This document shows, one piece after another, positions 1 to 64,000 of a stretch of DNA of 64,000 nt. Source of the DNA: Candidatus Cloacimonas acidaminovorans str. Evry (GTDB taxonomy: Bacteria > Cloacimonadota > Cloacimonadia > Cloacimonadales > Cloacimonadaceae); the NCBI RefSeq assembly GCF_000146065.2, contig NC_020449.1:620001-684000 (forward strand). Direction: 5' to 3'. How positions within the stretch are numbered: position 1 is the first letter of the stretch; each line of letters begins with the position of its first letter. The notes beneath the pieces are model-generated. The model was not told the DNA's origin, made no database searches, and saw only the letters and a list, made by a program, of their open reading frames with translations. The position numbers and the translations under genes are program-made.

Positions 1-1148
1 ACACCTCCCACGATGCTGTAAGGAATTTCTGCCTGAATTAAGGCACTTTCAAAAACCCGGGACTGCGCATTGGTTCTATATAAAACAGCTATTTCGCGTA
101 AAGGAATTCCTTTTCTCTGCAGTTTAAGAATGGCATCGGTAATTCTGTTTGCTTCCTCAATTTCGTTTTCATAAACAGCAAGAACGGGTTTATCACCAAC
201 AGGAAGTTCACTCCAAAGCTCTTTACTGTGTCTTCTTCGGTTATTGGCTATAACGGCATTGGCTAAAGCTAAAATATTGCCTGTGCTTCTGTAATTTTGT
301 TCCAGACGAATGCTATGCACCGAATTATAATCCTTTTCAAATTCCAGAATATTGCGTAAACTTGCACCCCTAAAGCTGTAAATTGCCTGATCATCATCTC
401 CTACAACGCAAACCCTTTGATGGCCTCCGGCAATTTGATGCACTATTTCAAACTGCGCTTTATTGGTATCCTGATATTCATCAATCATCACATATTGAAA
501 TTGAGCGCGGTATTTTTCTCGCACTGTGTTATTATTCAGCAAAAGTTTAGCTGTCCACAGCAAAATATCGTCAAAATCCAATGCCTGATTAAGCAGAAGT
601 TGTTGCTGATAAAGCCGGTAAATATTCAAAAAAGTGGCAAATTCGCTATCTTTATCTTCCCCCTGAAATTTAATATCTTCCGGCAGCATCAGTTTGTTTT
701 TATATCGGCTGATGCGAGTTAATATATTGTTAATAGGAAAGCTCTGTTTATCAAAGCCATATTCCTTGTAAATCTTCTTCAAAAGGGACTTTTGGGTATC
801 TTCATCGTAAATGGAAAAATTGGCGTTAAAAGGCAGATGAGCACTTTCAAAGCGTAAAATGCGACAGCAAATTGCGTGAAAAGTCCCTACCCATAATGAC
901 CTTACCGGGATATTCAGTAATTTTTCCAGGCGTTCCTGCAATTCCCGAGCTGCTTTATTAGTGAAAGTAACAATCAATATATTCCAAGGATGCACCTGTT
1001 TTTCCTTAATGAGATAAGCAGTCCTGTAGATTAGCGAGCGTGTTTTTCCGGAACCGGCTCCCGCTAAAACTAAGACCGGATTTTCTGTATCGGTAACAAC
1101 TTCCAACTGCCTTTCGTTCAGTTGGGAAGCATAAAAGTTATTGTTCAT
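1..1148 (-). CDS. pcrA: ATP-dependent DNA helicase, PcrA/UvrD/Rep family (3' end outside the window)
   Basis: Superfamily 1A 3'-5' DNA helicase that uses ATP to unwind DNA during repair and replication restart. I translated the first 382 codons by hand. Walker A (AGAGSGKT) lies at residues 29-36, motif Ia (TFTNKAA) near 61, the Walker B/DEYQDT box at 223-228, motif III (GDDDQAIYSFRGA) at 250-262 and LEQNYRST shortly after. The ATG at 1148-1146 is 2 bases past the stop of the upstream lipoprotein gene, so it is probably the last visible gene of the operon from 5406. The C-terminal half, including motifs V and VI, is missing only because the window ends. PcrA, UvrD and Rep cannot be separated from this half, so the symbol is provisional. 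Confidence 0.93.
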   Translation of the reverse strand, partial: MNNNFYASQLNERQLEVVTDTENPVLVLAGAGSGKTRSLIYRTAYLIKEKQVHPWNILIVTFTNKAARELQERLEKLLNIPVRSLWVGTFHAICCRILRFESAHLPFNANFSIYDEDTQKSLLKKIYKEYGFDKQSFPINNILTRISRYKNKLMLPEDIKFQGEDKDSEFATFLNIYRLYQQQLLLNQALDFDDILLWTAKLLLNNNTVREKYRAQFQYVMIDEYQDTNKAQFEIVHQIAGGHQRVCVVGDDDQAIYSFRGASLRNILEFEKDYNSVHSIRLEQNYRSTGNILALANAVIANNRRRHSKELWSELPVGDKPVLAVYENEIEEANRITDAILKLQRKGIPLREIAVLYRTNAQSRVFESALIQAEIPYSIVGG

Positions 1149-1150
1149 AG

Positions 1151-1579
1151 CTAAGGAATACGAACCCAATAGGGTTCTGACCTACGCCCTTCCAGTTTGC
1201 CCTCTGGATATATTTTATAAGCAGAAATCCGATAATAAAAATCTATTTTAGGTTGAACTGAAGGGTCATCAGCACTGCTATGCATAAATTCGTTAGTTTT
1301 TACATCACCGACTAAGGCATAAGAGGAATAATAGCCCATTCCCCTGTAAATAAAATATCCATCTGTGTTGGATGCACTATTAGCTACCCATTTTATATTT
1401 ACCCAGCAGGGATTTTGATGTTGTGATGAAGTAGTATGAGAAATTCCCGTAACCGGTTCCGGAACTGTAATATCTCCATTGCCATTAGGATCAAGAGGAT
1501 TGCTGCGTTTCAAACTGCAGGAGGCAATCAAAGTAATCAGCATAATGAGGATTATTATTTTTGCCAAGTGTTTCACCAT
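1151..1579 (-). CDS. Small lipoprotein with a fibronectin-III-like domain
   Basis: A 142-residue protein with a type II signal peptide: KHLAKI, a hydrophobic stretch and a lipobox ending at Cys21 (LIASC). After the Cys comes SNPLDPNGNG, a motif I associate with FCB-group lipoproteins. Residues about 40-142 look like one beta-sandwich of the FnIII type (WVNIKWVANS...DGYFIYRG...YYRISAY). Its ATG follows the TAA of the DUF5683-like gene with no gap, which suggests translational coupling. It is probably anchored in the outer membrane or facing the periplasm. The partner is unknown. The family call rests on motif appearance only. Confidence 0.75.
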   Translation of the reverse strand: MVKHLAKIIILIMLITLIASCSLKRSNPLDPNGNGDITVPEPVTGISHTTSSQHQNPCWVNIKWVANSASNTDGYFIYRGMGYYSSYALVGDVKTNEFMHSSADDPSVQPKIDFYYRISAYKIYPEGKLEGRRSEPYWVRIP

Positions 1580-2182
1580 TTAAAACCTCACTTCTATTCC
1601 TGTAGGCGTAATATTTACAGGACCGCTTTTACTGCGTTCCATAATTTCCTCCCATAAACGGACATTATAATCCTGCGTGGATTGAATTACATCAAAGATA
1701 TTATAAGCCCAAATAATTCCTGCAGCACCCATCAGGATAAAGGAATATTGATAGGGAACCTGAGCATCCTTATAATACCTTTCTATTTCATCTACCTGAG
1801 TTGCCTGTTTATATAGCTTATATTTACTTAAAGCTCTATCCAGAAAATAGAAAGAAGTTCCTGCCAGCACTATTTCTGTGCCTAAAATAACAGTTCCTTT
1901 TGTGCTTTCTTTAGCTGAAAATTGTCCCCAACCGGGAATAATAGCAGATTTAAGAATATTTGTGTTTAAAGGTTGAGCTTCCAGTTCATAAATCTGTAAT
2001 AAGTCCTGCCTTTGTTTCAAGTCCTGCCGGTAGGCATTTCTATCCAGATAATTTTTCCAGCCGTATTTTGTAGTATCGGAAAATGCCTTAATATCAAAGC
2101 TCTGTGCCTTTAGGGGAAGAGCCGTTGTTCCGCAAATAATGCACAACAAAAGGAAGAGGAAGATTTTAGTTCTTGCTTTCAT
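1580..2182 (-). CDS. DUF5683-like secreted/membrane protein
   Basis: A 200-residue protein with an N-terminal hydrophobic signal (about residues 7-26, ending LPLKAQ). The centre has SAIIPGWGQF, the P-G-x-G-Q signature I associate with DUF5683 and related small envelope proteins of Bacteroidetes-like bacteria. Two further hydrophobic stretches follow (TVILGTEIVLAGTSFYFL and FILMGAAGIIWAYNIFDVI). Its ATG overlaps the TGA of the upstream TPR gene as ATGA, a classic coupling arrangement. No enzymatic residues are recognisable. A role in the cell envelope is inferred from the signal peptide, membrane segments and lipoprotein neighbours. Confidence 0.7.
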   Translation of the reverse strand: MKARTKIFLFLLLCIICGTTALPLKAQSFDIKAFSDTTKYGWKNYLDRNAYRQDLKQRQDLLQIYELEAQPLNTNILKSAIIPGWGQFSAKESTKGTVILGTEIVLAGTSFYFLDRALSKYKLYKQATQVDEIERYYKDAQVPYQYSFILMGAAGIIWAYNIFDVIQSTQDYNVRLWEEIMERSKSGPVNITPTGIEVRF

Positions 2183-3606
2183 TGCATCAATGCCTCAGAA
2201 AGCTTGTTTAAAGGTATAATACTTCTATCTCTTAGATTTATTTGCCACACATACAAATAGGTCTCATTAGGGGTAAGCAAATCGTAGCGTGCCTCATATT
2301 TATATTGTCCTGTAGAAAGCATCAATTTCCATCCACTATCTTGAATTTCGTATTCCTTATAGCGTTTCAGCAATTCCTTCTTTTGATTTTGTATACGGTT
2401 AGTTAATAATCCACCTTTGTATTCAGTAATAATTTTACGGGCAAAAGCAGCAGGATTCTTGTTTGCCTCAATCATATTCTGAACTAAATTTGCCTTTTGT
2501 TTATATTCCGGTTTGGGGTCTAAAGCATAGGCAGAATTATATGCCTGCAATGCTTCATTCAGTTTACCCGTTGCTTCCAGTTGTTCACCCTGTTTATAAA
2601 GATCAGCGGCTTTGCGGATATTTTCCTGAATTGTAAATAAACGGTCTATTGCCTCCAGGGCAGGAGGATAATCGGGAATAATTTCAAAGGTCTTACGATA
2701 ATGCACTAAAGCACCTTGAAAATCACCTGCTTCCAGTAAACTGTTTCCTTTTTGGATAAAGAGATTAGTGATGGATTCCAGGCGATGAATAATGCTCTCC
2801 TTTTTCTGGGGATAATATTGCATTGCAATTCTAAACAAACGGTCTGCTTCTATATAATCCTGTTGGCTAAGCAGTTCTTCTGCCTGTTTCTCATAAACAT
2901 CCGAAATCAGTTTATTCACCTGGTTCATATCTACAACCGGATATTTGGAAATTTCAAATAGCTCTTTTAAGGCATCGGCATAGTAGCCCTGTTCTGTTAA
3001 GACCTCAGCATATTTCAATTTTCCCGGTATAAAACGCATTACATAATTTCGTGCCAGAATTTCATAAGGACTATTGGGATAGTTATCAAAAAGGCGCATA
3101 TAATCATTCCAAGCTGATTCATTATCTGCCTTCACATCTAAAAAATATCCAATTCTGCGATAAAGCACTTCAGGAATTAAAGGACTTTCCGGAACCTCTC
3201 TAATTATAGCATCCAGATAGCTCTTGCTTACTATCCGGTTACCTTCTTTTTCCGCTTCCATAGCAAGGTCACGATAAATTTCTGCCAGACGCAAATTGGC
3301 GGAATCCGAATTTGCCAGCTTGAAAAAACGAATTGCCAGGGGCCAGTTCTTTTTCTCTACAGCTGCTTCCGCTAAGGCAGAATAACAATTGGAACGCACT
3401 ATTTCAGCCCGGGTGGCAATAGCTCTATTTTCAGCATTAGCAATCAAATCATCCAATTCCACAATTGCTGCTGCGTAAAGATTTTTCTGGTATAACTCTT
3501 CCGCACTTCTTAAGCGGTTAATTTCGCAGCCGCTAAGAATTATTACTATAAGTAGCAGGAGAATTATTTTATATCTGGTAAACAACATCTTCCCTGGCGA
3601 ATTCAA
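2179..3606 (-). CDS. TPR-repeat lipoprotein
   Basis: Lipoprotein with a lipobox (IILSGC) near residue 27 and a long array of TPR-type helical pairs, including segments such as GNSLLEAGDFQGALVHYRKTFEIIPDYPPAL and GEQLEATGKLNEALQAYNSAYALDPKPEY. TPR solenoids bind proteins, so this is probably an envelope scaffold. The longest frame starts at a TTG (3606-3604) behind GAGG. An ATG at 3588-3586 behind AGGGAAG gives MLFTRYKIILLLL, a more normal signal peptide, and is at least as likely. With either start the gene overlaps the 3' end of the MBL gene, so it is translated as part of the same operon. Confidence 0.8.
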   Translation of the reverse strand: MNSPGKMLFTRYKIILLLLIVIILSGCEINRLRSAEELYQKNLYAAAIVELDDLIANAENRAIATRAEIVRSNCYSALAEAAVEKKNWPLAIRFFKLANSDSANLRLAEIYRDLAMEAEKEGNRIVSKSYLDAIIREVPESPLIPEVLYRRIGYFLDVKADNESAWNDYMRLFDNYPNSPYEILARNYVMRFIPGKLKYAEVLTEQGYYADALKELFEISKYPVVDMNQVNKLISDVYEKQAEELLSQQDYIEADRLFRIAMQYYPQKKESIIHRLESITNLFIQKGNSLLEAGDFQGALVHYRKTFEIIPDYPPALEAIDRLFTIQENIRKAADLYKQGEQLEATGKLNEALQAYNSAYALDPKPEYKQKANLVQNMIEANKNPAAFARKIITEYKGGLLTNRIQNQKKELLKRYKEYEIQDSGWKLMLSTGQYKYEARYDLLTPNETYLYVWQINLRDRSIIPLNKLSEALMQ

Positions 3607-4306
3607 ATACCTCAGGATTCAGTTCCTCTTTCCGGTTTTCCAATTCCGGGGTTATTCCATGGGTGAGGATTATTTTCTTTATGGCAGTATATTTCAGTTT
3701 TATTATCTGTTCCGCTTCAGGATGACCCGCATCTACTAAAACGGTATGTGCCTCTTTTAATGTATCCATAATGCAATCGGTGGTCTCTATATCACTGGTA
3801 TAAACAAATTTTCCCTGTTTTCCGGTAAAACAAAGTGACCAGGATTTCATCTGATTGGGCAATTTATATTCACTGATTATAGATGCATACCGATACAAAT
3901 GATCATTGGGCACGGCATAAATCCAATCAAAATATAGCTCCGCTTGTTCTATATCCCGAATTAACAAATTAAAACCGAATTTCTGAGGGTAGGTATACAT
4001 CAATTGTAAGATTTCCAGAAAGGAAGCAGGACGCTCTGGTAAAAATAGCAAAAGATCACGCTTTCTATTTTGCAGGTATAACATTTGCAAAACCATAAAT
4101 AGACCATCAAGGTGATCGGGATGATAATGCGTAATAAAAATGGCATCCAGCTCTTCGGCAGCAACTTTATGCTCCAGTAAACGATGAGCACAGCTATCTC
4201 CACAATCAGCCAGAATTAAATTATTCTCTTTCCGAATAAGAATACTGGAAAGATGTTTATCAAGTTGTGGCAAACCCGGTCCCGAACCTAAAATAGTCAG
4301 TTCCAT
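3569..4306 (-). CDS. MBL-fold metallohydrolase, RNase Z-like
   Basis: A 245-residue metallo-beta-lactamase-fold protein. The N-terminus MELTILGSGPGLPQ resembles the first strand of RNase Z/ElaC-type enzymes. The metal-binding signature THYHPDH lies at residues 59-65 (H60, H62, D64, H65). Later candidate ligands are the Asp in YTSDIETT and the His in LVDAGHPEAE and LTHGITPE. It lacks an obvious exosite arm and is shorter than typical RNase Z (about 300 residues), so I do not call it tRNase Z. It could hydrolyse a phosphodiester or another ester. It sits 2 bases downstream of the WecA/MraY-type gene in the same operon. Confidence 0.85.
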   Translation of the reverse strand: MELTILGSGPGLPQLDKHLSSILIRKENNLILADCGDSCAHRLLEHKVAAEELDAIFITHYHPDHLDGLFMVLQMLYLQNRKRDLLLFLPERPASFLEILQLMYTYPQKFGFNLLIRDIEQAELYFDWIYAVPNDHLYRYASIISEYKLPNQMKSWSLCFTGKQGKFVYTSDIETTDCIMDTLKEAHTVLVDAGHPEAEQIIKLKYTAIKKIILTHGITPELENRKEELNPEVFEFAREDVVYQI

Positions 4307-4308
4307 AT

Positions 4309-5406
4309 TTACTCCTTTTTGTGTTTTTGCTGGTTTGCCGGAACTACAATTGGCACTTTATCCAGCTTGCGTCCAATAAATAAAAAGAATCCCGCAAAGA
4401 TAACAGTCGTTATAATCAGTAAATGCCGATTGCCAATTCTGAAAATAATTATTGAGGTTAACGCTATCAGCACATTGATGGTATAAATCATAATGGCGGT
4501 AATTTTAACTGAGCCCAAAATAGTATTCATCCTGTGCGTACTATGATCTCTTCCACCTTGTGTAACTTGCCTTCCATCCCTTCTGCGGGTGTAACTTACC
4601 AAAGAAATATCAAAAATAGCATAAGAAAGCAAAAGCACCGGTAATAAATAGAAAAACCTGTCATTATAACGATTAGCAGCATAACGAGCCATCAAAATCC
4701 CCATTGAGGATAAAAAATAACCGATAAACATACTGCCCGCATCACCTAAAAAAATGCGCGCCGGATTAAAATTATAGGGCAGAAAACCAAAAGTAGAACC
4801 CGCAAAACTAAGAGCAATCAAAGCCATTAAAGCCATTGCTTCCTGATTTGCCTGCGTCGTATTGACCAAAGCAAAAGCAAAAAAACCCAGCCCCAAAATG
4901 CCTGCCATTCCACTTATAATACCATCCATATTATCCAAAAAATTCAGCGCATTCATCAGCCCTACCATCCAAAGTAACATAATGGGCAAGGAAAGATATA
5001 TGCTGCCAAACATCAATCCCAATTCGCCGATGGTAAAATTCGTGCCTATAAATAGTAAACTTACCGCTATCTGACCTGCCAATTTTACCGCTGGTTTCAT
5101 TCCCTTGTGATCATCTATTATCCCTATTAAAACAATTATTATAGAACCGGCTAAATAACCCAGCATCGGCTTGTCCAAATAACGACCCGGAGTAATTAAA
5201 ACATCATAAATGCAAAGCAATACAAAACCGGTGGCTACACTCAAACCTCCTAAAAGAGGGATGTTTTTCAAGTGTATTTTACGCGCTTCGGGCTTGTCTA
5301 CGAAGTTCAAAGCACTTGCCAAACGAATGATAAAAGGCGTTAAACCATACACAAATAGCCACGCCATTATGAATACACTTAAGTATTCATAAATCCGGTT
5401 TTCCAT
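4309..5406 (-). CDS. MraY/WecA-family undecaprenyl-phosphate glycosyl-1-phosphate transferase
   Basis: Polytopic membrane enzyme of the PNPT family, which moves a sugar-1-phosphate from a UDP-sugar onto undecaprenyl phosphate at the start of a surface polysaccharide. Visible family motifs are the Asp pair in IGIIDDHKG (98-99), NFLDNMDG (155-162), FLGDAGSMFIGY (219-230) and a WecA/TagO-type His motif GGRDHSTHR (284-292). About ten hydrophobic helices span its 365 residues, the usual family length. The DHSTHR motif favours the WecA/TagO branch (GlcNAc-1-P) over MraY. It is the first gene of the leftward operon, immediately downstream in transcription of a repeat-rich stretch. Confidence 0.92.
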   Translation of the reverse strand: MENRIYEYLSVFIMAWLFVYGLTPFIIRLASALNFVDKPEARKIHLKNIPLLGGLSVATGFVLLCIYDVLITPGRYLDKPMLGYLAGSIIIVLIGIIDDHKGMKPAVKLAGQIAVSLLFIGTNFTIGELGLMFGSIYLSLPIMLLWMVGLMNALNFLDNMDGIISGMAGILGLGFFAFALVNTTQANQEAMALMALIALSFAGSTFGFLPYNFNPARIFLGDAGSMFIGYFLSSMGILMARYAANRYNDRFFYLLPVLLLSYAIFDISLVSYTRRRDGRQVTQGGRDHSTHRMNTILGSVKITAIMIYTINVLIALTSIIIFRIGNRHLLIITTVIFAGFFLFIGRKLDKVPIVVPANQQKHKKE

Positions 5407-5478
5407 CGCACCGCTCCACTATTTTCTTACCAAGCAAAAAAAGAAAGAGATTTTGTCAAGAACGAATGAAGAAAATAT

Positions 5479-5588
5479 GGTTGAGATGGTTGAGAAGGTT
5501 GAGAAGGTTGAGAAAGTTGAGAAGGTTGAGAAGGTTGAGAAAGTTTAGAAGGTTGGGTGGGTTGAGAAGGTTTAAATGGTTGAGATAC
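5479..5588. repeat. 9-bp minisatellite (GGTTGAGAA)n
   Basis: About a dozen imperfect copies of GGTTGAGAA, with GGTTGAGAT, AGTTGAGAA and GGTTTAGAA variants. The reverse complement (TTCTCAACC) follows the REP-like repeats at 38568 and 63916, so the minisatellite and REP element travel as a composite. The strand is purine-rich. Open frames through it are simple repeats (SQPSQPSQP) and are not believed. Confidence 0.9.
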
Positions 5589-5591
5589 CTT

Positions 5592-5741
5592 AAAGCCCGT
5601 AGGGCGAAACAATAATAGCGATGGTGGCGTAAGCCCCTCGGAAAATGAAAACCCCGAGATCCTTTTTCCTTTTATCTTCCCCTTTGCCAAAAGCCCCTTA
5701 GGGCGACACAATGATAGCGATGGCGGCGTAAGCCCCTCGGA
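5592..5741 (-). repeat. Two REP-like palindromic repeats (family 2)
   Basis: Two copies of a roughly 50-bp element at 5592-5641 and 5690-5740. In its own orientation it reads GAGGGGCTTACGCC, CACCATCGCTATTATTG and CGCCCTACGGGCTTT. It holds two short hairpin motifs: GGGGCTTACGCC, and GCCC-TAC-GGGC. The same family recurs at 38212-38557, 62812-62860 and 63363-63910. Confidence 0.88.
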
Positions 5742-5767
5742 AAATTCACGATTTAATCGCGGTGAAG

Positions 5768-8700
5768 TTTTGACTCTAAACCGACCCTTTTGTGGTTGCA
5801 ACTATATTTTGAGGTAACAGGAAATGTTATTCGTTGCCTTCTACTTTCAAAGCTGAAGCTCGGTTTAGAGTTAAAACAAAAGAAACCGACCCTTTTGTGG
5901 TTGCAACTATATTTTGAGGTAACAGGAAATGTTATTCACTGCCTTCTACTTTCAAAGCTGAAGCTCGGTTTAGAGTTAAAACAAAAGTATCCCCCGAAGC
6001 CACAAATTCTGAACAATTCCTACCCCACATTTCTGGAGTGAAAAAATACTTTCTTTCACGATTGTGGAATTCGTGAGTTTATTGTAGCTCGGTTGCCAGT
6101 TTTCTTTTTCTTTTTTTCCGTGACCGTTGTATTCGTAAGTTTATTGTAGCTCGGTTGCAAGTGTGCAGGGTTCTTGTTTTAACTCACAATTTTGAAGTTT
6201 GGAGACCAGTTGAAAGATAGTTGTTAGTGTGCACAAATTGAGGGTTGTGGTTTCCGTGATGGCAGTGGCAAAATTGTAAGTCAAAACAAGCATCGTTGCA
6301 ACTATATGCAGACGCGATGAGGTTTTGACTCTAAACCGACCCTTTTGTGGTTGCAACTATATTTTGAGGTAACAGGAAATTTTATTCGTTGCCTTCAACT
6401 TTCAAAGCTGAAGCTCGGTTTAGAGTTAAAACAAAAGTACCCCCCGAAGCCACAAATCAAGAACAATTCCAATCCAACCCTGCTGATGTGAAAAAATACC
6501 TTCTTTCACGATTGTGGGATTTGTGAGTTTATTGTAGCTCGGTTGTAAGTGTGCTTGCTTCTTGTTTTAACTCACAATTTTTTGATTCGGAAATAGGTAA
6601 AAGCTCGGCTGAAAGTGAAATAATGAGAGGGATGTGGTTTTCTGGAAGGCAAGTGAAAATTGTAAGTCAAAACAAGCAGAGGGGGGAGGTTTTGACTCTA
6701 AACCGACCCTGTAGTGTTTGCAACGAAATTCTGACGCAACAGAAAATTTTGTTCTTTGCCTTCTACTTTCAAAGCTGAAGCTCGGTTTAGAGTTAAAACA
6801 AAAGTATCCCCCGAAGCCACAAATCAAGAACAATTCCAATCCAACCCTGCTGATGTGAAAAAATACCTTCTTTCACGATTGTGGAATTCGTGAGTTTATT
6901 GTAGCTCGGTTGCCAGTTTTCTTTTTCTTTTTTTCCGTGACCGTTGTATTCGTAAGTTTATTGTAGCTCGGTTGCAAGTGTGCAGGGTTCTTGTTTTAAC
7001 TCACAATTTTGAAGTTTGGAGACCAGTTGAAAGATAGTTGTTAGTGTGCACAAATTGAGGGTTGTGGTTTCCGTGATGGCAGTGGCAAAATTGTAAGTCA
7101 AAACAAGCATCGTTGCAACTATATGCAGACGCGATGAGGTTTTGACTCTAAACCGACCCTTTTGTGGTTGCAACTATATTTTGAGGTAACAGGAAATTTT
7201 ATTCGTTGCCTTCAACTTTCAAAGCTGAAGCTCGGTTTAGAGTTAAAACAAAAGTACCCCCCGAAGCCACAAATCAAGAACAATTCCAATCCAACCCTGC
7301 TGATGTGAAAAAATACTTTCTTTCACGATTGTGGAATTCGTGAGTTCGTTATAGCTCGGTTGTAAGTGTGCAGGGTTCTTGTTTTAACTCACAATTTTTT
7401 GATTCGGAAATAGGTAAAAGCTCGGCTGAAAGTGAAATAATGAGAGGGATGTGGTTTTCTGGAAGGCAAGTGAAAATTGTAAGTCAAAACAAGCATCGGG
7501 GGGAGGTTTTGACTCTAAACCGACCCTTTTGTGGTTGCAACTATATTTTGAGGTAACAGGAAATGTTATTCGTTGCCTTCTACTTTCAAAGCTGAAGCTC
7601 GGTTTAGAGTTAAAACAAAAGTACCCCCCGAAGCCACAAATCAAGAACAATTCCAATCCCACCTTGCTGATGTGAAAAAATACTTTCTTTCACGATTGTG
7701 GAATTTGAGGGGTTGGCGAAGCTCGGTTGTAAGTGTGCGGGGTTCTTGTTTTAACTCACAATTTTTTGATTCGGAAATAGGTAAAAGCTCGGCTGAAAGT
7801 GAAATAATGAGAGGGATGTGGTTTTCTGGAAGGCAAGTGAAAATTGTAAGTCAAAACAAGCAGAGGGGGGAGGTTTTGACTCTAAACCGACCCTTTTGTG
7901 GTTGCAACTATATTTTGAGGTAACAGGAAATTTTATTCGTTGCCTTCTACTTTCAAAGCTGAAGCTCGGTTTAGAGTTAAAACAAAAGTATCCCCCGAAG
8001 CCACAAATTCTGAACAATTCCTACCCCACATTTCTGGAGTGAAAAAATACTTTCTTTCACGATTGTGGAATTTGAGGGGTTGGCGAAGCTCGGTTGTAAG
8101 TGTGCTTTTTCTTTTTTTCCGTGACCGTGGAATTCGTGAGTTCGTTATAGCTCGGTTGTAAGTGTGCGGGGTTCTTGTTTTAACTCACAATTTTGAAATG
8201 AAGAGACCAGTAATAATTTGGTTGTAAGTGTGCACAAATTGTGGGTTGTGGTTTCCGTGAGGGCAGTGGCAAAATTGTAAGTCAAAACAAGCAGAGGGGG
8301 GAGGTTTTGACTCTAAACCGACCCTTTTGTGGTTGCAACTATATTTTGAGGTAACAGGAAATGTTATTCGTTGCCTTCAACTTTCAAAGCTGAAGCTCGG
8401 TTTAGAGTTAAAACAAAAGTATCCCCCGAAGCCACAAATCAAGAACAATTCCAATCCCACCTTGCTGATGTGAAAAAATACTTTCTTTCACGATTGTGGA
8501 ATTCGTGAGTTTGTTGTAGCGCGGTTGTAAGTGTGCTTTTTCTTTTTTTCCGTGACCGTGGAATTCGTGAGTTCGTTATAGCTCGGTTGTAAGTGTGCTT
8601 GCTTCTTGTTTTAACTCACAATTTTGAAATGAAGAGACCAGTAATAATTTGGTTGTAAGTGTGCACAAATTGTGGGTTGTGGTTTCCGTGAGGGCTGTGG

Positions 8701-8849
8701 CAAAATTGTAAGTCAAAACAAGTAGAGGGGGAGGTTTTGACTCTAAACCGACCCTTTCTACGGTTGCAACGAGATTTTGAAGCACCAGGAAATGTTATTC
8801 GTTGCCTTCAACTTTCAAAGCTGAAGCTCGGTTTAGAGTCAAAACAAAA
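5768..8849. repeat. Palindromic repeat array 1 (family 1, alternating A and B elements)
   Basis: A noncoding array of elements about 115 bp long. A elements run from TTTTGACTCTAAACCGA to TCGGTTTAGAGTTAAAACA at 5768-5882, 5884-5987 (5' truncated), 6323-6437, 6690-6804, 7140-7254, 7507-7621, 7874-7988, 8305-8419 and 8735-8849. B elements run from TTGTTTTAACTCACAATTTT to AAAATTGTAAGTCAAAACAA at 6174-6289, 6562-6675, 6991-7106, 7379-7492, 7746-7859, 8173-8290 and 8606-8721. The reverse complement of B has the same tips as A, so A and B lie head to head. Linkers carry other repeats, such as GTGACCGTGGAATTCGTGAG and TAGCTCGGTTGTAAGTGTGC. Short open frames on both strands are by-products of the repeat. 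Confidence 0.93.
6045..7305. repeat. 817-bp near-perfect tandem duplication inside array 1
   Basis: The segment beginning near 6045 recurs near 6862 with an offset of 817 bp. It covers a B element, an A element and their linkers. A 216-bp stretch (6141-6356 versus 6958-7173) translates identically in both copies. This points to recent unequal crossing-over or conversion. Confidence 0.85.
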
Positions 8850-8881
8850 ATTCGCCCCGAAGTTTCTTTCTCCGGGGCGAA
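8845..8881 (-). terminator. Rho-independent terminator after the 725-residue secreted protein gene
   Basis: Hairpin with stem TTCGCCCCG/CGGGGCGAA at 8851-8881. On the minus strand it is followed by a T run. The T run is supplied by the AAAACAAAAA end of the last A element of array 1. Confidence 0.85.
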
Positions 8882-8917
8882 CATATTATTTTACGAATGT
8901 GTAAACGCTCTAACGCG

Positions 8918-11095
8918 TTACTTCACTATCACCATCTTCTTTGTCTGGTTCAGTGAATTCGTACTCAGTTTGTAGAAATAGATTCCGTTTCCGCAAAGAT
9001 TGCCTTTGCTGTCGCGGCCATTCCAATTCAAATTATTATTTCCTTCAGTTAGAGAGAAGGTTTTCACAACTTGACCAAGAATGTTATAAATGGTAACAGT
9101 TCCGCTGTCACCTTTTTTCACTTCTACGGCAATAGTTGTTCCGCTACCGGCTCTGAAAGGATTGGGATAGGCATTATACATTTTAGTATATTCCGGAAGA
9201 ATAGGAGGTGTTGTTCCATTTACATAAATTGGAGAAGGTCCGTTAAAAGTGCTGTGATTATTCATTTCTACACATTCCAGCCAGTAGTAATAAGTATGAC
9301 CAAATTCTACTTCTTTATCAATATGTTTGTAGTTTTGAGTGGTGCTGGTATTAGTGGCAGGAATATAGGCAATTTGAATTGCACTGGCAAGATTATCGGA
9401 ACCATCATTCCTATAAATATTAAAGCCATTCATATTGGTTTCGGTTTGAGTTGTCCAGGCAATATTCACAAAATTCTCTGCTGTGAGCGTTGCCGCAAAA
9501 TAACTCAATTCCACCGGCAAAGTAGGATCCTCATTACCTAAAACTACAGGTAAATTTGGAACATCTTTGGCTCCATCTATTGTAAAGGTTATGGTTACAC
9601 CAGTATTTTGCACTGCATGCCAAATTCCACCTAAGAAATAGGCAGCCCAAGGAGCTGTAGTATTGAAGGTGATTGTCCAAGGTCCGGTACCGATCAAACT
9701 CAGGAAATACTGTTCCACAGCTACAAACGAAGGATTAACCCAGGGAGGAAGAACTCCACTACCATAATTGGCATTTCCACCGGTAATTGTAATTGTAACA
9801 GTTACGGTAGCTCCTGGAGGGGTAGTAGGAACTCCATCAGGAATATCATAATGAGGTGTTCCCACAAAATTGCAACTCATATTTTCTGAAATATTCGTTA
9901 CTACAAATTCTGTTGGGTTCCAAGTAAAATGATCCATCACGACAGTGTAAACTGCACCTGTTCCCGCTGCCAAAGTAAATGTATGAGGAGTAATTGCACC
10001 ACTATCTGATCCATCAACATATATTGCAGCTCCAATAGGAACTGATGTGATTGTCACATCGTAGTTTTGAGGAATTGTTTCTATTTCAACTATAAAACTG
10101 GCTTCAGCCCAACCACCATCTGCTTTGGGACTATTTGCCGTGGAAGTGCTACGACCATTCATTTGAACCCGCACTGGAGTATTGATTTTTTTGGTTGCTA
10201 AATTATTGTAGGCACAAACTTTCCAGGTATATGTTCCAGCTCCTAAAGCTGTAGGAGTTGTCCAAGAAAGAACATTAGGCAAATCTTGAATTTCTCCATT
10301 ATTCCAGATTAACCTATACCCCTGTGCATTTTCAACTGCATCCCAAGTTAAAGTTACTGCTGTTGGTTCAGTGAAGGTTAGGGTTGTGGCGTTTGGGGAT
10401 AGGTTAGCTGGTACTCCTGGAACTACAACTGTTTTCATTACGAAATCTTGATTAGGAGTATCTGCAACTACATCTGTATAAGTTCTGGATGCTGGCTCAA
10501 AAATATATCCTGTTTTAGAAGGAGTAACAGTGCCATCCCATCCATCCGGAACCGTTACAGAATAAGCACCGGCAGCATAAGTGATATCTGCGGGTAGAAT
10601 ATCAGTTGCACTGATAGCTACTTCACTTAAATCCCATTGACTGGTTATCGCACCGGAAATGATGTGAGTGGTAGGAGCGAGTGAAGTAAAAATTAAAGGA
10701 GTTCCTGGATATCCTGTTCCTCTTCCCCAATATATTGTACCAGTACCAGATAACACTATATCATTTAAAGATCCAGTTGCCTGATCACTTGATCTCTGCG
10801 CATTAACTGTTACAATATCTCCATTTTGCCATTGGTTAGTATAATTACCTAATTGAATTTTTAAGTATGTTTGACCACCAAGAGTAGTAAAACCGCACCC
10901 GACACTTGATTCAGTTAATGTGTTAGGACTGCTAGTTATTGTTGCTTGAAATGTAATATATTGTTGATCAGTTTGAGCAACTGCTGAATTATCTGAATTT
11001 CTTGCTTGAACATATAAGGTTCGAGGTGTATTTGTTTGTGCATATATTGAGAGAACTGAGAGAGCAATTGCAATTATTATTAATACCTTTTTCAT
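8918..11095 (-). CDS. Secreted multidomain protein with type A C-terminal sorting domain
   Basis: A 725-residue exported protein. The signal peptide (MKKVLIIIAIALSVLSIYAQ) is followed by a unique beta-rich region (about 25-135), a carboxypeptidase-regulatory-like segment, a FnIII domain (about 225-300), a PEGA-like segment (YDVTITSVPIGAAIYVDG) and a domain beginning LPVELSYFAATLTAENFVNIAW. That last domain recurs in the frameshifted gene at 55253-59573. The C-terminal 85 residues (YNAYPNPFRAG...GNGIYFYKLSTN...KKMVIVK) are a FlgD-Ig-like sorting tail of the type used by type IX secretion. It has GAGG 5 bases before its ATG and lies 7 bases downstream of the 215-residue gene, so the two are probably co-transcribed. 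Surface adhesion or substrate binding is inferred, not shown. Confidence 0.85.
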   Translation of the reverse strand: MKKVLIIIAIALSVLSIYAQTNTPRTLYVQARNSDNSAVAQTDQQYITFQATITSSPNTLTESSVGCGFTTLGGQTYLKIQLGNYTNQWQNGDIVTVNAQRSSDQATGSLNDIVLSGTGTIYWGRGTGYPGTPLIFTSLAPTTHIISGAITSQWDLSEVAISATDILPADITYAAGAYSVTVPDGWDGTVTPSKTGYIFEPASRTYTDVVADTPNQDFVMKTVVVPGVPANLSPNATTLTFTEPTAVTLTWDAVENAQGYRLIWNNGEIQDLPNVLSWTTPTALGAGTYTWKVCAYNNLATKKINTPVRVQMNGRSTSTANSPKADGGWAEASFIVEIETIPQNYDVTITSVPIGAAIYVDGSDSGAITPHTFTLAAGTGAVYTVVMDHFTWNPTEFVVTNISENMSCNFVGTPHYDIPDGVPTTPPGATVTVTITITGGNANYGSGVLPPWVNPSFVAVEQYFLSLIGTGPWTITFNTTAPWAAYFLGGIWHAVQNTGVTITFTIDGAKDVPNLPVVLGNEDPTLPVELSYFAATLTAENFVNIAWTTQTETNMNGFNIYRNDGSDNLASAIQIAYIPATNTSTTQNYKHIDKEVEFGHTYYYWLECVEMNNHSTFNGPSPIYVNGTTPPILPEYTKMYNAYPNPFRAGSGTTIAVEVKKGDSGTVTIYNILGQVVKTFSLTEGNNNLNWNGRDSKGNLCGNGIYFYKLSTNSLNQTKKMVIVK

Positions 11096-11102
11096 TTTAA
11101 CC

Positions 11103-11750
11103 TCACTTTTTACCTGATATTTTCATATTAATTGTTTTGCTAGCAGTAGGCCATATTGCTGTTCCAGAGCTATCAAGAAGAAATACATCGCCAATTGAAG
11201 CAGGTAATGTATCAGTCCACTCCATGAATTCGCTATCATAGTCTATAGATTCCCAACCCTGAGAAATATTCAGCCATCTAAAAATAGAATTAATATTACC
11301 AATCTCATTGCCTATTTGCTCAGCTGCCTGAATATTACCTCTATTAACAGGTACTGTAAGATAGTTATAACCTGGAGTTATATTATAAGTATAATTGGTT
11401 GGTAGAGAACCTATGCTATAAAAAGTAGTGTTTGCCGTACATTCTAATAATAAGACATCTCCTGGTACCACTGGCATACTATCTGTCCATTCTTGAAATT
11501 CTGTATCATATTCTATAGATGTCCAGCCCTGAAGAGAAGGTACGAATTTAAATATTGCAGTAATATTAGGCATATTACTAGATACTAAATCTTCAGCATT
11601 TCCTCCTTCTCCCATAGGTATAGCTACATAGCTAAAGCCAGTGTAACAGTCATATTTAACATATCCGACGACTTCGGAAGGTTCTGATTCGACCGCTGCG
11701 AGCATACCAACGGTTAGAATCAGCAGCAGCGGTAATATAAATTTCTTCAT
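11103..11750 (-). CDS. Secreted two-lobed duplicated protein of unknown function
   Basis: A 215-residue protein with a signal peptide (MKKFILPLLLILTVGMLAAV) and a strong AGGAGG site before the ATG. The mature part is two copies of one unit of roughly 85 residues. Both share an IFxW/F segment, QGWxSIxYDxEFxEWTDxxP and GDVxLL: QGWTSIEYDTEFQEWTDSMP in the first lobe and QGWESIDYDSEFMEWTDTLP in the second. It has no C-terminal sorting tail, so it may stay periplasmic or associate with the 725-residue protein encoded 7 bases downstream. I do not recognise the family. The Trp/Tyr/Asp-rich motif suggests ligand binding but does not prove it. Confidence 0.8.
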   Translation of the reverse strand: MKKFILPLLLILTVGMLAAVESEPSEVVGYVKYDCYTGFSYVAIPMGEGGNAEDLVSSNMPNITAIFKFVPSLQGWTSIEYDTEFQEWTDSMPVVPGDVLLLECTANTTFYSIGSLPTNYTYNITPGYNYLTVPVNRGNIQAAEQIGNEIGNINSIFRWLNISQGWESIDYDSEFMEWTDTLPASIGDVFLLDSSGTAIWPTASKTINMKISGKK

Positions 11751-12614
11751 AACATTCCTCCTAAAGGAAATGATATTAAGTTACAAAAATTAAGTTATTG
11801 TGTCTATTGTTTCGGTTTGGATATCCGAAAGCTAAGGCACGACATTGTTTCTTTATCCGGTGTTTTTTTATTATGCTCTTCACCGGCAATTGCTCTTGAA
11901 AAGTGAATAAGACATTACGCATTTTTCTTCTGCATATCTTGCAAAATGGTTATGCGCCAGCTATTGAAAAGTAAAAAAAACTTTCATCGCACATTACACT
12001 CTATATACATTTATAGTATATCACACTACAATTACCACTATCTATACAGCCAAAATCCTGTCAAGCAAAAAATCATCTTTTTTTCAATTTTTTTCCTTTT
12101 TACGAATTTGTTTGGCAGTGAGGACAAATAACGATCCCGGTATTCACCAAAAAATAGAACACAGATAACTGGATCTACTGGATCAACAGGATTTTTTCCT
12201 TTGCCATTATCTCGTAAAAAAAAGTCCCTCTAAATTTGTGTAATCCTGTTCTTCCCTTATCTATTTCCATCTGAGGAATCAAGATGAAAACTGTGTAATC
12301 CTGTTCTTCCCTTATCTATTTCCATCTGAGGAATCAAGATGAAAAGTGTGTAATCTGGGAGAGATAATCCTTCCTTTCTCGCACTTGTTTTTTATCACTC
12401 TATATACATCTGCCTACCTTACACTACAATTACATAATAAAGCATAAAGGAAAAATGTCAAGCAGAAAATCATCTTTTTTCTGTCTTTTTCCTTGATATT
12501 TTTTCACATTCTTTACCTCTTCCTTAATAGCATTGCTTACCCATTGCTTACCCATTACGGATGAAGTGAGTATTAAGTCCGTAATGATAAGACAATATGC
12601 TTTGCGCGGTGAAG
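11751..12614. other. Noncoding leader and promoter region upstream of the 11750 gene
   Basis: No credible gene. Contents are two diverged copies of one promoter-proximal block (about 12001-12080 and 12400-12480), both with ACACTACAATTAC and TGTCAAGCA-AAAATCATC; a tandem pair of about 57 bp at 12235-12350 (CCTGTTCTTCCCTTATCTAT and CTGAGGAATCAAGATGAAAA); a short GGATCTACTGGATCAACAGGATT repeat near 12170; and a 38-bp block at 12519-12556 that recurs inverted at 60286-60323. Confidence 0.7.
12434..12461 (-). promoter_or_regulatory. Sigma70-type promoter candidate for 11750-8918
   Basis: On the minus strand, TTGACA (12461-12456), a 16-bp spacer and TATTAT (12439-12434). The same consensus and spacing recurs upstream of two giant secreted-protein genes. 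The 5' leader would be about 680 bases. Confidence 0.55.
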
Positions 12615-13293
12615 TTTTGACTCTAAACCGACACTTTTGTGGTTGCAACGAGATTTTGCCGCGGTGAGGTTTTGACTCTAAACCGACCCTTTTGTAGTTG
12701 CAACGAAATTTTGAGGCAACAGGAAATTTTATTTCCTGTCTTCTACTTTCAAAGCTGAAGCTCGGTTTAGAGTTAAAACAAAAGTATCCCCCGAAGTCAC
12801 AAATTCCGAACAATTCCTACCCCACATTTCTGGAGTGAAAAAATGCTTTCTTTCACGATGGAGGAATTTGAAAGAAAGCTGAAGCTCGGTTTAGAGTTAA
12901 AACAAAAGAACCTCCTGAAGCCACAAATGATGAACAATTCCTACCCCACATTTCTGGAGTGAAAAAATGCTTTCTTTCACGATGGAGGAATTTGAAAGAA
13001 AGCTGAAGCTCGGTTTAGAGTTAAAACAAAAGAACCTCCTGAAGCCACAAATGATGAACAATTCCTACCCCACATTTCTGGAGCGGCTGAATATATATTT
13101 TTTCCGTGACCGTGGAATTCGTGAGTTTGTTGTAGCTCGGTTGACAGTGTGCGGGGTTCTTGTTTTAACTCACAATTTTTTAATTCGGAAATAGGTAAAA
13201 GCTCGGCTGAAAGTGAAATAATGAGAGGGAAGTGGTTTTCTGGAAGGCAAGTGAAAATTGTGAGTCAAAACGGTTTCCGGGCAAAATTGTAAG

Positions 13294-13872
13294 TCAAAAC
13301 AAAATGCTATCCTTCTCAAATGCTCTTTGCATTGACTTTTTTCTTGCTATATCAATAACTTTCAATCTGTATTTTTCCGGATTGACGATATAATCCATCA
13401 AGAATTGTTCTGAATATAATTTCCCTTTGCGCATCCTGATATATTCCCTGAAATTGGAATATTCCCATTCTTCTGGAAAACCTACTAAGCCTGCCTGAAC
13501 AGGATTGGCATGAATATAGGCACAAGCATTGAAGAGATAATTTTCCGTTGGTGTTTCAATATGATGTAAGGGACTGCGAAATATCCTTCCTTTGAAGTTA
13601 TATTTTTTATTGTAATAGCGTGCATATCTTTTGTGAGTTCTTTCCAGTAATGAACTAATTGCTTCAGGTGCATTTTGACGCAAAAGAAAATGAAAATGAT
13701 TGGGCATAAGGCAATAGGCAATTACAGTTACTTTATAGTCCAATTCCTTTTTAAATAAGTAAAGATAGGTTTTATAATCACCAGGGTCATAAAAAAGTTT
13801 TCTGCTATCAATGGAATGATTTACGATATGGAAATAAGTGTTGAGGGAACGATGAATCATTTTTGTGCGCAT
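13294..13872 (-). CDS. REP-associated tyrosine transposase-like protein (RAYT, Y1/HUH family)
   Basis: A 192-residue Y1 transposase-like protein counted from the ATG at 13872, which has AGGAGA 7 bases upstream. A longer in-frame start at 13941 lacks such a site. The HUH pair is in YCLMPNHFHFLL (H59 and H61), and the family signature with the presumed catalytic tyrosine is YIHANPVQAGLV (Y119), followed by WEYSNFREY. The family nicks single-stranded DNA at hairpin-bearing REP sequences. The stop codon is the TGA inside the repeat tip TTTTGACTTACAATTTT, so the coding region runs directly into a family-1 element; on its other side an A element begins at about 13992. That placement suggests the array is this enzyme's substrate. 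All key residues are present. Confidence 0.88.
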   Translation of the reverse strand: MRTKMIHRSLNTYFHIVNHSIDSRKLFYDPGDYKTYLYLFKKELDYKVTVIAYCLMPNHFHFLLRQNAPEAISSLLERTHKRYARYYNKKYNFKGRIFRSPLHHIETPTENYLFNACAYIHANPVQAGLVGFPEEWEYSNFREYIRMRKGKLYSEQFLMDYIVNPEKYRLKVIDIARKKSMQRAFEKDSILF

Positions 13873-14458
13873 TCGGAAATCTCCTGTTTTTATTAGATAT
13901 GATAAATACTTTCGGGAAGAAAACAAATAATATTTTTGCATTTGCTCTCCCGGATGAAGTTTTGATGCGGTGATGTTTTGACGCGGTGAAGTTTTGACTC
14001 TAAACCGATTCTTGCTGTGTTTGCAACTATATGCAAACGCAACAGAAAATTTTGTTCACTGTCTTCTACTTTCAAAGCTGAAGCTCGGTTTAGAGTTAAA
14101 ACAAAAGTATCCCCCGAAGCCACAAATTCCGAACAATTCCTACCCCACATTTCTGGAGTGAAAAAATGCTTTCTTTCACGATGGAGGAATTTGAAAGAAA
14201 GCTGAAGCTCGGTTTAGAGTTAAAACAAAAACAAACCGACTCTTTTATAGTTGCAACTATATGCAGACGAAACAGGAAATGTTATTCGTTGCCTTCAACT
14301 TTCAAAGCTGAAGCTCGGTTTAGAGTTAAAACAAAAGTATCCCCCGAAGTCACAAATGATGAACAATTCCTACCCCACATTTCTGGAGTGAAAAAATTCT
14401 TTCTTCCACGATGTTGGAATTCGTGAGTTCGTTGTAGCTCGGTTGACAGTGTGCAGGG

Positions 14459-15900
14459 TTCTTGTTTTTCCGTGACCGTGGAATTCGTGAGTTTGTTGTA
14501 GCTCGGTTGACAGTGTGCGGGGTTCTTGTATTTCCGTAACCGTGAAATTCGTAAGTTTGTTGTAGTTCGGTTGTAAGTGTGCGGGGTTCTTGTTTTAACT
14601 CACAATTTTTTGATTCGGAAATAGGTAAAAGCTCGGCTGAAAGTGAAATAATGAGAGGGAAGTGGTTTTCTGGAAGGCAAGTGAAAATTGTAAGTCAAAA
14701 CAAGCAGAGGGGGGAAGTTTTGACTCTAAACCGATTCTTGCTGTGTTTGCAACTATATTTTTGAGGCAACAGGAAATTTTATTCACTGCCTTCTACTTTC
14801 AAAGCTGAAGCTCGGTTTAGAGTTAAAACAAAAATCAAACCGACTCTTTTATAGTTGCAACTATATGCAGACGAAACAGGAAATGTTATTCGTTGCCTTC
14901 AACTTTCAAAGCTGAAGCTCGGTTTAGAGTTAAAACAAAAGTATCCCCCGAAGTCACAAATGATGAACAATTCCTACCCCACATTTCTGGAGTGAAAAAA
15001 TGCTTTCTTTCACGATGGAGGAATTTGAAAGAAAGCTGAAGCTCGGTTTAGAGTTAAAACAAAAGTCTGGAATGGCTGAATATGTATTTTTTCCGTGACC
15101 GTGGAATTCGTGAGTTTGTTGCAGCTCGGTTGTAAGTCTGCGGGTTCTTGTTTTTCCGTGACCGTGGAATTCGTGAGTTTGTTGTAGCTCGGTTGACAGT
15201 GTGCGGGGTTCTTGTATTTCCGTAACCGTGAAATTCGTAAGTTTGTTGTAGTTCGGTTGTAAGTGTGCGGGGTTCTTGTTTTAACTCACAATTTTTTGAT
15301 TCGGAAATAGGTAAAAGCTCGGCTGAAAGTGAAATAATGAGAGGGAAGTGGTTTTCTGGAAGGCAAGTGAAAATTGTAAGTCAAAACAAGCAGAGGGGGG
15401 AAGTTTTGACTCTAAACCGATTCTTGCTGTGTTTGCAACTATATTTTTGAGGCAACAGGAAATTTTATTCACTGCCTTCTACTTTCAAAGCTGAAGCTCG
15501 GTTTAGAGTTAAAACAAAAACAAACCGACTCTTTTATAGTTGCAACTATATGCAGACGAAACAGGAAATGTTATTCGTTGCCTTCAACTTTCAAAGCTGA
15601 AGCTCGGTTTAGAGTTAAAACAAAAGTATCCCCCGAAGTCACAAATGATGAACAATTCCTACCCCACATTTCTGGAGTGAAAAAATGCTTTCTTTCACGA
15701 TGGAGGAATTTGAAAGAAAGCTGAAGCTCGGTTTAGAGTTAAAACAAAAGTCTGGAATGGCTGAATATGTATTTTTTCCGTGACCGTGGAATTCGTGAGT
15801 TTGTTGCAGCTCGGTTGTAAGTCTGCGGGTTCTTGTTTTTCCGTGACCGTGGAATTCGTGAGTTTGTTGTAGCTCGGTTGACAGTGTGCGGGGTTCTTGT
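14459..15900. repeat. 686-bp tandem repeat inside array 2
   Basis: Two nearly identical 686-bp copies and part of a third, each holding a B element, two A elements and the CCGTGACCGTGGAATTCGTG linkers. One visible difference is an extra T near 14835 relative to 15521. This is a recent amplification. Confidence 0.85.
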
Positions 15901-16212
15901 TTTAACTCACAATTTTTTGATTCGGAAATAGGTAAAAGCTCGGCTGAAAGTGAAATAATGAGAGGGAAGTGGTTTTCTGGAAGGCAAGTGAAAATTGTAA
16001 GTCAAAACAAGCATCGGGTTTGTTGTAGCTCGGTTGACAGTGTGCAGGGTTCTTGTTTTAACTCACAATTTTGAAGTTTGGAGACCAGTTGAAAGATAGT
16101 TGTAAGTGTGTATAAATTGAGGGTTGTTGTTTCTGTGAGGGCTGTGGCAAAATTGTAAGTCAAAACGGTGCCCGGGCAAAATTGTAAGTCAAAACAAGCA
16201 GCAAAACAGGCA

Positions 16213-16244
16213 ACAAAAAACCCCCGCCGTAAATAGCGGGGGTT
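16213..16244 (-). terminator. Rho-independent terminator after the 1964-residue protein gene
   Basis: Stem AACCCCCGC/GCGGGGGTT at 16219-16244. On the minus strand it is followed by TTTTTTG. It separates the giant gene from array 2. Confidence 0.9.
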
Positions 16245-16280
16245 ATATTGTTCAGGGAATGCGAAAATTCCCTTGGTTAA

Positions 16281-19200
16281 TTATTTGGAACGCATAGAGA
16301 ATCCGTTAACTGGACCGAATTCGTATCTATCGTTCTGATTCAGTTTTCCGTTGTGTTTGATGGGTTCACGGAATCTGATTTCTTGATGGTTAGTTTGTTG
16401 TCTTCCACCTACGGCGGTTACTTTATAGAACTTCTTGGGAGCGGTAGGTCCGGTATAGGTAGTTCCGCGCACGGTTGCTTCCAGAGTGTAGGTTCCATAG
16501 GGATCATCAGCACTGTAAACATTATAGGCAACTGCGCCGGTTACAGGTGTCCAGCTAAGCTGTCCTGTTCCTGAAATAGTAGCAACCGGTGCTGTGGCCA
16601 AAGTTCCGTAAGGAATGGCAAAAGCGGTAAGCTCATAACCGCTGGCAGTGAATTTACCTACTTTATAGGCACCACCATAAGTTGTATCAATCCAGTATAA
16701 GGCGCCTCCACCTGCATAACCAGCAAGGTAGAGTAAACCACTATCCTGATCAAAGGCAGCATCTTGAGCATAGTTGAGGTCTATACCCAAGAAACCAACT
16801 AAGGTAAGTTCATAGGTAGCGGGATTGATGGTCCACAAGCAATCGTTACCCAGATCAATACCATAAAGGATATTGTTGGTATTGTCATAAGCAATATCAA
16901 TCATCAAACCGCCCAGATTAGTAATGCTATAATTGGTTCCTTCCAGGTTATACCACAAAGAATCGCCAACACCTATAGCTCCAGTAGCGGGGTCCATAAC
17001 ATACAGATAACCGGTACTGCTAACACCATACATAATGTCGTGTGTATCATCCCAGGCGTTACCCATTATGGCTGCACCCAGATCACCCTGATCTGTATAG
17101 ACACCAGTTAAGGGGTCTATGTTTACATAGTTATCAGTTGCCAAAGTGCCGTCGTCATATTCCACACCCATCCATTGACCATTTTTCCAGTCAGCTCCGG
17201 CAATGAAATAACTTCCGGTATAACCATTGGGAAGAGCATTCAGAACACCCGGATTTGCCAGATTGAACTGGACAAATTGATCGGTCTGAGCATTATTGGC
17301 TAAACCAGTTACATTCAAAGGCAAACAGATGAGAGCATCGTATAAGGTATTGTTATCTGGAACTTCATCCCCAACCAGGTTTGTAGTAATTACCACTGAT
17401 TCTGCAGACCAAAGAGTGGGAGTAAGAGGTGTGAAAGTAACTTGCTGCGTAGCTCCTAAAGCTAATCCGGTAACGGTTTGAGTGCTGGAATAAGTTCCGA
17501 TGGTGCAGGTAACTGCAAATGTTTCAGTATTTAAACCATTGTTACCGACAGTAGCTATCGGAGTAACCACGGTATTTTCCGGAACAACTTGATTTTCTAC
17601 ATCATAGCTTACCACCTTTACATCATGGTCAGGCGGCAAAGATATAGCTACATCATCAATATACCAGTAATCAAACTGATAATGATTTCCATCCAATACC
17701 CAGGCAACATAAGTAGTGGGATGATTTGTTAAACCGGTAATTAGAGCTGTTTGATTGCCTGTTACATCTCCACTTCCACTAATAATTGACCAAGGTGTAT
17801 CGTACCAGGTATTAAGGTCAAAGCTATATTGCACTTTAGCTGTTATACCAGCTGCATAATCATTATAATAGGTATTGAAGTTGATGGCGACATTGGCAAT
17901 TCCATCAGTATTTAAAGGAGGAGCGATTAAGCGGGAAATACCTGTTCCGGATGCCCAGCTTGCCATCATTTCATAAGCTGTGCCACCGGCACTATTAGTA
18001 TTACTAAGAGTCCAACGGTTACTGGTAACTCCTCCCGAATAGGTCTGAGACCAGTTGAGGGGCCAAGTGCCATCCGTGCCAAAATCCTGTGCGTAGGGAA
18101 TATTTACACGAGGATCAGATTGGATTTCAAACGAGTAAGCCGGTTCTACAACTGCACTGCCATCATCATTAATTGCTTCTACAGTCCAATACCAGCGATC
18201 CAGATAATTGAAGGTAATTCCACCCTCGGTTACAGGATTGAAATAGGTATTAGTTGTTTCCCATCTGTAATCATCATAGATTGTCTCTTCATCCTGAGAC
18301 ATATAGACAGCATAATAAGATGGAATTCCACCGGTAGTAGCTTGTGTCCAGGTTAAGTTAAATCCTGTTTGTGGAATACCAGTAGCTCCATTGGCAGGAT
18401 AAGTAAGGATTACTGGATCAGGTGGACCTGAAGGAACATAGAGATTGGGACCGGCAACATCATCAATTATTCTAAAGTTACCACCGGTATGAACACTCTT
18501 GAAAGCAATAACTACATTCTGTCCGTTATAGGCACTTAAGTCAATTGAAGCCATTTGCCAGGTAGTTGTGAAGGTGAGATAATCACCTGTCCACAAAATA
18601 GTGTTAAAGTTCTCAGGAGCATTACCGGTTGTGGAAAGCATTACATAGGTATATTCATCAACATAATCCCAGCTGGATGACTCGCTATTATCACGATACC
18701 AGAAAGTGAGTGTATTAGCACCATCTTCTATAGCAAGAGTAGGAGTCATCAACCACCAGGTTCCTGCTGTATAACCGGATTTTACTGATTTTGTTCCGGT
18801 ATGTGCATAAGTAGTATAAATTTCCCAAGGAGTAGTGGCAGTTGCCCAACCCGCAGGCGGGAAAGTATCACCTTCAAAACCCTGATAAAGAGCATGCTCA
18901 CCTAAGGCATTCCCTGATAATGTAACATCATAGTTGGTAGCATTATAAACCATCTGCAGGGTAGCAGTATGATTGCCTATGGCAGTGGGATTATAACGAA
19001 CAGGAATAATTACCGATTGAGCGGAACCTAATTCTGCGGGCAAATTCACAGGATCAAAAGAAAACATTGAAGCATCTGCTCCAATTATATTTACATCTGC
19101 TACAGCAAGATTAAGCACTCCAGCACCGGTATTGGTAACAGTTACATTTTGATAAGCAGTGGGGGTATTAACAAAGCCAGTTCCAAATGCTATACTGGTA

Positions 19201-22175
19201 GGGCTATAATTAAAGACAGGAGCAGCAGGAATTGCTTCTAACAGAAAATCATCAATTCCGAAATCATAATAAGTAGAACCAGATGCAGTTTGATGGAAGG
19301 CAACATAAATTCTATTACCGGTAAAGGCATTCAAATTCAATGTGTGCTCAGTCCAGGTAGTCAAGTTGCAGGTAAAGGTTCCCAGATTATTTGTGAAAGA
19401 AGCAATATTATTATCAGTAGTAGAAACCAATACAGTATAGGTATTGGGATAAGAAGCTGATTCTACAGCATCCCACCATTTAATCCGCAGGTCTTCACTT
19501 GCTTGAATGGGAGGGGTAATTAACCAGTCATCTGTATTTCCCATCCCTTGAGCAACATAATCTCCTGTGTGAGCATCAATATAAGTTGGACCTCTTCTCC
19601 AGGTATAAGAATCAGTATTGGCATTTATAACTGTCCAACCGAGGACAGGTGCTGGAGGAGTTCCTGTCCAGGTGTCTTCAAAACCATTGGAATAGGGTAA
19701 TTGAGCACTGGTAATTGTAGGATCATAACATACGGCACTCAAATTAACAGTTGTTACGCCTCGGTTATCAGTAATAGTAACAGTACCATTGTGAGTTCCA
19801 GCTGCCGTAGGAGCATACTGAACGGTAAAGGTAGCAGTTTGACCAGTTGTCAGGCCTACAGGGGCAGGATTAGTAAGCAGTGTATAATAATCTCCTGCTA
19901 TAACTATGGAAGACACATTAAGAGTACCAGTACCTGTATTACTAATCGTAAAGTCCTTAGTTTTGGTAGTATTAATTATGGTCTGTCCAAAATCCCAACT
20001 GGTAGGATTACAGCTTATGATTGGAGCAGTAGGAATTTCACGCACTGTAACATTATCTACATATACATTGTTATCTCCACCGGCAACAGTTGATTCGCCG
20101 TAAAAAGCAAGATATTTAGTTCCTGAATATGTATTCAAGCTTATGATATGATTTTCACCCGAGGGAGAAATATTATCAAACACATAAGTGGAACCTGTAT
20201 TATTCCATTCCCTAAGAACAATAGGATTGGTCATTAGAGCGCTATCACTAATTAAAACGATGAATTTATCATCTGCTTGCTCTCCAGGAGTAGGTGGTGT
20301 AGCTATTCCATTATAAGTAGTTAACGCCAGATCAAATTTAAGCTCGTAGCCAGCACCAGGAATTGCAATGGGCGGTGTAACCAACCAATACTTTGTAGAA
20401 GTAGACCAGATATTAAGACGACCGGACATATTTTGCGGAGTAGTTACTACATTGGCAAAATCATCATAATTCCATCCGCTGGTTGTAGAAGTAGGTGTCT
20501 CAGAGGGGTAAAGACCGGTTAAGCGTGACCAATTAAGAGGCGGGAAGTTGGTAGTTGTACCGAAATCCTCAACCCAGGGGAAGGTAGAAATGATCGGATC
20601 TGCCCTGGTTGTAAAACTTCTTACTGTAGCAGTCGGACCATTACCTACTCCGTTATAAGCTAAGACCGTCCAGAAATAAGTTGTATTATATGCCAGAGGA
20701 GTAGTTAAAGTATAGGTAAGAGCATTCAGGTCTGCTTTTAGAGTTGTAGGTGGATTATTGGTATCACAGTAGAGTTTGTAGCCGGTAGGCACGCCACCTG
20801 TTGTAGGAGCTGTCCAAGTAAATGTTGTTAATTCATTTACATTGGTTGCCAGGTCTGCCGGGGTGCTTAAAGTAGGAGCTCCAGGTACCTCAGGAGTAAT
20901 GTCCGGACCAATCATCAAATCAACATAATAGGAGGTATATGATTGGCCACCTGTTCTTACACCAAGATAGTAATTATTTCCCGCAAGAGAACTTAAGTCC
21001 ACAACTGTATTATACCAGGTGTAAGTTGCAGAATGAGTAATGCTGCTAAGCTGAGTCCAGGTAATTCTATCCGGTGAAGAGATAACTTCTATAGTACCAC
21101 TTGTGCTGGAGCATAAGGTCCACAAATTCAAAGTACTGGTGCCGGTTATAGTAACTTTAGGTGTGGAAAGGATATATTTACTTGTATCATACGGGTATTT
21201 ATAAGCTGAAGCAACTCCCTGTTTAGCATAACTTGTGGAGCGACTCCAGGTACCTGGATTTGCCCAACCCGCTGGCGGAAATGATGTATTTTCAAAGCTC
21301 TCTGCTACTTGAGTTGTAGTTGGCGTTTTAAAACTCCAGGTAGGACAACCGGTTGCTTCTCCAATAAGATTTGCAGGTACAACTTTCCAATAGTATGTAT
21401 TGCCAGCTGCTAAAGTTGGAGTATAAGTGAGAGCTGTTTGATTATCACTAACCAGAGGAGGGGTTGAAGATGTTCCGAAATATACATCATAAGATGAAGG
21501 AAATCCGCCACCACTATTCCAGGATAAAATATCTCCAATCATAGCCCAGGCATCATTTGCAGGGCTAACTAATACTGCTGGATTAGGTGCTGAGGTAGGA
21601 TTAGATGTTGTCATATTTATCTGGATATTAGGTCTGGCAGTAGATAAACTTAAAGGAGGAGGATTAACAGAATCACTACTTCCTAAACGGCAACGGTTAT
21701 ATCCTGTAGTAGCCGTATAATACCAGTATGAATGAGGTGCAGTGTAGGGTGCATTTTGGGTATATACAGAAACAAGTAAGTTACCACCAGTATAGTTAAA
21801 ATCGGTGATATCAACTTCATACCATCCGCCACCGGAACCGAGATCAATGTTGGCAATTTCATAAACTAAGGTTCCTGGATCTTCCCAGTTTACATCTGTA
21901 AATACTGTATTGGTAACTGTTTTAAGCCAAATCTGGGTAGTCCCGATAGCGCTTGCATCGGCACCGGTATCACTACGATACCATCTTAATTTATTAATAG
22001 TACCTGGATATCCTATTTCACTTTCTAAATAAATGCACTGGGAACGGGAATACACAAAATAGTCATTAAAAGGATAACGACCCGTGGATGTTCCTGTTCC
22101 AATAGTTATATCTGTTTGGGCAAAAGCCAAAGCAGCTATAACCAATGCTAAGGTTATAAGTAATAATTTCTTCAT
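16281..22175 (-). CDS. Giant secreted adhesin-like protein, 1964 residues
   Basis: Signal peptide (MKKLLLITLALVIAALAFAQ), then an N-terminal beta domain (about 22-195, ITIGTGTSTG...ARPNIQINM) shared with the proteins at 23615-29842 and 55253-59573. After it come alternating FnIII domains, about five choice-of-anchor J/cleaved-adhesin domains (such as ESFENTSFPPAGW), two choice-of-anchor D domains (PTSWDFGQTIINTT and PTSIAFGTGFVNTP), a CARDB-like domain and a propeller-like region rich in Asp/Tyr/Gly. It ends with a FnIII-like domain (YNVYSADDPYGTYTL...FYKVTAVGG) and a polar tail, without a YPNPF-type sorting tail. AGGAG lies 8 bases before the ATG. Surface binding is inferred from the domains. 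Confidence 0.85.
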   Translation of the reverse strand: MKKLLLITLALVIAALAFAQTDITIGTGTSTGRYPFNDYFVYSRSQCIYLESEIGYPGTINKLRWYRSDTGADASAIGTTQIWLKTVTNTVFTDVNWEDPGTLVYEIANIDLGSGGGWYEVDITDFNYTGGNLLVSVYTQNAPYTAPHSYWYYTATTGYNRCRLGSSDSVNPPPLSLSTARPNIQINMTTSNPTSAPNPAVLVSPANDAWAMIGDILSWNSGGGFPSSYDVYFGTSSTPPLVSDNQTALTYTPTLAAGNTYYWKVVPANLIGEATGCPTWSFKTPTTTQVAESFENTSFPPAGWANPGTWSRSTSYAKQGVASAYKYPYDTSKYILSTPKVTITGTSTLNLWTLCSSTSGTIEVISSPDRITWTQLSSITHSATYTWYNTVVDLSSLAGNNYYLGVRTGGQSYTSYYVDLMIGPDITPEVPGAPTLSTPADLATNVNELTTFTWTAPTTGGVPTGYKLYCDTNNPPTTLKADLNALTYTLTTPLAYNTTYFWTVLAYNGVGNGPTATVRSFTTRADPIISTFPWVEDFGTTTNFPPLNWSRLTGLYPSETPTSTTSGWNYDDFANVVTTPQNMSGRLNIWSTSTKYWLVTPPIAIPGAGYELKFDLALTTYNGIATPPTPGEQADDKFIVLISDSALMTNPIVLREWNNTGSTYVFDNISPSGENHIISLNTYSGTKYLAFYGESTVAGGDNNVYVDNVTVREIPTAPIISCNPTSWDFGQTIINTTKTKDFTISNTGTGTLNVSSIVIAGDYYTLLTNPAPVGLTTGQTATFTVQYAPTAAGTHNGTVTITDNRGVTTVNLSAVCYDPTITSAQLPYSNGFEDTWTGTPPAPVLGWTVINANTDSYTWRRGPTYIDAHTGDYVAQGMGNTDDWLITPPIQASEDLRIKWWDAVESASYPNTYTVLVSTTDNNIASFTNNLGTFTCNLTTWTEHTLNLNAFTGNRIYVAFHQTASGSTYYDFGIDDFLLEAIPAAPVFNYSPTSIAFGTGFVNTPTAYQNVTVTNTGAGVLNLAVADVNIIGADASMFSFDPVNLPAELGSAQSVIIPVRYNPTAIGNHTATLQMVYNATNYDVTLSGNALGEHALYQGFEGDTFPPAGWATATTPWEIYTTYAHTGTKSVKSGYTAGTWWLMTPTLAIEDGANTLTFWYRDNSESSSWDYVDEYTYVMLSTTGNAPENFNTILWTGDYLTFTTTWQMASIDLSAYNGQNVVIAFKSVHTGGNFRIIDDVAGPNLYVPSGPPDPVILTYPANGATGIPQTGFNLTWTQATTGGIPSYYAVYMSQDEETIYDDYRWETTNTYFNPVTEGGITFNYLDRWYWTVEAINDDGSAVVEPAYSFEIQSDPRVNIPYAQDFGTDGTWPLNWSQTYSGGVTSNRWTLSNTNSAGGTAYEMMASWASGTGISRLIAPPLNTDGIANVAINFNTYYNDYAAGITAKVQYSFDLNTWYDTPWSIISGSGDVTGNQTALITGLTNHPTTYVAWVLDGNHYQFDYWYIDDVAISLPPDHDVKVVSYDVENQVVPENTVVTPIATVGNNGLNTETFAVTCTIGTYSSTQTVTGLALGATQQVTFTPLTPTLWSAESVVITTNLVGDEVPDNNTLYDALICLPLNVTGLANNAQTDQFVQFNLANPGVLNALPNGYTGSYFIAGADWKNGQWMGVEYDDGTLATDNYVNIDPLTGVYTDQGDLGAAIMGNAWDDTHDIMYGVSSTGYLYVMDPATGAIGVGDSLWYNLEGTNYSITNLGGLMIDIAYDNTNNILYGIDLGNDCLWTINPATYELTLVGFLGIDLNYAQDAAFDQDSGLLYLAGYAGGGALYWIDTTYGGAYKVGKFTASGYELTAFAIPYGTLATAPVATISGTGQLSWTPVTGAVAYNVYSADDPYGTYTLEATVRGTTYTGPTAPKKFYKVTAVGGRQQTNHQEIRFREPIKHNGKLNQNDRYEFGPVNGFSMRSK

Positions 22176-23049
22176 ACTAAAAACTCCTTGTTTAGATGTT
22201 TTTCTTGAAGAGTTCTTTAATTAGTTAAACGATAGGCATTGCCTTGGTTTTAAAGCTTAGAGTTTGTGGTTTAATCAATGGCAGGTAAGGTAATGCCAGG
22301 TTTGATTTTGATGGTTTAAGCTCTGAAGGAAGAACGCGGCTTGTTTCTTTTGCACTGTTCTTTAGTAATAATGTGCGATGATTGTTACAAAAAGAGTGCA
22401 ATAAGTTTTTAAGATTGCGTTTTCCTGTTTCAAGCGTATTGGTTTTACGGGAAAAATAGCATATATTATTATAATTATAGGTTTGGGAAGAGGTTATCCG
22501 GTTGTGGCAATTTTGAGTAAAAGCTGCTTTATCCTGGTTGTTCTTCCTTATATATTGGATAGAGATTAACCTATTTTTCCGGTTGTTTGTTTTTGAAGGG
22601 TTAAAGAAAATAAATATAGAATTGGATAGACACCAAAGTGCATAGTTCTCTAACTTCCGGTTTGTTACCATCATCGGCTTTATAGACCTTGGGCAAATCC
22701 ACAAATACATCTAAACTCCTTTGATACGGAAGAACGATATACTATCGTTCGTTGATAGTTCGTCACTACCGCAGTATTTTTTTTACAATCCTTTTGGTAG
22801 TGAGAACTTATATCTATACCGGCTAAATACAACATAGAAATTTGTATTCAACCATTTTTTGCTTCGTCTTTAGAATAATATAAACCAAATTATCCCTCTG
22901 GCAAGTTGGCAGGAAAAATAGCTGTTTTTGTTCAGACATTCTTCTTAACTTACCAGTTTTAAGGATATTACTTAACTTTCACGATGTGTTCACCATCCTA
23001 TTAATCCATTTTAATAGCTCCCGAATTTATGTCAAGTAAAAAAATAAGG
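22176..23049. other. Long leader of the 1964-residue gene
   Basis: Noncoding. The first 230 bases upstream of the start resemble the leader of the 23615-29842 gene (blocks AACGATAGGCATTGCC and AATGTGCGATG). In the transcript sense AGGCAATGCCT can form a small hairpin, and the paralogue has AGGTAATGCCT, which keeps pairing through G-U. A 161-codon open frame (22225-22710) and its counterpart at 29891-30475 end alike only because this DNA is related. I do not accept them as genes. Confidence 0.6.
23008..23035 (-). promoter_or_regulatory. Sigma70-type promoter candidate for the 1964-residue gene
   Basis: Minus strand: TTGACA (23035-23030), a 16-bp spacer and TAAAAT (23013-23008). The predicted leader is about 830 bases. 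Confidence 0.5.
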
Positions 23050-23530
23050 TTTCGGGGAGTTTTGATGATGTTTTGACTCTAAACCGACCCTTTTATGGTT
23101 GGAACTATATTTTGAGGCTGTGATGTTTTGACTCTAAACCGATCCTTTTGTGGTTGCAACTATATGCAGAGGCAACAGGAAATTCTGTTCGTTGCCTTCA
23201 ACTTTCAAAGCTGAAGCTCGGTTTAGAGTTAAAACAAAAGAACCCCCCGAAGCCACAAATTCTGAACAATTCCTACCCCACATTTCTGGAGTGGCTGAAT
23301 ATATATTTTTTCCGTGACCGTGTAATTCGTGAGTTTGGTGTAGCTCGGTTGACAGTGTGCAGGTTCTTGTTTTAACTCACAATTTTGAAGTGAGGAGACC
23401 GGTAATAATTTGGTTGCAAGTGTGTTCAAATTGAGGGTTGTGGTTTCCGTGATGGCAGTGGCAAAATTGTAAGTCAAAACAAGCATCGGGTTGTGGTTTC
23501 CCGGGCAAAATTGTAAGTTAAAACAAGTAG
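23050..23530. repeat. Palindromic repeat array 3 (family 1)
   Basis: A short array: a truncated A (23071-23120), a full A (23125-23240), a B (23367-23482) and a spare right end of B (about 23505-23528). It lies between the promoter of one giant gene and the terminator of the other. Confidence 0.9.
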
Positions 23531-23570
23531 AAGAAGAGATGTCCCCGTCGTTTATTTTGACGGGGACATC
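23531..23570 (-). terminator. Terminator after the 2075-residue protein gene
   Basis: Strong 12-bp stem GATGTCCCCGTC/GACGGGGACATC (23538-23570) with a 9-base loop. On the minus strand it is followed by a pyrimidine tract TCTCTTCTTCT rather than a pure T run. Confidence 0.8.
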
Positions 23571-23614
23571 AATGTTCAGGAAGAGGTTGACAGCAAAGTC
23601 AGCCTTCCTGTGCT

Positions 23615-26600
23615 TTACTTTTTACTTTTGGCAGGGGGTTCTAATTCCTTAGCAATAGGCATAGTCCCGTCTGCAGAAGCGATTTTGAAGAACTGTTTTG
23701 CTAATGGAGCTGATATAGTGTAGGAGGTTGTATTTTCGTAATCAAGAACCGTAAATGTACCATAAGGATCACCGGCAGCATAGATTACATAATAATCAGC
23801 ACCAGGATCGGCATTCCAGGAAAGTTGAACTGTAGTTCCAACCTTGGTAGCGACCACATTTTGAGGTTTGGCAAGTTTTCCTAAGTGATTAGATATAATA
23901 GCATTTGACTGTAATCCTCCACTATAATTAGCTATTACAGCCCACTTATATTTTCCACCAGGTTGAGTTCCAAAAGTCGTATCCATATAGGTAGTATCAG
24001 ATAAACCAGTTTGTAATAGAGACCAGTTTGCTGGAGTTCCTTCATCAGCAGTCAGGAAACGATACACACTGTAATTCAGGAACCAGCGATCTCCAGGATT
24101 GCGGGAAGCAAACTGAGTTGCAACTATATTTCTGCTTGCTGGTCCAATATAAATGTCATCAATATACCATCCTGCATAAGAAACTGTAGTAGTAGCAAAC
24201 CATTCAAAACTTATCTCTACACTATTCATATTAGCATAAGCGGAAAGGTTGATAGTAAGTTCCTGCCAAGGCATAAAGACAGCGGAAGAACTATTTCCCC
24301 AAACCGTAGTGCCGTTTACCTTTATCAAGCCATAATCCCAAGTATTGTAACCATTCATATAGTGCCAAAAACTTAAGACAGGATTGGAAAAAATGGAGAG
24401 GTCAAAAGTTTTACGTAAATAAGACCAGGTATTGCAATTGGAATAACTTCCCTCCAATACCGTTCCCCACATCCCGGTTCCGGAATGTGCAGATTGAGGG
24501 GGTGTATCCACATAGGTATCTATATCTACATAATTAGCTAAATTATAATGACCCCATTCCCAATCTCCATATCCACTGCTAACCCAGCCACCATTATCTG
24601 ATTCAAAGTCGCAAAAATAGTAATTAGGTACTCCAGCAGGTTCCCAAGTAAGAGAAACATCGTTTCCGGAATGAGTAGCAACAAGGTTATAAGGTGTCCA
24701 GAGGTATTCCGTCAGATTGATAGTTCCCACATTCACATTGGTTTCAACAACATCCAGGGCACTAATATAGGTTTGATAACCTTCTTTCTCAACAGTTAAA
24801 GCATAGCTCAAGGTATCCGCACTGCCCAAAACATAAGTAATAGTGAAAGCACCACCGGTTCCTGTAACTGTTTCATAATTTTCAATTCCGGATATGCTAA
24901 CAGTTGTGCCAACCAAGCCAGAAGGATAATCATTGGCAGTAACAATTCCGCTAACTGTTACCCGGGGCATAGGCACTAAATTGAAGTTTTGAGTTACAGT
25001 AGTTCCTAAGGTTAGAGCTATATCTGTAATAGTAAGATTGTAATAAGCATGCATACTTGCGGTGGCATCAACTGTTAATGATTCCCAGAAACCAATGTGG
25101 TAAAAACCATCTTCATTAGTGGTAGTTGATACTCGTTCAGTAAGAGTAATGGTTGCTCCTACAATTGGTTGATTGGTAACAGAATTGCGAACATAACCTT
25201 CCAGCACTGCTTGTTGCTGCATAACTGCATTTTGAACAACGAAGTAAGTATTGGGAACATAACCGACGGCAGTTCCAGCTGCAGAAGGTGCCAGAGGGTT
25301 ATAAGTTTCAGAATCGCTTTGTAAATATCGAGAGCGATTAGTATGTTCAGCAGTAGTTGTATAGTAGAATTTATCGCTTGAGTTATAATAAGAAGTATCC
25401 ATCGGACGATTCACTCGTGTAGCAAGAACTCCACCCGTGAAATTGAAAGGTGTATCCAAAGGAATAACAACTTCGTTAATTCCATTCGGGAAGGTAACCG
25501 TTCCATCAAATACAAGAGTATAGTTCGCACTCGGTAACCAACCATTCACAAGGGAGGTAGAATCAGTATGCGCCATCCAGATTTTTACCGACTTATCAAG
25601 TAGTGTTTCCACAAAATTATTCTTATAGACAATAGCAGTAATAGTTCCGGTTTGCAGATGCATTTCATCCGTGAAATATAGCTCTTCGGTTACACTGTTC
25701 TTATAATACATATTCAAAGGCAGATAATTACCGGTTGTCGTGCTGGCATCGTCACCCACAGGAATAATGGTCATTGTAGGATCAACTACATAAGCGTCTA
25801 TAATATTGGAAGAATTATTAGAAGGATTACCGTCTCCAGCTAAAATTACTTCTCCGTAAAGAGGATAAACACCTCCGTTAGCCGGAATCCAGGAAAGGGT
25901 ATGCTGAGCGGTAGCTCCACTAGTAAGAGGAGCATTGACATTTAAGGTAGCCAAAGTTTCGGTTCCGGTTTTCAAATTCACCGTATAAGAGTTTTGTTCG
26001 GCAGTTCCTTCATTGAACACACTAATACTATAATCATAACTATTACCCGCTTGAATAAAGGTAGGTCCGCTAATTGAAGTAGCAGCCAAGTCCGCTGGTA
26101 TTAGTTCAATAAATTTAACATCGTCAATATAAAGAGAACGGGAACTTCCTCCCAAGCCATGTTTGAAACAAATATACTGATCGGTTCCCACATAATCCTG
26201 AAGTGAGATTACATATTCCGTTTTAGTAGCAGTAAGATTAATAGAGGTAATCTGGGTAAAGATACCAGTAGAATCTTTTGCACTAACTGTTCCGATCAGG
26301 ATCGGGTAACCTGCAGTGCTGCTACGGGCATAGAATTTTAGTTTAATTCTGTTTATAGACCTGGCAGAGAGATCAATCGGAGGAGAGATTAACCTCAAAT
26401 CAGCATTAGTATCTGAGCTATTGGATAGTTGAACACTATTAGGCGGGCTTTGGGCATAAGTAGTACTACTGTAAGTGCGAACATAAGCAGAAGTGGAAGT
26501 TGAATTAATATAAGCTTTCCAGCCCCAGGGCAGAGTAGGAGCAGTTACTTCATCAAAGTATTCTATGTAGGGAAGAGATGTTATAGTAGGATCAGGCGCA

Positions 26601-29600
26601 ATAGTAAAACTCCAAACCATAAATTCATGCGCTAAAGGATCCGGACACAATCCATCTGCATTGTAAGGTAAAACAGCCCAATACCAGGTACTGCTAAATG
26701 GCAATATAATATCCTGTTCGGAAAGATTTAAGCTGGTATTTTCTGTCTCAAACGAATATTCACCAAAATAACCTTCTTCCGGATTAAAGGGATTCTCTCC
26801 TACTAAAACTTCATAGTAAGCAGGATTTCCACCAGTTATAGCAGGAGTCCAATTGACTTCTGCATTTTCGGGGTCTATATAGGTAGCTCCATTTATAGGA
26901 CTTACCAAAGTAACATGATCAGGTGCACCTGCAGGAGTTAAACGAACCATCACATTATCTACGAAGAAATCATTATCTCCGCCAGTGGCAATAGATTCTC
27001 CATAAAAGGCTATATATTTAATACCAGTATAATCATCCAAAGAAATTGTTACATGCTCACCGGTATATGGTATATTATCATAGACATAGGGTGAACCGGT
27101 ATTATTCCATTCTCTAACAATATTAGCCGTAGACCAGCTACTTCCATCGCCGATTAGTATAATGAATCTATCATCAGTCGGAGCATCAGCAGGAGCATAA
27201 TTTCCATAGTCAGTTAATCCGATATCCAAGTCCAGCTGATAACCGGTATCGGGAATTTGAACAGGAGGCGTAATCAACCAGCCAGACCTGTTTGTGCTAT
27301 AAATATTCATTCTTGCTGCAAAGTTTACAGGGCTTACCGTTGTATCATTTAACCAGTTATCCTGAATCCAATATGATGTACTGGAAGTAATTGTAGTCGG
27401 ATCTGCCAATAAACCGGTTCCCCGAAACCAATTCGTAGGTGGGAAGGTTGTTCCTGTTGTTCCGAAATCTTCCAGCCAGGGTAAAGTATAAATAGTAGGA
27501 TCGTTTCTGGTTGTAAAGCTTCTTACTGTAGCTGTAGGACTCTCGCCGGCACCGTTATAAGCTGAAACTGTCCAATAATAGGTTGTGCTGTAATCCAGCG
27601 GAGTTGTAAGAGTAGTAGTAAGCGATGTAACATCAGCTAACATTGTAACAGGTGGATTATTGGTATCACAATAGAGTTTGTAACCGGCAGGCACACCACC
27701 TGTTGTAGGAGCAGTCCAAGTAAAGGTAGTAAATTCATTTACATCGGTTGCCAGGTCTGCAGGAACACTTAGAGAAGGTGCTCCGGGTGTTTCGGGAGTA
27801 AATTCAGGACCAAAGACCAGATCAACATAGTAACTTGCTGATTGTAAACCGGTTCTGATTCCCATGTAATAGTTATTGCCTGCAAGAGAACTTAAGTCCA
27901 CAATCGTATTATACCAGGTATAGGTTGCTGTATGAGTAATATTGCTGCTAATCTGAGTCCAGGTAGTTCTATCCGGAGAATAGATAATTTGCAAAGTACC
28001 AGATGTAGAAGAACATAAAGTCCAGAGGTCTAAAGTACTTGTTTCAGTTATCGTTACTTTAGGGGTGGACAGAATATACTGTGTGGAAGTTGAACCAGAT
28101 TTGTAAGCGGAGGCAGTTCCGTGTTTCTTATAGGTTGTAGAACGACTCCAAGTTCCTGGATTTGCCCAACCCACAGGCGGGAAAGATGTATTTTCAAAGC
28201 TTTCTGCCAATTGAGTAGCAGTTGGGGTTTTAAAACTCCAAATCGGACAGTCAGTAGCATCTCCATATATATTACCAGGAACAATTTTCCAGTAATAAGT
28301 GGTTGCTTCATTAACAGTTACATCATAAGTGGTTGTTGCTTGATTACTACTTACCAGAGGAGGATCAGATGTAGCTCCGAAATATACATCATAAGTTTCA
28401 GGAATTCCACCAGTTAAAGGGGGATTCCAAGAAAGGGTTACATTTCCAGGAAGGACCCAACTGTTATTTAAAGGAGAAATAAGAGTTGAGGGACCTGGTG
28501 CTTCATGAGTAAATTCCGGACCAAAAACAGCATCTACATAAATAGTGCCAGTAGTAGTATGAGTGGGTGATCGAAAAGCAAGGTATTTTTCCCCGGCGTA
28601 GTTGCTCAAATCTATAGATATATTATACCAGACATTGGCAGCAGCGTAAGTAATATCAGACCCGATTTGAGTCCAGTTGGTCCTGTCAGTTGAATATAAG
28701 ATTTGTAGTTTTTGGCTTACATTTGTTGCCCTTGTAAAGAAATTCAATGTACTACCGGTGGTAATTGTGCATTTAGGTGTTGAAATATCATATACAGAAG
28801 TGGTAGAAGTTAAAGCATACATACTGGCAGTTCCATTAATAGAAGCGGCAGTTGACCTTCCCCAATAAGTTGTATTTGATGTTGTCCTAATCCAACCAAG
28901 TGGTGGGAAAGTTGTATTTTCAAAACTTTCTGCCAGTTGAGTAGTAGTTGGGGTTTGGAAACTCCAGGTTACGACTCCTGTAGCAGGTCCAAAACTATTG
29001 TAAGGGATAACTTTCCAGTAATATGTGGTTTCAGGTTCTAAAGTAGGAGTGTAAGTAGTTCCCGTTTGGTTATCACTAACTAAAGTAGTTCCATCTACTG
29101 TATCTAAATAGACATCATAACTGCTGGGATAACCTCCACCACTTTTCCATTGCAACTTATCATTGAGAAAAGCAAAACCATTATTAAGGGGCCAAGACAA
29201 TACTGCAGGATTGGGAGCAGAATCAATTTTTATTAACTGTATATTTGGACGGTTTAAAGTTCTTGTTCCAACACCATCAGCAGTTGTTGGAAAATGGGCA
29301 TCTAAAGCTTTATAAACGCTCAAATAAGTATTAGAAGGAGTTGGAGTATAACAAAAAGTAGGATAGCCGCTAACCCAAGCTCCATCCCAGTTTTCACATA
29401 GGATTTCTATGTTGTTTTCATTATCCCAGTAAAAAGGAGTAGAAAAGAAAATGGCAAACCAGCCACTTCCATTATAGACCAAATTACCCTGAAAGACATA
29501 GGTAAAATTAGCATTATTAGGGTAAGCGGTTCCTGTTTCATCGGTAGCTGTTCCATAAGTAGCTAAAGTTGTGTGCCGGATATAAACTCTTTGGTCTAAC

Positions 29601-29842
29601 ATTTCATAATTAACAGGGGTGTTGCCAACATAGAAAGCAATGGCATCAATGTTACCAGCAGTAGTTAAACCGGCAGCATTTATCTCCGTTTTAGTATAAA
29701 TTGTCTTACTCCAGCTATAGTTATATAATCCGTAAAAAGGGACATAACTTTGTGTGCTTGTTCCGGTTCCAATAGCATATTCGACACCAAAGGCGAAAGC
29801 CACAATTAGCACGAGCAAAGGGATAAGTAATAATTTCTTCAT
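23615..29842 (-). CDS. Giant secreted adhesin-like protein, 2075 residues
   Basis: Paralogue of the 1964-residue protein. Signal peptide (MKKLLLIPLLVLIVAFAFGV), then the shared N-terminal domain (IGTGTSTQSYVPFYGLYNYS...NRPNIQLI, about 20-205), several FnIII plus choice-of-anchor J pairs (FENTTFPPLGW, FENTSFPPVGW, FGTTGTTFPPTNW), a CARDB-like domain near 1290-1390, and two carboxypeptidase-regulatory-like domains (VLEGYVRNSVTNQPIVGA; TVSGIVTANDYPSGLVG). It ends in a FnIII-like domain (YYVIYAAGDPYGTFTV...FFKIASADG) close to that of the neighbouring giant, again without a YPNPF-type tail. AGGAG precedes the ATG in the same sequence context as the paralogue. The pair arose by duplication with domain shuffling; adhesion is inferred. 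Confidence 0.85.
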   Translation of the reverse strand: MKKLLLIPLLVLIVAFAFGVEYAIGTGTSTQSYVPFYGLYNYSWSKTIYTKTEINAAGLTTAGNIDAIAFYVGNTPVNYEMLDQRVYIRHTTLATYGTATDETGTAYPNNANFTYVFQGNLVYNGSGWFAIFFSTPFYWDNENNIEILCENWDGAWVSGYPTFCYTPTPSNTYLSVYKALDAHFPTTADGVGTRTLNRPNIQLIKIDSAPNPAVLSWPLNNGFAFLNDKLQWKSGGGYPSSYDVYLDTVDGTTLVSDNQTGTTYTPTLEPETTYYWKVIPYNSFGPATGVVTWSFQTPTTTQLAESFENTTFPPLGWIRTTSNTTYWGRSTAASINGTASMYALTSTTSVYDISTPKCTITTGSTLNFFTRATNVSQKLQILYSTDRTNWTQIGSDITYAAANVWYNISIDLSNYAGEKYLAFRSPTHTTTGTIYVDAVFGPEFTHEAPGPSTLISPLNNSWVLPGNVTLSWNPPLTGGIPETYDVYFGATSDPPLVSSNQATTTYDVTVNEATTYYWKIVPGNIYGDATDCPIWSFKTPTATQLAESFENTSFPPVGWANPGTWSRSTTYKKHGTASAYKSGSTSTQYILSTPKVTITETSTLDLWTLCSSTSGTLQIIYSPDRTTWTQISSNITHTATYTWYNTIVDLSSLAGNNYYMGIRTGLQSASYYVDLVFGPEFTPETPGAPSLSVPADLATDVNEFTTFTWTAPTTGGVPAGYKLYCDTNNPPVTMLADVTSLTTTLTTPLDYSTTYYWTVSAYNGAGESPTATVRSFTTRNDPTIYTLPWLEDFGTTGTTFPPTNWFRGTGLLADPTTITSSTSYWIQDNWLNDTTVSPVNFAARMNIYSTNRSGWLITPPVQIPDTGYQLDLDIGLTDYGNYAPADAPTDDRFIILIGDGSSWSTANIVREWNNTGSPYVYDNIPYTGEHVTISLDDYTGIKYIAFYGESIATGGDNDFFVDNVMVRLTPAGAPDHVTLVSPINGATYIDPENAEVNWTPAITGGNPAYYEVLVGENPFNPEEGYFGEYSFETENTSLNLSEQDIILPFSSTWYWAVLPYNADGLCPDPLAHEFMVWSFTIAPDPTITSLPYIEYFDEVTAPTLPWGWKAYINSTSTSAYVRTYSSTTYAQSPPNSVQLSNSSDTNADLRLISPPIDLSARSINRIKLKFYARSSTAGYPILIGTVSAKDSTGIFTQITSINLTATKTEYVISLQDYVGTDQYICFKHGLGGSSRSLYIDDVKFIELIPADLAATSISGPTFIQAGNSYDYSISVFNEGTAEQNSYTVNLKTGTETLATLNVNAPLTSGATAQHTLSWIPANGGVYPLYGEVILAGDGNPSNNSSNIIDAYVVDPTMTIIPVGDDASTTTGNYLPLNMYYKNSVTEELYFTDEMHLQTGTITAIVYKNNFVETLLDKSVKIWMAHTDSTSLVNGWLPSANYTLVFDGTVTFPNGINEVVIPLDTPFNFTGGVLATRVNRPMDTSYYNSSDKFYYTTTAEHTNRSRYLQSDSETYNPLAPSAAGTAVGYVPNTYFVVQNAVMQQQAVLEGYVRNSVTNQPIVGATITLTERVSTTTNEDGFYHIGFWESLTVDATASMHAYYNLTITDIALTLGTTVTQNFNLVPMPRVTVSGIVTANDYPSGLVGTTVSISGIENYETVTGTGGAFTITYVLGSADTLSYALTVEKEGYQTYISALDVVETNVNVGTINLTEYLWTPYNLVATHSGNDVSLTWEPAGVPNYYFCDFESDNGGWVSSGYGDWEWGHYNLANYVDIDTYVDTPPQSAHSGTGMWGTVLEGSYSNCNTWSYLRKTFDLSIFSNPVLSFWHYMNGYNTWDYGLIKVNGTTVWGNSSSAVFMPWQELTINLSAYANMNSVEISFEWFATTTVSYAGWYIDDIYIGPASRNIVATQFASRNPGDRWFLNYSVYRFLTADEGTPANWSLLQTGLSDTTYMDTTFGTQPGGKYKWAVIANYSGGLQSNAIISNHLGKLAKPQNVVATKVGTTVQLSWNADPGADYYVIYAAGDPYGTFTVLDYENTTSYTISAPLAKQFFKIASADGTMPIAKELEPPAKSKK

Positions 29843-30658
29843 AATAAAAACTCCTTGTTTTAGATGTTTTTTTAAAGAGTTAGTTTATTGTTAAACGATA
29901 GGCATTACCTTTGCTTTACAGCTTAAGGTTTGAGTGTTGCATAATGGATAGTCAAGGTAAGCCATAACTAATTTTGAAGGTTGAAGAAAGAAGTGAAATG
30001 TAGCTTCTATCCTTTCCGATGTGGTTCTGTATAATGTGCGATGGTTATAACTAAAATACACCGGCAGGAAAACAGAAGGTTGCATTTCGTTTATATACGG
30101 GGATGATTTGTTAGCCACCGAGAACACTGAAGCCATTGAAGCCACCGAGAAATTGATTAGAATTGAAAAAGGAGCGATAAAGGACACAATAAAATTGACA
30201 AGATGAAGAAAAAGAAGGGGAGAGATACTTAAGAAAGGAAGTAGTAGTTCATTTGTTAGAAAACAAAAAAGGACAGTATTTGTCATTGGATAAACACTTG
30301 GGAAAGGAAGAATAGCTATTACATAAGAAACAGCAAAGAATAAAATTGCTGGCACTAACAATAATGCAGAAAAGTAATTACAATTTTCCTTTCTTTTACC
30401 ACTCATTCCCCCAAAAGTGGTCCCCGTAAATTTTATTTGTCTCATAACACCCCTTCCTCGCTTGTTAGAGACCAAAGTTCACTTTTCTTACTTTGCCGAA
30501 ATAACAACGATCTCAGCAAGACCATAACCACTAATAGTAAGAAATATTTTCTACACTTTAAACATAATAATCAGATTGAATATCTTGTCAAGTAAAAAAT
30601 GAAAAAAATTAAGAATGGAGGTTTGAGAATGAATTAAGTCAGGAGTCGGCACTGGTGT
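29843..30658. other. Long leader of the 2075-residue gene
   Basis: No credible gene. 29843-30060 is related to the leader at 22176-22400. Near 30112-30170 there are GCCACCGAGAA-type repeats. The 194-codon open frame 29891-30475 is rejected as coding. Confidence 0.6.
30564..30591 (-). promoter_or_regulatory. Sigma70-type promoter candidate for the 2075-residue gene
   Basis: Minus strand: TTGACA (30591-30586), a 16-bp spacer and TATTAT (30569-30564). This is the same pair and spacing as at 12434-12461, and the T-rich stretch before it (TTTTTTACTTGACA) matches that at 23035. The leader would be about 720 bases. Confidence 0.55.
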
Positions 30659-31060
30659 AAGTTTCACGCAGATTACGCAGATTACGCAGATTTATTGTTT
30701 AGCCACCGAAGCCACCGAAACTAACAAAATTGATTTTTCTATTAGGTTATTTTATATTTTCCTTTTTCATTTTGCCGTCAGTTTCACGCAGATTACGCAG
30801 ATTTATTGTTTAGCCACCGAAGCCACCGAAACTAACAAAATTGATTTTTCTATTAGGTTATTTTATATTTTCCTTTTTCATTTTGCCGTAAGTTCACGCA
30901 TATTACGCAGATTTATTGTTTAGCCACCGAAGCCACCGAAACTAACGAAATTGATTTTTCTATTAGGTTATTTCGTATTTTCCTTTTTCATTTTGCCGTA
31001 AGTTCACGCAGATTACGCAGATTACGCAGATTTATTAGGACACGGATTTAACAGATTAGA
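30659..31060. repeat. About 118-bp tandem repeat with ACGCAGATT core
   Basis: Three near-identical copies and a partial fourth, starting near 30659, 30779, 30894 and 31009. Each has GTTTCACGCAGATTACGCAG, TTAGCCACCGAAGCCACCGA and TTCTATTAGGTTATTTTATA blocks. Short CGCAGATTA runs recur near 37560, 54350, 54555, 55005 and 60125. A CACGGATT-type variant follows at 31040-31075. Confidence 0.9.
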
Positions 31061-31185
31061 ACGGATAAACACGGATTATTTATTTTTTGTTCTATAATTT
31101 TATAGTATAACTTTCAGACCTCTTGACCTCTTGATCTATAGACCTATCGGCTTTTTCTCTTCTTTTCTCTTTTGTATAAGAAATA

Positions 31186-33189
31186 TTAGTTGCTGCGCAC
31201 TAAGCGAAAGCCCACATATTGATATCCCCGGTTCGGGTCTCCTTTTTCTCTCCACATAATGTTTAGATTTCTACCTTCTCCATTCATTACACTTCCACCG
31301 CGGATAACTTTTAAGGTTCCAGTTTCGGGACCTGTAGGATTGATAAAAGTAGGCAGGGAACGGATATAATTTACATCGTACCAATCCCAAACCCATTCTG
31401 CAACATTTCCTGTCATATCGTAAATGCCGAAATCGTTGGGTTTTTTGGTTCCCGGTGTATGAATTTTACCGCTGCTGTTATCTCTGTTCCAAGAGACCTC
31501 ATCGGGGTCATCCGATCCGCTATAATTATATAGTTTACTTGCTTTAGCTGCCATTTCCCATTCAGCTTCAGTAGGCAGACGGTAGCCATTAGCTTTAAAA
31601 TCGCAGGTAACAACTCGGGAAGCGCCTACTCCTCTAATTTTATATGCCGGAGTTAAACCCTCCGCTTCACTTCTACCATTGCAATAAATGGCAATATCAA
31701 ACCAGCTGATGTTATCTACAGGTAAGTTTTCTCCGAAGGTAGAACAGTTTGCCGGTTTCATATAAATATTCCATTCTTCTTGTGTAACTTCAAATTTATT
31801 GATATAAAAAGAAGATAAGGAGACATTAGGATTGGGATTTTCTCTCAAGCGTCCAAAACCTAAAGTACTTGCTTCAATAAAAACCATATTTTGAGGAGGA
31901 CGAGGTTTGGGAGCTGTAGGTGGTGGAATAACAGTAGTTATTTTGGGAACAGAGGGTTGCTTACGAAAGTCCTCTCTGGGGGCTGGAGTGCCGGTTTTCA
32001 ATTCACCATAAGTTGTTTGAGTTGGTTTTTCGCGGGGCAATTCAGCTATAGGAACAGAATTATTTACCGTATCCGATTCGGTATTAGGCATAAGCCAGGA
32101 AGAATAAGTTAATTTTTCTCCTTTACCACCGAAGAGAACACTGAAAATATTGGTGGTAAGCAACATTACAACAGTTACGATGATGAGTGCAATCAGTATC
32201 CAAAAGGGGAGTTCAATTCTGGTTTTGGGAATATCTTTTTTGCTACGGTCTTCTATATTGTCTGGTATTGCTTTTTCCGGTTCAGTCCAAATTTCGCATT
32301 CAGAAACGGGAGGCAGGTTGATTAAGGCATTCAGTAAATCATCCAAACTGCGATAACGCTGTAAAATATTGCGATGCAAACATTCAGCAAGGATTTTGTT
32401 GAGGGGGACGCTTACTCCGTAGATATATTCAAATTTTTGAGTAGTTAAGCGCTCCTGACTGTATAATGTTTTATAGAAATTGTGTTGGGATAATGCTTGA
32501 GCTAAAACAAGAGCAATAGAGAACATTTCTTCACGTTCATCTCTTTCCTCCCAGGTGATAGCGGAAGAAAGAATTATCACCTCATCGTTATCATTTATCA
32601 TTATATTGGTTAAAGCAAGTTGACTGAGCGTAAGTTGATGTTGATGTAAACTAATCGCTGTATTTACAATTTGGATTGCTACTAAGCGGATAAAGTCCTC
32701 AGTCAATTTTTCCGGATTATGGGTTTTAAGGTTTGCAAGAGAAATACCATGAATAAATTCCACTACCATATAAGGAGGATCAAAATGCGGATCAATTTCA
32801 GTAACTTTAGGAAGGTGTTTATTTTCCAGTTTATTTAGTTCTTGGAGGCGTTGCTGGAGAGAAAAGATATTTTCTATGTTGCTTAAGCTTGTTTTATAGA
32901 ATATTTTCAGCAGAAATTCCCTGCCTTCCTTTTCTACAATGTATTTTATGCCCTCAGCGTCCTTATTCAGCATTCTAATTATGGTATAATCCTTGAAGGA
33001 GCTGCCAGGATTCTTAAGTAAATGAGAATTTCTGCGGGAAATTGCTTCTGCAGATTTTTGTGCTTTTTCTTTTTTGGTTTCTGTTTGCTTTGGCTTTTCC
33101 GGTTCCTGTATTTGATTTTCTCCGCAGACGGGACAGAATTTTGCCTTCTCCGGGATAGGGTTTCCGCAATTGATACAATATTTATTAAT
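31186..33189 (-). CDS. Zinc ribbon-pseudokinase-FGE/SUMF1 domain protein with an apparent ATT start
   Basis: The reading frame stays open above the first ATG (32973) to an ATT at 33189, which follows GGAGG with 5-base spacing, 19 bases after ileS. An in-frame TAG lies just before, and no ATG, GTG or TTG intervenes. The extension adds 72 residues: a zinc ribbon (C5-x2-C8 ... C19-x2-C22), a charged linker, and YTIIRML, the first strand of the kinase-like domain. That domain keeps a strand-3 Lys (LLKIF, about K95), but the HRD loop reads LTLSQLALTN and no DFG is visible, so it is probably a pseudokinase. A membrane helix follows (about 328-350), then a Pro-rich linker and a C-terminal FGE-sulfatase domain (GYRLPTEAEWEMAA, NDFGIYDMTGNVAEWVWD, RGGS, VGFRLVR). 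About 667 residues. It is probably a membrane sensor or scaffold. Confidence 0.82.
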   Translation of the reverse strand: MNKYCINCGNPIPEKAKFCPVCGENQIQEPEKPKQTETKKEKAQKSAEAISRRNSHLLKNPGSSFKDYTIIRMLNKDAEGIKYIVEKEGREFLLKIFYKTSLSNIENIFSLQQRLQELNKLENKHLPKVTEIDPHFDPPYMVVEFIHGISLANLKTHNPEKLTEDFIRLVAIQIVNTAISLHQHQLTLSQLALTNIMINDNDEVIILSSAITWEERDEREEMFSIALVLAQALSQHNFYKTLYSQERLTTQKFEYIYGVSVPLNKILAECLHRNILQRYRSLDDLLNALINLPPVSECEIWTEPEKAIPDNIEDRSKKDIPKTRIELPFWILIALIIVTVVMLLTTNIFSVLFGGKGEKLTYSSWLMPNTESDTVNNSVPIAELPREKPTQTTYGELKTGTPAPREDFRKQPSVPKITTVIPPPTAPKPRPPQNMVFIEASTLGFGRLRENPNPNVSLSSFYINKFEVTQEEWNIYMKPANCSTFGENLPVDNISWFDIAIYCNGRSEAEGLTPAYKIRGVGASRVVTCDFKANGYRLPTEAEWEMAAKASKLYNYSGSDDPDEVSWNRDNSSGKIHTPGTKKPNDFGIYDMTGNVAEWVWDWYDVNYIRSLPTFINPTGPETGTLKVIRGGSVMNGEGRNLNIMWREKGDPNRGYQYVGFRLVRSN

Positions 33190-33208
33190 GATTGCCTCCT
33201 AACCCTTA

Positions 33209-36200
33209 TTAGACAGCTTTTTCAATACCCAAGTGAATTTTGTTGCCATTGATATCCAGACATTGCATATTTGCCATTGGTTTTTCCAGAAAAACCAGTT
33301 CTTTTCCAAGAGTTTCCGATAAGATATAGTTTTGGTAAATCTGAATTGCTTTGGCGACTGCTTCCGGAACTACCAGCTTTACAATAATATTATCCATAAT
33401 GTCCAAATTCATTTCTTTGCGGGTAAATTGGATTTTATTGATCAATTCACGCGCATAGCCCTCGTTTAAGAGTTCTTCCGTTAAGGTAGTATCTAAAGCT
33501 ACAAAGAGGTCTTTCGCATTGGCAAATACATAACCTTCACGGGGAATAATGGTTACACTAATTTCTTCCGGTAAGAGATGGATAGTTTCACCTTCAATTT
33601 CTAAGGTATAAGAACCGGTCGTATTAAATGCCTGCAAGACCTTTTCTGCCGGGGTTTGAAGTAAAAGAGCGTTAATAATTTGTACTTTTTTTCCGTATTT
33701 AGGACCCAGCAGTTTGAAATCGGGCTTCAATTCGTAGTGCACAAAGCCATCCTGTTCGCTTACAAAAGTGATATTACGGATATTAACTTCTTCTTTTACG
33801 AGGTCTATCATATCTGCCAAATCATCTTTCACTTTGGCGGGAACAAACATTTCGTTTAAGGGTTGACGCACTTTTATCTGGCATTCATTTCTGGCAGCTC
33901 TGCCTAAAGAAACAATATCTATAACGGTCTGCATTTTCTTTTCCAGTTTGGTATCTATATAGGTCTTATTTGCTTCAGGATACAATTCCAGATGGACACT
34001 TTCACCTGCTTCCAGATTTAAGAAGAGCTCTTCTGCCAGATAGGGAGCAAAAGGAGCAATAAGTTTAGCGGTTTCTACAAGAACTTGATAGAGGGTTCTA
34101 TAGGCATCTATTTTGTCCTGGTCAAATCCCGAAGCCCAAAAACGGCGTCTACTTCTTCGCACATACCAGTTGGAAAGTTCGTCAATAACAAAACTTTGAA
34201 TTGCTCTAACCGCTTTGGTAAAATCATAACTTTCAAAATAGTGGCGAACAGCAATAATAAGTGAATGCAAACGGGAAACAATCCAACGGTCTATTTCAAC
34301 TTCCCGCTCCCAATTATAAGGATAGTTAATTGCCACAAAACCATCAATATTGGCATAAGTGGCAAAGAAAGAATAAACATTTTTTAAAGTACCAATGAAT
34401 TTGCCTAAAATTTCTTTAACGCCATCTACATCAAAACGCGTCGGAACCCAAGGGGGGGAGACCTCTAAAAGATACCAGCGAATTGCATCCGCTCCATAAT
34501 TTTGCATCAGTTCAATAGGGTCAACTGCATTTCCGTGTGATTTACTCATTTTTCTGCCATTTTTATCCAGAATCAGTTCATTTACCAAACAACTTTTATA
34601 ACTGGAAACGCCTTTCAGCAAAGTAGAAATGGCAAGCATTGAATAAAACCAACCGCGAGTTTGGTCTATTCCTTCCGAAATGATGTCAGCTGGGAAAAGT
34701 TCCGGTTCAAAATTCTCATAATTTTCAAAAGGATAATGCCATTGAGCAAAAGGCATAGAACCGCTATCAAACCAGCAATCAATAACTTCCGGAGTGCGAT
34801 ACATTTTGTTTCCGCAGGAACAGGTAAGAACAACTTCATCAATATAGGGACGGTGTAAATCAAGGTCTTCCGGAACATCTTTTCCGGAGGTCATTTTGCC
34901 TTCTTTGCGCAATTCTTCAATAGAACCAAGAGAACGCAGTTTTCCACATTTTTCACAAATCCAGATATTGAGGGGTGTGCCCCAAAAACGATCACGGGAT
35001 AAAGCCCAATCCACATTGTTTTCCAGCCAGTCACCAAAGCGTTTTTCTCCTACAAAAGGTGGATACCAGATAATTTTGCGGTTATTTTCTATTAGCTGTT
35101 CTTTATAAGCCGTGGTTTTGATATACCAACTCTCACGCGCATAATAAATAAGGGGACTTTTACATCTCCAGCAAAAGGGGTAGCTATGTTTTATCTGTTC
35201 TCTTTTTAATAAGTTGCCGCTTTCTTTCAAGTGACGAATAATATCTTTATCGGCATCTTTAACAAACTGATGTGCCCAAGGAGTTACTGCTTCAGTGAAT
35301 TTACCTTCGCTATCTACCGGTTGAACAAAAGGCAAATTGTATTTTAATGCTAAAGAATAATCATCCTGACCAAATGCAGGAGCTGTATGCACAATTCCGG
35401 TTCCTTCACTCATTGTTACATAGTCACCCAAACAGATATACCAGGCGGGTTTATCAACACTTACAAAATTAAAAAGGGGCTGATAGCAACGACCTTCCAG
35501 TTCCCTGCCTTGCATTTCAGAAATAATCTTTGTTTCTTCGTCCAGCACTTGTAAGCGAGCTTTAGCTAAAATTAGATTTTGACCCTGATATTCAACTTTA
35601 AGGTAGGTTTCTTCAGGATGGACAGCTAAGGCAACATTGGAAATTAGAGTCCAGGGAGTAGTTGTCCAAGCCAGGTAGTAGGTGTTTTCTTCATCTGTTG
35701 CTTTAAACTTAACATAAATGGAGGGGTCTTCTATATCTTTATAACCCTGAGCTACTTCATGCGAAGAAAGAGGGGTTCCACAGCTGGGGCAATAAGGGAC
35801 AATTTTATATGCCTTATAAATGAGGTTTCGGGAAAAAAAATTATGCAAAATCCACCAAACGGATTCTATATAACTGTTATGCAAAGTTACATAAGGGTGA
35901 TCCAGATCGATCCAATAGCCCATCAGTTCTGTCATTTCACGCCAAAGCTTTTCATAGCTGAAAACGGATTCCCGGCATTTTTGACAGAATTTCTCAATTC
36001 CATATTCCTCTATACCGCGCTTATCTTTCAGACCGAGCATTTTTTCCACTTCAATTTCCACAGGCAAACCATGAGTATCCCAACCGGCTTTGCGTTTAAC
36101 CTGAAAGCCGTTCATTGTTTTATAACGGCAGATAACATCTTTCAAGGTCCTTGCCATTATATGATGAATACCCGGTTTGCCATTTGCTGTAGGGGGTCCT

Positions 36201-36334
36201 TCATAAAAAATGAAGCGTGGCATACCTTCACGAATATCAATACTTTTTTGCACCAAATCGTGTTTATTCCAATATTCGCGAATGCGGTTTTCCAGATGCC
36301 TGGGACTTTCTTTCAGGTCTATTGTTTTATACAT
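33209..36334 (-). CDS. ileS: Isoleucyl-tRNA synthetase
   Basis: Class Ia aminoacyl-tRNA synthetase charging tRNA-Ile, cytoplasmic, 1041 residues. The HIGH-type motif is in PPTANGKPGIHH (47-58) and KMSKS at 595-599. CP1 editing-domain motifs are present (TTTPWTLISNVALAVHP). Cys pairs (CPSCG; CEKCG; CSCG) flank or interrupt the catalytic region, and a C-terminal anticodon-binding region follows. Its length and WGTPLNIW context suggest the long, eukaryote-like IleS2 branch, which often resists mupirocin. That placement is inference. It starts 5 bases after the small zinc-finger gene, and the pseudokinase gene follows after 19 bases. Confidence 0.97.
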   Translation of the reverse strand: MYKTIDLKESPRHLENRIREYWNKHDLVQKSIDIREGMPRFIFYEGPPTANGKPGIHHIMARTLKDVICRYKTMNGFQVKRKAGWDTHGLPVEIEVEKMLGLKDKRGIEEYGIEKFCQKCRESVFSYEKLWREMTELMGYWIDLDHPYVTLHNSYIESVWWILHNFFSRNLIYKAYKIVPYCPSCGTPLSSHEVAQGYKDIEDPSIYVKFKATDEENTYYLAWTTTPWTLISNVALAVHPEETYLKVEYQGQNLILAKARLQVLDEETKIISEMQGRELEGRCYQPLFNFVSVDKPAWYICLGDYVTMSEGTGIVHTAPAFGQDDYSLALKYNLPFVQPVDSEGKFTEAVTPWAHQFVKDADKDIIRHLKESGNLLKREQIKHSYPFCWRCKSPLIYYARESWYIKTTAYKEQLIENNRKIIWYPPFVGEKRFGDWLENNVDWALSRDRFWGTPLNIWICEKCGKLRSLGSIEELRKEGKMTSGKDVPEDLDLHRPYIDEVVLTCSCGNKMYRTPEVIDCWFDSGSMPFAQWHYPFENYENFEPELFPADIISEGIDQTRGWFYSMLAISTLLKGVSSYKSCLVNELILDKNGRKMSKSHGNAVDPIELMQNYGADAIRWYLLEVSPPWVPTRFDVDGVKEILGKFIGTLKNVYSFFATYANIDGFVAINYPYNWEREVEIDRWIVSRLHSLIIAVRHYFESYDFTKAVRAIQSFVIDELSNWYVRRSRRRFWASGFDQDKIDAYRTLYQVLVETAKLIAPFAPYLAEELFLNLEAGESVHLELYPEANKTYIDTKLEKKMQTVIDIVSLGRAARNECQIKVRQPLNEMFVPAKVKDDLADMIDLVKEEVNIRNITFVSEQDGFVHYELKPDFKLLGPKYGKKVQIINALLLQTPAEKVLQAFNTTGSYTLEIEGETIHLLPEEISVTIIPREGYVFANAKDLFVALDTTLTEELLNEGYARELINKIQFTRKEMNLDIMDNIIVKLVVPEAVAKAIQIYQNYILSETLGKELVFLEKPMANMQCLDINGNKIHLGIEKAV

Positions 36335-36339
36335 ACACC

Positions 36340-36705
36340 TTATCCAATTTTCTTTTGATGACCACTTCTGCGTTGACCAGGAACAAAATTATGCGGATTG
36401 GCAGGATGGTTTTTAGTCCGCTCAAATTCCTTTTGTTTAAGGGGATTTTCCTGTTCGCTTTCCACTTTTTTTTCTTCAAAGAGCTCACTGAAGTGCTCCT
36501 TCAATTCCTTATGTTCAGAAACATATTCTTTCCATTCCTCAATTGCCTTTTCTCTATCAACACATTTTGGACAGAGAACAAGCAAATTTTGTTCACTAAC
36601 ACCGATCCAACCTCTGTCGTAACAGTGATCACAACTTTTTTTCTTACGATTTTTTTCGGCTATGGCTTTTGCCACATCCAGATGTATTTCGTCAAGGATA
36701 AACAT
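36340..36705 (-). CDS. Small zinc-finger protein upstream of ileS
   Basis: A 121-residue hydrophilic protein. A Cys pair motif (CDHCYDRGWIG...LVLCPKCV, about residues 25-48) resembles one DnaJ-type or treble-clef zinc-binding module. A charged helical region (EKAIEEWKEYVSEHKELKEHFSELFEEKK), possibly a coiled coil, follows, and the basic tail ends NFVPGQRRSGHQKKIG. AGGAGG lies upstream of the ATG, and the gene is 5 bases before ileS. I do not recognise a named family. Nucleic-acid binding is suggested by the zinc module and basic tail but not shown. Confidence 0.7.
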   Translation of the reverse strand: MFILDEIHLDVAKAIAEKNRKKKSCDHCYDRGWIGVSEQNLLVLCPKCVDREKAIEEWKEYVSEHKELKEHFSELFEEKKVESEQENPLKQKEFERTKNHPANPHNFVPGQRRSGHQKKIG

Positions 36706-36994
36706 ATTCTCCTCCTTTGCTTACTATACAGAGAGGTTTATATATCTCTCTCCACAATTTCCCTCATTTTGAGCCATTTTTTTTAAGTGCGGAATTCTGT
36801 AAAAGGAAATTTTTGCCTCTTCTGTTTACAGGAGCTTCTAAATAAATATAGGGTGACAAATTTCAACTTCAAGCACAGAAATCAAAAAGACACATAAACA
36901 GTGCATTCTTCGCATCTTCTGTAACAGAATTCAGCATCTCACTATGATTAAACAGATAATCCTCTGTCAACTAAAAATGAGAGCTCAGAAATAT

Positions 36995-37501
36995 TCAGTT
37001 CTTGGGTGTGCGTTTTGGTTTTGACTTTTCCGGATTTATCGGTAAAGGCGTAACCTCCTCAATTGGCTCTTCCTCTTTAGGAGCGCTTTCCATAAATTGA
37101 ATGGGAGCACTAATCACCGTTTTCTTAAGTTCAATTTTTACAATCGGTTCCAAACGGTGCGTTACAATAAATAAGTTCTTATTGCGGGATAAAGCAAGTT
37201 TATCCTCTGCAGATAATGCCTCAATTTCCGTCAAACTGACTACCTTTTCAATTTTTCCGGTAGCCATATCCACAATTTGGACGAAGGTTTGTTTTTCAGG
37301 CATAAAGTGAACCTCCATTGTATATTTATCAGGGAATTTTTTACTGATTTCAACTACGAAATTTAGATATTCCTGGTGATGTATTTTGTGCCAGGCATAA
37401 AAACTCTTGCATTTGAAAATACGAGGGCAAACTGCACACAATTGTGGTGCAGGTTCACGGTTGCGTTTCAGTTCACAGAAAAAATGCCGAGCTATTTTCA
37501 T
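36995..37501 (-). CDS. Hypothetical protein with N-terminal Cys/His cluster
   Basis: A 168-residue protein of unknown family. The first 45 residues hold C9, then C22-x2-C25-x4-C30 and HKIHH, a likely metal-binding cluster (QLCAVCPRIFKCKSFYAWHK). A mixed alpha/beta middle (EVHFMPEKQTFVQIVDMATG) and a Pro/Lys-rich acidic-to-basic tail (KEEEPIEEVTPLPINPEKSK) follow. It has no signal peptide or membrane helix, so it is probably cytoplasmic. It lies 289 bases upstream of the ileS operon in the same direction, and that gap shows no terminator. It could be part of the same transcript. Confidence 0.6.
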   Translation of the reverse strand: MKIARHFFCELKRNREPAPQLCAVCPRIFKCKSFYAWHKIHHQEYLNFVVEISKKFPDKYTMEVHFMPEKQTFVQIVDMATGKIEKVVSLTEIEALSAEDKLALSRNKNLFIVTHRLEPIVKIELKKTVISAPIQFMESAPKEEEPIEEVTPLPINPEKSKPKRTPKN

Positions 37502-38211
37502 AACTTTTCCTTTTCTGGTGAAGGACTTATACTGTCAAGAAAATTAACGATAATAGCACGCAGATTAAGCAGATTAAAAATGAGAATAGGTATGGGATGA
37601 ATAGGATGATTATAGCAGAGAGCTGAGAGCTTAGAGCTTTGAGAATAATAGGTAGGGGATGAACAGGATAAAAGGGATTTACAAGATTTAAAGTATCAGG
37701 TGCTGTCTCAAAATTAACTTTTAGTTTCGGGACAGCCCCGACAGGTATTATAGAAGGGTTTTAACCCGGTGAAAAGAGTAAATAAAAACAACATATCTCC
37801 TTGTATCCGAAAGAGTTCCGTAGGAACGACAGGTATTCAAGATTTTCGTTTCAATAAGAAAATTAAATCTTATAATAATAGTACTTAATTATGGAGTTAC
37901 CAAATCCCGATTAGCCAAAAGGGAAGAATATTATCATTTACCGCACTCCTGTTAATTGCTTCGCCTTTAATTTATTATCTTTTTCAGCTTGCTTCATCTT
38001 CTTATAACAAAGTAACAACCAAGTAACAACTCCGTAACGAGACAACGGAAGTGTTAGGGAAGTGTTACGGAGTCGTTACAGAATTTACTATATATCAAGC
38101 AAATAACTATCAAGATTTATTAGCTCAGGGAGGAATGGGATGAAAGGGATTTTCAAGATATTTATACCGGGGAACAGTGGAAAAAGATAGATGGTTGTTT
38201 CTTAATTTTTT
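37502..38211. other. Intergenic region with dispersed short palindromes
   Basis: No gene seen. It holds a CGCAGATTA-type repeat (37560), GGATGAACAGGAT-type repeats (37600-37690), a TGCTGTC...GACAGC palindrome (37703-37737), a GGGTTTTAACCC hairpin beside TATTATAGAA (about 37748-37770), a TTCCGTAGGAA hairpin (about 37828) and GTAACAAC/GTTACGGAGTCGTTAC repeats (38005-38085). The GGGTTNNAACCC and TTCCGTAGGAA blocks recur inverted near 55060-55095. Confidence 0.6.
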
Positions 38212-38557
38212 CCGAGGGGCTTACGCCACCATCGCTATCATTGTGTCGCCCTCCGGGCTTTTTAGCATAGGAAAAGAAAAAAGAAATTAGTGATTGTGTC
38301 TTTATTTTAACGAGGGGCTTACGCCACCATCGCTATCATTGTGTCGCCCTCCGGGCTTTTTGGAAAATGGGAAGAAGAAAAGAAAAAAGAAGTCGGGGCT
38401 TACATTTTACGAGGGGCTTACGCCACCATCGCTATCATTGTGTCGCCCTCCGGGCTTTTTGGAAAATGGGAAGAAGAAAAGAAAAAAGAAGTCGGGGCTT
38501 ACATTTTACGAGGGGCTTACGCCACCATCGCTATCATTGTGTCGCCCTCCGGGCTTT
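38212..38557 (+). repeat. Four REP-like repeats (family 2), period about 98 bp
   Basis: Copies start near 38212, 38311, 38411 and 38508: GAGGGGCTTACGCCACCATC then GTGTCGCCCTCCGGGCTTT. Spacers between copies 2-3 and 3-4 are nearly identical, so this is tandem amplification and not a CRISPR. Open frames here (ARGLRHHRYHCVALRAF) are repeat translations. Confidence 0.9.
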
Positions 38558-38567
38558 GATGAAATCT

Positions 38568-38632
38568 CAACCTTCTAAACCTTCTCAACCTTCTCAACCT
38601 TCTAAACCTTCTCAACCTTCTCAACCTTCTTA
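38568..38632. repeat. 9-bp minisatellite (CTTCTCAAC)n
   Basis: About seven units of CCTTCTCAA/CCTTCTAAA directly after the last REP copy. This is the complement of the array at 5479-5588. Confidence 0.9.
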
Positions 38633-38754
38633 CTTTTTTTTCTAACTTCAATTTTCTCTTTTTCTCTTTTCTCTTTGTGAAAGAAAAAATTCCCTTGCCA
38701 AAATCTCCCGCTCCAAAAGCTTGTCATCATAAGAATAAGGGAAAGGAAACCAAT

Positions 38755-39318
38755 ATGGCTACGATGGCTGATATTAGAAACGGAATGGTCATTGAATTCA
38801 AAGATGACCTATATGAGGTGATAGAATTTCTCCATGTAAAACCAGGTAAAGGACCTGCTTTTCTGCGTTCAAAGCTGAAAAATATACGCACGGGAAGGGT
38901 TTTGGAAAATACTTTTAGAGAAAGTGACACCTTCAATGAAGTTCGTATTGAACGCACTAAAAAGGAATATTTATATAGAGATGGAGATTTTTTGGTGCTG
39001 ATGGATAGCGATAACTATGAACAGATGCACATAGATGGATCGCTATTGGGAGATAAAGAAAATCTGCTTACGGAAAATATGGAGGTTATCGTATCGGGAA
39101 CTGCTGATGGAAAAGTTGTGGGAATAGAACTGCCAACAACTGTAGTTCAAACCATAGCTGAATGTGAGCCCAATTTGAAAGGAAACACTGCTTCCGGAAG
39201 TGGTAAAGTTGCCTATACGGAAACAGGTTTACGCTTGATGGTTCCTTTCTTTGTAGAACCGGGAGATAAAATTAAAATTGACACCCGCACGGGTGAATAT
39301 ATAGAAAGAGCAAATTAA
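38755..39318 (+). CDS. efp: Translation elongation factor P
   Basis: EF-P relieves ribosomes stalled on polyproline. Counted from the ATG at 38755 it has 187 residues, the normal family length. AAGGAAAC lies just upstream. An in-frame ATG at 38677 would add 26 unrelated residues and is not favoured. The KOW-like N-domain carries the loop KPGKGPAFLR with the modifiable Lys32. Two OB-like domains follow, ending PGDKIKIDTRTGEYIERA. No EpmA, EpmB or EarP gene is visible here to say which modification is used. The gene starts a rightward pair with the small zinc-ribbon gene 12 bases downstream. Confidence 0.97.
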   Translation: MATMADIRNGMVIEFKDDLYEVIEFLHVKPGKGPAFLRSKLKNIRTGRVLENTFRESDTFNEVRIERTKKEYLYRDGDFLVLMDSDNYEQMHIDGSLLGDKENLLTENMEVIVSGTADGKVVGIELPTTVVQTIAECEPNLKGNTASGSGKVAYTETGLRLMVPFFVEPGDKIKIDTRTGEYIERAN

Positions 39319-39330
39319 AAGAGGATAAAA

Positions 39331-39537
39331 ATGGGAAAAGCAAAAAGTTTTGCCGCTAAAGTAGCGCATGATAACTCCACAGAAGGGAAAGTAATCTGCC
39401 CTGTATGCAATACGGAAATAAAAAGGATTAAGCTTATTACTAATAAAAAGAAGAATGGCGGCTGGACTCCTCAGAAGGAATATGCTAAAATTTGCAAGTG
39501 CAATGAAGCTGATATTTTAGCTGGTAAAAATCTTTAA
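39331..39537 (+). CDS. Small zinc-ribbon-like protein downstream of efp
   Basis: A 68-residue basic protein with a likely metal site: CPVC (C23, C26) and a C-terminal CKC (about C52, C54). The lysine-rich stretch between (EIKRIKLITNKKKNGGWTPQ) could contact RNA. Its ATG is 12 bases past efp, behind AGAGGA, so the two are probably co-translated. Size, charge and the zinc knuckle suggest a ribosome-associated or translation-related protein, but I do not recognise a family and it does not match L33 or L36. Confidence 0.7.
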   Translation: MGKAKSFAAKVAHDNSTEGKVICPVCNTEIKRIKLITNKKKNGGWTPQKEYAKICKCNEADILAGKNL

Positions 39538-39818
39538 AGATATACAGTTATCTGAAGAGAAAGCAATATACACTTGCCAAAGAAGAAGATATACTTTCGC
39601 CGGTTTTTAATTGACTATTTATGTGAGCACCATAAAAGGTCTATAAAGCTATCCGCTTGCATTAGTTCGGTAGCGGATTTTTTAGCTACACAATATTATA
39701 TAATTTTTATATTGGAAAAGGCAGTTATTTTGTCAGAACTTGTCTGGATTTCTGCTTTTGCAGGAATGACAAGGGAATTTTCATTTTAAAGATAATATTA
39801 TTTTGGGGGAGGATTAAA
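39538..39818. other. Intergenic stretch with a dispersed repeat
   Basis: The block near 39730-39787 (TCAGAACTTGTCTGGATTTC then CAGGAATGACAAGGGAATTT) recurs diverged at about 42985-43042. The open frame 39574-39789 runs through this repeat and is not accepted as a gene. Confidence 0.6.
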
Positions 39819-42800
39819 ATGCCTTGCCTTATCTGGAAGCGGATAACATTGCTGATAACCATTATTTTTGTTGGTTCATTATCAGCTTTGGTTCCTCCTG
39901 TTCCAATGTATAAAAATCCACCTATTGCCTGGGAAGCCACGCGTTTGGAAGGATCATTTTTTGCGGAAGGAACATTAAAAATCGGCAAAAGAAATCTACC
40001 TAATAACATTCTGGTTTTAAGGGTGCAGTTTAGTGATGTCTCTTTTCGGGCTCAGGCAGGATATCCTGATAATTTGGTTCACGACGATGTTTTTTTTAAT
40101 CGTTGGATGATTCATTTGAAGGATTTTTTTCTGGAAGCAAGTCATTTACAATATGAACTGGACTATTATATATATCCGCAAGTGTTGACAATGCCTCATT
40201 CCCTTTCCTTTTACGGAGCTGATGGAGATAATGATATAGATGTAGATTTACCTCAAATTTTACCTGATATTTTGGCTTTAATAGATGAGGAAGTTGATTT
40301 TAGTCAATATGGAGGCATCATTATTTTTCATTCCGGAACCGGACAGGAATCCGATATCAATTCTATCCGCCCCAACGAAATCTGGAGCACTTTTTTAACC
40401 CGGAAGAAACTGCAAAAGTATTTTGATCCGGAAAATGATTTGTATGCCGGTTATCCGACTGATGACGGAAGTTATTTAACTAACATTATTATAGTGCCTG
40501 AAGATGAGTTTCAGGATTACTTTCCTTCCGCAGGTGAAGAAAATGCATCCAATTACCTCTTTAGTATGTATGGAGTGCTGGCTCATCAATTAGGTCATTT
40601 ATTAGGTTTACCTACTTTATATGATAATGATGATAGTAATGGTATCAGCCAGGGAATTGGCAACTGGGGTTTAATGGGAACTGGTTTATGGAATGGAAGT
40701 GGTTATGTTCCGGCTCAGCTTTGTGCCTGGTCCCGTTATTTTTTAGGTTGGGAAACACCCCTTGTGCTCTTTCAGAATAGCAATAATAACTCTGTGGATT
40801 ACTTTCTCAATCATTCTCCGGAAGCAATCCGTCTTTACAAAGTGCCAATTTCTACTACGGAATATTTTTTAATTGAAAACCGGCAACAAAATCCCGATGG
40901 TAGTTTAGACCCTCTTAGTAACCTTCCCAGTTATAGTTTCAAACTTCTTCCTGCAGGTGAGCAGGATTATTATGAAGATAATCCTTTAACTCCTGAAGAC
41001 GAATCCCTGTTACCCTATTTCAACTTTATGGAAAATACCTATTTAGGTAGTGAATGGGATTTTTTTCTTCCCGGATTGGGAGGTCCGATTCCGGATAACA
41101 GTCCTTTTCCAGTAGATGGATCGGGAATTCTTATCTGGCATATAGATGAAAATGTAATTAATGCCAACTTCACGGCTAATTTTGATCGGAATTATGTAAA
41201 TTCCAATGCGCTACATAAAGGTGTTGACTTAGAAGAAGCAGATGGAATTCAGCATCTGGATACTGCTGCCTATAATATTTATAAATGGGGAAGCCCTTAT
41301 GACAGTTTCCGAGCCGGTAATAACAATTATTTCGGTAATCAGCATCATAACGGAATGCTTTCCTTGCCTACTTCGGAAAGCTATTATGGAGGGATTCCTT
41401 TAGAAATAACCGATATTTCTAACAGCGGAAATCAAATGACTTTTTCCGTGAATTTTGGCTGGCGATTAACTACTTCTTATCAGGGAATCAATCCTATCAA
41501 TGCTTGTGCTATTGATTTTGACGGTGATGGAAAAGATGAATTATTTTTTCCTCTGCCGAATGGCAAAATATATATCTGGGAAAATGAAGAATTGCTAAGT
41601 AACTATCCTATCCAATTGCCTTTTTATATGCCTTACAATTACACTTGGGATGGTGAAAGCATTTATCTGCCACTGCAGAGAGATGAAGTATGCTGTTTAT
41701 ATAAATTAAATAGTGCAGAACATTATTATGCTTTCAGGTCTAATGCTTATAGCTGGTTAGGTCATCCTGTGGATATAGGAGAAAATTTGGCTCTGCCCCT
41801 AAAAATAAATGCCGACGATAATGCCTTTGCCATTAACCTTTATAACAAAACCGATATGACGGTAGCGTCTTTGGCGGATTATAGCGGTAAATTTATTGCC
41901 AATCTGATCCATTATGATAATCAGCTTTCCGTTGTGTACCAAAATGCTGAAGGTGAATATTGGCTGAGCGAGATTGATTTAAGCGACTACGACAAAAAGG
42001 AAATAAAATTGCCTATCCCTGCTGATTCTATTATTGTAGCGGTTTTTAAGGCACCAATAGCGGATACGGAGAATTTGATTATTCAATGTCCTAATAGTGT
42101 TTATTGTTTGCAAGGCGCAAATATTGTAGAGGGTTTTCCTTATGTGCACAATCTTGTTGCTGCATCGGACAGCTGTTTTATTGCTCCTCTAACTTTTGCG
42201 GATGTTGATGGCAATGGTTCTTTGGATATCTTGATCGGAGGCGAAAGCGATTTTGCCATTATTGACTATTCCGGAAAATTGATGAATCCGGAAAACCAAA
42301 ATCCGGAACTGCATACGGATTTTATCAGCGCAGGAATATACGCTATGGACATAGATAATGATAACAATGCAGAAATAATAGGGAATTTTAAGTATAACCG
42401 GCTTAATATTTGGGAGCATAATTACCGTCCCAAAATGGGTTATCCCGTCTCTTTTGCTGAACGCAGCAGAACCTTGCCTTTTGTTTCCCAAGCTTCCGAT
42501 AATAATTGGTATATTTATTGTGCCACCGATAATGGCTTGCTGTTTAGAAATAAACTGGAAAATAAGCCCCAGATAACTCCTGCTTGCAATTGGATTTGCG
42601 AATACGGTAATTTAAGACGCAGTGCTTCTTATACTAAAATGGAATTGCCCAATCAATATCAGACCGATGAACTTTTTGTGCCGGGACAGGTATATATCTA
42701 TCCCAATCCCTTAAAATCCATTTACCGACAAAAAATACAGCTTAATGTTATGACCAGTCGCGATGCAGAATTGGAGCTAAGCATTTTTGATATTAGTGGA

Positions 42801-42956
42801 ACCTTGGTTTATCGTCAAAAAGGTTATGCCAAGGCATATCTTAAAAACCTGGATATTTTTGATATTCCTGCAGATAAACTTTGCAGTGGGGTTTACATTG
42901 CTATTATTAAATCCTCAACGAGCAGCAAGCGACTCAAGTTTGCCATTGAAAAATAA
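39819..42956 (+). CDS. M6-family metalloprotease-like secreted protein with a changed active site
   Basis: A 1045-residue exported protein. A hydrophobic signal (about 6-25) precedes an M6 (immune inhibitor A-like) domain. The zinc motif normally HExxH reads HQLGH at 256-260, followed by the usual LLGLPTLYD. The catalytic Glu is therefore Gln257 (codon CAA), which should abolish proteolysis. Other M6 features remain (GNWGLMGTG; GILIWHIDE). Next come FG-GAP-like repeats (DFDGDGKDELFF, DVDGNGSLDILI, DIDNDNNAEIIG) and a sorting tail (VYIYPNPLKS...GVYIAIIKSS). GGGGGAGG lies before the ATG. It heads a rightward run with the PorV-like and S8 genes. It may be a binding protein rather than a protease. 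Confidence 0.85.
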   Translation: MPCLIWKRITLLITIIFVGSLSALVPPVPMYKNPPIAWEATRLEGSFFAEGTLKIGKRNLPNNILVLRVQFSDVSFRAQAGYPDNLVHDDVFFNRWMIHLKDFFLEASHLQYELDYYIYPQVLTMPHSLSFYGADGDNDIDVDLPQILPDILALIDEEVDFSQYGGIIIFHSGTGQESDINSIRPNEIWSTFLTRKKLQKYFDPENDLYAGYPTDDGSYLTNIIIVPEDEFQDYFPSAGEENASNYLFSMYGVLAHQLGHLLGLPTLYDNDDSNGISQGIGNWGLMGTGLWNGSGYVPAQLCAWSRYFLGWETPLVLFQNSNNNSVDYFLNHSPEAIRLYKVPISTTEYFLIENRQQNPDGSLDPLSNLPSYSFKLLPAGEQDYYEDNPLTPEDESLLPYFNFMENTYLGSEWDFFLPGLGGPIPDNSPFPVDGSGILIWHIDENVINANFTANFDRNYVNSNALHKGVDLEEADGIQHLDTAAYNIYKWGSPYDSFRAGNNNYFGNQHHNGMLSLPTSESYYGGIPLEITDISNSGNQMTFSVNFGWRLTTSYQGINPINACAIDFDGDGKDELFFPLPNGKIYIWENEELLSNYPIQLPFYMPYNYTWDGESIYLPLQRDEVCCLYKLNSAEHYYAFRSNAYSWLGHPVDIGENLALPLKINADDNAFAINLYNKTDMTVASLADYSGKFIANLIHYDNQLSVVYQNAEGEYWLSEIDLSDYDKKEIKLPIPADSIIVAVFKAPIADTENLIIQCPNSVYCLQGANIVEGFPYVHNLVAASDSCFIAPLTFADVDGNGSLDILIGGESDFAIIDYSGKLMNPENQNPELHTDFISAGIYAMDIDNDNNAEIIGNFKYNRLNIWEHNYRPKMGYPVSFAERSRTLPFVSQASDNNWYIYCATDNGLLFRNKLENKPQITPACNWICEYGNLRRSASYTKMELPNQYQTDELFVPGQVYIYPNPLKSIYRQKIQLNVMTSRDAELELSIFDISGTLVYRQKGYAKAYLKNLDIFDIPADKLCSGVYIAIIKSSTSSKRLKFAIEK

Positions 42957-43070
42957 TATAGTTTCCCTACAAAAATGCGGATATTTTATCAGAACCTGTT
43001 TGATTTCCTGCTTGCTCAGGAATGACAAAGGAATTTTCATTCAAAATATGATATAAGAGAGAGTAAAATT

Positions 43071-43973
43071 ATGAAACATACAATAATTACCTTATGCATA
43101 ATGCTGATTGGGGGAATGTGTTTTGCCGGCATTGATGAAAATGCCGGAACTTACGGCTATAAATTTTTGAATGTTCCCTACGGACCTGTATCTTTGTCCT
43201 TAGCAGGAAGAGGTGTGTTCAGCATTGATAATCCGGGTTCCTTTTTGTTGCAACCAGCAGCTTCTTGTATGAATGATCAACATCTTTTAGGCATTACACA
43301 TAATATGTGGTTGGCAGATACCCAGGCAAATATGATTGCTTATTCTTTTGCTCAACGAAAAAGCCATTTCGGGATAGCTATGCGTAATTTGGATTATGGG
43401 GAAATTGAAAACAGGGACGATATGGGTTTTTTAATCGGTAATTATCATCCTTTGGATATTGATGTTACGGCAAATTATGCTCATCGTGTAACGCCCTCTA
43501 TTTATGCAGGAGCTAATTTGGGAATTTTATACCAAAAACTGAATACTGCCAGCAGTTTAGCTTTGCATACGGACCTTGGTTTTTGTTGGCTTCCTCCCGT
43601 TAAAGATGCTAAAATAACTTTGGTAGGAAGAAATTTGGGAATTGCTAATCATACAGATGAAGAAAGAGTAAAATTACCGGTTTGTTTTGAATTGGATATA
43701 AACAAAGGATTTTCTGTTGCAGAACAGCATTTAATCTTAGGCGGTTCGGTAATTCAGACCTTAGATGAAGACCTTAAAGGCAATGTTAATTTAGAATGTG
43801 AACTCTTTCAACTACTTACTTTAAGGGGTGGTTATCTTTTGGGCTATGATGCTCAGGATTTTAGTGCCGGCTTTGGAGTGAAATATAAAAATATCTCTGT
43901 GGATTATGGCTACGGTGCTTTCAATAGTGAATTGAACGATGTTCACTCTTTTGGTGTAACTTACAGATTTTAG
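43071..43973 (+). CDS. PorV/PorQ-like outer-membrane protein
   Basis: A 300-residue protein with a signal peptide (MKHTIITLCIMLIGGMCFA) and a beta-barrel-like body of alternating hydrophobic strands ending in aromatic F (HSFGVTYRF). GYKFLNVPYGPVSLSLAGRG and NPGSFLLQPA near the N-terminus resemble the PorV/PorQ (UPF0164-like) group, members of which shuttle or anchor type IX substrates. It sits between two exported protease-like proteins that carry type A sorting tails, which fits a role in handling them. PorV and PorQ cannot be told apart by eye. Confidence 0.72.
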   Translation: MKHTIITLCIMLIGGMCFAGIDENAGTYGYKFLNVPYGPVSLSLAGRGVFSIDNPGSFLLQPAASCMNDQHLLGITHNMWLADTQANMIAYSFAQRKSHFGIAMRNLDYGEIENRDDMGFLIGNYHPLDIDVTANYAHRVTPSIYAGANLGILYQKLNTASSLALHTDLGFCWLPPVKDAKITLVGRNLGIANHTDEERVKLPVCFELDINKGFSVAEQHLILGGSVIQTLDEDLKGNVNLECELFQLLTLRGGYLLGYDAQDFSAGFGVKYKNISVDYGYGAFNSELNDVHSFGVTYRF

Positions 43974-43986
43974 ATAGAGGAAAAAA

Positions 43987-46900
43987 GTGAAGGACTTTTG
44001 GACCATATTTAAACTATGCAAATTCTGGTTTCTTCTCCTGTTTTTAAGCTTGGGTATTTTTGTTTTTGCCGAAATTACTCCTGGTCAGCTTATTTTTAAA
44101 ACCACTATTCCCGTTGAAATTAAAGGAACCCAAACCGGATTATCTGCTTTTGACAATTTTCTTAGCCAAAAAGGAGTTACGCAGATAAAGCCCATTAAGG
44201 GTATGCACCAGCCCACTTATTATCTGGCAAATGTTTCTGATGTGCCTCCTGCTGAGGTCTTGGAACAATTAAGTTTTCCGGGTATTCAATATGTTCAGCC
44301 CAATTATTTGAGAAAATTGCACTCAACTCCCAACGATCCATTATACAGTCAACAGTATCATTATATCAGCAGCATTCCCGCTGCCTGGAATTATACGGTT
44401 GGCAGTAATTATGTTAAAATCGGTATTGTGGATTCAGGAATGTTAATTCACCACCCCGATCTGTGGCAAAACCTTGCTATCAATACTAACGAAATTCCCG
44501 ATAACGGAATTGATGATGATCATAATGGTTATATAGATGATTGGTGTGGATGGGATTTTACTGATGCACCTGAAATGGCAGGTAATGCTTTAGGGGACTT
44601 CTTAGATCAGGATAATGATGTGGAAGATGAAAATTTTCATGGAACCCATGTTTCGGGCATTGCAGGTGCAGTTGGAAATAACGGAATAGGAGTTGTTGGG
44701 GTCTGTTGGAATGTAGGTATTTTACCTATTAGAGCTGGTTTTAGAACACTTGATAATCAGGGCTTTTTACAAGATGATGATGTTTCCGCTGCTATTATTT
44801 ATGCCACAGATAACGGGTGTAATGTGATTAATATGAGTTGGGGTGATCCCAATTATTCTGCTATCATAGCTGACGCCTGTGAATATGCTTATAACAAAGG
44901 AGTTGTATTAGTTGCCTCGGCAGGAAATGATGCAGGACCCGGTTTAAGCTATCCTGCCAAGCTTTCTACAGTTATTTCTGTCGGTTCAATCAATATTGCC
45001 AAGCAGCTTTCCACTTTTTCCAGTTATGGAGATGATTTAGACCTCGTAGCATTGGGAGAAAGAGTTCTATCTACTTATAAACTTACTACTGATGAACAAT
45101 ATTTCTATATGGATGGAACCTCTATGAGTGCAGCTTTTGTAACTGGAGCTGTGGCATTACTCCTATCTTTGCATCCTGGCTTGAGTCCTGCAGAAGTTAA
45201 AGCTCGTTTAATTTCTGCTACGGATGATTTAGCTCCTGTCGGCTTTGATATTAGAACCGGTCATGGTTTGTTGAATGTTAAGAAACTGCTGGATAATTTA
45301 GACCCTCCTTTTTTAGAAATTACCAGTCCGCAGGATCAATTAGGAATTAGTGGTTCGGTTCCTATTATAGGTTCTGTCTATGGTTCTGATTTTGCGAATT
45401 ATACTGTTGCCTATAAGAAAGAAAAAGACCAAAATGACACTAACTGGAAAGATGTTACAGAACATATTGAAACGCTAACAAAATATAGTCAGCCAGTTCA
45501 TAACGATACTCTGGCTATATTTTATCTTCCGAATAATTTCCCCGAAGGAAAATATCTCCTGCGACTGCAATACGAAAAAACCTTGCACAATATGAACCGC
45601 TATAATATTTATAGAACAGTTATTGTAGATCGCACTCCTCCAGTTTTAAGAACGGAAACTATCTCCTATTTTACCCGTTGGACAAAGCTAAATCTGGAAT
45701 ATTATGTTGCAGCTAATTTTGATGAAATAGTTAATACTCAGCTCAAAATAACCGCTTCAGATGGGCTAATCTATAATGTTTATTCTTCTCTTGCGGATAG
45801 CATTCAGATTTGGAAATTACCTTCCTCTATTCCGGAAGGAATGATTGATGTCCAATTTATTGCTACCAATATTGCTGGTTTAACCTTTGTTTCTGATATC
45901 TTTACTAATTTTTTGAACATTCATTATTATCTAATTCCTCAATATGGATATACTAAAGAAATTATAGGACCTCCCCAAAAGCCGTTGTTGCGTAAAAGGG
46001 ATTATAACGGCAATGGCATAGCTGAATATGTTGCTATGGAAATTCCGGCCAGTGGTTATGGTTCTGTAAAAGCATTTGAACCCTACCCCGGAGGACATAT
46101 TGTAACAAATGATTTTGGGGATTCTTTTTGGCCCCTTGATATCGGTTCCACTTATACTACAGGTTCTAAAAGTGAGTTGCTTTTGTTGAGAGGCGAAAAT
46201 GCTGAAATGTGGCTGACTCCTATAGGGGGAAATTATCCCAGTAACTGTAATGACAGCTTAGTAATTGCTTTGGACACAGGAATTGCGGGAGGAGTGATGG
46301 CAGATTATGATAATGATGGCAAAACCGAAATCCTCTTGGTTAAAAATTTACCTGCCGAACGGGTTATTCAAGCATATAAAAGAGTTTCCTCAGGTGCTTT
46401 AGCGCCAAGAAATACTATTAGCAACCCCACTTCTACTTATAGCCGTAATAACTTTGTTCCTACAATCATTGTAGATAACTTTGATGGTGATAACTATCCC
46501 GATATTTTATGTGCCGACACTGATGGTGATGTAATGATTTTTGAAATTATTAATGCAACACAACATCAATTATGCTGGACAACCCGACTTCCTATAGGAA
46601 ATACATATTCTCTTACCGCTGGGGATTTTAATGGCGATGGACACAAGGATTTCTTTGTTGCCGGTTATGTTACCGATATTGTTAATCAAAATCTCAATTT
46701 CTGGTTAGGAGAGGGATTTCGGAATATAGGTAATAACAATTATACCTCTATGGGCAGCATTATGTTCAATGAGGTCTCCTCTATGAATTCCATTACCAGT
46801 GACGACTTGGATCAGGATGGCTGTGACGAAATTATTTTAGCTATCACTCCCAATTTATATGTTTTGAAATATATTAATGGTAAATTCGTTCCTATTTTCT

Positions 46901-48201
46901 ATGATGTAAGCTCTCATAATTATCAGGTTAGCACTTGGGAAGATGAAAACGGAATTATTCGCATTCTGGGTAATGTAAAAACGGTAGGAGATAATCCCGC
47001 TTTGGCAGAATGGACTCCTGAAGAACCGTTTACAGGACCTCCCACACCTGCCAATTTAACTGTGAAACCCTTAAATGAAAGCTCTATAAAGGTTTCCTGG
47101 ACCTCTACCGGTGCTCCGGAATATGCTCTATATAGAAAAGATGAGGAAGGAAATGTAACCAGGAATATTTTAACTGGTGTTACTAGTTTTACCGATACTA
47201 ATTTGCAACAGGGCAAAGTATATAAGTATGCCATTGCTTCCTGTGACCCTTCTTATACACCAATTGAAAGTATCATAGGTCCCTGGATTGAAGGAATTCC
47301 TTTGCCTAAACCTGAATTGGTACAAATTACTTTTGCGGGACAAAAAGAATTACGCTTGTTCTTCAATCAAGAAATGCCGGGAGCTATTATCAATCCTGCC
47401 TGTTATTATGTGAGTAACGGAATGGGCAATCCTGTTTCCGCTAATAGTATTTCCGCCAATTCTGGCGTCCAATTGCGATTTAGAAATAATTTTCCTGCTA
47501 TTGATTCCCTCTTTGTTTTAGAACTTAGAAATATATATGGAATCAGTGGAGTGGAACCGGAAACCCCTTTCTATTATTTTGCCTACATAGAAGATATAAT
47601 TCCTCCCGAAATTACTGGAGTTAAGGTTTTGCCTTCCAAACAGGAAATTACTATCCAGTTCAGTGAAGAAATATCATCTTTGCCGGCTTTGTATCCTGCT
47701 AATTATAATTTACATTGCCCTAAAAACGATCCTGACAATAAAATTGTTTCTGTTTCTCATTCTGTGGATACGGTAACAATTAAGTTTGCAGAAAAGCTGA
47801 AATTCAGCAATTATGCTTATTATTTGGAAGTGAATAACATAACCGATCTGGCGGGAAACTTGATTTCACCTCAAGGTAATTTAGTTCGCTTTAGCATTCA
47901 AAACCTGGATAATCTGGAAAACTTGAATGTTTATCCCAATCCTGTTACTTCCAAACATTCACCGCAAGTTACCTTTATCAACTTTCCGGTAAATAAAAAA
48001 GGGAAAATTGCCATCTACAGCAGTAGCGGACAACTTGTTTTTCAAGATGATATAGGACCCTTTAGTGTAGAAAACAATAATATTACTTACACCTGGAATT
48101 TACGGAATAACAATCAGCGTCCTGTTTCCAGTGGAATTTATTTCTATGTAGTGGAAATGGGAGGCAAAATCAAACGCGGTAAACTTGCCATCATTAAATA
48201 A
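43987..48201 (+). CDS. Subtilisin-like (S8) secreted serine protease with sorting tail
   Basis: A 1404-residue exopeptidase with a GTG start behind AGAGG, 13 bases after the PorV-like gene. A long signal peptide (about 13-30) and a propeptide-like region (about 30-110) come first, then the S8 domain with the full catalytic triad: D149 (IVDSGM), H221 (HGTHVSG) and S379 (GTSMSAAF), plus the oxyanion Asn in ASAGNDAG. After it come Ig-like, FG-GAP-like (DYDNDGKTEI, DFNGDGHKDFF), FnIII and two Big_5-like domains. The last 85 residues form a sorting tail (LNVYPNPVTS...SGIYFYVVEMGGKIKRGKLAIIK). It is predicted active and surface-exposed or released, and may degrade extracellular protein. Confidence 0.93.
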   Translation: MKDFWTIFKLCKFWFLLLFLSLGIFVFAEITPGQLIFKTTIPVEIKGTQTGLSAFDNFLSQKGVTQIKPIKGMHQPTYYLANVSDVPPAEVLEQLSFPGIQYVQPNYLRKLHSTPNDPLYSQQYHYISSIPAAWNYTVGSNYVKIGIVDSGMLIHHPDLWQNLAINTNEIPDNGIDDDHNGYIDDWCGWDFTDAPEMAGNALGDFLDQDNDVEDENFHGTHVSGIAGAVGNNGIGVVGVCWNVGILPIRAGFRTLDNQGFLQDDDVSAAIIYATDNGCNVINMSWGDPNYSAIIADACEYAYNKGVVLVASAGNDAGPGLSYPAKLSTVISVGSINIAKQLSTFSSYGDDLDLVALGERVLSTYKLTTDEQYFYMDGTSMSAAFVTGAVALLLSLHPGLSPAEVKARLISATDDLAPVGFDIRTGHGLLNVKKLLDNLDPPFLEITSPQDQLGISGSVPIIGSVYGSDFANYTVAYKKEKDQNDTNWKDVTEHIETLTKYSQPVHNDTLAIFYLPNNFPEGKYLLRLQYEKTLHNMNRYNIYRTVIVDRTPPVLRTETISYFTRWTKLNLEYYVAANFDEIVNTQLKITASDGLIYNVYSSLADSIQIWKLPSSIPEGMIDVQFIATNIAGLTFVSDIFTNFLNIHYYLIPQYGYTKEIIGPPQKPLLRKRDYNGNGIAEYVAMEIPASGYGSVKAFEPYPGGHIVTNDFGDSFWPLDIGSTYTTGSKSELLLLRGENAEMWLTPIGGNYPSNCNDSLVIALDTGIAGGVMADYDNDGKTEILLVKNLPAERVIQAYKRVSSGALAPRNTISNPTSTYSRNNFVPTIIVDNFDGDNYPDILCADTDGDVMIFEIINATQHQLCWTTRLPIGNTYSLTAGDFNGDGHKDFFVAGYVTDIVNQNLNFWLGEGFRNIGNNNYTSMGSIMFNEVSSMNSITSDDLDQDGCDEIILAITPNLYVLKYINGKFVPIFYDVSSHNYQVSTWEDENGIIRILGNVKTVGDNPALAEWTPEEPFTGPPTPANLTVKPLNESSIKVSWTSTGAPEYALYRKDEEGNVTRNILTGVTSFTDTNLQQGKVYKYAIASCDPSYTPIESIIGPWIEGIPLPKPELVQITFAGQKELRLFFNQEMPGAIINPACYYVSNGMGNPVSANSISANSGVQLRFRNNFPAIDSLFVLELRNIYGISGVEPETPFYYFAYIEDIIPPEITGVKVLPSKQEITIQFSEEISSLPALYPANYNLHCPKNDPDNKIVSVSHSVDTVTIKFAEKLKFSNYAYYLEVNNITDLAGNLISPQGNLVRFSIQNLDNLENLNVYPNPVTSKHSPQVTFINFPVNKKGKIAIYSSSGQLVFQDDIGPFSVENNNITYTWNLRNNNQRPVSSGIYFYVVEMGGKIKRGKLAIIK

Positions 48202-48240
48202 ATATTGTAGTAAATAATGCTTACACGGAATTAGGATTAT

Positions 48241-48600
48241 ATGTTTTGGAAGGTAATTGCTGCCATATTTTGTTCTCCAGTGTTTACCCTTATTTTGTGC
48301 ATAATTTTCCTTCTGCTGAACATTTTGGATGGGCATTCTACTTATTTGGTGCTGAAACCGGATAAATATCACCGAGAAAAAAATCCCCTTGCCCGCTGGG
48401 TTTTCCAAAAACTGAAAATCCCTGCCGGTATAATTATTTTCAAGACCATTTTGATGAGTATTCTGATTTTGGCTATTGCTTATTTTACTGCCTGGGAACC
48501 GTTAACCGTTAATATTGCAATGCTTATTGCAGACCTTCTTTTTCTGGTTGTTGTTTTGCATAACTATCATCTTTATTTTCGTTTATCCCGAAAAGAATAA
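48241..48600 (+). CDS. DUF5658-like small membrane protein
   Basis: A 119-residue protein with three hydrophobic helices (about 9-30, 61-83 and 88-110). The first ends in LLNILDGHSTYLVL and the loop has REKNPLARWVF, the NxLDxxxT ... E-x-NP pattern of DUF5658 proteins. AGGA precedes the ATG, 39 bases after the S8 gene. Function unknown. Array 4 begins 15 bases after its stop codon. Confidence 0.72.
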   Translation: MFWKVIAAIFCSPVFTLILCIIFLLLNILDGHSTYLVLKPDKYHREKNPLARWVFQKLKIPAGIIIFKTILMSILILAIAYFTAWEPLTVNIAMLIADLLFLVVVLHNYHLYFRLSRKE

Positions 48601-48615
48601 ATTTGTTGGGTGGAG

Positions 48616-50534
48616 TTTTGACTCTAAACCGACTCTTTTACGGTTGCAACTATATTATGAGGCAACAGGAAATGTTATTCGTTGCCTTCTACTTTCAAAG
48701 CTGAAGCTCGGTTTAGAGTTAAAACAAAAGCAATGCCGGTGTTTGAAGAAATAGTGCATTGCTGTTACCAGTGTGCTTTTTTTGTTTTTTCGCGATGGTG
48801 GAATTTGTGAGTTCGTTTTAGCTCGGTTGTAAGTGTGCTTGCTTCTTGTTTTTTCGTGACCGCGGAATTCGTGAGTTCGTTTTAGCTCGGTTGTAAGGGT
48901 GCAGGGTTCTTGTTTTAACTCACAATTTTGAAATGAAGAGACCAAATGTAGTTCGGTTGCCAGTGTTTGTAATTTGAAGGTTGTGGTTTCTGTGATGGCT
49001 GTGGCAAAATTGTAAGTCAAAACAAGCATCGCGGTGGAGTTTTGACTCTAAACCGACTCTTTTACGGTTGCAACTATATTTTGAGGCAACAGGAAATGTT
49101 ATTCGTTGCCTTCAACTTTTGCAGCTGAAGCTCGGTTTAGAGTTAAAACAAAAGTGTCCCCCGAAGCCACAAATTCTGAACAATTCCTACCCCACCTTTC
49201 TGGAGCGAAAAAATACTTTCTTTCACGATGGTGGAATTCGTGAGTTTGTTGTAGCTCGGTTGTAAGTGTGCTTGTTTCTTGTTTTTCCGTAACCGTGGAA
49301 TTCGTAAGTTTGTTGTAGCTCGGTTGACGGTATGTAGAGTTCTTGTTTTTTCGTGACCGCGGAATTTGAGGGTTTGTTGCAGCTCGGTTGTAAGGGTGCT
49401 TGCTTCTTGTTTTAACTCACAATTTTGAAATGAAGAGACCAAATGTAGTTCGGTTGCCAGTGTTTGTAATTTGAGGGTTGTGGTTTCTGTGATGGCTGTG
49501 GCAAAATTGTAAGTCAAAACGGTACCCTGGTGGAGTTTTGACTCTAAACCGACCCTTTTGTGTTTGCAACTATATTTTGAGGTAACAGGAAATGTTATTC
49601 ATTGCCTTCAACTTTAACAGCTGAAGCTCGGTTTAGAGTTAAAACAAAAGTGTCCCCCGAAGCCACAAATTCTGAACAATTCCACCCCACCTTTCTGGAG
49701 CGAAAAAATACTTTCTTTCACGATGCCGGTGTTTGAAAAAATAGTGTATTGCTATTGCCAGTTTGCTTTTTTTTGTTTTTTCGTGACCGCGGAATTTGAT
49801 GGTTTGTTGTAGTTTGGTTGTAAGGGTGCAGGGTTCTTGTTTTTTCGTGACCGCGGAATTTGTGGGTTTGTTGTAGCTCGGCTGTAAGGGTGCTTGCTTC
49901 TTGTTTTAACTCACAATTTTTTGATTAGGAAACAAGTTATAGCTCAGTTGCAAGTGAAAATGTTCGTGGGATGTGGTTTTCTGGAAGGCAAGTGAAAATT
50001 GTAAGTCAAAACGGTGCCCGGGTGGAGTTTTGACTCTAAACCGACCCTTTTGCGTTTGCAACTATATTTTGAGGCAACAGGAAATGTTATTCATTGCCTT
50101 CAACTTTCACAGCTGAAGCTCGGTTTAGAGTTAAAACAAAAGTGCCTTCCGAAGCCACAAATTCCAAACAATTCCTACCTCACATTTCTGGAGTGAAAAA
50201 ATACTTTCTTTCACGATGCCGGTGTTTGAAGAAATAGTGTATTGCTGTTGTCAGTTTGCTTTTTTCTTGTTTTTTCGTGACTGCGGAATTTGATGGTTTG
50301 TTGTAGTTTGGTTGTAAGGGTGCAAGGTTCTTGTTTTTTCGTGACCGCGGAATTCGTGGGTTCGTTGTAGCTCGGTTGTAAGTGTGCTTGCTTCTTGTTT
50401 TAACTCACAATTTTTTAATTCGAAAACAAGTTATAGCTCAGTTGCAAGTGAAAATGTTCGTGGGATGTGGTTTTCTGGAAGGCAAGTGAAAATTGTAAGT
50501 CAAAACGGTGCCCGTGTGAAGTTAAAACAAAAGA
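48616..50534. repeat. Palindromic repeat array 4 (family 1)
   Basis: A and B elements as in array 1, somewhat diverged (ACTCTTTTACGG in A; TTTTTCGTGACCGCGGAATT linkers). A copies begin near 48616, 49038, 49533 and 50023; B copies begin near 48905, 49407, 49900 and 50395. Period is about 420-500 bp. It ends with a bare right tip (GAAGTTAAAACAAAAG) at about 50518-50534, right before the leader of the next secreted-protein gene. Confidence 0.9.
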
Positions 50535-50671
50535 AAAGTAAGTTTTTCTTGACAGTATTGCAGGTATAATTATCAGGTAAAAAAAGTTTGTTTTCCACAT
50601 AGAAATTATTATGGAACAGACAAGATTAGGTGTCTATAATATTAAATTACTTAACAAGAAAAGGAGACGCT

Positions 50672-53600
50672 ATGAAAGCACAAATTTACAAACTCCTTCT
50701 TCTACTGATATTTTCAGTAACAGCGATTGCTGCATTTTCTACGGTAAGCGAATATTCTTTTGCTTCAACATTAGGAACTTTTACTGAAATCAGTGGAGGA
50801 ACTATTCACGGCACCAGTGCGAATGACAATGAATGTTTCTTAGCCATTCCGCTGGGCTTTACTTTCACCTATAACGGTGTTGATTATACAACAATCAGCA
50901 TCGCTTCCAACGGTTTTATCGCGATGGGGGATACTGTAGTAACAAGTAATGTTCCGATCAGTTCTAATACTTCCACCAATAATGTGATAGCTGTTCTTGC
51001 TCGCGATATCAAATCCAGAGCAGATGGAACTTTAATGTCTTTAAGCAGTGGCACTGCACCCAATCGTGTTTTTACTATTCAGTGGAAAAATTGGAGGCGA
51101 ACTCCTACTGCCACAGCTAATGATGATTTTACTTTTCAAATTCAACTTCAGGAAAACGGTAACAACGTGGTCTTTGTTTACGGACCCTTTACTGCTGTAA
51201 CTGCTGCTACTTCTGCCACTGTGCAGGTTGGCTTAAGAGGTGATTCCAATAATGACTTCAATAACCGTTTAACTACTACGGACTGGTCTGCAACAACAGC
51301 CGGAACCGCTAATAACAGCACCTGCACTTTAAGCGCTACAGTATTTCCTGCTAACGGATTAACCTTTACTTTCACTCCTCCCATAACTGGAGAACCACCT
51401 TTAGCGGCTCAAAATCCTCATCCTGCCAATGGAGCTATTAATGTGCCCATAGCTACAAACCTCAGCTGGAATTCCGGAGGTGGAATTGTTGATGGTTATA
51501 AGGTCTATTTTGGCACGGATAATCCTCCTACCAATATAGTTAATGGAACCACACAGACAGTAACTGTATATGATCCTGTTAATGATTTAACATACAGCAC
51601 TACCTATTACTGGAAAATTGTTCCCTATAATCAATTTGGGGATGCAGTTGACTGTCCTGTCTGGAGTTTTACTGTTTTAGCTGATCCCACAGTTACTACT
51701 TATCCCTACGAGCAAAACTTTGATTCAGTTACTCCTCCTGATTTAGCTTTGGGTTGGACAGTTATTAATGCCAATAATGATACCTATACCTGGCAGTCCT
51801 ATAATGGCAATAGTCAAACATCTCCCAATTCTATGCGCATCCGTTATAATTCTACATTAGCAATGGATGACTGGTTATTTACTCCTCCCCTTGTCTTTAC
51901 AAATACTCATAATTACAAAATAAAATTTTACTACTGTAGTTCAAGTGCCACTTATCCAGAAAAGCTTTCTGTTTATTGGGGAACAACTCCTGCAGTGGCA
52001 AGTATGACAAATCTCCTTTGGGAAAATTTGAACATCATCAATACTGCTTATGAAGCAGCAGAAATTATTATGCCTGCAGTAACCGGAGGAACTTATTACA
52101 TAGGTTTTCATGGTCATAGTGATGCCGATAGATTCTATCTCTATATAGATACTTTCAGCGTATCCGATATAGTAGAACAGATAAATCCACCTCAAAATCT
52201 TACTGCTACCATTCAAAATTATTACAATGTCCATTTAGCTTGGCAGGCACCTGTTTCCTCTTTTGGCACAAGAGACCTTCTTGGCTATAAGGTTTATCGG
52301 GATGGCTCTTTAATTAACACTATTAGTAATCCTGCTACTCTTACTTATGATGATTTGGGCTTAGAAGTTGGCACTTACAGCTATACAGTTACTGCTTATT
52401 ATACAACTGGTGAATCAGTTCCTGCGGGTCCTGTAAGTGTAGAAATTGTTGCTCCACTTGATCCGCCTCTGAATTTAACTGCTACAGTGCAGAACAATAC
52501 TAATGTCTTTCTGGATTGGGATGCTCCAAGTGTAATTCCTCCTCCTACAAGTTTTAATGATAGCTTTGAGAGTTACGAGAATTTCACTATTAATTTTGCT
52601 CCCTGGACTTTAGTGGATGTTGACCAAAGCACAACTTATGGAATGCAAGGCATTTCCTGGACTAATGCTTATGCGGCACAAGCATATATTATTTTTAATC
52701 CGAGTGCCACGACACCTGCTATAACTGATTTGACAGCTCATACTGGTAATAAAATGGCTGCCTGTTTTGCTTCTACTGTTCCTCCGAATAATGATTGGAT
52801 GATTACCCCCCAACTTTCTATAACTGCAGGCAATGTGCTAAAATTCTGGGCAAGAAGTTATACCGAGCAATATGGTTTGGAACGCTTTAAAGTCGGTGTT
52901 TCAACTACTGGAACAACACCTGCAAATTTCACTATAATTAGCGGAACAACCTATATACAAGCACCGGTTACCTGGACAGAATATACTTATGATTTAAGCA
53001 GCTATGCAGGACAAAATGTCTACATTGGTATTCAATGTGTTTCCAATGATGCCTTTATCTTCTTGGTTGATGATGTCTTTATCGGCACTCCTACCACAGC
53101 AAAAAGCTATCCTTATGTAGCTTCCGTTTCTGGAACTATTGAAAGAGTAAAGGGTGTTTCGGTTCCCACTATTAGACAAGAGACAAAAAATAATGACCGT
53201 GCCCTTTTGGGCTATAAGGTCTATCGTAATGGAACATTAATTTCTACTATAAATAATCCTGCTACGACTGACTATACTGATCTTGATCTTGCCAACGGAA
53301 CTTATAATTATGGTGTAACTGCACTATATACTACTGGGGAATCAGTTCCCGCAACTGTAAGTGTAACTATCAATTATCAGCCCACACCTGCATTCTTTAC
53401 AGATGATTTTGAGAGCTATGCTAATTTCGTTACTACCTTTGCTCCTTGGACTACGGTTGATGTTGATCTTGCTGATACTTATGGCATTCAGGATGTTGAT
53501 TTTCCCGGAAGCGGAGATGCTATGGCATATATCATCTTTAATCCTTCAGCAACAGTTCCTCCTTTAACTACATTAACTGCTCACAGCGGTTCTAAAATGC

Positions 53601-54250
53601 CTGCCAGTTTTGCTGCAACGACACCTCCTAATAATGACTGGATGATTAGCCCGCGTGTGTTTTTAGGAACAGGGTCATTCGTTAAGTTTTATGCCAGAAG
53701 TTACACTGCACAATATGGACTGGAACGATTCAAAGTTGGGGTTTCTACTACTACGCCTAATCCTGCAAACTTCCAATTTGTTTCCGGCGCAACTTATGTA
53801 CAGGCACCTGTCACTTGGACTGAATATACTTACGACCTATCCAGTTATGATAATCAAAATGTTTATATTGGAATTCAATGTCTTTCCAACGATGCCTTTA
53901 TCTTCTTTGTTGACGATGTAAGCATTCATGGAGTAAATGGATATGATAATAATGATAACAATGCTCCTGTTGTCCAAACTGAGCTGAAAGGAAATTATCC
54001 CAATCCATTCAATCCAGAAACCACTATTGCCTATAGCGTTAAAGAACATATTCCCGTAAATATTGAAATTTATAACATTAAGGGTCAGAAAGTTAAAACC
54101 CTGGTTAACGAAACAAAAGCTCCTGGTAATTATACCGCTGTATGGAGAGGACTGGATGATAATAACCATCCTGTGTCCAGCGGAGTGTATTTCTTTAAAA
54201 TGAATGCTGGTAAATATAGCAGCACGAAGAAAATGATAATGATGAAATAA
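50672..54250 (+). CDS. Large secreted adhesin-like protein with sorting tail, 1192 residues
   Basis: The start is the ATG at 50672, with AGGAG 5 bases upstream; a longer frame from 50630 adds 14 residues without support. Signal peptide (MKAQIYKLLLLLIFSVTAIA), an N-terminal beta domain (YSFASTLGTFTEISGG...NGFIAMGD, about 25-245), a FnIII domain, a choice-of-anchor J domain (DSVTPPDLALGWTVINANND), FnIII, then two near-duplicate J domains (FTINFAPWTLVDVDQ and FVTTFAPWTTVDVDL), each followed or preceded by FnIII (LLGYKVYRDG; LLGYKVYRNG). The type A sorting tail is NYPNPFNPETTIAYSV...SSGVYFFKMNAG...KKMIMMK. It is probably surface-displayed through the type-IX-like route. Ligand unknown. Confidence 0.88.
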   Translation: MKAQIYKLLLLLIFSVTAIAAFSTVSEYSFASTLGTFTEISGGTIHGTSANDNECFLAIPLGFTFTYNGVDYTTISIASNGFIAMGDTVVTSNVPISSNTSTNNVIAVLARDIKSRADGTLMSLSSGTAPNRVFTIQWKNWRRTPTATANDDFTFQIQLQENGNNVVFVYGPFTAVTAATSATVQVGLRGDSNNDFNNRLTTTDWSATTAGTANNSTCTLSATVFPANGLTFTFTPPITGEPPLAAQNPHPANGAINVPIATNLSWNSGGGIVDGYKVYFGTDNPPTNIVNGTTQTVTVYDPVNDLTYSTTYYWKIVPYNQFGDAVDCPVWSFTVLADPTVTTYPYEQNFDSVTPPDLALGWTVINANNDTYTWQSYNGNSQTSPNSMRIRYNSTLAMDDWLFTPPLVFTNTHNYKIKFYYCSSSATYPEKLSVYWGTTPAVASMTNLLWENLNIINTAYEAAEIIMPAVTGGTYYIGFHGHSDADRFYLYIDTFSVSDIVEQINPPQNLTATIQNYYNVHLAWQAPVSSFGTRDLLGYKVYRDGSLINTISNPATLTYDDLGLEVGTYSYTVTAYYTTGESVPAGPVSVEIVAPLDPPLNLTATVQNNTNVFLDWDAPSVIPPPTSFNDSFESYENFTINFAPWTLVDVDQSTTYGMQGISWTNAYAAQAYIIFNPSATTPAITDLTAHTGNKMAACFASTVPPNNDWMITPQLSITAGNVLKFWARSYTEQYGLERFKVGVSTTGTTPANFTIISGTTYIQAPVTWTEYTYDLSSYAGQNVYIGIQCVSNDAFIFLVDDVFIGTPTTAKSYPYVASVSGTIERVKGVSVPTIRQETKNNDRALLGYKVYRNGTLISTINNPATTDYTDLDLANGTYNYGVTALYTTGESVPATVSVTINYQPTPAFFTDDFESYANFVTTFAPWTTVDVDLADTYGIQDVDFPGSGDAMAYIIFNPSATVPPLTTLTAHSGSKMPASFAATTPPNNDWMISPRVFLGTGSFVKFYARSYTAQYGLERFKVGVSTTTPNPANFQFVSGATYVQAPVTWTEYTYDLSSYDNQNVYIGIQCLSNDAFIFFVDDVSIHGVNGYDNNDNNAPVVQTELKGNYPNPFNPETTIAYSVKEHIPVNIEIYNIKGQKVKTLVNETKAPGNYTAVWRGLDDNNHPVSSGVYFFKMNAGKYSSTKKMIMMK

Positions 54251-54291
54251 ATGTAGAATGAAATAGTAAGATAAGAAATAAGATATATAGA

Positions 54292-54320
54292 CGGAGGACG
54301 TTGTTCCTCCGCCTTTTTTT
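54292..54320 (+). terminator. Rho-independent terminator after the 1192-residue gene
   Basis: Stem CGGAGGA/TCCTCCG with a 6-base loop, followed by seven Ts (54314-54320), 41 bases past the stop codon. Confidence 0.92.
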
Positions 54321-54334
54321 GTAGTTTATTAAAG

Positions 54335-54810
54335 TCAGGGCTGGTTTCACGCAGATTACGCAGATTACGCAGATTTAAAAATAATAGGTAAGGGAGGAAC
54401 AGGATTATAGGGATAATTAGGATTTTTATTATCTATAATGACCAACCTGTATGCGTTAGATATTGAAAAATTAAATTATATAGGTTAAAATATATAAGCA
54501 CTGGAATAACAAAAACACAGGAATGGTAGAAACCAGGAATGAAGACGGCTGGTTTCACGCAGATTACGCAGATTACGCAGATTTAAAAATAATAGGTAAG
54601 GGATGAACAGGATTATAAGGATAATTAGGATTTTTATTATCTATGATGACCAACCTGTATGAATTAGATATTGAAAAATTAAATTATATAGGTTAAAATA
54701 TATAAGCGCTGGAATAACAAAAACGCTGTAATGATAAAAATGCTGTAATGATAAAAACACTGTAATGACAAAAACGCTGTAATGATAAAAACACAGGAAT
54801 GGCAAAGGGA
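54335..54810. repeat. About 175-bp direct repeat plus an 18-bp tandem repeat
   Basis: 54341-54514 and 54548-54722 are near-identical (CTGGTTTCACGCAGATTACG, then ATGACCAACCTGTATG and TAGATATTGAAAAATTAAAT). The second copy runs into four to five units of CTGTAATGATAAAAAC (54722-54800). No gene seen. Confidence 0.88.
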
Positions 54811-55152
54811 AGAAATTATAGAAACAAAGGCATAAATCCGATTTTTTCAATCTAAAAATAATCTAATCTCCTGAAGAAACTTTCAGTTTTTAGGCAAATC
54901 GGAATTATCCAGCTCTTTTTCTCCTCACTGTATTATTTAGAATATAAAAATCCTGATAATCCCTATAATCCTGTTCATCCCATACCTATTCTCATTTTTA
55001 ATCTGCGTCATCTGCGAAATCTGCGTGAGCCCTTTTTTTCATTCTCCTATTACTCGCCGGGTTGAAACCCTTCTATAATAGTTGTCGTTCCTACGGAACT
55101 TGTTCTCCGTAATCTGATTGTCGGGGAAACGACAGAATACCTTTCTGCCAGA
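54811..55152. other. Intergenic stretch with dispersed repeats
   Basis: No gene seen. It contains AATCCTGATAATCCCTATAA and TCTGCGTCATCTGCGAAATC repeats (54950-55030), a CGGGTTGAAACCC hairpin with TTCTATAATA (55060-55080) and a TTCCTACGGAA hairpin (55087-55098). The last two also occur at 37748-37840 in the opposite orientation. Confidence 0.6.
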
Positions 55153-55188
55153 TAAAAAAGTAGTCGGAGCTTTTTTAAGAGCTCCGAC
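55153..55188 (-). terminator. Rho-independent terminator after the frameshifted adhesin gene
   Basis: Stem GTCGGAGC/GCTCCGAC (55163-55188). On the minus strand it is followed by TTTTTT (55159-55154). Confidence 0.88.
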
Positions 55189-55252
55189 CACTATATCACT
55201 TGTTAACTTGTTAACCTTCAAACTAACTTGCTAACCAGTTAACCCGTTAACT

Positions 55253-58200
55253 TTATTTTGCTAATACCATCTTCTTAGCGGAAGTGTATTTACCGGTTGT
55301 TAAACGATACAGATAAATTCCACTAGCAACGCTTCTTCCATTTTCATCACGACCATCCCAAGAAACCTGATAGTAACCTGGACTATTGTGTTCCTGAGTA
55401 AAGGTCTTGATTCTTTGACCTTTCATATTGTAGATTTCAATTTTAACCTTACCGGCTTCTTTCAAGGAATAACGGATATTGGTATTCGGATTGAAAGGAT
55501 TGGGGAAGGCATTATAGAGTTTTGTAACCATTGGAACAGATGGAGGCATCGGTTCTTGGGTTGGATCACCAATAGTAACAGTTAAAGGACCATAGAATTG
55601 GCTGGTTCCATCCAGAGCTACACTTTCCAACCAGTAATAATACACCATATTAGTATAGACCTCAAAATCAGTATATAAGTAGCTGATCTGAGTTCCAACC
55701 GCAGTTCCTTTGTCAATTAACTGAGCATTGATCTTGACAGCATTTTCCAAATCCTTTGCCTCATTCCGGAAAATATTATAACCGGAATGATTGGTTTCGG
55801 TCTCTGCCATCCAGGCAATATTGACAAAGTTTTCGGAAGTTACCACAGCTGTGAAGTTGGATAAGGTTACAGGCAGTGTCTGACCTTCTTGCTGAGGGAA
55901 AACAAAACATAAATCTCCAGCTGCTTTTCCAGATAATGTGAATGTTACAGTTGTTTCATTCCAGTTGCTAACTCCAGGACTGCTTGAAGTGAGGAGATTC
56001 CAAGTTCCAGGTTCAATTCTATAGGCAATTTGAGCTGGAACAAAACCAAGATTATGGTTGATAGTGATTATTGCGCCTGAAAAGCTGGTTCCAGTAAGTG
56101 TTAAGCTAAGACCAGCATTGGGAAGATCAACATCAGCATAGCCAGCAATAACAGTTACGGTTGCATCACTTTGTGGGAGATTGGAAATATCTATAGTGGG
56201 AGAAATAGAATGAACAGGTGGGATAATTATACTAACATTTCCTCCAGAGGCGATTCCACTTACAATATCGCTATTTTCAAATGTAATCCGGAAATTATCT
56301 ACATAGAGATTATACATATCAGCATCGCTGTAACCGTGGAAACCAATATAATAAATCCCCGTTGTCTGCGGGGTAAAAGTGGCTTGTTCTAAACTGAAAG
56401 TGGTATTGGAAATTTCGAAATGATCATTAAGTAAGGTATTAAGAGCTGCAGGAGTAGGTGAGCTGCCAATATATACACCAAGGTTTTCAGGATAAGTATC
56501 TGATTCAACACGATATTCATACCTTATATTGTATGTAGTATCCTTAGTTAAACTTATTGGTGGTGTAATAAACCAGTCATCCATTGTCAGAGAAGGATTG
56601 TAGACAATCTTCATTGCTTTATTAGGAGAAATCTCCTCAGTAAGAGTCCATTTTTTCCCATCATTGTTTACATCTAATATTGTCCATCCATTGATATTGC
56701 TCTGAAAATCATTTAGATACGGGACGGAAATTGAATAGTCAGCTCCAGTTCCGGTTAGAGGAATATTATGCTCTGTTTTACTAAGATTATCCACTATTGT
56801 TAAACTTGCTGTTTTTTCACCAAGGGAAGTGGGAGCAAAAGCAACCGAGACAGTAATTGTTTCACCCGAACCAAGTTCACAAGGATAACTATTAGTATCT
56901 GTTAATTGGAACTGATCTACATTAGCTCCAATTAATTCAATAGCAGGATTAATTGTTAAGGTTCCCCCGCCATCGTTTTTAATAGTAAAGACCTGAGCAG
57001 AAGAGACAGTATTGATCTGCAATTCGCCAAATGATTTGCTTTCAGGAGTTATAGAGATTGCAGGTTCAGCAGAAATATGTCTGAAGTATACATTATCAAT
57101 ATCCAGATAATAATCACCCCCACCCCGAGTAGCCAGGAATTTAGCTTTAATAATATCACCTTGAGAGACCTTGGCTTGAGTGATAGGAACACTGCAAGTG
57201 GCAAAGGAAGTGGAAGTAATATGATTACTGCTATCAATTGTGTGAATAGTTGTGAAAGTTGTTCCATCAGTAGAGATCTGAATTTCCAGTTTATCACCAG
57301 CTACCAGTGTATGAGCAGTATTCGGGTATCCGGTAAATTCAACATAGCGATAATCAAATTGCAGGGTAGTATTATCGGTTAAAGGACCTACAGGAGGTGT
57401 AGTTACATAAGCTGAAGTTGAGTAACTGTATAAATTTTTATACAATCCATTACTACTAACACCATGAGATGAACTTACTGAAAAAGAACCTGTCCAATTT
57501 GCCGGTAAAGAAGTGCTGGCATCAAATGTTTCCAGATAGGGGATAGACCTTGTAGGATCGGCAGCGGTAGTAAAGCTCCATTCTGTTCCCTGAACTTCCT
57601 GGGTTCCATTTAAAGTAAAAACAGTCCAATATATTGTTGTGCTATAGGGCCAGTTTGAAGAATGAGTAATATTGGCTTTCATTAACAGTAGCCATATTTA
57701 CCAAATCACTTGCACCGGAAGAAGTTCCTACTTTAACTTTATAGCCACTTGCTCCTGTTACATCTGCCCAATTAAGAACACGATTTGTAGCATCTTGATT
57801 TGTAGCTGCATTATAGGGACTTGGAGAAATAGCTATTCCACTGGCAGTAGAGAAATTCCATACAGGAATTTCTCCCGCATCAGAAGCAGCACCATAATCA
57901 TTATAGGGGTCCACTTTCCAAGAATAGGAACTACCAAATAACAGATTTTCAGCAAGATCAAAAACAGTTTCAGCTTGATTAGCTATTAGTTCCATACTTT
58001 CGGCATCTTTTCCTAAGTATATTTTATATCCGATTGGAGCTCCACCACCTGAACTCCAACTTAAATTGGTAGTAATGGCAACTGAAGTTGCATTATTAGC
58101 AGGGGAGGGATTAATTGCTGGATTAGGAGGGTTGCCTCCTTGAACACTAATAAAGGATATTTCATCTACATTAATGTTGTAACCATAATTTGAGATAGCT

Positions 58201-59573
58201 TTAAAAATAACATAGTAGGTTAAATTTTCTGCACCGGGTCCAATTTCAAAAGTATATTGATACCAACCGTTTCCTGTCTCTACTGGAGCTTGATCATAAT
58301 CCCGAATTATAGTTCCCAGTAAAGTGGCTCCGGTTAAACTGGGAGTTGTGTTGGAATAAATTTCTACTTTGTCTGTATAAGAAGAATAAGATGATTTATA
58401 ACGATACATCCAGAAACTGGTGGAATATACCATATTAGCATCTCCGGCATTAATGGGAGGAGAGAACAAACTGGCATTTGAACCGTCACTTAAATTATAA
58501 CTATTATAGTAAAGCATTCCAGCTCCTGAATAAGGAGAAACGGTTGGATATGAAGATCCGGTAGACCTCTGCCAACCGGTAGCTCCGGAGCCAATTTGAT
58601 GTGTCCACCCAAAAGGTGGGAAGGTTGTCCCATCAAAACTTTCCGCATGAGGGAATTCTGTTATTGTTGGATCAGCCATAGTTGTGAAAGACCAGACAGG
58701 AAGGGTAGCAATAGTTGAAGCATAGCCATAATCATTATGAGGATCTACTTTCCAGTAATAAGTTGTTGAATATTGAAGATTTGAAGGGCTGAAAGATGTT
58801 GTTGTTATACCAGATTGTTCATTTTCAAAAGAGGTTTCACTGGTTCCCCAAAATATCTTATAATCAGTAGGTGCTCCACCTCCACTACTCCAACTTAAAG
58901 TAACATTTTTTGGGATATTGGTTGAGGCATGAGCAGGTGAGGGATTTGTGGCTGGATTAGGAGGTTGCTCTGTAACTAATGGAGAAACATCAAATCTTAC
59001 AATAGGTCTATTATATGTCGCATATAAGGAACTTGGTTGGCTACCATCGTTGGAGTTTCCTCTACATAAATAAGTTGTTGAAGTAGAATTGTAAGTATAG
59101 TAAGGTCTGGAACTACTATAGAACTCATATCCTTTAACTACAAGAATATGAAGATTTCCACCTGCATCATATTCAAAAGGTGAACTTAAAGTAACTTCTT
59201 CCCAACCACTACTAAGAGTATTAGGAAATGATCCAGAATATACAAGAGAATAACCTGTATAAGGAGAAGATACTGTAGTTGTAGGCAAAGAGGAAGCACT
59301 GGAGATCATCATATAAATGCTTACATTGTTTATTGTTACTGTAGTTGATCCACTATACTTATAGAAAGCAACTTTGTTGATTATGTATGGTGCTCCTATT
59401 TCTGACGAAGTATAAAGCATCTCATAAGTTGAATAGTTATAAAACCTATTAATAGGGATTTGATCATTAGTAGTAGCATTTGAGTCACCAATTGTAATCA
59501 GATCTCCCCATGTAGTTGAGAAAATTCCCAGTAAAATAACCAGGAATGAGAAGAGTAAAATATTCTTTTTCAT
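55253..59573 (-). pseudogene. Giant secreted adhesin-like gene split by one frameshift
   Basis: Two adjacent frames form one gene. The 5' part (59573-57642, 643 residues) has a signal peptide (MKKNILLFSFLVILLGIFST), the N-terminal domain shared with the other giants, FnIII and J domains, then ends on an out-of-frame tail YYSFFKLAL. The 3' part (stop at 55253) continues the same FnIII domain as ANITHSSNWPYSTTIYWTV, then J, choice-of-anchor D, J, the LPVTLSNFTAVVTSENFVNIAW domain shared with the 8918-11095 protein, and a sorting tail (AFPNPFNPNTNIRYSL...KKMVLAK). Removing one A from the GAAAGCC at 57674-57680 restores a reading frame of about 1440 residues. The 3' frame has no ribosome site of its own. 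Sequencing error, pseudogene or phase variation are all possible. Confidence 0.85.
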
Positions 59574-60250
59574 AATAGATTTCTCCTTTTATCAATAGTT
59601 AAAAATGAGGTTAGGGCAAAAGTAAGCTCTTGACCTGTTGAATTTTGAAAGTTGGTTTGTTTTCTGAATAAAGGAATTATAGTTTAAGTTATACTCCCAA
59701 GTTTGTTTACGACAATTAGAAATAAAAAAAGCAAGAACAGCACTTCCTAAAGAGGATAGAGAGGGCTGTGTTTTACTATGAATAGTAACGATTTTTATGA
59801 AGAAATTGGGGAAAGATATCTTTTCTGCGCCTTTGCAAGATGTTGCTATTTTTTTAATATTAGTATTGGGCTTGGGGTCAAGATAATAAACCAATTTCTT
59901 CTCCTTAAATAAATAAAGCATTTAAGACATTTTTTGTTTAGTTTCAGGCATTAAAGCCCAAGGAAACTAAAACACCTATCACTAACTAATACATTCTTTG
60001 TGCAATAAATAAAGAACCATTTCAATCATCAATTCCATATAAAGAGAAAGGGAAAATTGTGTCAAGGAAAATCTTAAAAAAAATTGAGAATTGTCAATGG
60101 AGAATTTAGAATATTAAATAAAAATCAGCGGAATCGGCGAAATCTGCGTGAACTGATATGAGGAATTAACCAATAAAAATCCGTATAAATCAGCAAAATC
60201 CGTCCTATCTGGGTTGCTAATTTTTTTTAGGGTTTTCTTAGGAGCATTAG
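59574..60250. other. Leader and intergenic region upstream of the frameshifted adhesin gene
   Basis: No credible gene; the open frame 59592-59921 has no signal or site. AGGAG lies before the adhesin ATG. A promoter candidate is at 60037-60065. CAGCGGAATCGGCGAAATCTGCGTGA and related short repeats are near 60125-60160. Confidence 0.55.
60037..60065 (-). promoter_or_regulatory. Sigma70-type promoter candidate for the frameshifted adhesin gene
   Basis: Minus strand: TTGACA (60065-60060), a 17-bp spacer and TTATAT (60042-60037). The leader would be about 460 bases. Confidence 0.45.
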
Positions 60251-60325
60251 GAAAGCATTGCTTACCCATTACGGATGGCATTAGCAATGGGTAAGCAATG
60301 GGTAAGCAATGCTATTAAGGAAGGA
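60251..60325. repeat. GGGTAAGCAAT inverted/direct repeat
   Basis: CATTGCTTACCCATT (60256-60270) pairs with AATGGGTAAGCAATG (60286-60300), which is repeated at 60297-60311. The segment 60286-60323 occurs inverted and apparently unchanged over 38 bp at 12519-12556. Confidence 0.85.
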
Positions 60326-60543
60326 GTTGTAAACCAATATGAATTTGTTAGTTAGGCAATCAGATGAGAGTTTTCCTTGTGTTACTGAATTTTCGGGATA
60401 TTATATCAATAAGACAAATTGCCTGTGGACAAAGTAGTAGCGCTTATGAATTATATTTATTTCGTTTGGAAAAGGAAAGGAAAGAACTTTTTCCGCAGGG
60501 TTTCAGGTTCAAACAAAAGAAAACAAAATGAGGAAAAACAGGA

Positions 60544-62754
60544 ATGCAAAGGAAAATTACCTTGGGAATTGAAGGAATGCATTGTGCTTCTTGCAGCGCG
60601 AGAGCCGAAAAAGCACTGTCACAATTGAAAGGAGTTAGCGAAGCAAATGTAAATCTCGCTCTGGAAGAAGCATACATTGTTTACGATGACAAGCAATTAA
60701 CGCTTGCTGATTTTAAGCAGGCAATAGAAAAACTGGGTTTTAAAGTGAAAGAGACAGAGGCAGATAAAGAAAGCGAACAAATCCGCCAAATGCAGGTAGC
60801 AAAAAAGAAAATGGGGCTTTCCTGGCTGATTACTGCCTTGGTTCTGCTATTAATGATCCCCGATATGGTTTTGGGAAGAGCAATTATTAGCGAACAGATG
60901 GATGCCTGGCTGATGGTGATTTTGAGTTTGCTGGCGATGATTTTTCCTGCCAGACAAGTATATCTTTCTGCCTATAAAGCGGTAAAAAGCGGAACTGCCA
61001 ATATGGATGTGTTAATTGCAATGGGCACAATCGCTTCTTTGCTGGCAGCTCCTCTTTCGCTGTTTATAAAGGATATTGTGGCAAATAGTTTTGCAGGAAT
61101 TGCTGCGATGATTATTTCTTTTCATTTAACCGGACGCTATCTGGAGGCAAAAGCCAAAGGAACTGCTTCGGAGGAAATCAGAAAGCTAATCGGTTTAGGT
61201 GCTAAAACGGCAATCGTTTTGGAAGCGGGAACGGAAAAAGAAATTCCGCTTAGTCAACTGAAAGTGGGGGATATCTTTATAGTTAAGCCCGGAGCAAAAA
61301 TTCCTACCGACGGCATTGTGATTAAAGGAAATAGTTTAGTGGATGAGTCAATGGCAACAGGTGAATCCCTTCCCGTAACTAAAAAGCCGAATGATAATGT
61401 GTTAGGCGCAACTATCAACCTTGATGGTTATCTGGAAGTGCAGGCAACCAAGGTTGGTAAAGAGACCTTTCTGGCGCAAGTGATCCAAATGGTAAGCGAG
61501 GCACAGCATTCTAAAGTTCCTATTCAATTGCTGGCAGATAAGATAACTGCGGTTTTTGTGCCAGTGGTGCTATGTTTGGTAGTGATTGTTTTTGCGGTTT
61601 GGATGATTTTTCCGGACACAATGCAAAATATTGCCTCTGTTATAATAAGCGTTATTCCATTGCAGGTTCCTGTTAAAGGTTTGGCAGCTGCATTGATGGC
61701 TTCTATAGCCACTCTGGTAATTGCTTGTCCTTGTGCATTAGGTTTGGCAACTCCTACTGCTTTAATGGTGGGAAGTGGTTTGGGAGCAAAAAAAGGGATT
61801 TTGATTCGCAACGGTGAAGCACTGCAAAGAATGAGAGAACTGAATACAATGGTCTTTGATAAAACAGGAACTTTAACCAACGGTATTCCGCAACTAATAA
61901 AAACCGTTTGTTTCCAAGGAACAGATAAGGAAAATCGGGCAATTGCGGCTTCTTTAGAACAGGCATCGGAACATCCTTTGGCGATGGCATTGGTGAAAGG
62001 ATTTGAATTGTCGGAATTGATTGCACGCGAGGATTTTATCTCTATGCCGGGAAAAGGAGTGAAAGGCAAAATAAACGGAAAACAATATTTGTTAGGGAAT
62101 GCTGACTTTTTGCAGGAAGAAGGAATAGCCCTTCCCTCTTTTGAGGATGAGACACTGGACTATGCTACCCAAATTGGACTGGCAACCGATAGGGAATTGC
62201 TTGCTTGGTTCTATCTTGCTGATACAATTAAAGATAATGCTCCCCAAGTGATTGCGGAATTGAAGGGCAGAGGAATTAAAACCATTATGATTAGCGGCGA
62301 CCAAACAAAAACAGCTATTGCCATTGCGGAAAAATGCGGTATTCAAGAAGTGCTGGCTCCTGTTTTGCCTGGCGATAAAGCAATGAAAATTAAGGAATTA
62401 CAATCTAAAGATCTGATTGTAGGTATGGTAGGTGATGGTATTAATGATGCTCCGGCGTTAAAACAGGCAGATATTGGCTTTGCAATGGGCTTGGGGACCG
62501 ATATTGCCATTGAAACTGCAGATATAACCCTTCTGCGTAATGACCTAAAACTGATTCCACTGGCGATAGACCTCTCCCAAAAAACCTTTGCTAAAATTAA
62601 ACAGAATTTGTTCTGGGCTTTTTTCTATAATTTGATTGCGATTCCCTTAGCTGCCTTTGGGGTTTTACATCCCGTGATTGCAGAAATGGCTATGGCTTTT
62701 AGTAGCGTGACAGTGGTGACCAATGCCAACCTGCTGAAACGGAAAGAAAATTAG
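60544..62754 (+). CDS. copA: Cu(I)-exporting P1B-type ATPase
   Basis: A 736-residue P1B-1 ATPase that pumps Cu(I) out of the cytoplasm. One N-terminal heavy-metal-associated domain carries GMHCASC (11-17). Membrane helices surround the TGES loop (272-275, actuator), CPC (395-397, transport site), DKTGT (439-443, phosphorylated Asp), SEHPLA (substrate-class HP motif) and GDGIND (630-635). All catalytic residues are present. The ATG at 60544 has AGGA close upstream. No copper regulator or chaperone is beside it. An overlapping frame from 60419 is not coding. The CPC plus GMHCASC combination favours copper (or silver) over zinc. Confidence 0.95.
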
Positions 62755-62811
62755 CCACACGGAATGAATTGCTGATAAACCCTCTGCTCTACGCACTTTG
62801 CCCTCTGCCAA

Positions 62812-62860
62812 AAAGCCCGGAGGGCGACATAATGATGTAGAAGGTGGCGTAAGCCCCTCG
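62812..62860 (-). repeat. REP-like repeat (family 2), left flank of the IS200-like gene
   Basis: One inverted copy: AAGCCCGGAGGGCGAC...GGTGGCGTAAGCCCCTCG. With the forward copy at 63363 it brackets the transposase gene. Confidence 0.88.
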
Positions 62861-62880
62861 CAAATATTATTCCCATTTAT

Positions 62881-63330
62881 TTAAACTGATTGCTTTTCCC
62901 TCAATTTATCAGGGTCCCAATGTTTTTTCAAAAGAGCATTAAATTCCTCTTCTACAGTAATATTATGATGATGGTCTGCTTGATGTTCAATATAATCCTT
63001 TACATCATCTATATTTGATTTACTGACCGAAAATGCGGCATAACCATCTTGCCAATGAAAATCCAACTTGGTTTTTTCCCGGAACCATTTACTGGAATTG
63101 GCTTTTAACTTTACCATAAAATCCACCATACTTAATTCTTTGGGAGCTAAACAAAGAATATGAATATGATCTTCAATTCCGCCAATGGAAATAGGTATAC
63201 CCTTTAAATTGATAATAATGCCATAAAGATAGGCATACATTTATTCAGCAAGAGTTTTTTTGAGCCAGGTTTTACGATTTTTGGTAGAAAAGATAATGTG
63301 AACCGCTAAATGACAAAAAGATGCAGGCAT
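62881..63330 (-). pseudogene. tnpA: IS200-like Y1 transposase with an in-frame stop codon
   Basis: Read from the ATG at 63330, the frame gives MPASFCHLAVHIIFSTKNRK...KKTLAE, then TAA (63243-63241), then MYAYLYGIIINLKG and onward to 62881. Both pieces match the IS200/IS605 TnpA layout: VHIIFSTKNR at the start, the HUH pair in EDHIHILC, WQDGYAAFSVS and the presumed nucleophile Tyr in DYIEHQADHH. The complete protein would be 149 positions, the usual size. A single C-to-T change (CAA to TAA) explains the stop. Translation restart at the ATG right after it would lack the first strand, so it is probably inactive. No TnpB is present. Confidence 0.85.
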
Positions 63331-63362
63331 TTTTTCGGCTTAATATTATTTATTTTATAATT

Positions 63363-63910
63363 ACGAGGGGTTTACACACCCATCGCTATTATTGTGTCGC
63401 CCTGACGGGCTTTTTGGCAGAGGGCTAAGAGCAAAGGGCATAGAGTTTATTTTCCATTTTTCCCGAGGGGTTTACACACCCATCGCTATTATTGTGTCGC
63501 CCTTCGGGCTTTAATGTATCTAAACCCTCTAAACCTTATCAACCCTCTAAACCTTTTTTTCCGAGGGGTTTACACACCCATCGTTATCATTGTGTCGCCC
63601 TACGGGCTTTTTGGAAACCCGGAATGTGGAAAGAAAAAACACTCGGGGCTTACATTTTCCGAGGGGTTTACACACCCATCGCTATTATCGTGTCGCCCTA
63701 CGGGCTTTAATGTATCTAAACCCTCTAAACCTTATCAACCCTCTAAACCTTTTTTTCCGAGGGGTTTACACACCCATCGCTATCATTGTGTCGCCCTGAA
63801 GGGCTTTTTGGAAACCCGGAATGTGGAAAGAAAAAACACTCGGGGCTTACATTTCCCGAGGGGTTTACACACCCATCGCTATAAAAGTGTCGCCCTGACG
63901 GGCTTTAATG
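63363..63910 (+). repeat. Six REP-like repeats (family 2, second subtype), period about 98 bp
   Basis: Copies begin near 63363, 63463, 63560, 63660, 63757 and 63858: GAGGGGTTTACACACCCATC then GTGTCGCCCTACGGGCTTT. The first hairpin differs from the 38-kb copies (TTTACACACCC versus CTTACGCCACC). From 63511 on, spacers alternate between CTCTAAACC-type minisatellite and a GGAAACCCGGAATGTGGAAA block, giving a higher-order repeat of about 197 bp. Confidence 0.9.
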
Positions 63911-64000
63911 TATCTAATCCTTATCAACCTTCTAAAACTTCTCAACCTTCTAAAACTTCTCAACCCTCTAAACCTTATCAACCCTCTAAACCTTTTTTTC
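63911..64000. repeat. 9-10-bp minisatellite (CTTCTAAAA/CCCTCTAAA)n
   Basis: Degenerate CAACCTTCTAAAACTTCT-type units after the last REP copy, running off the window. Related to the tracts at 5479 and 38568. Confidence 0.85.

Follow-up and report, generated by a model that had tools for sequence, protein, structure and literature searches.

RAYTs have been characterised mainly in Proteobacteria, together with GTAG-tagged REPs. Another class of short repeat, the Correia-type MITEs, has inverted ends, is about 110 bp long and occurs in many intergenic copies. In the REPtron, a RAYT is accompanied by REPINs and BIMEs (Nunvar 2010, PMC2817692; Bertels and Rainey 2011, PMC3116915), and the E. coli RAYT reads GTAG through W94, Q95 and R104 (PMC6006769). 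REPs are found directly past RAYT stops, and REP ends can serve as stop codons (PMC3733652, PMC2817692). A looser class, the TIRtron, was described in 2013 (PMC3733652). Here a RAYT-like gene (TIRYT) lies between long inverted repeats that are not GTAG REPs; some of these repeats overlap the 3′ end of the gene, and some are moderately abundant and occur in dimers or clusters. Most TIRYTs (subclass 2.1) are long proteins with an HTH tail (PMC6006769). In the IS200/IS605 family, recognition uses irregularities in the stem of the hairpin (PMC8266576). Cloacimonadota are not named in the main text of PMC3733652 or PMC6006769, and our literature search turned up no publication that treats REPs or RAYTs of this phylum.

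The window analysed here is a stretch of 64,000 nucleotides, positions 620001-684000 of a complete genome that consists of one contig of 2,246,820 bases (G000). It contains a single RAYT gene and several arrays of two related repeat elements, A and B, with the following features.

13294 to 13872, minus strand: RAYT (Y1/HUH tyrosine transposase) gene, 192 aa, assigned by profiles, invariant residues and predicted fold
13283 to 13300, minus strand: extra B-type tip (GAC end), GTTTTGACTTACAATTTT, whose TGA at 13294-13296 is the RAYT stop
13162 to 13271, minus strand: B element in the 3′ flank of the RAYT, with its GAC end facing the gene
13960-13965, 13976-13981 and 13992-13997, plus strand: three TTTTGA tips on the 5′ side of the RAYT, 16 bp apart
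13991 to 14102, plus strand: A element in the 5′ flank of the RAYT, with its GAC end facing the gene
12614 to 16198, no strand assigned: mosaic A/B array around the RAYT, A and B mutually inverted
about 5474 to 8846 (5767 to 8845 as a listed feature), no strand assigned: second A/B array, about 3.4 kb, absent from the counterpart in genome G003
23070 to 23524, no strand assigned: third, small A/B cluster, with A and B tip sites
48615 to 50506, no strand assigned: fourth A/B array, with A and B tip sites

In G003, the place of the second array is taken by about 300 bp of unrelated sequence, and the alignment there is not clean.

The gene encodes a complete and genuine RAYT. Its product matched the Y1_Tnp profile (7.7e-10), which was the only Pfam match, and the NCBIfam model REP_Tyr_transpos with 58.9 bits (E 5.1e-16), a score below the cut-off of 80, which is that of one equivalog model and so limits the name rather than the superfamily. 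The HUH motif is H59-F-H61 and the catalytic tyrosine is Y119, within Y119-IHA-N123-P124 (192-aa numbering); H59, H61, Y119, N123 and P124 are all invariant in an alignment of 33 relatives. The structure model (pLDDT 88.6), which is helical beyond the core, best matched the E. coli RAYT with its REP hairpin (4er8; Z 17.2, 159 aligned residues). The next-best fold match was IS608 (2a6m, Z 9.3). Matches to Thg1 and ribosomal S6 in the fold search were set aside as reflecting a common ferredoxin-like arrangement rather than kinship. The residues aligned with W94, Q95 and R104 of the E. coli RAYT are F, K and T, in keeping with the absence of GT[AG]G at the tips described below.

The longest open reading frame at the locus extends further (13294-13941, minus strand, 215 aa). 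Alignments with homologues begin at its residue 24, and the G003 orthologue has a stop codon immediately ahead of the Met at that position, so the start at 13872 is correct. The stops in G003 thus lie upstream of the true start, which rules out that this orthologue is a pseudogene. Profiles, motifs, fold and start site all agree with the sequence-only reading of the gene, which had placed a RAYT at 13294-13872 inside a repeat array. The gene has one copy in G000 and is intact in three genomes: G000, G003 (88% identical over the aligned part, with the locus syntenic) and L193 (94%). The RAYT of G004 is 60% identical. A scan of IMG/VR for the RAYT gave no match. Elsewhere in G000 there are remnants of two IS200-type Y1 transposases, one in the window at 62980-63312 (minus strand, with one internal stop) and one at genome position 802675-803019.

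The A and B elements are 109-114 bp long, with inverted tips of 18 bp around a loop of about 75 nt. One end of an element reads GTTTTGAC and the opposite end finishes GTTAAAAC; A elements start with GTTTTGACTCTAAACCGA and end with TCGGTTTAGAGTTAAAAC, and B elements start with GTTTTGACTTACAATTTT and end with AAAATTGTGAGTTAAAAC. In the window, the A tip occurs at 45 sites (≤3 mismatches; 0.14 expected) and the B tip at 37 sites (0.86 expected). Pattern searches of the whole genome (≤2 mismatches) found 53 sites for the A tip compared to 1 for a reversed control, and 141 for the B tip compared to 23; exact B tips numbered 93, with 0 in the control. Single A and B copies are dispersed at many places in the genome. 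In folds, A and B tips lack a stable inner palindrome and instead pair with each other. An Rfam scan of the 64-kb window gave no match.

Adjacent A and B elements are inverted relative to each other in 55 of 56 neighbouring pairs (and head-to-tail once), many of these pairs being tandem copies and so not independent. The GAC ends face each other in 21 A-B pairs, with a median gap of 15 bp, and the AAC ends do so in 34, with a median gap of 138 bp. The RAYT itself lies between a B and an A whose GAC ends face each other. At three loci the B tip of the GAC end is repeated in tandem two to four times in 31-bp steps (L056:745-824, L062:4431-4510 and L064:1277-1387), resembling a stutter at the end of the element. 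Another short repeat family lies beside B elements at L070 (4823-4973 and 7419-7670); the majority of the 62 G003 matches and of the 131 G008 matches belong to it.

The two tips of an element are not equivalent. Of 140 distinct elements, 135 carry G at position 6 of one tip and A at position 6 of its partner; as this position also served to orient the elements, what counts is that the tips are of two kinds, not which comes first. A second difference, at position 10 (T in the GAC-end tip, C in its partner), occurs in 66 elements, and 63 of these belong to the 88 B elements. At the remaining inner positions, at most a few elements differ between tips. Paired tips therefore contain a G.T wobble on the strand that reads GAC first and an A.C mismatch on its complement. 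Of 135 elements, 129 have their more stable stem on the GAC-first strand. When the whole element is folded with its loop, the difference between strands becomes small (85 of 135), which places the strand mark in the stem. Only 11 of 135 elements have GT[AG]G at 8 bp or less from the GAC end. Across nine families of element, the outer TTTGAC/GTTAAA (the tip code) is fixed, and the inner stem varies as matched pairs. The G/A asymmetry would thus be a mark of strand, as expected of single-stranded substrates.

Tips also lie on both sides of the RAYT gene. The tip at 13283-13300 reads AAAATTGTAAGTCAAAAC on the plus strand and GTTTTGACTTACAATTTT on the minus strand, on which the last codons of the gene are ATT TTG TTT TGA. 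The final TGA (13294-13296) lies within the TTTTGA of this tip, as had been proposed when the stop codon was said to be taken from a repeat. A repeat-borrowed stop codon is a known habit of REPs (PMC3733652) and is nothing new. The gene ending TTTTGTTTTGA is retained in G003 and L193, and the sequence that follows it differs (TTTTTTTCTAC and AGAACCCTGCAC), so that the RAYT module seems to have its border at TTTTGA. The G004 RAYT ends with ATATTTTGA inside its own tip, TTTTGACTTACAACTGAAG, which starts a different hairpin, TTTTGACTTACAACTGAAGCC. On the 5′ side, the three TTTTGA tips lead into element A as had been reported, the third (13992-13997) being the start of that element, with the position given earlier (about 13968-13995) slightly off; the tips span 13960-13997.

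The association between RAYTs and hairpins extends across the phylum. In the 125 genomes searched, 60% of 85 RAYTs have a DNA hairpin within 110 nt past the stop (z<-2), compared to 0% and 3% for the controls. The same 12-mer is present on both flanks of 66 of 78 RAYTs, compared to 73 of 883 cross-locus control pairs. Elements with the tip code (TTTGAC...GTTAAA) flank 5 of 89 RAYT loci, those of G000, G003, G014, G004 and G010, and the five RAYTs form one clade with 99% support. The trait requires a single change on the tree, compared to 4.9 in shuffles, and 0 of 500 shuffles were as low. As all five come from one bacterial family, this co-inheritance may partly reflect common ancestry. The other RAYTs examined carry other hairpins. 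In other clades (L012, L020, L137, L172 and L175), classical REP-like hairpins are found past the stop, such as CCCGAGTCG...CGACTCGGG and CCTTGCGAA.

The RAYTs of G004, G010 and G014 lie outside A/B arrays, yet have tip-code elements on their flanks; in G004, inverted-repeat flanks on both sides resemble the layout in G000. Each has its own type of element. A tips occur in G000, G003 and G008, with traces elsewhere, and B tips also in G002. G004-type elements are present, within the genus, only in G004 and G006. In the eight genomes searched, G010-type elements were found only in G010 (14 sites) and G014-type elements only in G014 (3 sites). By their sequences, the element families are non-mixing, each limited to its own or sister genomes. 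A different repeat beside the RAYT had been named in the sequence-only reading as evidence against the pairing, and this is borne out only for part of the element: RAYTs that are 47-65% identical have flanking elements that differ in the stem, with the same tip code. The L193 RAYT has A/B elements on both sides. Its record (JAKQKB010000053.1) is titled Bacteroidota bacterium, yet it carries the 94% identical RAYT together with A/B elements, and the title is probably a misassignment.

Two genomes complicate this association. Abundant A/B elements in a genome that lacks a related RAYT had also been named as counter-evidence, and on the face of it two genomes fit this description: G008, with 37 A and 12 B tips at 99% completeness, and G002, with 31 B tips at 98%. 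The case is not clean, as the contigs break in the repeats. No RAYT of the tip-code clade was found in either assembly, both of which are broken at A/B repeats. In G002, the starts of three contigs fall within a B tip, and the contig that carries a relative of the gene bordering the RAYT array begins in a B array; in G008, the end of contig C25 falls within an A tip. These breaks leave the absence of the RAYT from G008 and G002 unproven. In G008, no copy has a relative elsewhere whose loop is more than 91% alike, whereas the best likeness between loops at separate places is 99-100% in G000, G003 and G002. Some A′ and B copies at separate places in G002 are 98-99% alike, which points to recent spread in a genome where the enzyme was not found. 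The pattern of loop divergence would therefore fit loss of the enzyme in G008, and not in G002. At L082, L077 and L088, G002 also contains a composite of about 265 bp, made of a B and an A-like element (stem CTAAAAAGA) with GAC ends outward; it is near-identical at several places, and its two borders are TTAA and AATTTTGG.

How does this locus compare with the described systems? As in REPtrons, a single-copy RAYT lies between inverted copies of a genome-abundant repeat, a repeat follows directly past the RAYT stop, and RAYT and repeat change together. As in REPINs, two inverted conserved ends fold as one hairpin, and the size is similar (109-114 bp compared to about 70-110 bp); the mosaic arrays with alternating orientation resemble BIMEs. 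The REPtron layout with REPINs and BIMEs is thus present, but two of its defining features are absent, as A/B tips lack the GT[AG]G tag and A/B halves lack a palindromic REP. In addition, the A/B strand is marked by a conserved wobble pair, unlike in REPtrons, and the elements have an 18-bp stem and a loop of about 75 nt, whereas known RAYT substrates are short hairpins. The system fits the looser TIRtron class (PMC3733652), in that the repeats around the RAYT-like gene are long, inverted and not related to GTAG REPs. It differs in that the GGGGWSAS motif was not seen in A/B tips (by eye), and the protein has 192 aa, compared to the long proteins with an HTH tail described for most TIRYTs. With the IS200/IS605 family (IS608, ISDra2) it shares the HUH Y1 fold and, by analogy, would share action on single-strand hairpins. 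However, the structural match to that family is lower (Z at most 9.3, compared to 17.2 for the E. coli RAYT), and one RAYT copy with many separate repeats is not a mobile gene unit. The best reading is a RAYT/REPIN-BIME system that lacks GTAG tags and stands close to TIRtrons. We put at about 0.75 the probability that this RAYT has its own family of hairpin elements, in a REPIN/BIME-like system.

We considered whether the A/B elements might instead be MITEs of an ordinary DDE insertion sequence that shares their inverted ends, with the RAYT in the array by chance. Their length of about 110 bp and inverted ends resemble Correia-type MITEs, the long and near-perfect inverted tips without a short inner hairpin are MITE-like, and elements are present in G002 and G008, where no close RAYT was found. 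Unlike Correia-type and other MITEs, however, the elements showed neither a DDE element nor a target duplication. In 34 isolated copies, no consistent duplication was found (the longest was 6 bp), and the mean length of 2.65, compared to 2.25 in permuted flanks, is a small excess attributable to flanks common to subfamilies, such as AGAAA. A search for a clean empty site found none; the 8-kb query contained several B elements, flanks were poorly conserved and another repeat flooded the output. The tips pair at about 110 bp, and no larger element was seen in the stretches read. The ends of DDE elements need no strand mark, yet A/B elements are strand-asymmetric, keeping G/A at position 6 in almost all cases, and the tip-code elements track one RAYT clade. 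A MITE origin is therefore distinctly improbable.

It is also unlikely that the RAYT is inactive, or acts on other repeats, and that the arrays grow solely by unequal crossing-over and gene conversion, with the match between gene end and tip arising from location. The arrays are indeed tandem and near-identical, and the sequence after TTTTGA differs between G000, G003 and L193, as if recombination had occurred at the tips. Array growth of this kind is at odds with the single copies dispersed around the genome, with RAYTs outside A/B arrays that still have tip-code flanks, and with a RAYT kept intact in three genomes. The single-strand fold, strand mark and large loop are reminiscent of integron attC sites, single-strand hairpins for a tyrosine recombinase. 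The attC core is RYYYAAC/GTTRRRY, from which the tips GTTTTRAC/GTYAAAAC differ by eye. No gene cassettes lie between the elements, which are mostly 15 or about 138 bp apart, and the associated enzyme is a RAYT. The attC reading, which has very little probability, was set aside on the anatomy of the elements.

The RAYT thus remains the likely agent that spreads the A/B repeats, through what would be a strand-marked, single-strand mechanism. The sequence-only reading had put it forward as the candidate, which is well supported by the comparison between genomes, where one RAYT clade goes with its own element families, and is weakened by G008 and G002, where no close RAYT was found. A possible mechanism starts from the observed anatomy of the elements, their strand mark and their co-inheritance with the RAYT. 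In single-stranded DNA, for example the lagging-strand template, the GAC-first strand would fold into the long stem. The RAYT would recognise the tip by the conserved TTTGAC/GTTAAA and the wobble, in place of GTAG, and would use its HUH motif and Tyr119 to nick beside the tip and then rejoin the ends. Folding, nicking by Tyr119 and rejoining are modelled on RAYT and IS200/IS605 biochemistry (PMC8266576). Nicking and rejoining could lead to excision, copying and insertion of elements, and so to mosaic arrays, which unequal crossing-over among copies could then lengthen. The TTTTGA at the end of the RAYT would be a module border that doubles as a stop codon.

The data above link a RAYT clade to long hairpin elements that lack the tag and have a strand mark that can be measured, in a phylum whose members are largely uncultured. 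They also provide candidate natural enzyme-substrate pairs (G000/G003, G004, G010 and G014), with a constant tip on stems that vary, which make RAYT recognition and GTAG-less, REPIN-like elements directly testable. We suggest only tentatively, at less than even odds, that this clade has abandoned GTAG and the short hairpin, and that its substrate is recognised by a wobble code in the tip. The end would be a fixed TTTGAC/GTTAAA with a G.T pair marking the strand, and the inner part of the long stem would be free to vary as long as it is paired. If true, the wobble-coded tip would be a distinct mode of substrate recognition among HUH transposases.
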